Virus record (IMG/VR): IMGVR_UViG_3300020213_000056
Coordinates: 1-39,611 of that record
DNA: 39,611 bases
Direction: 5' to 3' (one strand)
Origin: a virus
Part shown: positions 1 to 39,611 of the stretch, in pieces
How the letters are laid out: every line of letters begins with the position of its first letter
Numbering within the stretch: the stretch's first letter is position 1
The notes under the pieces: model-generated
What the model was told of the DNA's origin: nothing
Seen by the model: only the letters and a program-made list of their open reading frames with translations
The model's database searches: none
Position numbers and translations under genes: made by a program

Positions 1-26
1 GGGGAGGAGGGGGAGGAGGGGGAGGT
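1..26. repeat. G-rich purine repeat at window edge
   Basis: The first 26 bases consist of runs of four or five G separated by AGGA/A, a pattern able to form a G-quadruplex on the plus strand and a polypyrimidine tract on the minus strand. It lies at the very edge of the window, so it could be a real genome-end feature or a low-complexity assembly boundary. The opposite edge (39591-39611) is also purine-rich, which would be compatible with the two ends joining in a circular map, but no identical terminal overlap is visible. Confidence 0.5.
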
Positions 27-208
27 GTCGGTTGGGTTCTGCATTCCCATACATTAGCGGCCCACAATGGTGAATCAATAGGTGAGGGATGTTTTCCTGA
101 GTTTTTTTCGACACCAGGAACACCCTAACAAAACCCGATTGGGGCGCAGAACACTACAAAACACGGTGTTTCGATCATTGTTGCCGTTCTCGTTTCTGGA
201 TCAGCCAC

Positions 209-440
209 GGTATATATACCCTAACATATACCTAACGTGTTTCTAGTGATATGCCTACCTCAATACTGCAAAAAGGCGATCAAGTACTACATTTCAGGCG
301 TACAGCCTCCCGGTAGGGTTTTGTTAGGCTAACAAACACCTAACAAAGAATCCCACTATTATATATCCGCCGCGCGCGCCCATATGGCCCCAATATTGGG
401 ATCATATAGTTTTTTATGCTTTTCTCCCATTATATATGGG
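209..440. other. AT-rich palindromic segment, candidate DNA unwinding region
   Basis: This stretch is strikingly AT-rich compared with the GC-rich coding regions. It contains a perfect 12-bp palindrome GGTATATATACC at 209-220, a perfect 12-bp palindrome CCCAATATTGGG at 389-400, and an imperfect CCCA/TGGG hairpin around TTATATA at 427-440. It directly abuts the iteron array at 441-816. An easily melted element next to an initiator-binding array is the standard layout of bacterial and plasmid origins, so a duplex-unwinding role is inferred. The palindromes could instead bind a regulator. No coding sequence is credible here. Confidence 0.45.
316..347. repeat. Inverted copy of the origin spacer repeat
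   Basis: This segment holds TTGTTAGG followed by CTAACAAACACCTAACAAAG. The second half is the reverse complement of the TTAGGTGTTTGTTAG motif that recurs on the plus strand between iteron groups at 472-840. The motif is therefore present in both orientations on the two sides of the AT-rich segment, giving the origin region a partly symmetric layout. Shorter CCTAAC/CTAACA fragments also occur at about 125-135 and 219-235. Confidence 0.55.
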
Positions 441-816
441 GTGCACAACATGTGCATAACTGGTGCACAACTCTGTTAGGTGTTTGTTAGGCGTTTGTTA
501 GTGTGTATAATATGGGGATAGAATGGGGATAACCCACGGGGATATCTTGGGGATAACTTGGGGATATCTTGGGGACAACTTCCGGTGTATAACATGGGGA
601 TATCTTGGGGACAACCTTCGGGGATATCTTGGGGATAACATGGGGATAACCCCCGGTGCACAACATGTGCATAACTGGTGCATAACTCTGTTAGGTGTTT
701 GTTAGTGTGCATAATGGGGGGATAACTCTGTTGGTGTTTGTTAGTGTGCATAATGTGTGCATAACTCTGTTAGGTGTTTGTTAGTGTGCACAACCTGGGG
801 ATAATGTGTGCATAAC
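441..816. repeat. Helically phased DnaA-box-like iteron array, probable replication origin
   Basis: About 26 copies of a nine-base unit of the form GTGCATAAC or GGGGATAAC (variants GTGCACAAC, GGGGATATC, GGGGACAAC, GTGTATAAC) begin at 441, 452, 463, 503, 514, 525, 538, 549, 560, 571, 585, 596, 607, 620, 631, 642, 656, 667, 678, 707, 718, 746, 757, 786, 797 and 808. Most neighbouring units are exactly 11 bp apart, about one helical turn. Read on the minus strand with the preceding base, six are perfect TTATNCACA DnaA boxes (451, 666, 706, 745, 756, 807) and the GGGGATAA type differs by one base. Groups are separated by a spacer repeat with the core TTAGGTGTTTGTTAG (about 472-504, 686-706, 726-745, 765-785, degenerate 816-835). 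An origin with initiator iterons is the best reading; the window also encodes a DnaA domain IV protein. Confidence 0.75.
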
Positions 817-882
817 TTTGTTAGGTGGCTACTAGGGTGCTTTTGAATCAGGCCCTTCACTGCCACCTCACTACCGAGAAGA

Positions 883-955
883 CAAAAAACGCCCCGACCT
901 CAAAAAACGCCCCGACCTCAAAAAACGCCCCGACCTCAAAAAAACGCCCCGACCT
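883..955. repeat. 18-bp direct tandem repeat, four copies
   Basis: Four back-to-back copies of an 18-19 bp unit, CAAAAAACGCCCCGACCT, occupy 883-900, 901-918, 919-936 and 937-955, followed by a partial copy. The fourth copy can pair with the following sequence (CCCCGA at 947-952 with TCGGGG at 964-969), making a hairpin followed by TCTTT. The repeats lie between the iteron array and the first plus-strand gene, so they may be a second protein-binding array or part of a leader or terminator. Translating them gives a monotonous APTSKN repeat, and I do not regard them as coding. There are no spacers, so this is not a CRISPR array. Confidence 0.85.
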
Positions 956-1059
956 CAAAAAACTCGGGGTCTTTGGGGTGGCGAAAACCCCGCAAAACCC
1001 CCGAATGTTTGGGGCTTGGACTTGCATCCGCTGGAAAAACCGACGTAAGATGCTCAACG

Positions 1060-2073
1060 ATGCTCGAAGATGTCGAAAACGCCGCGGGAAATCGTCTGTT
1101 CGAAGACGAGGAGGGCACGTTCGGATTCACCGGATTGCTGTCCTCACGACCCACGAGGCATCAGGATTCCCGCCGCGCCAAGAAACCGGGAAGCCTCATG
1201 CGTGCAATGTGGCGGGACGCAGAGCATGAGTCGATTGCAAGGAACGATCCGGCCGTGGTCGCACAAGCCACGGTCCAGACGACCCATCGAATAGTGCGGG
1301 AAATGTGCCGATTAGTCGGGTGGATCAGCACAAACGACGGGCTGAGAAGCATCGACCTGACGACGGCCCGCAACATCGCTGCGCCGTCGATGGACATGAT
1401 GAATACAGACGCGGGAACTGCCTCGATCGTTGTGAAACTGTCGAAGGCGGGTCATCGACTGTCTCCTTTGCCTCGGCGAAACCAGTCGATCGAATCACTC
1501 CGCGAATACATGGACCTTTTCGCGTCCGTGGCCTCGTCCCTGGGCGTGATAGAGTCGGTTGATGGCCAGATCGCACTCTCCAGAATCGTGATGATTCCAC
1601 CTCCCTGGGCGTGCTGGCCCACACCCGGCCAGATCGCCGCGTACGAAGCGGCATTGATCGACGGGGTGGTGGATTCGATAGTGGCCAGAGGCGCGATCCG
1701 CACCGAGAAATGGCTGCGGATGCACACGCTGTTCCAGCATCACGAAATTCGGTCGATGGTGGCTATGGCACGCATCGAAAGCGTGGAGAAGACCTCCTCA
1801 AGCATCAAGGAGGATCAGGCCGTGATCACGCTTCGGTTGGAGGATCTGGTGATGCGGTGCCGCAAGAGCGGGGATCTCCGCGCAGAATTGCAGGCCGTCA
1901 AGGCCCTGGCCATCGTCCGCGGCGTGACGCGAGTCACCCCCGAAGATGAAGAGGCGGATTTCCTCCGCTTGGCTCGGAGAGTTGCTAACATGGCCGCTCT
2001 ACCAGTCGATGCTATGGAGCACCACCCGCAAGTGCTGCCTCCAGCCGCCCAACTCCCGGAGTTACCGTCTTGA
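1060..2073 (+). CDS. Hypothetical protein, possible small terminase-like
   Basis: The product is about 337 residues with no family I recognise with confidence. The start is uncertain. ATG at 1060 is chosen because everything upstream lies in repeats; a later ATG at 1198 has GGGAAG just before it and would give about 291 residues. The C-terminal third (LRLEDLVMRCRKSGDLRAEL and following) is amphipathic, with the kind of helical pattern seen in the oligomerisation part of some small terminase subunits, and no other small terminase is apparent. The evidence is weak because no helix-turn-helix is evident and the large terminase is 5 kb away. The gene overlaps the next one by four bases (TTGA), implying translational coupling. 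Its place beside the origin also allows a replication role. Confidence 0.7.
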   Translation: MLEDVENAAGNRLFEDEEGTFGFTGLLSSRPTRHQDSRRAKKPGSLMRAMWRDAEHESIARNDPAVVAQATVQTTHRIVREMCRLVGWISTNDGLRSIDLTTARNIAAPSMDMMNTDAGTASIVVKLSKAGHRLSPLPRRNQSIESLREYMDLFASVASSLGVIESVDGQIALSRIVMIPPPWACWPTPGQIAAYEAALIDGVVDSIVARGAIRTEKWLRMHTLFQHHEIRSMVAMARIESVEKTSSSIKEDQAVITLRLEDLVMRCRKSGDLRAELQAVKALAIVRGVTRVTPEDEEADFLRLARRVANMAALPVDAMEHHPQVLPPAAQLPELPS

Positions 2074-2564
2074 AGACGCCGTTCACCAAACTTCCGCCCG
2101 TGCCGCCCGTGCCGCCCGTGCCCGCCGCCGATCTCACGATCGTGTTCCAGTCGGGCAATATGCCGAGTTTCGAGGAGATCGAGGGGCAGATCCAACTCAT
2201 CGCCGCAGAGTGGGCCGTGACGCTCATGGAGGGGGCGTACGAAGATGTGCACGTCTTCGCCACCACGATCACAAGCAATCTGATGGGCGCGCTTTCCTTC
2301 CCCCCGCACGATCGAGAACGTCGGGACGCCGTGATCCGCGAGTGCATCCTCCAGTTTTCCCAGATAGCCGAACTCAACAGGGTTCGATCGTCGAGGGCCA
2401 ACATGCTCGCCTTTTCGAAGATCATGGAGATCACCACGCTCGCAGCGATCTCGGTCCTCCTCGCGGCGGTGGGTGGGATCACCGCCCTGCCTGTTCCCGC
2501 CGTCTCCGCTCTCGGCATCGGGGGCCTCTTCCTCTCCCTCCGTCCGAACACCATCAACCCATGA
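2070..2564 (+). CDS. Hypothetical membrane protein with proline-rich N terminus
   Basis: A TTG start overlaps the upstream stop (TTGA). The 164-residue product begins with a PPVPPVPPVP tract, continues with a soluble, probably helical middle (about 25-125), and ends with one or two hydrophobic segments (about 112-157, rich in ILVAG). Its C-terminal ATGA overlap with the next gene places it in a coupled set. The hydrophobic end suggests membrane insertion, but I recognise no family. A role at the cell envelope during infection or a minor virion protein are both possible. Confidence 0.7.
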   Translation: MKTPFTKLPPVPPVPPVPAADLTIVFQSGNMPSFEEIEGQIQLIAAEWAVTLMEGAYEDVHVFATTITSNLMGALSFPPHDRERRDAVIRECILQFSQIAELNRVRSSRANMLAFSKIMEITTLAAISVLLAAVGGITALPVPAVSALGIGGLFLSLRPNTINP

Positions 2565-3124
2565 CCCTCCCAGACTCAAACATCCTCAACCCGCTCACGC
2601 AGGGAGTTGGCGCCGCACCGCTTTCATGCGCGACGTGGGGCAAGCCCGTGGTGTTTGACCTGACCCAACTCTCGACGAGCCCTATCAACCCGTATGTGGC
2701 GTACACCCATGCGAGCAATACGGCACTGATGCCCCTGAAGCTGCCTGCGTTCGGCGGGTTCGTCTACCTGATGCACTGCTGGTTCGGGGTGAACACGACC
2801 CAACCGGCGGTTAGGGCATGGGCGAAACTGCCCAACGCCGGATCGGATACCAACCCACAGGGAATCAACGCCACCTACCCCGCCAACTTCCCAGACCTCC
2901 AAAGCACAGGCCACTTCGTGGCGATCACAGCCGAAGGCTCGACGGAGACCCGTCTTGTGGTCCCCTCGACCGCCGTGATGATCGGGAGCGTGCCCGGGGT
3001 GTGGAATCAGGGACTGCCCCTGCGGCTGCATCGCACCGGCGCGGAGACCCTTTTCGTGACCGTCGCCACCGCCGCGGTCTACACCGCCGGCGGGGGATAC
3101 CTCCTCGCATGGGTAGGGAGTTGA
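2561..3124 (+). CDS. Hypothetical beta-rich protein, probably virion-associated
   Basis: The ATG at 2561 overlaps the previous stop by four bases, and this is preferred over longer readings that run through the upstream gene in another frame. The 187-residue product is rich in G, T, V, N and P with alternating hydrophobic residues, as in beta-sandwich virion proteins, and has no signal peptide. It lies just upstream of an SGNH hydrolase, a BppU-like protein and a tail fibre. A tail-tip or capsid accessory role is therefore likely, but this is inferred from context only. It loosely resembles the 9065-9658 product in composition. Confidence 0.75.
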   Translation: MTLPDSNILNPLTQGVGAAPLSCATWGKPVVFDLTQLSTSPINPYVAYTHASNTALMPLKLPAFGGFVYLMHCWFGVNTTQPAVRAWAKLPNAGSDTNPQGINATYPANFPDLQSTGHFVAITAEGSTETRLVVPSTAVMIGSVPGVWNQGLPLRLHRTGAETLFVTVATAAVYTAGGGYLLAWVGS

Positions 3125-3128
3125 TCAG

Positions 3129-4646
3129 ATGCCAAGCAGCACGCTTCCCCTGGTAGTTGCCGGCAACGTCTTCAAGAGGGCGATGGGGACCTTGGTGAAT
3201 GATGCGGCGACCCGAATCGTTCGGGGTATTTTCATCATGGACAGCCGCGGCTCCACGAACGGTGCAGGGAACCAGATGCAGGCTTGCATTGTGCATCAGT
3301 TGGGCACGATCCACGGGAACATCCCTGAACTGTTCTGTCCCTGCATGTTCGGAGGTGTGGTAGCTGCGCCGATGGTGGGCGGGTGTTGGGCCATAAACGC
3401 CGCGTCAGGCAGCAACGTCGATACCGATGTGTCGTCCGTAGGGAGCGTTCGACCGTATTGGGCAGGTACCGGGCCTGATGTAGGTGGCGCGTCAGGGCGT
3501 ATTCGGCGGGTTCCAGTGGGAAACGGCACTGACGGTACCGCGATCGTATGGGACGGGAGAATGCATAGAAATTCGTTGAACATGAACGCGTTCTCTCTTA
3601 CCAACCTTTGGAAGGACGGAACGTTGGAGGTGGACGTTCTTTGTCCTACCAACGTATTGAACGAGACATCAGTACGACTTCGCCATTCAAACAAGGCCAA
3701 CGGCGCTTCTTTCTCGTTCTCCGCAGCCGTTGTCTTGAACGATGTCACGATTGCAGATGCCGCACTGAATTCAGCAGTCTACGACGTTAGGAAACTGACG
3801 TTCACAAACCTGACCACAGTTCCGAACGCTTTTTTCGGGGTGGAGCAGGTCAACTCGGTAGGGGCTGCGTTTTCTGGACGAGTCGAAGTTTCAGGACTCA
3901 GGATTCGAAACGCAGGAAACGCATACGGCTTGGCGGCAAGCATATGGGGTCGCGGTGGTGCGCGAACAAGCGAGTACCCCAACGATCATGCAGACATGCA
4001 CGCGTCCATGCGGGCAGCCGGGCCGGTGGATTACGTGGTGCTGGCTTGTGACATCAACGACTGCTTCGGGTCGCTGCATTCCAAGGAGACGTTCAAGGCC
4101 AACGTGATTGCAGCAACCGCCCTGGCGAGAGCACAGGCAGGGAATCCCTCTTTGCCGGTGATCTACTGGAGGGTGTCCCCTCACGGCACCAACCTTGACA
4201 CAAGCTCAGGTCTGGACAGGACTGCGCTGTGGGACAGTTATGGTGATGCCGGTGATGAGATTGCAGCCACAGATCCCTTCTTCGGCATGTTCAACAGCCT
4301 CCCTTTCCTGGAGTCTATGGGCTTCAATAGAACCAAGGGGTTTTTTACGGGACTCACGGATGCGGGTACCTGGAATGCCGGAATCACGGTCAGCACCACT
4401 CAGTACACCCTGCATCGCGACACTTACTGGACCGCTGAAGTTACAACTGTCGCTGGGGACGAGCCGGGTACGGCCACTGCGGGCGGCAGTAAGTTTCGAT
4501 GGCTGGGTTTCTGGGTGCCGGGAGATGCCTTTCACCCGACGGACTTGGGCGCACAGATCTGCGCAGAGATGTTCTGCAAGGCCCTAATGGAATGCGGTGG
4601 TTTTGCCGAGTCGCCTGCATCCGGCGGTGGGTTGTACTACCTCTGA
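3129..4646 (+). CDS. SGNH/GDSL-family hydrolase, probable virion esterase
   Basis: The 505-residue product shows the SGNH hydrolase blocks in order: IMDSRGS with candidate nucleophile Ser39 (block I), LACDINDCF with Asn310 (block III, usually GxND), and GDAFHPTDLG with Asp466 and His469 (block V, DxxH). Residues about 50-285 between blocks I and III are beta-rich, with short hydrophobic stretches, and look like an inserted carbohydrate-binding or jelly-roll domain. SGNH enzymes cleave ester bonds, often removing acetyl groups from polysaccharides. The gene sits among tail-fibre genes and has no signal peptide, so the likely role is a virion enzyme that de-esterifies host surface glycans during adsorption. 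It starts 4 bp after the upstream stop with GGGAG about 8 bp before the ATG. Substrate is unknown. Confidence 0.78.
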   Translation: MPSSTLPLVVAGNVFKRAMGTLVNDAATRIVRGIFIMDSRGSTNGAGNQMQACIVHQLGTIHGNIPELFCPCMFGGVVAAPMVGGCWAINAASGSNVDTDVSSVGSVRPYWAGTGPDVGGASGRIRRVPVGNGTDGTAIVWDGRMHRNSLNMNAFSLTNLWKDGTLEVDVLCPTNVLNETSVRLRHSNKANGASFSFSAAVVLNDVTIADAALNSAVYDVRKLTFTNLTTVPNAFFGVEQVNSVGAAFSGRVEVSGLRIRNAGNAYGLAASIWGRGGARTSEYPNDHADMHASMRAAGPVDYVVLACDINDCFGSLHSKETFKANVIAATALARAQAGNPSLPVIYWRVSPHGTNLDTSSGLDRTALWDSYGDAGDEIAATDPFFGMFNSLPFLESMGFNRTKGFFTGLTDAGTWNAGITVSTTQYTLHRDTYWTAEVTTVAGDEPGTATAGGSKFRWLGFWVPGDAFHPTDLGAQICAEMFCKALMECGGFAESPASGGGLYYL

Positions 4647-4658
4647 TTGATCATCATC

Positions 4659-5045
4659 ATGGCCCAGCGATACGATTTGCTGATTGACGCAGGCGCAAAC
4701 TTTGAACGATCGTTCGAGTGGGCTGACGTTCAGGGCGATCCGATCAATCTCACAGGCTTCACCGTCCGAATGCAGATCCGGCAGTACTACACGAGCCAGT
4801 CCGCAGCGCTTGACTCCAGCACCGGGGTAGGTGCCGGGTGCGTCACGATCCCGACTCCCTTGAACGGCCGCGTCGAACTGAATCTCTCCCCCGTGATGAC
4901 GGAATGGCTCAGCACCACCATCGCCAAGGAGTCGCGAGGGGTCTATGACATCGAACTGGTCTCAGTCGCCGGAAAAGTGAGTCGACTCGTGCAGGGAGAC
5001 GTATCCGTCACCCCTAACGTGACGCGAGTCATGGGAGGCCCATGA
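4659..5045 (+). CDS. BppU-like/tail accessory protein
   Basis: The 128-residue product has the pattern of small phage tail-associated proteins that open with YDLLIDAGANFERSFEW, then a PINLTGFTVRMQIR segment, and close with RGVYDIELV and VTPNVTR. These are compact beta-sandwich proteins usually encoded beside receptor-binding or tail-fibre genes. A TTG at 4647 adds four residues, but the ATG at 4659 gives the usual family start. There is no clear Shine-Dalgarno sequence. The C terminus overlaps the next gene by four bases (ATGA), so the two are translationally coupled, consistent with an anchor or chaperone role for the fibre. Confidence 0.7.
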   Translation: MAQRYDLLIDAGANFERSFEWADVQGDPINLTGFTVRMQIRQYYTSQSAALDSSTGVGAGCVTIPTPLNGRVELNLSPVMTEWLSTTIAKESRGVYDIELVSVAGKVSRLVQGDVSVTPNVTRVMGGP

Positions 5046-6037
5046 CGACCGTCGTCACGCTAATCCGTGTGTACGAGCCTCGCACCACGATCACCGTGAC
5101 GGAGGCAGGCACCCCCGGAGTCAACGGAAGGACCATCCTGAGCGGCTCAGGGGCTCCCAGCATCGCCCTGGGAGTCGATGGGGACTTCTACTGGAGGCTC
5201 GACACGAACGCCTTCCACGGCCCCAAGGGCCTGGTATCGCCCGGGCTGTGGCCGACACCCCCCCTTAGTCTGGTTGGCCCCGCAGGCACGCCTGCCTTGG
5301 CCGCGGGGGCCCTCCGACAGGTGCAGTTTCACGGGGCGGGGGCCGTCTTCGCCGCAGACCCCGGGCTGACCTACGACTTGTCGACGGACGTCTTGACCGT
5401 GCTGGGCTCCGTGGTGACCCCCCTCATCAACGCCACGACGCGAATCACCAGCGGAAACGGCAGCGCGGCGTCTCCGGCTTATTCATTCACCGGCGACCCT
5501 GACAACGGGGTGTATCTCAGCGCCACGAACCAAGTGGCGATCTCCACAGGGGGCGCTGATCGCCTTCGGACCGACAGCGCGATCACCGAGTTTCTGTCCG
5601 TCCAAGTCGGGGTGCCAGGGGGATCAGCTGCGTCGCCGGGTGTGGCCTTCACAGGTGATCTCAACACCGGGGTCTTCCGCTCGGGCGCCGACGACATGCG
5701 TCTTGCCACCAACGGGGCCACGCGCGCGGGCGTCTCGAACTCAGGATTCTCTGTCGCCAACACAGGGGGCACGGGGCACCTCCTCAAGCAGACGACCTCC
5801 GGCGGGGTGTTCAGCAGCGGGCAATTAGCCCTTGGAGACATCCCCAACGGGCTCATCACCGCAGCGAAGGGTGCGTCGGAGGTGGAAGGCACACGGATTC
5901 CGCATCTTTCGGCTGCGGGGTCGGACGGGAACTTCGCCTCGATCGCGAACGGGATACTGTACGCGGACTCCCTGAACAACCGATTGGCTGTCCGCATCAA
6001 CGGGACGTGGTTCTACGCTTCTCTGACCCCCTACTAA
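5042..6037 (+). CDS. Tail fibre / receptor-binding protein
   Basis: The 331-residue product starts with a virion-binding-like region containing a short collagen-like EAGTPGVNGR and a second VGPAGTPALAAG segment. It continues with repeats typical of phage fibres: SAASPAYSFTGDPDNGVY at about 140-158 and SAASPGVAFTGDLNTGVFRS at about 196-215, each followed by a beta strand ending in a DRLR or DMRLATNG-type motif. The C-terminal 60 residues end in NRLAVRINGTWFYASLTPY, a common trimerising fibre end. It is expected to bind the host surface. It is transcribed opposite to the tail operon and grouped with the SGNH hydrolase, so this part may form an exchangeable host-recognition cassette. Confidence 0.82.
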   Translation: MTTVVTLIRVYEPRTTITVTEAGTPGVNGRTILSGSGAPSIALGVDGDFYWRLDTNAFHGPKGLVSPGLWPTPPLSLVGPAGTPALAAGALRQVQFHGAGAVFAADPGLTYDLSTDVLTVLGSVVTPLINATTRITSGNGSAASPAYSFTGDPDNGVYLSATNQVAISTGGADRLRTDSAITEFLSVQVGVPGGSAASPGVAFTGDLNTGVFRSGADDMRLATNGATRAGVSNSGFSVANTGGTGHLLKQTTSGGVFSSGQLALGDIPNGLITAAKGASEVEGTRIPHLSAAGSDGNFASIANGILYADSLNNRLAVRINGTWFYASLTPY

Positions 6038-6083
6038 AGGGGTGGCTTCTGAAGCCCGCTTCGCGTAAACTACAGTCGTTCCC

Positions 6084-6317
6084 ATGACCGACTCTACCCC
6101 TTCGCTACAACCTGAGATCCGGACCGTGCTGAGTGTCAGCGGGTTTCACACCAGCGAGTTCTGGATGACTCTGCTGTGCGTGCTCAGCGGCTTGGCGATG
6201 GTTTGGCTAGGGCTCGCATACAACGACTCCTCGGTGAGCGCCAGCGGGACTCTGATCGTGGCGACGACGGCCGGCGCCTATTCCATCGGCCGAGGGCTTT
6301 CAAAAAGGGGTCCCTAA
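6084..6317 (+). CDS. Holin-like small membrane protein
   Basis: This 77-residue protein has two predicted transmembrane segments, about 26-46 (FWMTLLCVLSGLAMVWLGLAY) and 52-72, joined by a short polar turn, with a charged tail SKRGP. Size, topology and position directly before a lipoprotein and another one-TM protein fit a class II holin, which would permeabilise the inner membrane at lysis. The 46-bp gap before it contains only a small GGCTT-CTG-AAGCC hairpin. The stop is immediately followed by the next ATG. Any small phage membrane protein would look similar, so the call rests on context. Confidence 0.65.
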   Translation: MTDSTPSLQPEIRTVLSVSGFHTSEFWMTLLCVLSGLAMVWLGLAYNDSSVSASGTLIVATTAGAYSIGRGLSKRGP

Positions 6318-6572
6318 ATGCAAAAGAACAACCGCGTCCTGTTCGTGTTTCTGGTATTTTTTGCGGCCTCCCTGGTAGGGTTGGTCGGGTGTGCCGGATT
6401 GAACGGCCAGATGGTCGAAGCGGCGGTGTTGTCACCTGCTCTTGCCCCGGTCCTTGACCGCCACGATGCTTACGTGCGGGCGGACGCGACCCTCAACGAG
6501 GTGGAGAAATCCACCTTTCTGACATCGTCGGAATTGACGCGTAGCATTTTGGATGCTGCAACCGCTCCTTGA
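6318..6572 (+). CDS. Small lipoprotein, possible outer-membrane spanin
   Basis: The 84-residue product begins with a basic N terminus, a hydrophobic stretch VLFVFLVFFAASLVGL and the lipobox LVGC, so cleavage before Cys25 and lipidation are predicted. The mature part is short (about 60 residues) and predicted helical. A small phage lipoprotein next to a holin and a membrane-anchored coiled-coil protein suggests the outer-membrane partner of a two-component spanin (Rz1-like). This would require a diderm host, which fits Planctomycetes. The ATG directly follows the previous TAA. No family match is claimed. Confidence 0.65.
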   Translation: MQKNNRVLFVFLVFFAASLVGLVGCAGLNGQMVEAAVLSPALAPVLDRHDAYVRADATLNEVEKSTFLTSSELTRSILDAATAP

Positions 6573-6987
6573 TCTGAGGTACTTTCTCGTGAATCTACAC
6601 CCCGATTTCTCAGTTCTGGCTGAAGCCACGATCGCCACGGTCGGGGTGGTGTCATCTATCCTCCTGATTCTGTTGGGTTGGCTGCACGTGAGAATCTCGT
6701 CTATGGCGGGGGATCAACGCGTAGAGAGCCGGGAGCGGATGGATTGCGTCATGGCTCTGCGGGCCGAAATTTACGGCCACCTTGGGACTTCGCACATGAG
6801 CCGACAGGAGGCGGCGGCGCAGTTTCAGAGGGTGGTGGACGGTATGACATCCCTGACCAATCGGATGAGTGATTTTCAGGCCACAGCGCAGGGTGTGATG
6901 GACCGATCCGTAGACCACACGAGTCGGATTGCTCGCCTGGAGGGGCGATCAGACAGGGATCGGCCGGTCGATGAACATCGCCATTGA
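6553..6987 (+). CDS. Membrane-anchored coiled-coil protein, holin or inner-membrane spanin candidate
   Basis: The 144-residue product has one transmembrane segment at about 24-48 (containing TVGVVSSILLILLGWL) and a long charged helical region after it (about 50-140), likely a coiled coil. This is the topology of an inner-membrane spanin, and equally of some phage proteins annotated as holins. It overlaps the upstream lipoprotein gene by 20 nt and the terminase gene by 17 nt, so it is embedded in a tight cluster. If it pairs with the 6318-6572 lipoprotein, the order is reversed relative to lambda Rz/Rz1. Confidence 0.65.
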   Translation: MLQPLLDLRYFLVNLHPDFSVLAEATIATVGVVSSILLILLGWLHVRISSMAGDQRVESRERMDCVMALRAEIYGHLGTSHMSRQEAAAQFQRVVDGMTSLTNRMSDFQATAQGVMDRSVDHTSRIARLEGRSDRDRPVDEHRH

Positions 6988-8380
6988 GTCGATCTATCGA
7001 CGGACCCGCGAGGACATCTTCATGTTCTGCGCGGCTATGAATTTCCGCCCGACATGGCAGCAGGCGAGTCTGTTGACGGCTGTCATGGATGCGACAGCTG
7101 GCCGCGGATCGAACTGGATCGCTTGCAAGAGCGGTCAGGGGCCTGGAAAAACCACCGTGGCAGCCATCATCGGCCTCTGGCGCAGTTGGCGGGTCTACGG
7201 GGCCATGACCGTGCTGACGGCGCCGACGATGCGGCAGTGCTCGGACGTCTATTTGGCGGAAGTGCGTCGCTTGATGGAAAAGGCAGACCCCGCCCTTCGA
7301 CGATTCTTCAACGTCACCCAGCGGAAAGTCGAGATCGCGGGGATGCCGGATTGGGGCATCAAAACCGTGACCGCGACGCGGGTCGAAAACGCGCACGGCT
7401 ACCACCAGGCCAACATGACGATCATCGCTGAGGAGGCATCCGGCATCCCGCGAGATATCATCACACAGTTCAAGGGGACTCTCTCGAACGCAGACTCGAT
7501 CTTTCTCCAGATCGGCAATCCGAGCGTGCGGGACTGTGCTTTCTATGACTGTTTTCAAGGTCCGGGCTCGCCCCGCTGGCGGCAGTTTACCCTCAACGCT
7601 GAGGACACGGCCCGAGACTACCCGCAGATCCTTTCACCCCGCAGAAACGAGGATCTGGCCCGGGAGTTCGGGCGAGACAGCGACGTGTACCGTGTACGAG
7701 TACTGGGGGAGTTCCCTAGCCGAGACCCGGACTCCGTCATGTCGGACGAGATGCTTTGGCCGATGACTGATCGGGCGCGGTGTCTGCCGTGCGTGCGAAT
7801 GAGCAACACGAAGCAGTTCGGGATCGATTTCGCCCGGTTCGGAGGCGACGAAAACGTGTGCTATCGCCGCAGCGGCCGAGCCATCATCGAGTGGGAGAGC
7901 CTCTCGAACGCGGAGCCTGTGGAGATAGTGCGTCGAGCCTTCGAGATGCAACGCAAGGCGGGATGGAGAGACAACGACTGCTGGTACGTACCCGACGCAT
8001 CGGGCATGGGGCAGGGCGTGCTGTCGCATCTCTACGAGGCGCACAAGCAGGTGTTTGAGTGGCACAACGGGGGCAGGTCCCCGATGGCTGACTTCAAAAA
8101 CAGGATCACGATGGGGTGGTTCCTCATGGCCCGCATGGTGCGGTCTCCGGAGGGCATCTATCTGCCCGATGACACATCGTTGATCCAGCAGTTGTCGAGT
8201 CGGAAATATTACACCGACTTGAAGGGAAAGCTCGTACTCGAAGATAAAGACGAATACATGAAGCGAGGGCACGATTCTCCCGATCGTGCGGAAGCCTGTG
8301 TCCTCTCGTTCTGCGACATTCTGGCGGCATCGGCTATGGGCGGCAGTGTGCGTCATGCCCAGGCAGGGAGCGCCGCGTGA
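6971..8380 (+). CDS. terL: Terminase large subunit
   Basis: This is the packaging motor ATPase/nuclease that translocates DNA into the prohead and cuts it. The 469-residue product starts at ATG 6971; longer readings run back through the previous gene. The N-terminal ATPase domain has Walker A SGQGPGKT at 54-61 and a Walker B-type IIAEEASGI segment, where the usual Asp-Glu is Glu-Glu preceded by Ala. The C-terminal RNase H-like nuclease domain shows GIDFARFGGDENV, then DASGMGQGV, then SPDRAEA, the acidic pattern of the Terminase_6C family. It is 18 kb from the portal in this map, an unusual separation. It overlaps the zinc-ribbon gene by GTGA. Confidence 0.93.
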   Translation: MNIAIESIYRRTREDIFMFCAAMNFRPTWQQASLLTAVMDATAGRGSNWIACKSGQGPGKTTVAAIIGLWRSWRVYGAMTVLTAPTMRQCSDVYLAEVRRLMEKADPALRRFFNVTQRKVEIAGMPDWGIKTVTATRVENAHGYHQANMTIIAEEASGIPRDIITQFKGTLSNADSIFLQIGNPSVRDCAFYDCFQGPGSPRWRQFTLNAEDTARDYPQILSPRRNEDLAREFGRDSDVYRVRVLGEFPSRDPDSVMSDEMLWPMTDRARCLPCVRMSNTKQFGIDFARFGGDENVCYRRSGRAIIEWESLSNAEPVEIVRRAFEMQRKAGWRDNDCWYVPDASGMGQGVLSHLYEAHKQVFEWHNGGRSPMADFKNRITMGWFLMARMVRSPEGIYLPDDTSLIQQLSSRKYYTDLKGKLVLEDKDEYMKRGHDSPDRAEACVLSFCDILAASAMGGSVRHAQAGSAA

Positions 8381-8607
8381 ACTGCCCGAAATGCCGGGGC
8401 TTGATGCTGGTGCTGCACACCTACCTCTCGCCCGGAGCCACGATTCGCCGGCGAGTTTGTGAGAAGTGTGGAGTGGTAGGCGTGACGCAGGAGGTCATGA
8501 TGGTGGTTGACCCTCCTCGCGGCCAAGGGGCGCACGCTATAGCACAACAGCGTCGGAAGACAGACGCGGGGGCTTCACCACGAGAGGGTCCAGCAGAAAA
8601 GGGATGA
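8377..8607 (+). CDS. Small zinc-ribbon protein
   Basis: A 76-residue product starts at GTG inside the terminase stop (GTGA). Cys3-x2-Cys6 and Cys28-x2-Cys31 form a likely zinc ribbon, and the stretch around RRRVCEKCG resembles the NrdR/Ogr type of DNA-binding ribbon. The C-terminal half is polar and probably disordered. Such proteins can be small transcription factors or DNA-binding accessories to packaging; the function here is unknown. Its 3' end overlaps the convergent gene on the minus strand by 71 bp. Confidence 0.65.
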   Translation: MNCPKCRGLMLVLHTYLSPGATIRRRVCEKCGVVGVTQEVMMVVDPPRGQGAHAIAQQRRKTDAGASPREGPAEKG

Positions 8608-9046
8608 CCCATTGAAGGGTGCTGGCCGTGTTGATAGGCAGGCTTTTGGGGTCTTCGATCGACACCATGCACTTAGTCGGGTTCTTCGAGCGGGCCTTCG
8701 ACAAGCGCTCGGTCTGTGCGTAGAGGTAGAACACCATGCCGGGGGCTTTGAGGGGTGCGAGAGACAAGGCCGTAACCAGGCTCCATGCTTCCGTGGGGAT
8801 GCGAAGGCCCGCGTCGCGAAGTACCTGCTGGCTCATTGCTCGACAGATGCGGCCCCAAGTGTCCAGAGACTCCCCGGGGCCGACTCGATGTCCTGTGTAC
8901 ACCAGCCCCATGTCTCCGGGGCCTACCCGCCCGCACAAAAGCACTTTCCACGGAACCTGGCTCGAAAACACGAGCCCTGAGTAGGTGTAAGCCTTCTCGG
9001 GGGGGTCGATCGGCTCCAGGTCGTTTTGTTCTAGGTCTTTGTTCAT
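8537..9046 (-). CDS. Hypothetical protein at the distal end of the tail operon
   Basis: The 169-residue product has no recognised family. It is mixed alpha/beta, with an acidic N terminus (LEQNDLEPIDPPEKAYTYSG), two glycine-rich GRVGPG/GHRVGPG turns and a central aromatic part. It is the last gene in the leftward structural operon and follows tail-tip genes, so a virion or assembly role is likely. No Shine-Dalgarno sequence is evident before the ATG at 9046. Its 3' end overlaps the plus-strand zinc-ribbon gene. Confidence 0.7.
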   Translation of the reverse strand: MNKDLEQNDLEPIDPPEKAYTYSGLVFSSQVPWKVLLCGRVGPGDMGLVYTGHRVGPGESLDTWGRICRAMSQQVLRDAGLRIPTEAWSLVTALSLAPLKAPGMVFYLYAQTERLSKARSKNPTKCMVSIEDPKSLPINTASTLQWVIPFLLDPLVVKPPRLSSDAVVL

Positions 9047-9064
9047 GTTCGTAGTCTAGCACCT

Positions 9065-9658
9065 TTACGGGTCGTTGGTGCGCCACGACAAGCCGTAGGT
9101 CCATACTCCCAAGGTGGGCGTGTTTCCCCCGTCTACAGCGCTGCGAGACACGCGGAAAGTGTTCTCAGCGGGCACGTCTCCGTTCACGAACGGGACGGCG
9201 ACCGGGACGAGGAAGTTAGGGGCGCCGCCGCCGGTCAAGGTGTATGCGAACGCTCCTGCGTCGGGATAGGCTGGAACAAGGACCGGACGCGCCGCCAACA
9301 GGTTCGAGAGGGAAAGGTCGTGATCGTTTAATGAACCCATGCCGCCGAACAACACGGAGGTCACAGACAGCGTATCTCCGCACCAGAACTGGTATCGGTT
9401 TGTGCCACCGGCAGCACCCGCGCGGAGCCAGATGACCATCAACAGGGGCATACACGCCCACCCCGGCACAGATGCCACAAGGACCGAGCCAACGGTGCCT
9501 CCCGGGGGCGTCAAGCCTTCGACGCGGGAAAGCAGCCCGAACCGCTGGCGGCCCTTCTGCTCATCCATGAACGCAGTGATGACGACGTCCCATCCAGCGA
9601 TTCCGGGGGTGATTGGAGGGGCGTTGACGATTTCGGAGAAAGAGAGAGACTTGATCAT
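9065..9658 (-). CDS. Hypothetical tail-tip-associated protein
   Basis: The 197-residue product is rich in beta-forming residues, glycine and tryptophan, with no signal peptide. It starts 3 bp after the stop of the large tail hub gene, so the two are almost certainly co-translated or co-transcribed. Composition (GSVLVASVPGWACMPLLMV, then LGVWTYGLSWR at the end) suggests a compact beta-sandwich attached to the tail tip. I do not recognise a family. A general similarity in composition to the 2561-3124 product was noted but not proven. Confidence 0.72.
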   Translation of the reverse strand: MIKSLSFSEIVNAPPITPGIAGWDVVITAFMDEQKGRQRFGLLSRVEGLTPPGGTVGSVLVASVPGWACMPLLMVIWLRAGAAGGTNRYQFWCGDTLSVTSVLFGGMGSLNDHDLSLSNLLAARPVLVPAYPDAGAFAYTLTGGGAPNFLVPVAVPFVNGDVPAENTFRVSRSAVDGGNTPTLGVWTYGLSWRTNDP

Positions 9659-9661
9659 GGG

Positions 9662-12298
9662 TCAGGCGCCTGGGACCATAAAGGTAGGGGTGGATATGTG
9701 CCGCGGACGTGCACGGGTAGGGAGGGATTGCGTGCCGTCGGAGTGGTACACGCGGAACTCCCAGATGTTGTAGGGGTTGCTTTCTATGCCGTCACTCAGG
9801 CCGGAGTTCGTACCGTCTGTTACCCTCATTGCGGCAGTGTACACCCACCGGTGGACGCCACGGATCGGGTCCAACGTCGAAGCGGCGGTCACGGTGTAGG
9901 TGGTCTGCGGTAGGAGCGCTTCGAAAGAGATCTCCGAAAAGGTCGGGTCCCAGCACACCTCGATGATGAAGTTTCCGCCGGCCGCAGCAGGTGCCGCGGG
10001 TTGCCCGTAGCCTTGTCCCCCCGCTCCTCCTGTTTTCGCAACAGGAAGCCACTCGAACGCGAGACCCTCGACGGCTCCTTGGATTGGGGTAGTGCTGTAA
10101 ATCAGGTCTCGTCGACAAGGACCGACCGACCCACGGTCGCCCCCATAGGTCAACCACGCCAATGGAGGCGTGCGGGTCGCTTGCGATTCCATCTGGATCG
10201 GATCAGGAATCACCGCTCCGGGTGGCAGGGTGCCGATATTGTTCACCGGAACGCTCTTGGCAAACCGTACGCCAGCCGTTTCAGTCAACGGTGAGACTAG
10301 AATGGTCATCTTGTTGAACGGGATCAGATACGCCTCTTCATTGACGGGATGCACACTCATCGGGTCGTCGACCATCGACCGCAGCCGCGAGTGCCCCGTG
10401 CCGGCACGACCCCGCAGGACGCCCTTGGCCTGCCAGTGAAACCCCGAGATCTGGACAAACTCTCGCACGAACAGGAGCTCGCCCCCCAGCACCATGATCT
10501 GCGAGCCGGACAGCCAAGAAGCAGGCGTCGCGGAGAGATTCAAGGGCACCACGAACTCGTCTCCGTTCTCGTCGACGGTGATCTCAGGCCCATCTTCAAA
10601 CCAGTAGATGTAATCCCGGTTCAACGGTGTAGGCGGCCAGGGGTGCAACAGGAGCCCCCCTGTGCTTGGGGCGCTCTGTGTGCCTTCGACCGAGTATGTC
10701 AGGCCGTCGGCGCTCAGCAGTGCCCCCGCGTTGAAGATCGAGGGGTTGTCGCGGATGCGGAAGATGGCCACCGCTCCAGTGCCGTTAGCGAGAAGGAACG
10801 GGATTTCGTACACGTTGAAGCGGATGTCGGGCTCCAGATCGCCTTCGGGAGCGATCACGGGCAGAGACGGGTCTGCGAAGGGCACGATGTCCTGGTTGAA
10901 AGGATCTCGCAGGAGGTCGAGTTCCACTTCGGGTCCGTCGAACGATGGCTTGACCCCCAACAGACGCACGGCGCCCACACCCGGAAGGGTGAACATCTGC
11001 CCCGGGGTGGCTTCTCGCAGGTTGCGAGCCCCGCGAACCGTGACTCGTGTCGGTTCGTCCAGATCTTCCACCTGTCGCCGAGCCACTACTGCGCTGGCCA
11101 CTGTGCGACTGGTGATCGTGGTCAGGGTGATCTGCTTGGTCCGGCGGTTGTTGCGGATGGATGAGACCGCGTCATCATCCACGTCGATGGTCGCAAACTT
11201 GTACTTTTGCAGGGCGTCCGGGTGCCGGTAGATCAGCTGTGTACCGAAACCTGCGGATGTCTGCAACTTCTCCACCTCTGCGAAAGGAGGCAGGAGCACG
11301 TCGTTGTCCAAGGTGGGCGGGGTGGCCAATGCCTTGCGAACCGGGAGAAAGGACAGCACTCCGCCCACTACGGGGAGCATCAGACCTGCGTCCTGCATGA
11401 CATCCGACACCACTCGATCGACGCTGTCTCCGTCGTTGACCAGGATGTTCATGCCGAGACCTTCGGAGGCGCAGATGGCGCTGACGTTGCTTAGGGCCGC
11501 GAAGTCGATCTGGGATGCGGGCACGCCTCCCCCGTGCGGGAAGGGGGCCGTGAGCACCTGCCAGACCACTGACGCAGGGTTGACGCCACCAGCGATCTGC
11601 TGCGGGCTGAAGGGACCAACCGTCATGTTTCCGGGCACCGAGACGACGTACTCGATGATGGGCCAGTTCGATCCCCCGATGCGGAACTTGTCCCAGACGA
11701 CGTAACACAAGCGGGGCATCCTGGTTGCGATGCCGATCACCGACAACGTGCGAGGGTCGACTACTTGATCGTCTTCCCCCCAATAGATGCGAAGCGTGCC
11801 GTAACCCTCCAACGAGATGGAGCACCCGCTCGGGGCCAGGCGGCTGTTGATGTTCTGCGAGTTCGGGATCAGCACTCCAGATACGTAGATCCCCCTGATT
11901 CTGGCTGCGGGACCGACGCAAAGAGCATGGAACGCCGCTTCGTAACTGACGTTCGTCTTGACCTTCGAGGGGGCGAGGAATCCGAAACCCTTGCCACCCT
12001 CTGCTTCCTCTTCCTCCACGACGACGGTGCGATCGCCGACCCACAGGATCACAGGCCCCACCAGACGATCACCGATCACCAAAGGTACGAAGGACCCGCG
12101 AGTTGAGGATGTCGAGGGCTTGTCAGTCGAGAGGGGCTGCGAGTCTTTTTCCCGGAACAGGAGGCGGGCCAGCAGTGCCGCCCCCACAGCCACGATCAAG
12201 AGTGTGGTGACTTCGGCTCTCAGGAATTCCGGGGCCGGGTTGATGAAGGTGAGAAAGTGCATGGGTGGTAAGTCGCCAGATGGTGCGGATGCCGACAT
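9662..12298 (-). CDS. Tail hub / tip protein, GTA-like
   Basis: The 878-residue protein is the central tail-tip fibre/hub equivalent, probably functioning like lambda J or the gene-transfer-agent megatron. It has a hydrophobic segment near the N terminus (about 27-47, VTTLLIVAVGAALLARLLF), then a VPLVIGDRLVGPVILW segment common at the start of such proteins. The central hub domains include a TRVTVRGARNLREATPGQMF stretch. The signature around GELLFVREFVQISG...GVLRGRAGTGHSR resembles the GTA TIM-barrel/phage tail family. The C-terminal 100 residues are a fibronectin-like beta domain. The ATG at 12298 lies inside the NlpC/P60 gene; a second ATG 12 codons later would keep the hydrophobic segment. 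Confidence 0.82.
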   Translation of the reverse strand: MSASAPSGDLPPMHFLTFINPAPEFLRAEVTTLLIVAVGAALLARLLFREKDSQPLSTDKPSTSSTRGSFVPLVIGDRLVGPVILWVGDRTVVVEEEEAEGGKGFGFLAPSKVKTNVSYEAAFHALCVGPAARIRGIYVSGVLIPNSQNINSRLAPSGCSISLEGYGTLRIYWGEDDQVVDPRTLSVIGIATRMPRLCYVVWDKFRIGGSNWPIIEYVVSVPGNMTVGPFSPQQIAGGVNPASVVWQVLTAPFPHGGGVPASQIDFAALSNVSAICASEGLGMNILVNDGDSVDRVVSDVMQDAGLMLPVVGGVLSFLPVRKALATPPTLDNDVLLPPFAEVEKLQTSAGFGTQLIYRHPDALQKYKFATIDVDDDAVSSIRNNRRTKQITLTTITSRTVASAVVARRQVEDLDEPTRVTVRGARNLREATPGQMFTLPGVGAVRLLGVKPSFDGPEVELDLLRDPFNQDIVPFADPSLPVIAPEGDLEPDIRFNVYEIPFLLANGTGAVAIFRIRDNPSIFNAGALLSADGLTYSVEGTQSAPSTGGLLLHPWPPTPLNRDYIYWFEDGPEITVDENGDEFVVPLNLSATPASWLSGSQIMVLGGELLFVREFVQISGFHWQAKGVLRGRAGTGHSRLRSMVDDPMSVHPVNEEAYLIPFNKMTILVSPLTETAGVRFAKSVPVNNIGTLPPGAVIPDPIQMESQATRTPPLAWLTYGGDRGSVGPCRRDLIYSTTPIQGAVEGLAFEWLPVAKTGGAGGQGYGQPAAPAAAGGNFIIEVCWDPTFSEISFEALLPQTTYTVTAASTLDPIRGVHRWVYTAAMRVTDGTNSGLSDGIESNPYNIWEFRVYHSDGTQSLPTRARPRHISTPTFMVPGA

Positions 12299-12719
12299 TC
12301 TGACACCAACTCAGTGCCGTGGACAATACCTTCCCGCGTCCCGGGAGTCCGCAGCCGTTTGCTGCGTGCCAGAGTTCGTTGGGTCGGCACCCTCCGATGA
12401 GGATATGGCTTTCCACCCTGCCGATGTTGACCGTGACAACATCCCCGAAGAGTACCGGCTCCGTGTCCGGTGCCAGGACCGTGTGCGGGAAGGAATCCAG
12501 GAACCAGCGAATCACTCCTTTGCACCCTTGCGGTTGGTGCTGCGCGATGTGCTGTGGGAGCAAGGGGGGGAGGTCTTCAAACAAGGGACGCTGATGCAGC
12601 CAGTTTAGCGTGACGGCGACGAATCCCACACAATCGACGCCTTGTTTGCTCCGCCCTCCGTCGCGGTAAGGGACGCCTCGCCATGATTCAAGATATTCTT
12701 CGTATTCGTGTACTTGCAT
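12123..12719 (-). CDS. NlpC/P60 tail peptidase
   Basis: This is a cysteine peptidase that cuts peptidoglycan stem peptides, carried on tail tips (lambda K-like, GTA gp14-like). The 198-residue product has the catalytic motif GVDCVGF with Cys30 after WRGVPYRDGG, and ESHILIGG with His105. The domain ends around GIRTIWRLT (about 145), so the last 50 residues are a tail that exists only because the frame stays open over the first 176 bases of the next gene. It begins 3 bp after the stop of the DUF2163-like gene. This is the clearest peptidoglycan-degrading enzyme in the window and may assist entry; no separate endolysin was recognised. Confidence 0.85.
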   Translation of the reverse strand: MQVHEYEEYLESWRGVPYRDGGRSKQGVDCVGFVAVTLNWLHQRPLFEDLPPLLPQHIAQHQPQGCKGVIRWFLDSFPHTVLAPDTEPVLFGDVVTVNIGRVESHILIGGCRPNELWHAANGCGLPGRGKVLSTALSWCQNVGIRTIWRLTTHALSHLHQPGPGIPESRSHHTLDRGCGGGTAGPPPVPGKRLAAPLD

Positions 12720-12722
12720 TTT

Positions 12723-13565
12723 TCAAGCCCCGCCGGTCGGGCTGTCTTCGATGATGGGGTTGTACTGGGGCATGGCTCGCCCTATCCCCATGAAGTTGGC
12801 CGCTTGTCCTCGGGCGGTACAGGCTTCGATGGTTTTGGTGCATCCGGTCCCGACGGTGACCGCTTTTCCGGACCAGGTGTAGTCGACGATCTGCGGGGCG
12901 GGCTTCGCCAGCGTCAGCGTCTTCGAGATGATGTCATGGCTGCGAACCATGATGCGGAGTCCCTCGAACTCCACGAAGCCGCGGGTGTACCTCGCGACGT
13001 TGGCGATGGGGTCATTGTTTGGGAGTGTGGTGAAGACCAGAGATGTCCCACTGACGCTGGTTACCGTGGCGAGTGTCGTGACGACAGGCGCTCCGCACGG
13101 CGCCGATCCGTAGATCCATGAACACCGATCGGTAGCCTTCAAACCCAGCGACACGTCCTTGAATCCGCGACGGGGGGTGTTCACATCCGCCCGCACCAGC
13201 CGCGTACGGCCGCGGTAGTTGGAACGAGTCTTCCCGATGGTGCCTACGAAGGCCACCCGTGGGGTGGCGGAGAGGTCGTTCTGGTCGGCTTCGAGCAGAC
13301 GGACCGTGACCTCGGCGTGGGTCTGAGTGAGCATCTTCCAGATCGGATCGATGTCCGATCGCACCGTTACGCCGACCGCCGAATCTTCGATCCCTCCGTC
13401 CTGTTGGGAGTAGTCGACCTCCAATTCAGGGAGGGAAGAGTACAGCAAGCCGTCCACGATCTGCGCGGAAGGGGATCGGCAGAATCTACGCACCTCCGTC
13501 CACCATGAGAACTCCACGCACAGCAGATAGCCGAAGGATGCAGAAGAGAGATCAATCGGGGGCAT
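12723..13565 (-). CDS. DUF2163/BR0599-like minor tail protein
   Basis: The 280-residue product (start ATG at 13565, giving MPPIDLSSASF...) resembles the DUF2163 / phage BR0599 family found just before the NlpC/P60 gene in gene transfer agents and related siphophages. Recognisable parts are the central LLEADQ...GTIGKTRSNYRG segment, the paired-cysteine CSWIYGSAPCG segment, and the C-terminal signature GCTKTIEACTARGQAANFMG ending in a proline/asparagine-rich motif. The order DUF2163, NlpC/P60, hub is the conserved GTA tail-tip order. An upstream extension to 13736 exists but overlaps the previous gene without family support. Confidence 0.78.
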   Translation of the reverse strand: MPPIDLSSASFGYLLCVEFSWWTEVRRFCRSPSAQIVDGLLYSSLPELEVDYSQQDGGIEDSAVGVTVRSDIDPIWKMLTQTHAEVTVRLLEADQNDLSATPRVAFVGTIGKTRSNYRGRTRLVRADVNTPRRGFKDVSLGLKATDRCSWIYGSAPCGAPVVTTLATVTSVSGTSLVFTTLPNNDPIANVARYTRGFVEFEGLRIMVRSHDIISKTLTLAKPAPQIVDYTWSGKAVTVGTGCTKTIEACTARGQAANFMGIGRAMPQYNPIIEDSPTGGA

Positions 13566-13974
13566 GAGCGGTCCAGTGCTGGAAAGGGCATTCCTCGGTA
13601 CTGTCTTGGATCTTGATGGGCAGCAGACATCCGCAGCCACCGAGGACCTCTTCACATACCCCGAAGCTGTAGCATCCGGAGGGGCATTCTTCGCAGATTC
13701 GCCGGCGATCCTTCTGAATGTGCGGAGGGCAAACACTGATCCCGAGAGCGTTCTTCGTCCATCCGATCGCGCCAGAGATCAACTTCTTCACGCTTGTACC
13801 GCAACCGGCGCAAGGCTCTTTTTCACCCACAGGCGGTTGCCCTGCGGCACCGCGGAACGGAGTCGGGGGGTCTTCCAAGGCGGCTGTTCTCTTCTCGAAG
13901 TCGATCACCGCCGAACCGTGTTCGGTAACGACCCTCACAACGGCGTTAGGGAAGGTTTGTGTTTGGGTCCGCAT
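13552..13974 (-). CDS. Cysteine-rich zinc-binding tail-region protein
   Basis: The 140-residue product has a plain N terminus of about 50 residues and then a dense set of cysteines (CAGCG, CPPH, CEECPSGC, CEE, CGC, CPF). This resembles a widespread phage protein type that reads ...ICEECPSG...CGCLLP.K...CP...W. It probably binds zinc or is cross-linked, and in related phages lies near tail or head genes. It overlaps the DUF2163-like gene by 14 nt, and starts 3 bp after the stop of the large Cys-rich tail protein. The precise role is unknown. Confidence 0.72.
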   Translation of the reverse strand: MRTQTQTFPNAVVRVVTEHGSAVIDFEKRTAALEDPPTPFRGAAGQPPVGEKEPCAGCGTSVKKLISGAIGWTKNALGISVCPPHIQKDRRRICEECPSGCYSFGVCEEVLGGCGCLLPIKIQDSTEECPFQHWTAHAPD

Positions 13975-13977
13975 GGT

Positions 13978-15765
13978 TCATTCACAAACAGGACCGATTG
14001 GGGTGATTTCGAGCAACAGTACCCGGACGTAAGAACAGGTCGCATTGATGCCGTAGATGTCGCACAACAGTTCTCGGCGGAAGGAGTTACAGGTAGCCGT
14101 CTCGATGGATGCAGGCAGATCGGCACTGCAAAGGCTGGAACTGGTGCAGGTGAGAAGACCCCCACCATCATCGATGATTGGAAGGCAGGTCAGACCCCCG
14201 ACATTAGACCCCCACATGGTCGTGGCCGTATCCAGTTCGGCCCATATTGTTCCTGTATCGTTCTGCCAGCGGGCCACCCCTGAGACGCAGGAGTGAAAAG
14301 GCAGCAGCACCACGCAATCCTCCCACAGCACGCAGGCACCGTTACAGTCTGCGTCCGGGTGGTTTTGCCCGCGGTAGGTGGATGACTGCACGCGGAGGAG
14401 ATCCTCGGGACAGACCACACAACCCGGAGAGGCTCCGCAGAGGGGCTGGCATGTCAGGTAGTTGCTGTTCGGCGTCCAAACCGTACCGCCTCCGGGGCCG
14501 GTGAGGGTGTCGAGCGTCGTGTCTGCGGCCATCTCCCGCAGGAGTTCCACCACTGGCCAGGAAGAGCGGGAGTATCTGTCCGAGACCCATTCCTCTTCCA
14601 GCTCGTCGGAGTCCAATCGCACCAGGTGCGCCGAGGACACGAGGTAGTCGGATGCTGTGAAGCTCGGGAGCGGTGGATTGATGTCCAACAAGTGTTCGCC
14701 GGCGGCTTCGACGGAGAAGGTGATTTCGTGGATCGAGGTAAGGGATGTGCTGATCCGGAAAACCGACAGGTGCCCGATCGTCTCCCAATCACGCTCCGAG
14801 GTCGGCGCGGCGAAGTGCAACGTGTTTCCACCATCGATCGACAGCAGGCGAAGTCCAGCGCTGGGGTTGGCGATCCAGAACGGGCGAAGCCGACCACGTA
14901 ACCCGTCGAAGAACTTCGTGAGTGCGAACGACTCGGTGCGCGTGCGGCCTTGAAAGGGGAGTGTGAAGGTGTTGCCCGGGCGGTTGCCGAACAGCTGCAC
15001 GACGCTGGTGATGCCCACTTGCGAGCGTTCACCCAGACGGAAAGCACCAGCCCCCACGTCGACCCATTGCAGATCGAAGGGCAGGATCGGGTGACCGTCG
15101 AAGATCGTGGCGGTAAAGACCCCCGAGGCGACAGTCGCCGCCAACGCCGAAGGCCCCACTGTTTCCGTGAGGACCAATTGCCCCGCGTTCACGATGTCTG
15201 TGACGACATCGGCGGAGAGATTCAGTTCTAGCTGGCACTCCAGGACCGGGAAAGCCAGAGATCCCTGGTGGTAGATCGAAGACAGAGGCGCGTCCAGCAC
15301 GATCGAGGACGGAAGCACTGTCAAAATACGTCGAAATTCGAACTGGTCGGTGATCCCGCTGGCCGAAGGCAGCATCGAGACAAACCACCCCCCGGGCAGG
15401 AATCGCCGATTGGTGAAGTCCCCGGAGTAAGTGTTCGGGCCGATCAAGCCTGTCAGCACGGTCTGGTCGCAGTAGAGCGGCACCGGGGTTCGAGCGCGGG
15501 CGAACCGCAGGAGGATCGAGCGGAGGCGGTGCGTGGCGTCGGCCTGGTACGCGCCAAGAGAGAAAGACAGCGACCGCCCGGGAGAATCGACCAACGCGAA
15601 GCGGTGTTCGGCGGAGGACCAGGAGCCCTCGATCACCGTGCGGTAGCGGCTTTGCAACGTAACCGGCCCGCTCCAATTCGGGGAAAAGAGGGCGACAGGC
15701 TCCCAGAGATCCGAGGAGCCGGGTGTGGCGTTGGCCAGCACCATGTTGGAGCCGATGGTGGTCAT
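13978..15765 (-). CDS. Minor tail protein (distal-tail-like) with Cys-rich C terminus
   Basis: The 595-residue product follows the tape measure through an ATGA overlap, the usual place for the distal tail protein. Features include WSGPVTLQSRYRTVIEG at the N terminus, a SRSLSFSLGAYQA-like beta strand region, and FFDGLRGRLRPFWIANP in the middle, a motif class found where phage tail proteins contain a hub-like barrel. Residues about 435-595 hold 15 cysteines (for example CQPLCGASPGCVVC and DADCNGACVLWEDC), strikingly unlike the cysteine-poor first 430 residues. This suggests a disulfide- or metal-stabilised appended domain on the tail tip, possibly used for host contact. Confidence 0.75.
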   Translation of the reverse strand: MTTIGSNMVLANATPGSSDLWEPVALFSPNWSGPVTLQSRYRTVIEGSWSSAEHRFALVDSPGRSLSFSLGAYQADATHRLRSILLRFARARTPVPLYCDQTVLTGLIGPNTYSGDFTNRRFLPGGWFVSMLPSASGITDQFEFRRILTVLPSSIVLDAPLSSIYHQGSLAFPVLECQLELNLSADVVTDIVNAGQLVLTETVGPSALAATVASGVFTATIFDGHPILPFDLQWVDVGAGAFRLGERSQVGITSVVQLFGNRPGNTFTLPFQGRTRTESFALTKFFDGLRGRLRPFWIANPSAGLRLLSIDGGNTLHFAAPTSERDWETIGHLSVFRISTSLTSIHEITFSVEAAGEHLLDINPPLPSFTASDYLVSSAHLVRLDSDELEEEWVSDRYSRSSWPVVELLREMAADTTLDTLTGPGGGTVWTPNSNYLTCQPLCGASPGCVVCPEDLLRVQSSTYRGQNHPDADCNGACVLWEDCVVLLPFHSCVSGVARWQNDTGTIWAELDTATTMWGSNVGGLTCLPIIDDGGGLLTCTSSSLCSADLPASIETATCNSFRRELLCDIYGINATCSYVRVLLLEITPIGPVCE

Positions 15766-18700
15766 CCGCGGCCCCCGGCCATGTAGCTCGTTCGATTGGC
15801 GCGAAGGAATTCCAGCATCGCACTCTTGCCCCCGTTGAGGAGTTGCTGCATGGAGTTTTCGTCAGCAATCACGAAGGCAGGGACCGGCCCGGAGTTCGTG
15901 GAGACGCCGGAGGAAGCCGTCAGGGGCGTTGGGACCGAGGGGACGATCAGACCGCCTTCGGCATAGCCGCGGACGCCCCGTGAGGCCGTGGCGGCTGTGG
16001 CGTTGCCTCCGGGGGACAAAGCCCGGAGAGAGAGCGGGTCCAACATGCCGCGGTTGATGGCGGACATGAACTCCGCCCCGTACTTTCGGACAGCCTGGGC
16101 GCGGATCATGTACTCGCCCGGCGCCGCCCAGATCGGCACGGTATCGGTCGGGTGCAGGTTGGTCGGCCGCATCGAGGAGAGAGCGCGACTGGTGGTGCGG
16201 ATGGGTCCACCGGTGGCCCGCCCATTCGCCCGGGCAAAGGGTGTGGTTCGGGCACGACTCTTCGAGGTTTCCGGGATCAGGCCGCCACCCGCAAAACCGA
16301 ACCCGAAACCCCCCGTGAGGCCGCCTCCTTGACCGCCCGCGAAGCCTAGACCCAGCAACGCCTTGGCGAGGGCCAGCTTCACCAGCATGTTAATTATCTG
16401 CCTGGAGAAATAGTTGAGGAAACCCCTCAGCCTCTCACGGAAGGATACGTCCTGAGAGGGGTCGAAGGCGTCCATGATCGTGTCGGTGAACAGATCTGCC
16501 ACGGCTGAGAGCTGCTGAGTCACCAGAGCCCGGATGGACGCAAACAGGTCTGTGGCTTCGTCGAGGAAATCCCGGATGCCTTGGATCGAGCCGAACACCA
16601 CGGGCTCCTCAAGCGCACGGCGAGATTCTTCGGCATCCTGCCGGATCATCGCCATTTTCGCCTGCTCCACAGCAGCCGCAGCCGCGTTCTCCTCGTACAT
16701 GAGGCTGCGGAGATCCGTCAGGTCGTTGACGGTGCGTTGCGATGCTTCGAGCTGCCGCGACAAGGCAGACTCTGCCTCGCTCCCCGCGACGGCGTCGCGA
16801 CGGGCATCGGACAAACTGTCGAGATTGCTCTGCTGAGCAGCGATCTGTTGATCGAGGGCGGCCAATTGCCGCTCCCGCAGTTCAGATCTCAACTGGACCT
16901 CGGCCTCCACAGTGACCAACTGCGCCTCCGCGATGATCAGACGCTTGGCTGCGTTCCCGATCGTGTTTCGCTCCAGGATCCGAGCCTCCGCTTCGATCAG
17001 GGAGATACGGGATTCGCGGCTGGTGATCTCGGATTCGGCAGCAGCCGCTCGGGCCGTGGCGGACAGCCGCAGGGCCGTTACCTCATTCACCGATCGTTCG
17101 AGGAAGAGCTTGTTCTCTGCGAGTTGCTCCAGCCGTTCCTCCTGTATGACCATCAATCCGAGGAGGCGGAGTTCACTCAGCGCCAAGGTCTGGACAGCGC
17201 GACGTTGTTCGGTCGTCAACTTTGCCGACTCGAAAGCCAAGTCCGTGATCTTCCGCTGTTCTTCGACTTGCTTTGAGATCACTTCCAAGGAATCGCGGAG
17301 TGTATCCAGACGCAAGGACCCCGCCTCCGTCGCCTCGGTGTCGCCGGTGCGTCGTGCCTCCCGCAGTCGCACTTCCGCCACCGCCACATCTTGGGCGGCT
17401 TCGGCCCGATCAGACTCCAAAACCACCAGGCGGCGGAGGTTTGCCTGGCTCTCGATGACCAAGTCCCTGTCTTCGGTGCGGAACCCGTTGATGCGCGACT
17501 GCACCACAGCCAGCGTCTCCGCTGCGGTGGTCTGCTGTGCGATCACCGTCGCAACCTCCCGATCCAGTGCGAGAGTGTCCATGCGGAGACGGTTCTCGCC
17601 TTGAGCCGTGCGGCGTCGCAGATCCAAGGACGCTCCCTGCAATCCGATGATGGACTCTGCGTCTGACAGCTCGTTTGTGGCAGATCGGAGTTCATCAACG
17701 AGGTTTTGGACCAATTCTCCGTTGCGGTCGAGGCCATTTCCGATGTCGGCCACGATGGCGCGGGTTGCGTCGAAAGCCTCGGTCAAGGACTGTGCGTCAA
17801 CCAGATTGTCTTTCAGATCAGGGAGATCGGGGAAAAGGTCGGGGAACAGATCCTTTGTGTAATCTGCGATTTTATCGAAGGCGGCGATTCCCCATTGCTT
17901 GAGTGTTTCGACGAAGGGCTTCTCGTTCTTGTCGTCCAAGATGGCGAGCACGACGGAGCGTTCCAGCTCTTCGTCTGCGAGTTTCTGTTGGGCGGCAAAG
18001 TAGTCCTCCAGGTCCTTCAATTGCTGGTCCCAATCCGCGTTCAAACCGGCGGAAGAGGCAGCGCCTGCTGCTCGGAGTTGTCGCACGACGGCCAGCGTGG
18101 CCGCGGCCGCGTTGGAGTATTCCGCAGCGAAAGCCAACACCGTTTCGGAGCCTGCCAGAAGCAGATCCAGCAGTCCGTTGACAGCGGCTCGGGCGCCGTT
18201 TGTGACGTTCGTGTATATAAGAGAAAGATGCTTTGCGAGGAAATTGGTGGTGGTTTGAAACGCATTCTTCACCGAGGCGAAAAGGATCTTCCCGAAAGAC
18301 TTGAACTTCAATTCCACCCCTGATGCCTCGTCGAACATTTCCTTCAGGTAGATGATGCCCCCTGCAAGTGCCGCTCCGATGATCGCCACAGCGACTAGAA
18401 TCCCAACAGGGATAAGTGCCAAAAGGGCAACGCTCGCCTTGATCCCCACCAACAGCAGTTGCACGACTGCGAGCAGACGGACCAATGATCCGACCATCAA
18501 CACAACGGCGCCTACGGCCAAGCGGACGGCCCCGAAGGCTGCGTGGATTGCCAAAACCAAAGCCAGCCCTCTGCCGAGCACCCCTACGGCGGTAATCAGA
18601 GAGGAAGTGTCGAACGGATCGTCCTTGTTCTTGGAGAAGGCGTCGACGATTCTTCGGGTGATCACGCCGACGTCCCGCAACCCTCGGACGAGGCCGGCGA

Positions 18701-20399
18701 TGAACGCCGAAGCCAATTTGGTGACGACGACGAAGACCGCGCCGAGGGTCTTTGTGGCCCCCACAAGATCCTCGGTCGTCAGAGACTCCGCCACCTTCCG
18801 CGAGGCCAGCAGCGCGTCGCGAAGGGCGTCTGCGAATGCTCGAACGATCGACACCGCCTGCGGACTCGGGGACAGTAGCGTGGTGATCGGGTCCTGCCGG
18901 ATCAGGAAGGAGAACAGATCCCTCAACACGTTCTTGACTTCGTTGAAGAATTCGGATGCGCCGCTGGCCGTCAACTGCCGGAATGCGTCGATCAGGTTCG
19001 TGAAAAGTGCGTTGTATGTGTTGAGTGCGAGCTCGCCCGTCTCGTTGAACGCGGCGAATCGCTCTTGCAGGAACTCCAGCAGCGCGCCTTGTTGCTTGGC
19101 GTTACGGATGTCCTCGTTCGTGATTCCGAGAGCCACCGCAATACGGGTGTTACGGGGCTGGATGGTGCCGGACAGGATCGACCGGATCTCTTCCGCGAGC
19201 TGGTTCTGCTGGAGCCCGATCGACTGAGCAGCCCTGGAGATCGAGAGAGTAAATTCCCGCACCGAGTCGACACTCAGGCCCGCTGACAGACCCGGCGCCA
19301 GTGCGGTTTGGAACGTCGTGACCAGGTTCTCGAAGGTGGCGGAGGTTTCAAGGGCGTCACGACGGAGGAGAGCCATCTGTCTGCGGGCCTCCCCCTGCGC
19401 CAGCGTCAACCGCTGCTGTGCAGTGACCGACGCTCCCGTGGCGTCACGCACATCGCCGACGGCCGTGAACAGCGACGCGATACCAAGTTGAGCCTGTTCG
19501 ATCTGTGCGTTGAACAGGACGAGGTCCTTGACGATCGTCCGGAAGCCTTGCAACACCAGGCGGGCCGCAGTGAACGCGGCCAGAATACCGAACAATCTCC
19601 GGAACGTGAACGTCGCCCGATTCGCCGATTCGCTGGCGGACCCGAGGGCGCCCTGCAACAGACGCAGATCTTGGATCTGTGTTTTGGGCGAGGGCACGAT
19701 CGGGGCCACCCGAGGAATCCGACCTCGTGAATCAAGGCCCCCTTGCCCCAGCGAGGACGCGACCGCTGCCTGCTGCGCGGCGCGGGTCTTCCGCCGCAAT
19801 GCTTCCGTCTCTGCGTTGATTCGCAGGAGTTCTGTGTTGGACGACAACCGCGTGGTGTCCGCCAGACGTCGCCGGGCCGCGATCAACTGTTCCTGTTCGC
19901 GAGTGAGACCGCCTAGTTTTCGCGTCTCCTGTTCCGTGAGAGTCACGCCGCGGCGCTGGGCTTCGGCCATATCTCGCTGAGCGTTGGCCCTGTTGTTCAA
20001 CACCCGAGTCACACGCTTCGATGACGCCTCCAACTGCTGTTCGGCGGCGGCTGTGCGCCGTGCGTTGGCAAGCCGATCAGCGACGGCGATCTGCCCCTTC
20101 CGATCCGCCACCTCCAACTTCTGCGCCTCGCGGACGTACTGCCTGAGAGCTTCGGTCTGGGCGTCGAAAGCGGCCTTGGTTCTGAGGGAAGCAGACGCCG
20201 TGCCTTGTGCGGCCTTGTTCACCGACCCCATCGCCGCGACCGTCTGCTTTACCCCCGCCTGTAGCCCGGCGGCAGTCCGCTGGAGCGATTGCATCGCATC
20301 GTCCGCAGCCCGGACATCCGCGATGAACTTGGCTGTGGCTGCCGAGAAGTGATCCTCGACGATGATGGGGTATTGCAGGCCGCCGCGGTCAATGGTCAT
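15762..20399 (-). CDS. Tail tape measure protein
   Basis: The 1545-residue protein sets tail length and probably helps DNA pass the envelope. The N-terminal 230 residues are predicted coiled coil. Next comes a conserved phage_tail_TMP-like region (SATFENLVTTFQTALAPG, then RSILSGTIQPRNTRIAVALG). Two or three hydrophobic segments sit at about 600-690, followed by a long coiled-coil stretch (about 800-1290). The end is glycine-rich (GGLTGGFGFGFAGGGLIP) and finishes with DTVPIWAAPGEYMIRAQAV, a common C-terminal tape-measure motif. It is preceded by the two chaperone candidates at 20424-21334. At about 3 residues per nm of helix, its length predicts a tail of roughly 200 nm (about 0.15 nm per residue), an inference. 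Confidence 0.93.
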   Translation of the reverse strand: MTIDRGGLQYPIIVEDHFSAATAKFIADVRAADDAMQSLQRTAAGLQAGVKQTVAAMGSVNKAAQGTASASLRTKAAFDAQTEALRQYVREAQKLEVADRKGQIAVADRLANARRTAAAEQQLEASSKRVTRVLNNRANAQRDMAEAQRRGVTLTEQETRKLGGLTREQEQLIAARRRLADTTRLSSNTELLRINAETEALRRKTRAAQQAAVASSLGQGGLDSRGRIPRVAPIVPSPKTQIQDLRLLQGALGSASESANRATFTFRRLFGILAAFTAARLVLQGFRTIVKDLVLFNAQIEQAQLGIASLFTAVGDVRDATGASVTAQQRLTLAQGEARRQMALLRRDALETSATFENLVTTFQTALAPGLSAGLSVDSVREFTLSISRAAQSIGLQQNQLAEEIRSILSGTIQPRNTRIAVALGITNEDIRNAKQQGALLEFLQERFAAFNETGELALNTYNALFTNLIDAFRQLTASGASEFFNEVKNVLRDLFSFLIRQDPITTLLSPSPQAVSIVRAFADALRDALLASRKVAESLTTEDLVGATKTLGAVFVVVTKLASAFIAGLVRGLRDVGVITRRIVDAFSKNKDDPFDTSSLITAVGVLGRGLALVLAIHAAFGAVRLAVGAVVLMVGSLVRLLAVVQLLLVGIKASVALLALIPVGILVAVAIIGAALAGGIIYLKEMFDEASGVELKFKSFGKILFASVKNAFQTTTNFLAKHLSLIYTNVTNGARAAVNGLLDLLLAGSETVLAFAAEYSNAAAATLAVVRQLRAAGAASSAGLNADWDQQLKDLEDYFAAQQKLADEELERSVVLAILDDKNEKPFVETLKQWGIAAFDKIADYTKDLFPDLFPDLPDLKDNLVDAQSLTEAFDATRAIVADIGNGLDRNGELVQNLVDELRSATNELSDAESIIGLQGASLDLRRRTAQGENRLRMDTLALDREVATVIAQQTTAAETLAVVQSRINGFRTEDRDLVIESQANLRRLVVLESDRAEAAQDVAVAEVRLREARRTGDTEATEAGSLRLDTLRDSLEVISKQVEEQRKITDLAFESAKLTTEQRRAVQTLALSELRLLGLMVIQEERLEQLAENKLFLERSVNEVTALRLSATARAAAAESEITSRESRISLIEAEARILERNTIGNAAKRLIIAEAQLVTVEAEVQLRSELRERQLAALDQQIAAQQSNLDSLSDARRDAVAGSEAESALSRQLEASQRTVNDLTDLRSLMYEENAAAAAVEQAKMAMIRQDAEESRRALEEPVVFGSIQGIRDFLDEATDLFASIRALVTQQLSAVADLFTDTIMDAFDPSQDVSFRERLRGFLNYFSRQIINMLVKLALAKALLGLGFAGGQGGGLTGGFGFGFAGGGLIPETSKSRARTTPFARANGRATGGPIRTTSRALSSMRPTNLHPTDTVPIWAAPGEYMIRAQAVRKYGAEFMSAINRGMLDPLSLRALSPGGNATAATASRGVRGYAEGGLIVPSVPTPLTASSGVSTNSGPVPAFVIADENSMQQLLNGGKSAMLEFLRANRTSYMAGGRG

Positions 20400-20423
20400 A
20401 GGGTGCCTTGAAATACCTTCGGG

Positions 20424-20702
20424 TCAGAAGCTTGAACCCATCTGTCTGATGAAGTCGTCTCCATCAGGCCCGTCCGAGGAGGATCGACCCCCAATACCGT
20501 GTCGGGTGTGTTTCTCGAACTGGCGGTCTAGATCCTTCAAAGACTTGTCGCTTCCGCGAGCCGCCACCACACCCAAGGTGAGGTTGTGTCTCATCTCGTC
20601 AGCGAAGAGGCGGATGCAGGAGCCGTGTATCGAGGTGAATTGTCTCAGATCCATAGAGAGAATGGTCTCGAAGGATTGGTTTGTGTGTCTCACCACGAAC
20701 AC
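20424..20702 (-). CDS. Tail assembly chaperone second frame (gpT-like), possibly by -1 frameshift
   Basis: A 92-residue reading from a GTG start lies between the tape measure and the 20720-21334 gene. It has no clear Shine-Dalgarno sequence. Its frame is -1 relative to the upstream gene, and stays open upstream through at least 20798, across the upstream stop, so a -1 frameshift product analogous to lambda gpGT is possible. A CGGAAAG sequence (minus strand of 20777-20783) is in phase as codons GGA AAG and resembles the lambda GGGAAAG slip site but lacks the first G. Residues MDLRQFTSIHGSCIRLFADE onward look like a real helical protein. Confidence 0.6.
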   Translation of the reverse strand: MFVVRHTNQSFETILSMDLRQFTSIHGSCIRLFADEMRHNLTLGVVAARGSDKSLKDLDRQFEKHTRHGIGGRSSSDGPDGDDFIRQMGSSF

Positions 20703-20719
20703 TATCTGGTCCTGCCACG

Positions 20720-21334
20720 TCAGCCATCGATCCTCTGTGTTTCCGGAGTCGGGGTGTTGGTGTCGGCGGCCACTACCTTTCCGATCCGCGCGGCCACCGT
20801 CCCGCGGATCTTTTCCGTCAAAGGGCCGAGTACCCCCTGGTTTGCCAAGGCTACTCCGATCAGCATGGAGCTGAGCAAGGGCAGAGGCAGTTGACTCAGG
20901 AACTCGCTGGCCGGTGGCCAGTTGCTCCGCTCCGAAGGGTCGAAGATGTCGTGCAGCGATTCCTGAATGATCTTCCCGATGACGGTAGAACTCTCGGGGG
21001 ATGTGATTGCCGAGATCAGCTTCTGAATCGCCGTATCCTGCTGCTCCGATCGCAGCCGCGCAAGGGAGGGATCGATTCCTTGAATGGTCGCCTGCTGGTT
21101 GACCTTATTCGTATCCTTGTCAGGGACCGAAACGTGTTGCGTGGTGACGTCTTGATCGTTCTTGGAGAACAGGACAGTGACAGCCTTCGCCAGAGGCTCT
21201 GCGATGGCTCTCAACTCGAATGCGAGGCCGACCGAGATTGGCCAGAAACGCAGGGGCTTGTCGTTGATCTGGTGAACGATGAACGATGGGGAGAACGCAA
21301 GAATCTGCGACTCCCAAGGATTTGTGGTGCGCAT
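20720..21334 (-). CDS. Tail assembly chaperone candidate (gpG-like)
   Basis: The 204-residue product lies between the tail tube and tape measure, where tail assembly chaperones are encoded in siphophages. It is largely helical with a hydrophobic stretch (LLSSMLIGVALANQGVLG at about 160-177) and a charged middle. Sequence similarity to a named chaperone family is not evident, so the call rests on position and on the open -1 frame leading into the 20424-20702 reading. A hairpin at 21363-21391 separates it from the tail-tube gene. Confidence 0.65.
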   Translation of the reverse strand: MRTTNPWESQILAFSPSFIVHQINDKPLRFWPISVGLAFELRAIAEPLAKAVTVLFSKNDQDVTTQHVSVPDKDTNKVNQQATIQGIDPSLARLRSEQQDTAIQKLISAITSPESSTVIGKIIQESLHDIFDPSERSNWPPASEFLSQLPLPLLSSMLIGVALANQGVLGPLTEKIRGTVAARIGKVVAADTNTPTPETQRIDG

Positions 21335-21362
21335 GGTGTCCTATGGCAGGGCGGGGAAGTGA

Positions 21363-21391
21363 ACGACCCCGCGATGATATCGCGGGGTCGT
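21363..21391 (-). terminator. Strong hairpin after the tail-tube gene
   Basis: A perfect 13-bp inverted repeat, ACGACCCCGCGAT (21363-21375) and ATCGCGGGGTCGT (21379-21391), has a 3-nt loop. It lies between the tail-tube stop (21434) and the next minus-strand start (21334). On the minus strand it is followed by only TTCACTT, so it is at best a weak intrinsic terminator or an mRNA-stabilising or attenuating structure downstream of a highly expressed gene. The stem itself is certain; its role is inferred. Confidence 0.6.
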
Positions 21392-21433
21392 CCCTGCATC
21401 CACCCTGCCGAGCGGAGAAACCTAGGAGGAAGA

Positions 21434-22270
21434 TTAGTTCGCCAGCGATCGGATGGTCAGTGTGGGGCTGTCCGGGAATCCCAGAGTGTTCTTCTCGGCG
21501 GCGGCCTCGAAGGTCACCTGTGACCAGTCGTCGCCGATCAGGCTGAGATCGCCCGAGGGCTTGAGAGTGACCTGATGGAAGGTCCACTCCCGAGACTTGT
21601 CCGAGTTCGCGGGGTTCTTCTCGATGAACTTGAGGGCGCCCACCACTCCCGAGTTCAGGAGACCGCGGACTTCCTGCACCACCTTGGCTCCGGCGTCCGC
21701 CGTCAACACGCACCGCATTGCGACGTTGTTGCTGATGAGGGTCGCTGTCGTCCGGAGGAACACGCGGCCGTTGACGAGATCGAGGGTGTAGTCGGTTCCC
21801 TCCACCAGGGTCTGAGTGGTGGAGTCGTTCTTGAACGTCACATTGGCTGTCTCCACGTCATAGGCGCGGGCGCCCGAAGAGTTGACGATGTCGTACCATC
21901 GACCCAGGGTCATGTTGGCGCCGAGGACCATCGGGTATTCCACGAAGCCTGCAATGGCTGCGTTCGTGAAGCTGCTGATATTGCCCAGCACACCCATCGC
22001 GAGATTCTGGTCATTCATCTCGTCCAGCGAGAAGGTCACCTTCATGCCAACCGAGAGGGTTACAGACTTGTCGAGTTGCCGCAGTCCTGCTCGCGAAGTG
22101 AAGTGGTCGAGGGTCTCGGTCTCGGTGGAGATGCTGACCTCCGGTGCGTTGCCGAGGTCTCGCCAGGCCAGAGGCTTGCCGGTGACGGGGTCGTTGGAAG
22201 AAAAGTAGAGGATACCCCGCCCGAGGACGTAGTCCTGCGTGTTCGGGAGTCCGGTGGTGTTCTGAGCCAC
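21434..22270 (-). CDS. Major tail tube protein
   Basis: This 278-residue protein forms the tail tube rings. It begins MAQNTTGLPNTQDYVLGRGI, continues with LAWRDLGNAPEVSISTETET and LDHFTSRAGL, the typical N-terminal pattern of siphophage tail tube proteins that describe a GR-x-Y/L-F start, and has an alternating beta pattern throughout. It sits between the neck/completion genes and the chaperone/tape-measure genes. The GTG start at 22270 is preceded by AAAGGAG, one of the strongest ribosome binding sites in the window, fitting high expression. Confidence 0.85.
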   Translation of the reverse strand: MAQNTTGLPNTQDYVLGRGILYFSSNDPVTGKPLAWRDLGNAPEVSISTETETLDHFTSRAGLRQLDKSVTLSVGMKVTFSLDEMNDQNLAMGVLGNISSFTNAAIAGFVEYPMVLGANMTLGRWYDIVNSSGARAYDVETANVTFKNDSTTQTLVEGTDYTLDLVNGRVFLRTTATLISNNVAMRCVLTADAGAKVVQEVRGLLNSGVVGALKFIEKNPANSDKSREWTFHQVTLKPSGDLSLIGDDWSQVTFEAAAEKNTLGFPDSPTLTIRSLAN

Positions 22271-22303
22271 GAAGGGCTCCTTTCTTGAGAGGGTGCGTGC
22301 TTG

Positions 22304-22762
22304 TCAGCGGCCGATGTCGGCCTCAAAAACGTAGGAGATTTCCGAACCCGAACCAGATCCATACTGCGCGGGGTGCTTGTAGGAAACGGAACGGACGCGA
22401 AGCAAGACTGTACCTTCGCCGTGGACGGTGAAGCGAGGGGGGTTGTGGGCAATCAACAATTCGAAACCTGAGCTGTCCACCTCGACAACGAAACTCAGCA
22501 AAGTCTCGAACACCCACATGCTCTTTTTCATCCGCAGATCTCGACCGTATCGGCGGTCTTCCTCGAACTGCGCGGCGATCTCGTTCGTCACCACACTCTT
22601 GGGCCGGACAGCAGGTGCCGTTTCGTGATGGAGGGGTGCCAAACCGCCCGCGCCTTTGCGGTCGCGAATGACGGCGAAGAAGGGACCCTGTCCGACGGCT
22701 TCCAGGATGGCGCGTTCGCAGAGGTTCTTCGGAGACGTTTCGTCCGATTGCGTAATTGTCAT
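22304..22762 (-). CDS. Tail completion / minor tail protein
   Basis: The 152-residue product starts at ATG 22762, which overlaps the upstream stop by four bases (ATGA), so the longer start at 22801 is not used. The sequence has a helical N-terminal part (NLCERAILEAVGQGPFFAVI) and a beta-rich C-terminal half ending in GSEISYVFEADIGR. Its place between a connector-like gene and the tail tube fits a tail terminator or completion protein (gpU-like role). The specific family is not recognised. Confidence 0.7.
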   Translation of the reverse strand: MTITQSDETSPKNLCERAILEAVGQGPFFAVIRDRKGAGGLAPLHHETAPAVRPKSVVTNEIAAQFEEDRRYGRDLRMKKSMWVFETLLSFVVEVDSSGFELLIAHNPPRFTVHGEGTVLLRVRSVSYKHPAQYGSGSGSEISYVFEADIGR

Positions 22763-23283
22763 TCCACACCCCCTGTCGATGGGTTTCGTACGGAGTCCCA
22801 AGGACGGAAGACCGGGGCGATGGCGCCGAGAGAGGCGGAGACGATCCCGGATGTGTCCGAATCGTCATCAAGAAGTTGGGAGACCATCTTTTGAATGGCT
22901 TGCCACTGTTCATCCAGCATTCGACGGAGTGTCGATTGGCTGGCTTCTCGAACGATGCCTTGTTCGTTCCAGGTCTGACGCAACGTCGACGCGTTGAACT
23001 CCACGAACATCGACGGCTGACGGGTCATCAGGAGGAACCGTACCCATGCCACTTCGAGATGGGACGCCCGCAGGCGTCGCAGTCCGTTGGTCGTGCTCGT
23101 GGATGGGTCCCATTCCGTGAGTAGGATGGTGGTGATGAGGTCCGGTCCGAGGGCGTCGAACAGGAAAACCCGCACCTCGGAAAGGGCTTGGTCCACAACG
23201 GCCGCCCCCTCATCCGTCACGTTCAACAGGCGCAATCGCGCCTTCAACGCATCGAGATCAGGGATGAAGAGGGGGGCGGACAC
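22759..23283 (-). CDS. Head-tail connector candidate
   Basis: The 174-residue product is mostly helical (LDALKARLRLLNVTDEGAAV, then VDQALSEVRVFLFDALGPD), the pattern of adaptor/connector proteins such as HK97 gp6-like or gp15-like. It lies after the capsid and a small unknown protein, and before the tail genes, where connectors are expected. It overlaps the next gene by ATGA. Family membership is inferred from helical content and context only. Confidence 0.65.
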   Translation of the reverse strand: MSAPLFIPDLDALKARLRLLNVTDEGAAVVDQALSEVRVFLFDALGPDLITTILLTEWDPSTSTTNGLRRLRASHLEVAWVRFLLMTRQPSMFVEFNASTLRQTWNEQGIVREASQSTLRRMLDEQWQAIQKMVSQLLDDDSDTSGIVSASLGAIAPVFRPWDSVRNPSTGGVE

Positions 23284-23303
23284 GGTGGAGGAAGGAGGTC
23301 AGA

Positions 23304-23813
23304 TCAGTTGGGGAAGTCGGCGGACAGGAACGCCCTCGCCTCGGACTCGGTCTCGAAGGGAGGCACGGATTCGTCGCGTTCGGCAATGCTGGCGTTCAGC
23401 TGGTCCAGCGAGTAGTCCCGCAACGTCGCCGGGTCGAAGGCCCAGCGGCTCGCCGTGCCGGGAGGCTTCTGTGGGTTGGCCACCCGAATAGTGTCGGGGT
23501 TGCGGGGTGGCACGAGGTCCACTTCGAGATTCACCGGAAGCACATCGACACCGGGGATGACCGACCTACTGAAGTCCTGGTCCGCATCTGCCCGCAGCAG
23601 GTATCCCGTGTTGACATACTCCGCGAAGTTCTGGGGGTTGACACCGAGCGAAATAATTTCGTCGCGGGTGTAGGTGCCGCGGTGCGATGTGCGACTGAGC
23701 ACGCTTCCGTTCATCCCTTCAATGCTGCCTCCAGCCGCGAGGCGGTAGAGGGTGGTCCCGCGGATAATGGGCGAGGGCGTGGGGGAGGAAGTCTTGGGGT
23801 GGTTTCGAGACAT
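23304..23813 (-). CDS. Hypothetical head-proximal protein
   Basis: The 169-residue product has a proline/serine-rich N terminus, a possible RGTTLYRLAAGGSIEGMNG beta segment and a C terminus that contains a DYSLDQLNASIAERDESV helix. It lies between the major capsid gene and the connector candidate. I do not recognise a family. A head vertex, head-tail joining or accessory role is suggested by position. Confidence 0.65.
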   Translation of the reverse strand: MSRNHPKTSSPTPSPIIRGTTLYRLAAGGSIEGMNGSVLSRTSHRGTYTRDEIISLGVNPQNFAEYVNTGYLLRADADQDFSRSVIPGVDVLPVNLEVDLVPPRNPDTIRVANPQKPPGTASRWAFDPATLRDYSLDQLNASIAERDESVPPFETESEARAFLSADFPN

Positions 23814-23846
23814 AGTATCCTAATGCACGGGGGCAGGGTGTGGAAC

Positions 23847-23875
23847 CGCGGGCCGAGGTGGGACCCCGGCCCGCG
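23847..23875 (-). terminator. GC-rich hairpin after the capsid gene
   Basis: CGCGGGCC (23847-23854) pairs perfectly with GGCCCGCG (23868-23875), with a loop of 13 nt that can extend the stem. It lies in the 80-bp gap after the capsid gene on the minus strand. On that strand there is no convincing T-run after the stem (GTTCC follows), so it may act as partial terminator or RNA-stability element that keeps capsid mRNA more abundant than downstream tail mRNA. A role is inferred. Confidence 0.5.
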
Positions 23876-23893
23876 ACGAAAACGACCGACGAA

Positions 23894-24955
23894 TCAACCA
23901 GAGACGACCTTCATCGACAGGGTCGCATTCGGGCGTCGCGGCACCGGCAGCGGGCGGGAGTGCGTGAGGTGGACGAGGTAGGAAGGGTCCTTCTCCTTCC
24001 ACGACTTGCTGAATCGCTCGCCGACGAACAGACCGGTCCCTTCGTTGGCATCGAAATCAGGCACCGCGCCGTAGTACAGCGTCCGCTGAGCCGCGCGGCT
24101 GCCAGCGATGAACTCGATGTACTTCGGGCGGATGAGATCCGTCGCGACACCCGAGAGTTCGGCGCTGCGGCTGTACTCCCAGAAGTTGATGCCGGCGATG
24201 CGTCCCATGTAGAGCACGCCGTCGTCGCTGTACTGCTCCGTGAGGGTCATGCCGCCGACCGAGACACCCTTGTTGTCCAGCAGCGCCGCGAAGGCCGAAT
24301 TGGTTTCCAGCAGGCCGACGATGGTCGACGCTGCTTCGCTTCCACAGATCGCATCCGAGATCCCGAGACCTACCGCGTCCGCGATGAGCCGCTTGGCCGT
24401 CATGATGTTGGCCTGCGGCTTGGGGTTGGCCTCATTCCAAAACACGGCGACCGTCATGTTGTGCGTATTCAGACGGGGGAACGTGATCTGGTACGTCTCC
24501 TCATCCGCCACCGAGTAGTTGATCTGTCCGCGCAGTGCCATCGCGCACAGCCACTCCTCCGCGTTGGTGATCATGTCAGCCATGATCTGCGTATCGCGGG
24601 CGATGTGCTGTCGGATCGCCGTGTTCTGCATCCCCGCGCCCGAAGAAAAGATCGGGGTACCCGGCCGACGGGTGAAGGCCAGCACGTTGGGGTGGAACGG
24701 CCTCTTGATCCTGATGTTCGGTGCCTGGACGGTGGAGAACGATTCTCCGTGGCCGGCGACCATGATCGCCGCTGCGCCCTTGCGGACGAAAGGGGCAATG
24801 CGACGGGTGCCGGAGAACAGCCCGATCTCGATGTCCTCGGTGTGGACCGGCTCGTGATCGGGGAAGAAACGACGCTTGATGAACTGGTTGGGGCTCTTGA
24901 TTTCGTTGACTGCTGTCGTCAAAGAAGCCCAATTCAGTTCGGTGATGGTAGCCAT
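23894..24955 (-). CDS. Major capsid protein, lambda gpE-like
   Basis: This 353-residue protein forms the head shell. Its profile matches the phage capsid E family: an N terminus of ATITELNWASLTTAVNEIKS, then FIKRRFFPDHEPVHTEDIEI, followed by IAPFVRKGAAA and a HPNVLAFTRRPGTPIFSSGA region, and a C-terminal domain with YYGAVPDFDANEGTGLFVGE. It lies directly after the decoration protein and protease/scaffold in the minus direction, the lambda order. The leader has no good Shine-Dalgarno sequence (only GAAAGA about 15 bp before ATG), surprising for the most abundant virion protein. A hairpin at 23847-23875 follows it. Confidence 0.9.
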   Translation of the reverse strand: MATITELNWASLTTAVNEIKSPNQFIKRRFFPDHEPVHTEDIEIGLFSGTRRIAPFVRKGAAAIMVAGHGESFSTVQAPNIRIKRPFHPNVLAFTRRPGTPIFSSGAGMQNTAIRQHIARDTQIMADMITNAEEWLCAMALRGQINYSVADEETYQITFPRLNTHNMTVAVFWNEANPKPQANIMTAKRLIADAVGLGISDAICGSEAASTIVGLLETNSAFAALLDNKGVSVGGMTLTEQYSDDGVLYMGRIAGINFWEYSRSAELSGVATDLIRPKYIEFIAGSRAAQRTLYYGAVPDFDANEGTGLFVGERFSKSWKEKDPSYLVHLTHSRPLPVPRRPNATLSMKVVSG

Positions 24956-25012
24956 GATGTGTGTGTCTTTCGGGGTCGGGAGTGCGTGTGTGCGGGTCGC
25001 GTTCGACGGGGT

Positions 25013-25414
25013 TTAGCGGAAGTCCTCCATGCCTTGCACAATCCACTTCGTGGACAGGGTGCTGGCGATGATGGCCGTCTTGAGTTGCGCGAGGGTGCCT
25101 CCGACCACTGGAATGTCACCGAGGTGGATCTGTCCTCCGAGGAAGATGATCGCGAGGGTTTCGTCCGATGCGTGCGCGACGGCGCCTCTCAGGCCCATGA
25201 AGCCGGAGATGGTGCCGGTGCCGTTGGCGCCACCGGTGGCCCAGACCGTCCACAGGTTTGTGGACGTGTTGTAGGCCATCGCCGTAAGGGGCGCGATCGT
25301 GCCGAGGGCGGAGGCGATGGTCTTCGGCTGAGCGGCGCCGTCGGCGATCATGACGCGAAGTCCGCTGCCCACGCCGGGTGCGGTGGAAAAAAGTTCGTTG
25401 GCGTTCAGGGCCAT
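25013..25414 (-). CDS. Head decoration protein, gpD-like
   Basis: The 133-residue product lies between the protease/scaffold and the capsid, where head-decorating proteins are encoded. Alternating beta residues, short GTGTISGFMGLRGAV and HASDETLAIIFLGGQIHLGD segments, and an N-terminal flexible part resemble the lambda gpD family. It would stabilise the expanded capsid by binding at threefold sites. No Shine-Dalgarno sequence precedes the ATG; the leader instead reads CCTCCTT just before ATG, which is the anti-Shine-Dalgarno string itself. Confidence 0.75.
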   Translation of the reverse strand: MALNANELFSTAPGVGSGLRVMIADGAAQPKTIASALGTIAPLTAMAYNTSTNLWTVWATGGANGTGTISGFMGLRGAVAHASDETLAIIFLGGQIHLGDIPVVGGTLAQLKTAIIASTLSTKWIVQGMEDFR

Positions 25415-25450
25415 AAGGAGGGTCTTTCTGGGTCAGGGGGCGAAAACGGA

Positions 25451-26560
25451 TCAGCGTCCGTTGATGTACCGAGCGAGGCCACGGCCGACACGCGCGGCTT
25501 CGAGGTCCCCGGACTTTTGCACGTTGTTGGTGACGTAATCGGGCATCGACTTACGCACGGCACCCTTGCCGGTGTCAGCAGGAACGTCATCGTCCCAATT
25601 GAACTCTCCGTCCCCTTCCGTGCCGACGTTCGACGCAGCCGGAGCCTTCTTCAGAGGACGACCGGAGACGTACGCCTTCTCCCCCTCGGACATCTCCCCG
25701 TGGGTGGCCTCGAAAGCCTGGAGTCGCTCGCGGTACTCCGCGACGCCTTCGCCTGTGGTGAGGTCCGCATCCTTGGCAATCTCCCAGAGACCCAACGACC
25801 TCTGGTGCGACTCCACATCAGAGTCATCGGTCACGTCGCCCTTGAAGATCGGGGCGGGACGGGTGTACTTCTTCCGATCCTCCTTCTTTGTCTCGGAGGG
25901 CTTCATCGCCTTGGCGATCTCCTCAGTGACACTCTTGAAGAGGCTGGAGAGTGCGCCTACGAGCTTGTCGTTGGAAACCGCGAGTGCGGCATTCATCTGT
26001 TCGAGGGTCACGGTCATGGTCATGTTTTCCTGTTCGTCGTACTGTTTCTCGGTGTCACGGACGGCCTGCCCGCCCATCGAAACACCCTGCCACTCGCCAC
26101 TCGCATAGCGGTGGCGGAGTTCCTGGTCTACCAACTTGATTACGACGCCCCAGCCGCCGGTTACGTCCACCGGTTGGCCGTCGTAATCCTTCATCATCGA
26201 GAACCGGGGGTCCCCGGGTTGAATGATGAACTGTTCGGCGATGTACGCCTCGGACCGCGGCAGAGCAACGTTGCTGTGCCGCACGTCCAGGAGCACGCCC
26301 CTTTGGGCGGCGTCGTACATGGCTTCCTTGATCACTTCCTGACCTGCGATGTCTCCATGCGAATCGCGGATCTCCGGGGCGTAGACCACAGCCACCAGTT
26401 CTCCGTTTTCGGCAATGCTGGCGTTCTCCTTCACCAGCATTTCGAGTTGCAGCCCGCCGTCATCCTTCAAAATAGTCGCGAAACGATTCGCACCCTTGGG
26501 TACGAGAGAAATGAACTGAATCACTGCTCGACGGATTCGGCGACGGGAAGGAAGAGGCAT
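25451..26560 (-). CDS. XkdF-like prohead protease fused to scaffold
   Basis: The 369-residue product opens the minus-strand structural operon. Residues about 12-170 match the XkdF-like prohead protease pattern: IQFISLVPKGANR, then VVYAPEIRDSHGDIAG, DVRHSNVALPRSEAYIAEQF and a MGGQAV segment near the end of the domain. The following 200 residues are charged, with predicted helix, and typical of a scaffolding tail (TLEQMNAALAVSNDKLVGAL and a KKEDRKKY basic part). The order protease/scaffold, decoration, capsid is normal, but the portal (26628) is on the opposite strand, so the operon is split at this point. Protease and scaffold would assemble and mature the prohead. Confidence 0.82.
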   Translation of the reverse strand: MPLPSRRRIRRAVIQFISLVPKGANRFATILKDDGGLQLEMLVKENASIAENGELVAVVYAPEIRDSHGDIAGQEVIKEAMYDAAQRGVLLDVRHSNVALPRSEAYIAEQFIIQPGDPRFSMMKDYDGQPVDVTGGWGVVIKLVDQELRHRYASGEWQGVSMGGQAVRDTEKQYDEQENMTMTVTLEQMNAALAVSNDKLVGALSSLFKSVTEEIAKAMKPSETKKEDRKKYTRPAPIFKGDVTDDSDVESHQRSLGLWEIAKDADLTTGEGVAEYRERLQAFEATHGEMSEGEKAYVSGRPLKKAPAASNVGTEGDGEFNWDDDVPADTGKGAVRKSMPDYVTNNVQKSGDLEAARVGRGLARYINGR

Positions 26561-26627
26561 TGCCGGATAGTATGCCCTCGGTTTGCACTGAAAACAAGTC
26601 CCATACCGCTGTGGATAGATCTATCAA
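26561..26627. promoter_or_regulatory. Divergent head/portal regulatory gap with palindrome
   Basis: This 67-bp gap separates the minus-strand protease/scaffold from the plus-strand portal, so it must hold or adjoin the signals for both, unless transcription reads in from elsewhere. It contains a perfect 12-bp palindrome GATAGATCTATC at 26614-26625, ending two bases before the portal ATG. A TTGCAC at 26583-26588 could be a -35 for the plus strand but no matching -10 is convincing. The palindrome is a candidate operator. No Shine-Dalgarno sequence precedes the portal ATG. Confidence 0.4.
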
Positions 26628-27983
26628 ATGACCCTACCTGTCTCCATGCCTCCGTCTGTCATGCAAGCGGCCATCTCCGTTCTGGAACGGTCCTCGCACT
26701 CTCTGCACGGAGATCACCAGCTCGGAAAGTTGATGGCATCCCTGTTTGCGGACGGCGCCAGCGGGCGCAGCGTGCAGACCGGCATCCGTCCGCGACCCTT
26801 CGACTTTGTAGCGGCCCGCGGGTACTTCACCAACAACGCGCACCATTCGACCTGCATCCTGTCGAAGGTCGAGACATGCGTCGGGCTCGGCTTCGCCGAC
26901 GGGGTGGAAGAGGTGCTGGCGAAACCGCCAGCCGGGGGCGAAGGGTTGGTCGCGCCCCAGGTGCGGACGAAAATGAAGGACAGCAAGGCGGACGAATTGC
27001 TGAACCCTTTGTGTATGTATACGTTCGCGGACGTGTTGCACGACGTGAACGAAGACTACTTTTCAGTCGGCAACGGGTACCTCGAAGTGGTGCGAGAGTC
27101 GTCGTCGGGGAGTATCGTCGGACTGCACTACCTCGACGCGGCCACCGTGGAGATCGAAGTGGTGGACCGGAGGGGGCGGCACTTTTTCAGGATCAAGGAC
27201 TGCGAGGAGTCCGTGTCGGACACATGTTTCGCCCGCTTCGGGGAGTACGGAGACATCCTGAGCCTGGGCCTGTTGCCGGAAGGCGAAAAGAGCAGCGAGG
27301 ACCAGCAGACGTATTCGGAGGTAATCCACTTTCGCAAGCCGTCCTCGATGTCCCGGTGGTACGGCTTCCCCGATTGGTTGGCGGCCGTGCCTTCGATGGA
27401 GCTCGACGCGATGATCACGCAGCAGCGATTCGACTTCTTCCTGAATCGAGGCGTGCCGGAGTTCATCTTTGCCTTGATCGGCGTCACCATGTCGAAGGAT
27501 GAATGGGACTCGATTCTGGCGACGTTGCAGAGCCACATCGGGGCTGGGAACGGTCACAAGTCCCTCGCGCTGAAACTCCCCTCTGCGGAGGCCAAGATCC
27601 AGGTGGAGCACCTTGCCGCCGAGACAGGGGAGGACACCTTCGGATCTTTGCGAGAGGCGCTGGCATTGACCATCGTCACCGCGCACCGGACCCCGCCGCT
27701 CCTCGCGGGTATCCAGATCCCCGGAAAGTTGGCGGCGGCGAACGAACTCCCCAACGCATTGATGGCATATCAAGCACTCGTGATCGCTCCGGCGCAGCGG
27801 GTCTTCCAGCAGACACTCGGGGTCACGCTGGGGTCGGAAGAGGCCGGGCTCGGGCTCACCGTGACTGATTTCACCTTCCGCACGATTACGGAGGTGATCA
27901 ATCCCGCACAGGCGGACACCATCAGCCGCATGAAGGAACCCCTCGCTTCAGGGCGAGACCCGAGCAAGGGTTTGAAGGACTGA
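26628..27983 (+). CDS. Portal protein
   Basis: The 451-residue protein forms the dodecameric DNA gateway of the head. It shows the siphophage/P2-like portal profile: a central GYLEVVRESSSGSIVGLHYL, then DAATVEIEVVDRRGRHFF, VIHFRKPSSMSRWYGFPDW, MITQQRFDFFLNRGVPEFI, and the later NELPNALMAYQALVIAPAQR helix. Length fits. It is transcribed rightward, opposite to the rest of the head and tail genes, followed three bases later by the neck-like gene. The overlapping long minus-strand reading is not regarded as a gene. Confidence 0.88.
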   Translation: MTLPVSMPPSVMQAAISVLERSSHSLHGDHQLGKLMASLFADGASGRSVQTGIRPRPFDFVAARGYFTNNAHHSTCILSKVETCVGLGFADGVEEVLAKPPAGGEGLVAPQVRTKMKDSKADELLNPLCMYTFADVLHDVNEDYFSVGNGYLEVVRESSSGSIVGLHYLDAATVEIEVVDRRGRHFFRIKDCEESVSDTCFARFGEYGDILSLGLLPEGEKSSEDQQTYSEVIHFRKPSSMSRWYGFPDWLAAVPSMELDAMITQQRFDFFLNRGVPEFIFALIGVTMSKDEWDSILATLQSHIGAGNGHKSLALKLPSAEAKIQVEHLAAETGEDTFGSLREALALTIVTAHRTPPLLAGIQIPGKLAAANELPNALMAYQALVIAPAQRVFQQTLGVTLGSEEAGLGLTVTDFTFRTITEVINPAQADTISRMKEPLASGRDPSKGLKD

Positions 27984-27985
27984 CA

Positions 27986-28576
27986 ATGTCAGCCCTCATC
28001 CACAACCGACTTGCTTCGTGGCCGTTGTTCGAGGCTACGAAAGTGGCCCGTATAGGCATCAGGTACGTGCGTCCACGCATCGCGACGGCGTCGACCCTCG
28101 GTCACGGGTCCCAGACGCTGGCGGCGTCTCTGAGCATCCTCACGCAGCAGGTGGGGCTCCGGGTGAGCATGGCCGGGATCTACATCCCCCATTTCTGGGC
28201 CGTGTTCGTCCACGATGGCCGGGGACCAATCACGCCCAAAGAGGCGAAAGTGCTCGTGTGGTTCCGCGATCGAGAAGAAGACCCTCGGCTTCAGGGCGGC
28301 ATCACGCCCGAGAGGGCGTACCGTATTCCCCGCCTGAAGATGACTCCGGAAGAGTTCAAGAGGGCACGGGCAACGGGACAGATCATCGTTGCAAAGAGAA
28401 GCGGTCCCGTGGCGGGAAACCCGTTCTTTTCCAACTCACCCGGAGGTGGGATGCACGGATTCGGCCGACAGGTGCGGCCGCTCATCCGGGCCGATTTCGA
28501 AGAACTGATCCGGTCCGCCTTAGAAGAGGCCGGAGTCCGGAAGGTGGTCCGCCCGGTTCGCGTCCGATTCGGGTAG
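27986..28576 (+). CDS. Neck / tail-completion-like protein
   Basis: The 196-residue product shows the pattern of small phage proteins that resemble tail-completion or HK97 gp10-like proteins: a helical start, then FWAVFVHDGRGPITPKEAKV and VLVWFRDREEDPRL, ending with VAKRSGPVAGNPFFSNSPGG. It begins two bases after the portal stop, so the two are coupled. A role at the head-tail junction is inferred from its partner and fold pattern. Its 3' end overlaps the convergent RuvC-like gene by 95 bp. Confidence 0.7.
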   Translation: MSALIHNRLASWPLFEATKVARIGIRYVRPRIATASTLGHGSQTLAASLSILTQQVGLRVSMAGIYIPHFWAVFVHDGRGPITPKEAKVLVWFRDREEDPRLQGGITPERAYRIPRLKMTPEEFKRARATGQIIVAKRSGPVAGNPFFSNSPGGGMHGFGRQVRPLIRADFEELIRSALEEAGVRKVVRPVRVRFG

Positions 28577-29120
28577 TCGCCATGCGGCGGTGCTGGTCAT
28601 ATCCCCATACCGCCAGTCCCAGCGCGTCGCCCAGGTGCTTCCACGCGCTCGCGTGAATTTCGGGGACCCCAGAGACCGTCGACACCTGCGGGACCCTGTA
28701 CGGGGACTTGCCACCCCTCTTCTCCGAGGACCACCCGAAACGGACGTAAGTCCGTCCTTGGTCCACGTCTTTAGGCACCTGGCCCTTCCATTCCGCAGGC
28801 TTGGGGATCAGGACCTTTTCCACGCTGGTGAATGCCGACACGATCGCGGCAGCGGCACCGGTGATCTGCGCCAAACGCAGGATGTCGTCAGGGTCGGCCT
28901 TGCTGTTCTTGCGGTGAATCGTTTGTCCCTCGATCACCACCCAGCAAGGAGACTGTTCGTGGCTCTCAGGGTCCAGCAGGTCTACGAGATCCTTCGCGCC
29001 CTCGGGGAAGGGGCGGATGCGGATGATCTGACACCGGGAACATCGCAGGGACAGAGACTCACAGCGGATTTCCGCCACCGCGACGGTGTCGCAATCAGGG
29101 TCGATCCCGATGAATCGCAT
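28482..29120 (-). CDS. RuvC-like Holliday junction resolvase
   Basis: The 212-residue product is an RNase H-fold endonuclease of the RuvC type, which cuts branched DNA produced during replication and packaging. Acidic residues appear in the expected places: FIGIDPD with Asp7, VVIEGQ with Glu64, and LGDALGLA with Asp165, with a nearby His156 and the KGQVPK loop that lies near the active site in this family. The start is ATG 29120; a longer reading adds a low-complexity arginine-rich stretch without family support. The last 40 residues overlap the convergent neck-like gene and extend beyond the usual domain end. Confidence 0.82.
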   Translation of the reverse strand: MRFIGIDPDCDTVAVAEIRCESLSLRCSRCQIIRIRPFPEGAKDLVDLLDPESHEQSPCWVVIEGQTIHRKNSKADPDDILRLAQITGAAAAIVSAFTSVEKVLIPKPAEWKGQVPKDVDQGRTYVRFGWSSEKRGGKSPYRVPQVSTVSGVPEIHASAWKHLGDALGLAVWGYDQHRRMATTRIGREPGGPPSGLRPLLRRTGSVLRNRPG

Positions 29121-29154
29121 GGGTGGGATGGTGGTCAAGTGCGCTCCGGGACAC

Positions 29155-29592
29155 TCACCGACGACCCGCCTTTCGGGACGAGGCGGGCTTCGCCTTGGCC
29201 TTTGCCTTGGCCGGAGCCTTGGCCTTGCCCTTGCCCGGAGTCTCAACCGTCGCTGAGGGGAGGGCAAACACCGGTCGCAGCATGATGCCTACCCGACCAT
29301 CATTCAGGAGACGTCGGGAGAAGCGGAATCCCTCGGGAGGGGGCGTCGGGCAGCGGTGGACCGCGGAGCCCAGGCGGTTGAACAACCTGCGGGGGGTATC
29401 CCGTGGGCCGGGGGTCTGCACGATCACCTCACCGACCACGAGCCCCGCCAGTGCTTCGTGCAGATGGACGTACTCGGGCCGGGTCTTGCGTCGATTGGCG
29501 AATACGAGCGAGGACTCTTGGGCAATGACTGGCTTCCCCGGAGCCGACGAAGTCGGAGGGGTGGGGGAACAGCGAACAGGCTTCTTGGTCAT
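29155..29592 (-). CDS. Hypothetical protein with basic AK-rich tail
   Basis: The 145-residue product starts at ATG 29592, overlapping the polymerase stop by four bases (ATGA). Residues about 20-110 form a mixed domain (VYFANRRKTRP-like beta strand, then GLVVGEVIVQTPGPRDTPRR). The last 30 are a low-complexity basic segment made of AKAKAKAK and PASSRKAGRR, like a histone-H1-like tail, which should bind DNA nonspecifically. Being coupled to the polymerase gene suggests a replication or DNA-condensing accessory. No family is recognised. Confidence 0.7.
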   Translation of the reverse strand: MTKKPVRCSPTPPTSSAPGKPVIAQESSLVFANRRKTRPEYVHLHEALAGLVVGEVIVQTPGPRDTPRRLFNRLGSAVHRCPTPPPEGFRFSRRLLNDGRVGIMLRPVFALPSATVETPGKGKAKAPAKAKAKAKPASSRKAGRR

Positions 29593-32500
29593 GTGGCTTT
29601 CTGTGGGGGATCCCAGGGCTTGAGGCGGCCGTCGGAGTCGTACGCGGGCTCCGCAGCCTTGTTCCATCGGAGCATAGCAGCGGGTTGGACGCGCTGCAAC
29701 ACGTTCGGGGTGATGTTCTCCATCTCGTCCACCATCATCTTTGACACCATAAACGCATCGTCGTGCAGGTGTTCGAGCGGAACCTCGAACACAATTTCGT
29801 CATGCACGAACATCACCGGGAACGTGCGGTCGTACAGAGGGCTGTTCTGCGACGGGTCGTGGGATGCCCGGACCACGGCGATGACGGCCAGCAGTGCCCC
29901 CTCCGCCGCGTAGGATTGGAGACCTGCCCCGTTCGCGACTTCGGTGTAGGTGCAGCCGTAGCGGTGCATCCCCATCTTCGTCCGGTAGAAGTGCATCCCC
30001 ATCGACACTTCCTTGGGTAGTCCCGTCTTCTCGTCGATGATCTCGACCCGCCGCGGGGCGTTCCAAGGGTCGCCGGTCTGTGTGTTGATCCAGTCGAAAT
30101 ACCGAGAGGCTTCGGGGATGGTCTGCTTCCAGATTTCCCGAAGTTCCGTAGCAGTGTCGATGTCGACGGCAAGCCCGAACTGACCCTTCGCGTACTTGCA
30201 GAAATTCTTAGGTCCGAGGCCCCCGGGGTACCCCAGGCCGGTGGGCTTGGCCATCGTGCGGTAGTGCCTCCACCACCCCTTCAACTCCGGGTCATTCCCG
30301 ATCCCCACGAAGGCTTCGTTGATTTCATCGGTGGTCGGGGCTGCCATGCCGGAAAAGCAGGACCGAAAGTCGGGATCGGTGGCGTATGCGATCTGGGCAC
30401 CGAGATATCCGTGGGTGTCCACGCCGGTGTTGATGCGATCTGCCAGAGCGGAAACCCCGAACAGGTCGATGCACTTCTGCGCCCAGGTCGTGAGTTCCAG
30501 TTGCGAGTAGTCGCACGAGACGAAGGCGTATCCGGGGCGAGGCACGAAACACGCCCGAGCCTGGGGGTCGACGTTCTGACAGTTGAACGAGGGGTACAGT
30601 TTACCTGCTCGGCAAGAGGTGCGACCGCTGGCCTTGAGCGAGTCGTACCACGTGTAAACGTGCGTGGCGGGGGATCCGTCGATGGGATTCCCGTCGTCAT
30701 CGAGATTGCACATGCGCGGCAGTTCGGTGGTCTGCATCTTGATCCGCTGCTCTCGGTAGCGGAACTGTTCGATCGCCTCGTCGAGGTGGTAGTGGTCGTC
30801 CAGCCACTCTCCGGAGAAACTGATCTGGCCATCGGGGAACTTGTCGGAGGGGTCTGTGCGGCGAACATCGACCTCGTCGAGGTGCAGGTCCTTCAACTCA
30901 AGGATGAACTGCCTCATCCTCTGGTGCGACAGCCTCTCGGGCTGACCGCTGGTCATCTTGGGCGTGCCGTCAGGATGTTTGGCCCCGTTCTTGTATTCCC
31001 GCGGGGGCTCGGCCGGGATCAGAATCCCCTCGGCAATCAGGCGGCCGAAGTTCGCGGGGTCGAGTTCCTTCCCGAGAATGTCCCGCATCTGGTGATACAT
31101 CGCAGGATCCACCGCGATGCCCCGCGACGACATGATGAACAATGCAAACTCTGCGGTGACGCGGAAGGATTCGACCTCGTACGGATCGACGCCGCGAGCC
31201 TCCATCAGGCCCAGGCGACGAGACTCCTGCTGCTTCCACACCTGAAGGGTGTCCAAGGAATCCTGCAAGGCGTAGTCGGCGGCATCAGGGGGGTAGTCGT
31301 CGAACTTCACGCCGGCGAGTTCGGAGAAGTTGGTGCGCCACGACTCAGGGCTGTCCTTCTCCGCGGATCGATCGACTCCGAGATACTTCTTCGCGAGATC
31401 CTTCAACGAGTAGTTGATCTTCATGGTCGCGCCGCCCAAGTCGGCCATCTCCAACTGCCCGTGGGTGGCGAGGTTCATGAGCTTCTCCCTCACGCCGGTG
31501 TCATGCACACGGCCGCCCAGGAGAGCCTCCCATACCGCCGGAATCAGGTCGGGCCTCCGGCGACACATCACGGCCAGGTCGAAGGCGACGAAGTGCCCCA
31601 CGATCCGCTGGTCAGCCTCCAAGAGCCAGTCCTCCATATCCCGGAGACAATCGCCGTCTGCGGTCGAAACGCCAATCGTCTCGGAGTTCGGCAGTGCCAC
31701 TGTGAGGCAGATCGCCACGGGGGCGAGGTTGCCGGCGCCGATTCGCTCCGTCTCGTAATCAAACGAGACAGGGACAGGGGGCAGTGGTGCGGCCTCTCTT
31801 GTGGCCGGAGCGAGATTGTTCGTGGTCATGGTTGGGATCTTATCCGAGATCGTACTCGGTGGCAAGGAAGGCTTTGACGAACTCCGCCGCGACTTGCGGC
31901 ACGATGACTCTAACTGCATGATCGGGAACGTTTCGGCCTTGTCGCGTAGTGCCGCCTCGATGCGTTTCACGGCGATCTCGAAGAATCGCGGCACCTCCTC
32001 GACACCGATGAATCGTCGGCCAGTACGCACGCACGCAACGCCAGTCGTGCCGGAACCCATGAACGGGTCGAGGATGCAGTCGGCAGTGTGTCTCCGGATT
32101 AGATACTCCATCAACGCCACTGGCTTTTGTGTCGGATGAACGTATGTATTGCCGGACGGTCTCGGAATGCTCACGATGTCCCGATCCCTTCCGCCGACCA
32201 GTTCCGAGCGGGCGATCCTCCCAAAGACGATCGCCTCCCACTGCTTGCCGTAACTGGCTTTCAAGTCGCCCGCCCCGCAGTTACCCTTGTCCCAGCAGAT
32301 GATGTTGACCACGTCGAAACTTGCCCGAATGATCGGCAGCAGCATGTCGAGCCGCTCGGGTGCGCCGAAGCAATAGATGATCCCGGCATCGCTGAGCAGG
32401 GGGCGCATGGCTGGCACGGCCTCGATGAGCAGTGATTGTGTCTTCGCAAAGGTATCGTTGAGCAACGGCTGTGTTAGAAGTTCCGCGGTAAGTCTGGTGC

Positions 32501-32666
32501 TGTGCCTGTAAACCCCAAGACGGTAATCCGTTCTATATCTGTTTCCATACGGCGGGTCTGTCATTACCGCGTCCACGCTGCCCGCAGCGAGCGTCGGGAG
32601 CACTGCAAGACAGTCGCCGCAGTACAACGTCACGGTGCCGCAGGGCGAGACGTAGGAGGGAGTCAT
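29589..32666 (-). CDS. DNA methyltransferase joined in frame to family A DNA polymerase
   Basis: The 1025-residue open frame carries two enzymes. Residues about 10-245 are an N4-cytosine/N6-adenine methyltransferase of the beta order: DPPY at 37-40 and DPFMGSGTTG at 200-209. Residues 280-1025 are a family A polymerase: 3'-5' exonuclease with FDYE (Asp303, Glu305), HFVAFD and DAADYALQDS; polymerase motif A CDYSQLEL (Asp719), motif B KPTGLGYPGG (Lys807, Leu811 at the Phe762 position of E. coli Pol I), and motif C HDE at 955-957. The junction (250-279) is low-complexity Ser/Arg/Pro. In another frame (31840-31930) the same DNA encodes a plausible C-terminus ending EFVKAFLATEYDLG and a stop ten bases before the polymerase ATG (31829). 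So this may be two separate genes joined by a frameshift, or a true fusion. Confidence 0.82.
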   Translation of the reverse strand: MTPSYVSPCGTVTLYCGDCLAVLPTLAAGSVDAVMTDPPYGNRYRTDYRLGVYRHSTRLTAELLTQPLLNDTFAKTQSLLIEAVPAMRPLLSDAGIIYCFGAPERLDMLLPIIRASFDVVNIICWDKGNCGAGDLKASYGKQWEAIVFGRIARSELVGGRDRDIVSIPRPSGNTYVHPTQKPVALMEYLIRRHTADCILDPFMGSGTTGVACVRTGRRFIGVEEVPRFFEIAVKRIEAALRDKAETFPIMQLESSCRKSRRSSSKPSLPPSTISDKIPTMTTNNLAPATREAAPLPPVPVSFDYETERIGAGNLAPVAICLTVALPNSETIGVSTADGDCLRDMEDWLLEADQRIVGHFVAFDLAVMCRRRPDLIPAVWEALLGGRVHDTGVREKLMNLATHGQLEMADLGGATMKINYSLKDLAKKYLGVDRSAEKDSPESWRTNFSELAGVKFDDYPPDAADYALQDSLDTLQVWKQQESRRLGLMEARGVDPYEVESFRVTAEFALFIMSSRGIAVDPAMYHQMRDILGKELDPANFGRLIAEGILIPAEPPREYKNGAKHPDGTPKMTSGQPERLSHQRMRQFILELKDLHLDEVDVRRTDPSDKFPDGQISFSGEWLDDHYHLDEAIEQFRYREQRIKMQTTELPRMCNLDDDGNPIDGSPATHVYTWYDSLKASGRTSCRAGKLYPSFNCQNVDPQARACFVPRPGYAFVSCDYSQLELTTWAQKCIDLFGVSALADRINTGVDTHGYLGAQIAYATDPDFRSCFSGMAAPTTDEINEAFVGIGNDPELKGWWRHYRTMAKPTGLGYPGGLGPKNFCKYAKGQFGLAVDIDTATELREIWKQTIPEASRYFDWINTQTGDPWNAPRRVEIIDEKTGLPKEVSMGMHFYRTKMGMHRYGCTYTEVANGAGLQSYAAEGALLAVIAVVRASHDPSQNSPLYDRTFPVMFVHDEIVFEVPLEHLHDDAFMVSKMMVDEMENITPNVLQRVQPAAMLRWNKAAEPAYDSDGRLKPWDPPQKAT

Positions 32667-33013
32667 GGTGTGTCTTTGCGGATCTTCTCAGCTGCTGCCC
32701 GCACTGATGCGAGCAGCCTGGGTTCCGTCATGCCGGACCTCTCGTTGATCTCGTCCAAAGCAAGTCTCCACTCTGATCTATCTGTGGGGATGTACTCGGG
32801 ATGGAACTCGGCAACGACTGCGCGGTAAGCGTCAATTCGGCGAGCCTCGTCGCTTTCGGCGTGGTCGATTGCAGTGGAAACTCGCACGCGGCCATACTTG
32901 CTCTGTCGTTGCATTCCCTCCCCTAGGTAGTCGCGATTGTGCGGCGTGCCGCTGAGCCAGGGGTTGCGCATCATCGACTCGTGCGCTGCGTCCAGAATGT
33001 CGGCGATGGTCAC
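32663..33013 (-). CDS. Hypothetical protein with shared C-terminal motif
   Basis: The 116-residue product overlaps the polymerase start by ATGA and the upstream gene by ATGA. It opens with a helical ADILDAAHESMMRNPWLSG segment reminiscent of the DUF6197 start but lacks the GWTQ and CA-rich core, so it may be a diverged relative. It ends in GMTEPRLLASVRAAAEKIRK, a motif shared with four upstream neighbours. Residues DAYRAVVAEFHPEYIPTD form another piece similar to the 33486 product (YRAVVQVLDP). Function unknown. Confidence 0.75.
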   Translation of the reverse strand: MTIADILDAAHESMMRNPWLSGTPHNRDYLGEGMQRQSKYGRVRVSTAIDHAESDEARRIDAYRAVVAEFHPEYIPTDRSEWRLALDEINERSGMTEPRLLASVRAAAEKIRKDTP

Positions 33014-33489
33014 TGATTCTCCCTGCGGAGACTTTCAGCCGCTGCCCACACTGATGCGACGGTCGCCACGCGATCACCCTCTGGCCGCGAAAGCCAGCGG
33101 GTGTGCTGGTCGTAGGTGTTTGCGGGGCAGCGTCGCCCCATCCTGCGAGCGATCTCGGGGTATGTGCAATCCGTCAGTGCGCGGAGCACGCCGACCGTTG
33201 TCACCCGTGCGTGCACCACTTTTTTATGCTGGTTCGTGGAGGCCATCATGGCCAGCGTGATGCCCTCGATTTCACTCGCAGCGGCGAACACGAGGCTCGC
33301 CGGCAGTCGTTGAGGCGTCGGGGGGTGAGCGGCTTCGGCGACCAGGCGTTCCACTCGTTGCGTCCACGTCTCAGAGGACCCGGTGACGAGCGGTGCGACC
33401 GGGCGTGAACGCCACGCATCTTCCAACGTCACACGTCCGAAGTCGTCGCGGGTGCCCCAGAACTCCTTCCGGGCTGTGGCATTAGTCAT
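33010..33489 (-). CDS. Stand-alone DnaA domain IV-like DNA-binding protein, candidate origin-binding initiator
   Basis: The 159-residue product starts at ATG 33489 (ATGA overlap with the gene upstream). Residues about 62-131 align without gaps to the C-terminal domain IV of bacterial DnaA: VFAAASEIEGITLAMMAS matches the first helix, HKKVVHARVTTVGVLRALT matches the basic-loop helix (E. coli SRSVARPRQMAMALAKELT), and YPEIARRMGRR matches SLPEIGDAFGGR. Domain IV is the part that reads the DnaA box. The E. coli recognition residues DHTT are replaced by CPAN, so specificity may have shifted toward the noncanonical boxes at 441-816. No AAA+ domain is present, so it either recruits the host DnaA/helicase or works as an origin-binding factor. 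It ends in the shared ASVWAAAESLRR motif. Confidence 0.8.
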   Translation of the reverse strand: MTNATARKEFWGTRDDFGRVTLEDAWRSRPVAPLVTGSSETWTQRVERLVAEAAHPPTPQRLPASLVFAAASEIEGITLAMMASTNQHKKVVHARVTTVGVLRALTDCTYPEIARRMGRRCPANTYDQHTRWLSRPEGDRVATVASVWAAAESLRRENQ

Positions 33490-33896
33490 AGGTCGTCTCC
33501 CCTTCGGATCTTCGCTGCTGCTTCCCGCATGGCGGCAGACATGCAAGGTCCAGACATGTAGACCGAGTCGTTCAGCAACTTCAACTCTAAGAACCAGTCC
33601 CTGTCTGTCCCGTACGAGCACGGGTCCAACACCTGCACGACTGCTCGGTACGCGCCGTCAAGGACCAACTCTTCATCCGTGTGCCCTATACCGTAGACCG
33701 CCCTGTATGCCCGCTCGACCCTTAGATCGCGGCCGGTCCCGGACGCTTGGATCGACCCCGTGGCGCACCAGCACGAAGCAGCGGGGTCTTCCGGCCACAC
33801 TGCAACCCCTTCTTGGTCACGAGCGGAAGCGTGCTGTATCCATCCCGATTCGATCAGGTCTGCGGCGCTGTCGAGAATGTACGGAATGTCTCTCAC
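33486..33896 (-). CDS. DUF6197-like protein
   Basis: The 136-residue product has the pattern of the DUF6197 family of small phage and bacterial proteins: a helical ILDSAADLIESGWIQHASAR, then a CWCATGSIQ segment and a later YRAVYGIG/YRAVVQVLD helix. Function of this family is unknown. It overlaps both neighbours by ATGA and ends with AAMREAAAKIRR, the shared C-terminal motif. It is upstream of the DnaA-IV gene. A second DUF6197-like gene lies at 34156-34563, so the cassette contains paralogues. Confidence 0.78.
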   Translation of the reverse strand: MRDIPYILDSAADLIESGWIQHASARDQEGVAVWPEDPAASCWCATGSIQASGTGRDLRVERAYRAVYGIGHTDEELVLDGAYRAVVQVLDPCSYGTDRDWFLELKLLNDSVYMSGPCMSAAMREAAAKIRRGDDL

Positions 33897-34159
33897 GGGT
33901 CACACTTCTCCCCCGCCGCCAATGCGGCGGCGCGTGTGGCTGCGTCAATCGATCGCGGAGCAGCGGCGAGCCGGCGATTGTGCTCCTCCAATTGCATTAT
34001 CTCCACCTGCTCCAGCTGTCGGATCCTCGTCTCAACGCCGCTCAGCTCGTCTCGCAGCGCCTCGGTGAATTGGAGCAGGTCCCGAGAGTCGACCGGGCCG
34101 CCGCGGTTGGCGATGCGGTCGATCGCTTCCTGAAATGGTGTCGTCATAGTCATAGTCAT
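33893..34159 (-). CDS. Small coiled-coil protein with shared C-terminal motif
   Basis: The 88-residue product is almost entirely helical, with a likely coiled coil through RDLLQFTEALRDELSGVETR and IRQLEQVEIMQLEEHNRRLA. It starts with MTMTMT, produced by repeated ATGACT/ATGAC DNA, and overlaps both neighbours by ATGA. Its C terminus (PRSIDAATRAAALAAGEK) matches the shared motif of the adjacent genes. It may mediate oligomerisation in a complex with them. No family recognised. Confidence 0.75.
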   Translation of the reverse strand: MTMTMTTPFQEAIDRIANRGGPVDSRDLLQFTEALRDELSGVETRIRQLEQVEIMQLEEHNRRLAAAPRSIDAATRAAALAAGEKCDP

Positions 34160-34563
34160 GTGGTTTTCTCTTCTTCCTTTGCGATGGATTCCAATGCGGC
34201 GGCACGCATGGAGGCGGCCACCCGTGGCCCGGTCATTTCCCTGTGGTCGTTCCGCTCAACAAGAGAACCTCTGCTTCTAGATAGAGCCCCGCCCTTGTCG
34301 AGGTCTCGAACGAGGGCCATCCGGGCTGCGCAAAGGATCGCTGATCGGTACTCAATGTCGGTGAATCGATTCGCGGCACGGGAGAGAGCACCCATGGCGC
34401 ACCAAGACACTGCATCGCACGAGCAAGGACTGACCTCTTTATCTTGCCTACTAGGTCCGTCACGCGCCGAAGCATATTGTGTCCATCCTCGATCGATCAG
34501 GTCTGCGGCGTCGTTCAGAATGCGCGCCAGGTCTTCGGCGACGGCCACCTGTGGTGTGGTCAT
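34156..34563 (-). CDS. DUF6197-like protein
   Basis: The 135-residue product starts at ATG 34563, preceded by AGGAGG nine bases upstream, one of the clearest Shine-Dalgarno sequences here; longer readings are not supported. It carries the DUF6197 pattern LARILNDAADLIDRGWTQYA followed by CDAVSWCAMGAL. It ends in EMTGPRVAASMRAAALES, the shared C-terminal motif. Being the first gene of the ATGA-coupled run with a strong binding site, it probably loads ribosomes for the downstream chain toward the polymerase. Family function unknown. Confidence 0.78.
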   Translation of the reverse strand: MTTPQVAVAEDLARILNDAADLIDRGWTQYASARDGPSRQDKEVSPCSCDAVSWCAMGALSRAANRFTDIEYRSAILCAARMALVRDLDKGGALSRSRGSLVERNDHREMTGPRVAASMRAAALESIAKEEEKTT

Positions 34564-34571
34564 GTACCCTC

Positions 34572-35144
34572 CTACTGAATCAGGGTGACAGAGAAAGATG
34601 CGTACCACACGTGCTTCCCTCCGATGGCCGCTTGGACGCGGACATACAAGCGGCCGCCTGTCGGCGTCTGAAGCACGCCGAAGGGGGGGATTAGCTGCAC
34701 GGTCGCGGATCCCTCGCCGGTCGACGAGAATCCCGGGGACTGGTTCTCCGCGATGTTCTTCGACGTTTGCCCCCACGCGGCGAGGACGTGCCCCGCGTCG
34801 CCGCCGTCGACCGTCCCGCTGCCGTCGAGATCGGCCTCCCCGGCGCCAGGCCCCCACGCGGCGAGGACGAGCCCCGCGTCGTCGCCGTCGACCACGCCAT
34901 CGGCGTTCAGGTCTGCAGCCGGATCCTCGACCAAAGCGAACAAATACTCGCCCCACTTTTGGAACAGGAGCGGCACGCCCCCGGAGCTCTTCGCGTGCAC
35001 CACGATCATCCCGCCGACGGTCTGGAAATCGGCCGCCCCGACGGCCACCTTGAGATCGATGATCTCGCCTTCAGGGCCTGTCGCGCCCGCGATGGAACCG
35101 AGGATCTTGTTGCCGACACGGACGACTGAGGTTGAGTATGCCAT
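34572..35144 (-). CDS. Dockerin-repeat protein
   Basis: The 190-residue product contains two type I dockerin repeats at about 76-126. The calcium loops are DLNADGVVDGDD (78-89) and DLDGSGTVDGGD (105-116), each followed by a helix ending in LAAWG. Positions 1, 3, 5, 9 and 12 of both loops are Asp, Asn or Ser, as EF-hand-like dockerin loops require. The repeats are inserted between two halves of a beta-rich domain (1-75 and 135-190, the second ending VWYASFSVTLIQ). There is no signal peptide. This repeat style is common in Planctomycetes proteins and supports such a host. In bacteria dockerins bind cohesins or act as modular joints; here a virion decoration or host-mimic role is possible. AAGGA precedes the ATG. 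Confidence 0.88.
   Translation of the reverse strand: MAYSTSVVRVGNKILGSIAGATGPEGEIIDLKVAVGAADFQTVGGMIVVHAKSSGGVPLLFQKWGEYLFALVEDPAADLNADGVVDGDDAGLVLAAWGPGAGEADLDGSGTVDGGDAGHVLAAWGQTSKNIAENQSPGFSSTGEGSATVQLIPPFGVLQTPTGGRLYVRVQAAIGGKHVWYASFSVTLIQ
34771..34892. repeat. Near-identical DNA copies inside the dockerin gene
   Basis: Two 41-base segments starting at 34771 and 34852, exactly 81 bases (27 codons) apart, differ at only two positions. They encode the two calcium-loop/helix units of the dockerin. Such high identity at the nucleotide level, rather than only at the protein level, points to recent duplication or conversion within the gene. Confidence 0.85.
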
Positions 35145-35187
35145 GTGTTCCTTAGCGATGGAGGGGGGTAAAGCCTGTCAAACGAGC

Positions 35188-35207
35188 CCACCGACTTTCG
35201 TCGATGG
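35188..35207 (-). terminator. Short hairpin with GAAA loop after the Cys-rich gene
   Basis: CCACCGAC (35188-35195) and GTCGATGG (35200-35207) form an eight-pair stem with a four-base loop, which reads GAAA on the minus strand. It lies between the stop of the secreted protein (35227) and the dockerin start (35144). On the minus strand it is followed by GCTCGTTTG, with only a short T-run, so it is a weak terminator candidate or RNA-processing structure separating the two genes. Confidence 0.45.
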
Positions 35208-35226
35208 ACCCGGGGGAAGGAGGACA

Positions 35227-35667
35227 TCAACAACAAGTCTTCAGGCACTCCCACACACCGTTGTGGGACCTCCGAAGGTGTGAACTCCGAAAACAGGCGC
35301 ACACGGTGAGCGGGGCGGTCGGAGCCAGCCCGCAGCACTCGCGGATCCCCGACTCTCGGCACATCCTGCGCCGCTCCGTAAGCGTGGTCGCCACCGGCGG
35401 GAACTGGTCTCCGATGTCGTCCGCGATTTCGGCGAAGACCCTCGCACCGTCCATCGACCAGTCACCTGCGACCGTGTCGGTCGTACCGTCTTCGTGAACC
35501 GCGGTGAACACCCATCCGTCCTCACCGATGTCTGTCAATGAGAGGGGGGGAAACTGGTCCCCGATGTCGGTACGGGGCGGTGGACCCCCTCTGGCGACAG
35601 GCGCCACCGAAAGAACCGAAAGAACCGCAAGAACCGCAAGAACAGCAAGAAGAACCTTGTTACGCAT
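35227..35667 (-). CDS. Secreted cysteine-rich protein
   Basis: The 146-residue product starts with a typical Sec signal peptide, KVLLAVLAVLAVLSVLSVAP, with likely cleavage near VARG-G. The repeated LAV/LSV core is encoded by tandem 9-base DNA repeats. The mature part contains DIGDQFPP twice (about 34 and 80), and the last 50 residues hold eight cysteines (MCRES, ECCG, VCACF, ECLKTCC), suggesting disulfide bonds outside the cytoplasm. It is surrounded by replication genes but is clearly exported, so it resembles a moron-type accessory gene, possibly affecting the host envelope or superinfection. No family is recognised. Start ATG at 35667 with AAGGCAAGGA just upstream. Confidence 0.75.
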   Translation of the reverse strand: MRNKVLLAVLAVLAVLSVLSVAPVARGGPPPRTDIGDQFPPLSLTDIGEDGWVFTAVHEDGTTDTVAGDWSMDGARVFAEIADDIGDQFPPVATTLTERRRMCRESGIRECCGLAPTAPLTVCACFRSSHLRRSHNGVWECLKTCC

Positions 35668-35710
35668 TCCTTGCCTTTCTGTTGGGGGCTTTCGCCCAGG
35701 TGTGGGGACC

Positions 35711-36289
35711 TTACGCCTTCTCTGCATCAAGGCAGAGTTGGTCCAGGCGGCCGCCCGGAAAGAGACGGTTGATCAGCGACTCCCCCTCCGCCCCCAACTT
35801 CTGGAGTTCGTTCCGCACGGTGCGGGGATCGACGACACCCTTCCAGTTGACCTTTGTGTACACACCCCCTTTGCGCGTCGCTTGATGGCGCGCTTCGACC
35901 TGCACCAGCACGCCCGCCAGAGGCTGAGAGTCGCCAACGACCTGAGCGGCCACTTCCTCATCCACTTCCGACACTTCGCAATTCGCCAACGCGGCGATGG
36001 CCGTCTTCACGTTCCCCAAGAAGCTGGGGTGCTTCTTCATAATGATCTGCGCGCACTCCTCCCCCGGGGAGTGTCCATAAGCGGAGTGTTCCACCCCGGG
36101 GGTCCCCTTCGTGAACATCGTGGGGGCGAGGTCGAGGACGGCCGTCAACTCAATGATGAAAAACGGCTCCTCGCTGAAATTCTTCCCTTCGCCGCACCTG
36201 CGAACAAGGAACACGGTCTGGCAAGGCCTGACGTAGTTCCCATCCATCGATGCCCTTGCCTTGCCGAGACCTGTAAAAATGCCAGCCAT
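35711..36289 (-). CDS. Replication-module protein, candidate ssDNA-binding
   Basis: The 192-residue product begins at ATG 36289, preceded by AAAGGA at good spacing. It has a beta-rich N-terminal half (SMDGNYVRPCQTVFLVRR, then EEPFFIIELTAVLDL) and a central HSPGEECAQIIMKKHPSFLG helix. A second beta segment includes GVLVQVEARHQATRKGGVYT and KVNWKGVV. This is the style of small phage OB-fold-like proteins encoded near the polymerase and thought to bind ssDNA. The acidic tail typical of SSBs is weak (LDQLCLDAEKA), so the call is tentative. It follows the helicase and a small membrane protein. Confidence 0.55.
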   Translation of the reverse strand: MAGIFTGLGKARASMDGNYVRPCQTVFLVRRCGEGKNFSEEPFFIIELTAVLDLAPTMFTKGTPGVEHSAYGHSPGEECAQIIMKKHPSFLGNVKTAIAALANCEVSEVDEEVAAQVVGDSQPLAGVLVQVEARHQATRKGGVYTKVNWKGVVDPRTVRNELQKLGAEGESLINRLFPGGRLDQLCLDAEKA

Positions 36290-36320
36290 TGTTGTTTTTC
36301 CTTTCAGGAATATGACCAAA

Positions 36321-36503
36321 CTAAACGAATCGATTAGTGGAAAGGTACTCGAACAGTCTCGCATCGTCAAGAGGCTTCGACTGCGAATCTAAAATATATC
36401 TGGTGGTGAATACGTACGCGAGTACGGACAAAACCAAGACAAAAAACACAAAATTGACGCGGGCCGAGATGTATTTCCTTTTTGTGCGTCTACGTATCGT
36501 CAA
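36321..36503 (-). CDS. Small single-TM protein
   Basis: A 60-residue product starts at TTG 36503, with AAGGGGG seven bases upstream. It has an arginine/lysine-rich N terminus, one transmembrane segment of about 22 residues (VNFVFFVLVLSVLAYVFTTRYI) and a short polar tail. Positive residues before the TM segment predict the N terminus inside. The DNA here (about 36300-36510) is markedly AT-rich compared with its neighbours, suggesting recent acquisition or little constraint. Function unknown; it could be a superinfection-exclusion or membrane-anchoring protein. The TTG start lowers confidence. Confidence 0.45.
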   Translation of the reverse strand: MTIRRRTKRKYISARVNFVFFVLVLSVLAYVFTTRYILDSQSKPLDDARLFEYLSTNRFV

Positions 36504-36518
36504 AAATCAACCCCCTTC

Positions 36519-38630
36519 TCATGCCCTTTGCAGGTCGCCAAACTTCTCCCGCAGGGCCTGTTGCTGTGCCTGGGACAGCATTACCGGCTCGAACCCTCGT
36601 GAGCGGAGAGTCTCCGGGGTGAACACCGCCGGAAGAGGATCCCACGACGCGATGATGATCTTCTGTCGGTCGGTGGTGGAGTGAATGTACAGTGCGTCGT
36701 TGATGGACGCAGCCATCAGGAGCTGGTCGAACAGCAGGGTCAGATTGGTGCAGATCACCAACTCGTCCGCTGTCTGTCCCGTGCGGTGTGTGCGCCCGAT
36801 GGTTTGTTCCGCCGTACGGGCGGGGCGGGGCCACTGGAGAAAGAAGTTGTGTCGGAAGTGCTGAAGGTTCTTGCCGGTGCCGTGTGCGTCGATCGAGGCC
36901 ACCACGATCCTGTCCTTGTTGTCCGGGTCGGCGATCTCTTCATTCGAGCCCGCGGGCGCGAACAGGACGGGGATCCCTGCCGCCTCCAACCGCTCCCGAG
37001 CCCATCGAAGCATCGCGTTGTGGTAGCACCAGACGATGCCTCCTTGCCCCTTCTTCGCGAACATATCGGCCCAACGAACCATGTGCCGAATCTTGTAGTC
37101 GTCCACGCGGACCTCTACTTCGTCGCGAGAAATCATCCCTTCGAATTTCTGCGCTCTAGCCTCGGTCCAGAGCTCGAAGAGTTCCTCCCCCACCTGGGAC
37201 GCACCCGTTCTGTACATCGCCGCACCGACGAGCAGAGGGGTGTCGATGCCGGGGCGTGAGTACGTCTGCAACCAGGCCCGCAGGCATTGCGTGTACGACT
37301 GCTCGGCCGCGTGCTGGTTCTTCGACCTTTCGAGGACGGTGGAAGCCTCCGTCTCGGAAATGCGACGACGCTGTGCCAATTGTTTCAACGTAGGCCAGAC
37401 CAGCGAGTTGTAGAACCCCGAGGATAGCTCCAGCAACCACTTGTACTTGTGGATGGCGTAGTCGATCTCGTCACCGTTCGGAGTGACCCACTCCTGCTCC
37501 ACCGCCCGGATGAGTTCGGACAGTTCCGCCCCCGGTTGTTCGGCGGGCTCGTTGTGAATCACCAGCGATGTGCCGATCTGCGCGTCGCCGGAGATGACCA
37601 CCCCGGGCGACCGTGCCATGCGGGTCCTGTACGCGGCCCGGAACCCTGGAAGCACGTCAAGGAAAGAGTGCTCCGCGGGGAAGTGCTCCCGAGCCCACTG
37701 GCTGAGTCTCAGGATCGGGCCTCCGTCCCCTGTAGGTGGTGCCCCTGCGTCGAGGACATCACCCCACCGTCTCGCCTGGGCGGCAGGGATCGGGAGCGGT
37801 GCCAGCACGCCCAAGGCGCGAGCGATCAGGTGGTGGTAGTCCATCACGGTCTTTGACGTGACGGTGCCGCTCATCGCGACGAACTGCGCATCCGGGTTCT
37901 GGTCCCGGAGATAGTGCCGCATGACCCTCTTCGTACGGGCCGCGTCGAAGGTGGACAGGTGGTGAGCTTCATCAGCGATCACCAGACCGGGCGCCAGTGT
38001 CGCGAGAAGTTCATCCGTGTCGCGGGTCGACAGCAGGGAGTAGGGGACGACGTACAGCCCCGGCCGGCGAGCCTTGGCCATCGCGCGACGTGCAGAGGAC
38101 GCACGCCCCGCCATGACGTGCACGGGGACGCCGAAGGGGATTCGGCTCCTCGCCCACTTTACGTCCTGGATAAACTGCCCGACCACGCCCGGGGGGAGGA
38201 GGAGTACGATCTGCTGAATGCCTCCAGCGAAGGCCCGGTTGGCAATCATCTGGCCCAGGAGGGTTTTTCCCCAACCCACGCCAATGGGGAAAAACCCCCC
38301 TTGGCACCGCTCGTAGGATCGGATGCCCGCCAGTTGCGGAGGCAAAAGCCGAAAGCCGCTGTCAAAGGCGGAAGACAGCAACCTACTCCGGTTCTCCGCC
38401 TCGATTTCGGCCGGCGTGAGGATCTCGGGAATCGGGATCGCCAGGACTCGTTCGATCTCGTGGTTCAGATTCGCGACGTGATGCGGCTGACTCGCCTTGG
38501 CCGCCAGCTTCTCCGAGAGTGTCTGCGGAGGGCGTAGAGGTGCGATGGGGGTATCGCCGATCCCCTCTCGCACCGTCATACGGTCGAGTGTCGTCGCGCG
38601 CTGACGCAATTGGTCCAGGATACGGCTCAC
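36519..38630 (-). CDS. SNF2-like superfamily 2 helicase
   Basis: The 703-residue protein is a replication or recombination helicase/translocase. Walker A PIGVGWGKT is at 115-123, the DEAH box IADEAHH at about 218-224, motif III VAMSGTVTSKT follows, and motif VI QTIGRTHRTGQTADE lies near residue 640, the SNF2/Rad54-type pattern. The N-terminal 95 residues are a charged helical region that may be a coupling domain. A GTG start is used, with AAGGGAG about 15 bases upstream. A terminator at 38683-38740 insulates it from the upstream gene. Phage SNF2-like helicases are usually encoded in replication modules. Confidence 0.85.
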   Translation of the reverse strand: MSRILDQLRQRATTLDRMTVREGIGDTPIAPLRPPQTLSEKLAAKASQPHHVANLNHEIERVLAIPIPEILTPAEIEAENRSRLLSSAFDSGFRLLPPQLAGIRSYERCQGGFFPIGVGWGKTLLGQMIANRAFAGGIQQIVLLLPPGVVGQFIQDVKWARSRIPFGVPVHVMAGRASSARRAMAKARRPGLYVVPYSLLSTRDTDELLATLAPGLVIADEAHHLSTFDAARTKRVMRHYLRDQNPDAQFVAMSGTVTSKTVMDYHHLIARALGVLAPLPIPAAQARRWGDVLDAGAPPTGDGGPILRLSQWAREHFPAEHSFLDVLPGFRAAYRTRMARSPGVVISGDAQIGTSLVIHNEPAEQPGAELSELIRAVEQEWVTPNGDEIDYAIHKYKWLLELSSGFYNSLVWPTLKQLAQRRRISETEASTVLERSKNQHAAEQSYTQCLRAWLQTYSRPGIDTPLLVGAAMYRTGASQVGEELFELWTEARAQKFEGMISRDEVEVRVDDYKIRHMVRWADMFAKKGQGGIVWCYHNAMLRWARERLEAAGIPVLFAPAGSNEEIADPDNKDRIVVASIDAHGTGKNLQHFRHNFFLQWPRPARTAEQTIGRTHRTGQTADELVICTNLTLLFDQLLMAASINDALYIHSTTDRQKIIIASWDPLPAVFTPETLRSRGFEPVMLSQAQQQALREKFGDLQRA

Positions 38631-38682
38631 GATCGCATGTCTCCCTTGCTATTGATCTCAATGCCCATCAGACACACCCCTC

Positions 38683-38740
38683 GAAAAAATCCCAGCGGAC
38701 GCACTGAGGGGGTCGAGCCCCCCTTTCGTGCGCCGCTGGG
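38683..38740 (-). terminator. Rho-independent terminator before the helicase
   Basis: On the minus strand, CCCAGCGG (38740-38733) pairs with CCGCTGGG (38698-38691), and an inner GGGGG/CCCCC stem sits inside, with a further CGCAC/GTGCG pairing. The stem is directly followed by ATTTTTT on the minus strand (38690-38683), the classical U-tract. It lies between the stop of the gene at 38755 and the helicase start at 38630, so transcription from the first minus-strand gene should end here and the helicase operon probably has its own promoter in the remaining 50 bp. Confidence 0.82.
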
Positions 38741-38754
38741 CGCCCGGTCGGCCG

Positions 38755-39540
38755 TTACACCACAGGCATGATGACCGTACCTGCGTGCGGCAAAAAGCTG
38801 TCGAAAAGGGCCTTCGCGTCAGACTCCATGCGGCCGACGCCTTCACAGATGATCCACTCCGTCGAAAGTTCCCGGGTGGCGAAGCCTGATCCCCACTGCC
38901 GGATCATCCGCATCCTCGCGAAGTCGTCGATCTCGAAGGGCGACGCGACGCCCTTCTCCTCCATGATCGCCTGATACGCCTCTTGAAGGATGGTGGACAG
39001 GAGCTTGGTATTTCGATTCGCGGCCTTGGTAGGCACACAATTCACCATCAGGAGAAAGCCTGTCTTAGGACGCCCCGCCTGGCGGGTGCCCTTCGGGGTG
39101 GCCTGTGCGATCTCTTCGTCACCCTCGGGGGTCTCGACCGTAGTCGTGCGGGGGGTCGCGGGCACCTGTCGTCCCACCCGTGGGTGAGGCGTCTCCGGCG
39201 GAGTCGTCGACACCTTCACCTGGACGACAGGCTCATCGCCCTTGTAGTCCATCAGCGGCCAGATCCCCTCCTCTTCCACCCCGTCCACCTCGCTGAACCA
39301 CTGCACCGTCCCATCCCCCAAGTACTCGATGCCGAAGGGGAATTCCCCGTCATTCGCCCGCTTGTACTTCATCTCACAAATCCTACAAATAGTCCCGGTC
39401 GACACCAGACCGTGGCCGTGGCAGGCACGACAGGTCGGGTCTGCCCAAGGCGGACGCGTCCAACCCTTCTCCGCCGCGATTTCGTCCGACACATGGAATC
39501 GGGTCGCAGACGGTGCACTGACAGGCATCTCCGGGGGCAT
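38755..39540 (-). CDS. Zinc-binding protein, possibly 5' truncated by the window edge
   Basis: The product reads at least 261 residues from ATG 39540. The frame stays open to the window edge (39611) with a proline-rich stretch, so the true start may lie outside. Near the N terminus CRACHGHG and CRIC, separated by 12 residues, form a DnaJ-like zinc finger of CxxC type. A middle segment (about 110-160) is proline/threonine-rich and disordered. The C-terminal 100 residues are a distinct helical domain (NTKLLSTILQEAYQAIMEEK, then DDFARMRMIRQWGSGF) of no recognised family. It is the first gene of the leftward module and ends before a strong terminator. Confidence 0.72.
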   Translation of the reverse strand: MPPEMPVSAPSATRFHVSDEIAAEKGWTRPPWADPTCRACHGHGLVSTGTICRICEMKYKRANDGEFPFGIEYLGDGTVQWFSEVDGVEEEGIWPLMDYKGDEPVVQVKVSTTPPETPHPRVGRQVPATPRTTTVETPEGDEEIAQATPKGTRQAGRPKTGFLLMVNCVPTKAANRNTKLLSTILQEAYQAIMEEKGVASPFEIDDFARMRMIRQWGSGFATRELSTEWIICEGVGRMESDAKALFDSFLPHAGTVIMPVV

Positions 39541-39611
39541 CTCCGGGGGCGTGACGGGTGCCGCCGGGGGGACCGACCTCGTGGGAAGGACCGAGCGAGA
39601 GGGGAGCGAGC

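Follow-up and report, generated by a model that had tools for sequence, protein, structure and literature searches.

The closest described systems are two bacterial origins and one phage origin. At E. coli oriC, strong and degenerate 9-mers follow one another with 2-bp gaps, one orientation is kept within each of two short opposed arms, and an easily melted element adjoins the sites; the low-affinity sites, lying 2 bp apart (an 11-bp step), are filled cooperatively, starting at the high-affinity boxes (PMC6070618). Cori of Caulobacter crescentus contains G-boxes and W-boxes, and DnaA binding to the six-base W-boxes, TCCCCA, is very weak but detectable (PMC4285127). The phage P1 origin oriR combines two DnaA boxes, 9 bp apart, with a second repeat class, the 19-bp RepA iterons, and has a RepA gene.

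We analyzed the whole of IMG/VR virus record IMGVR_UViG_3300020213_000056 (39,611 bases; here called the window), a linear contig of an uncultured phage, without end repeats. An array of DnaA-box-like units lies at one end of the contig, and the sequence to the left of that end falls outside the record. Because 26 boxes, mostly 11 bp apart, adjoin the DNA that should open most easily in the whole contig, the array is most likely the site at which the phage initiates its replication by means of host DnaA. The features at this end of the contig are the following.

124-345, minus strand: inverted motif (CCTAACA or CTAAC) at 125, 221, 232, 329, and 340, with pairs 11 bp apart
211-241 and 337-367, no strand: further easily melted stretches, second and third in the window, left of the array
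About 321-335, within the inverted-motif region: 15-bp palindrome TTGTTAGGCTAACAA
406-436, no strand: candidate DNA unwinding element, directly left of the first box
440-816, plus strand: the array, 26 DnaA-box-like units in runs of two to four with an 11-bp step
474-825, plus strand: TGTTAG or TGTTGG units, with GTTRG starts at 475, 486, 497; 690, 701; 730, 740; 769, 780; and 820
883-963, plus strand: 18-bp tandem repeat CAAAAAACGCCCCGACCT, 4.4 copies, separating the array from the first rightward gene
973-2073, plus strand: first rightward open reading frame (ORF), 366 aa from a TTG at 973, with an ATG at 1060 and without a significant family match

We defined a unit as a match to TGKGSATAAC with two or fewer mismatches. 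By this definition, exactly 26 units are present at 440-816, all on the same strand. They resemble TGTGCATAAC or TGGGGATAAC and read TGTGNATAA or TGGGGATAA on the plus strand, which corresponds to TTATNCACA or TTATCCCCA on the minus strand. Of the 25 steps from one unit to the next, 17 are 11 bp, two are 13 bp, and two are 14 bp; the others are gaps of 40, 29, 28, and 29 bp. The first-pass annotation of this DNA had described 26 recurring units, most of them 11 bp apart, and our counts agree with it, as do the 9-mer starts that it gave (538, 549, 560, 571, and others). It had also counted six perfect DnaA boxes; the number is seven. These exact TTATNCACA boxes are the units at 451, 502, 666, 706, 745, 756, and 807, and no other exact copy occurs on either strand of the 39.6-kb contig.

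The density of boxes is well above chance, as expected of an oriC-type origin. At up to one mismatch, GKGSATAAC has 24 matches, compared to 0.37 expected from dinucleotide shuffles, and DnaA boxes with no more than one mismatch number 15, compared to 0.6 in shuffles. Self-identity of the array at a lag of 11 is 0.53, versus 0.27 in dinucleotide shuffles (z = 11.4). Tandem duplication of 36- to 40-bp blocks contributes part of this regularity; the 11-bp step is also kept between boxes that differ in sequence.

Like E. coli oriC, the array has strong and degenerate 9-mers, 2-bp gaps, a constant orientation, and an adjoining easily melted element, and its spacing (17 of 25 steps at 11 bp) on one strand fits cooperative DnaA assembly. 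It differs from oriC in carrying all of its units in a single orientation rather than in two short opposed arms, in having weak sites of the TTATCCCCA type, and in the interleaving of a second motif. As in Cori, weak TCCCCA boxes stand beside stronger ones: a GGGGA core of the W-box type is present in 13 of the 26 units, and 10 of these contain TGGGGA, the complement of TCCCCA. Unlike those of Cori, the strong sites are the E. coli-type TTATNCACA and not TGATCCACA, and sites are far more numerous. The array resembles P1 oriR as a candidate phage origin in which DnaA boxes are combined with a second repeat class; in contrast to oriR, we found no Rep family beside it, and the ORFs at 973-2073 and 38755-39540, both of unassigned family, match no Rep family. 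The 11-bp step also sets the array apart from plasmid iterons, which are units of about 17 to 22 bp placed about two helical turns apart.

In a nearest-neighbour scan of the 39.6-kb contig, the stretch at 406-436 is the least stable 30-mer, with a stability of -33.0 compared to a mean of -46.2 (sd 3.1). It is the AT-rich stretch that the earlier annotation had noted beside the array, and its position is that expected of an adjacent unwinding element at an oriC-type origin. Across approximately 100 arrays, the easily melted flank showed no bias to a fixed side relative to box direction, which speaks against the origin reading. Judged from its sequence, the region at 211-826 is probably an oriC-like phage replication origin, with host DnaA oligomerizing on the boxes.

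The first reading of this DNA missed a second motif, TGTTAGG, which has nine copies at 1-860, distributed over both strands, and is absent from the remainder of the contig. Within the array, TGTTAG(G) units occupy the 28- to 40-bp gaps between runs of boxes and lie 11 bp apart, except for one pair at 10 bp. Their placement is near-fixed at 13-11-5 bp, with 13 bp separating them from the preceding box and 5 bp from the following one. Left of the array, the motif is mostly inverted. Four other viral contigs (L146, L147, L149, and L156) carry TGTTAGG arrays with 11-bp steps and without DnaA boxes; the flank CCTAACAAAACCC is common to L147 and the window, and we found no proteins shared between the window and any of the four. 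Right of the array, each CAAAAAACGCCCCGACCT copy resembles one arm of a terminator stem and its T run on the minus strand.

The contig has the gene set of a tailed phage: a terminase (a call based on terminase-annotated tblastn matches), major capsid protein, head protease, portal, tail genes, helicase, and a methyltransferase-PolA fusion. The tail genes show only a weak resemblance to gene transfer agent genes. Two features in the right part of the contig may bear on replication.

29589-39540, minus strand: leftward replication module, including the helicase (36519-38630), the methyltransferase-PolA fusion (29589-32666), and the ORF at 38755-39540, which is the module gene nearest the contig end
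33010-33489, minus strand: DnaA-domain-IV-like protein of 159 aa, with a helix-turn-helix DNA-binding likeness and without an AAA+ domain

If the contig ends join, this module is divergent from the rightward genes, and the array occupies a non-coding position upstream of the leftward replication operon. The 1025-aa product of the fusion gene consists of an N6/N4 DNA methyltransferase (aa ~10-245) followed by an exonuclease-polymerase part with a 3'-5' exonuclease and a family A DNA polymerase (aa ~295-1004); the joining could be a true fusion or an assembly artefact. Small neighbouring ORFs on the minus strand at 32663-34956, one of which has a weak DUF6197 match, resemble each other near their C termini by eye, and this likeness suggests a duplicated family around the DnaA-like gene.

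We searched 2.9 million viral contigs and 50,697 phage records and found no close relative of the phage, and thus none in which conservation of the array could be compared. Searches with the DnaA-like protein and with the polymerase gave no useful relatives, and tail, helicase, and terminase queries gave distant matches or none. MW202816, a distant relative of the replication module, is without an array.

Similar arrays are present in other viruses. Three exact boxes at 11 bp occur at no fewer than 120 IMG/VR loci, and the loci listed fall into 66 unrelated clusters, with 59 of the 66 intergenic. We also scanned for box triplets in a viral sample of 66 clusters, allowing free gaps of 0 to 20 bp so that 11 bp was not favoured; steps of 11 bp (62), 12 bp (48), and 21 bp (27) were found, and steps of 13 to 16 bp were nearly absent. 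TGTTAGG does not behave as a general viral motif phased at 11 bp, since no single step was preferred in its variable-gap sample. Long runs of perfect boxes at exactly 11 bp are present in L014, L071, L073, and L134, with six boxes in a row in L014 and L071, and L134 has runs in which TTATNCACA and TTATCCCCA occur together at 11 bp. These arrays are like that of the window in their tandem TTATNCACA at 11 bp and mostly intergenic position; they differ in having no sequence kinship to this phage and mostly fewer units, and the W-type examples that we checked are without an interleaved TGTTAGG array. In bacterial genomes, phased W-type boxes were found at three loci, in Zhouia and Streptosporangium, which indicates no host; one consists of phased TTATCCCCA-type boxes in a Streptosporangium genome (L130, positions 360-391).

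Replication genes were not enriched beside the arrays in other contigs, where DNA polymerases are commoner far from arrays than near them; this is a further point against the origin reading. The commonest genes near arrays are terminases (11 vs 7 for phrog_2), and portal genes also often flank them. The nearby terminases, together with the position of our array at a contig end and the operator-like look of TGTTAGG and the palindrome, are what a packaging (pac/cos) site or an operator array for a phage protein would lead one to expect, with the likeness to DnaA boxes being coincidental. We consider this explanation very unlikely. Exact TTATNCACA recurs at 11 to 12 bp in 66 or more clusters that are unrelated to each other. 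A single conserved host protein accounts for this recurrence, whereas terminases without kinship do not, and a packaging site has no need of the skew-minimum position described below.

The same recurrence bears on how new the array is. It had been called unusual and novel, which is overstated: arrays at 11 to 12 bp are present in many unrelated viral contigs, and the spacing and the W-box are both published. The proposal of an origin itself is upheld by the box consensus, the melting-prone flank, the non-coding site, and the skew position of similar arrays. In the literature that we searched, phased arrays of DnaA boxes are not described as phage origins, which does not prove that no such description exists.

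We examined the position of arrays relative to GC skew in the array-set contigs of 24 kb or longer, with stretches joined, by measuring the distance from each array to the extremes of the detrended cumulative GC skew. Counting one contig per sequence cluster left 26 unrelated contigs. In 10 of these, the array lies within 5% of genome length from the cumulative GC-skew minimum (several arrays are only 60 to 400 bp away), and in one it lies near the maximum. Uniform placement predicts 1.3 of 26 near the minimum (p = 2.5e-7). AT-rich 60-mers from the same contigs, used as a control, predict 16.4%, or 4.3 contigs (p = 0.006). The arrays of the W-type contigs G079 to G081 are not near skew minima. 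In the window, with its array at the contig end, the GC-skew minimum is at approximately 3.1 kb, 2.5 kb from the array, and is not significant. Because wrap-around distances presuppose genomes that are circular or circularly permuted, and because skew depends on gene orientation as well, we regard the skew position as support rather than proof.

An array of this kind might bind host DnaA without being an origin, as a decoy or titration site similar to datA or through DnaA control of divergent promoters that couples phage genes to host replication. Twenty-six sites is a large number for an origin, the array overlaps with promoter-like hexamers (484-511 on the plus strand and 456-429 on the minus strand; four compared to 1.8 expected), and similar arrays often have terminase and portal genes as neighbours. 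However, the promoter excess is small, and the adjacent stability minimum and the skew-minimum position of similar arrays suit an origin better, so we judge a non-origin role unlikely.

The protein encoded at 33010-33489 had been put forward as a binder of the array. It matches PF08299 with E=1e-5 and 25.9 to 27.2 bits, under the curated cut-off of 31.5, and has a weak phmmer match to domain IV of M. tuberculosis DnaA (3pvp). Its profile-profile similarity extends over the core of domain IV: hhalign against six phage DnaA_C proteins gives a probability of 95% over 63 columns, which stop short of the signature. When the protein is aligned to 3pvp with HMMER, it has CPANT in place of the base-reading stretch DHTTV, whereas the D, H, and T of DHTTV are invariant across the six phage DnaA_C proteins. 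Proteins of the DnaA_C type occur in Bradyrhizobium, Rhizobium, Microcystis, and other phages.

We found no association between the domain and the arrays in either direction: none of 81 array-bearing contigs has a DnaA C-terminal domain, and box arrays are absent from all seven phages that we retrieved for their DnaA_C-containing proteins. The suggested binder is therefore without a counterpart in other array-bearing contigs and is probably not a general partner of such arrays; it is a possible accessory factor. The 81 contigs without the domain also argue against a misfiled host oriC and for the use of host DnaA. It is doubtful that the sites are iterons for this phage protein, replacing or modifying host DnaA at the origin. 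Its domain IV similarity and its place in the replication module would fit such a role, as would the stand-alone DnaA_C proteins of other phages, which adjoin replisome-organiser-type genes. This is countered by the lack of association, by the loss of the base-reading residues and the score below the Pfam cut-off, and by a single-sequence AlphaFold prediction that gave no usable model (mean pLDDT 41).

The interleaved motif allows a further reading, which we hold to be improbable: an origin for two proteins, in which host DnaA occupies the boxes, strong and weak alike, and the TGTTAGG sites are taken by a second protein, possibly the stand-alone DnaA-domain-IV-like phage protein with its altered base-reading residues. 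If this were true, the shared 11-bp step could allow one mixed filament to be captured and controlled by the phage.

For an oriC-like origin used by host DnaA, we infer the following course from the arrangement of sites. Host DnaA would first occupy the seven strong TTATNCACA boxes, and DnaA-DnaA contacts would carry its spread to the degenerate boxes nearby (TTATCCCCA, GTTGTGCACC, and the like), which share one orientation and are spaced by a single subunit step (9 + 2 bp). The oligomer formed in this way would open the adjacent weak DNA at 406-436, where replication might then pass to the phage helicase and polymerase. A second protein, from the phage or the host, probably binds the TGTTAGG sites, which keep the same register, and may help or gate assembly.

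The 2-bp gap in E. coli oriC and the Caulobacter TCCCCA box provide published precedent for the 11-bp steps and the TTATCCCCA boxes, respectively, so neither the array step nor the W-type box is in itself unprecedented. What is new here is an unusually long, one-directional oriC-like array in which strong and W-type boxes are mixed and a second motif is held in register. As a natural long version of the low-affinity arrays of E. coli oriC, it could be used to test DnaA oligomer growth on double-stranded DNA. It is rare for the origin of an uncultured phage to be known. With a simple sequence rule, namely tandem TTATNCACA at 11 to 12 bp and sometimes TTATCCCCA as well, arrays can be located in many viral contigs that are unrelated, mostly in intergenic positions; these arrays tend toward the GC-skew minimum, and the rule would mark likely host-DnaA-dependent origins from sequence alone.
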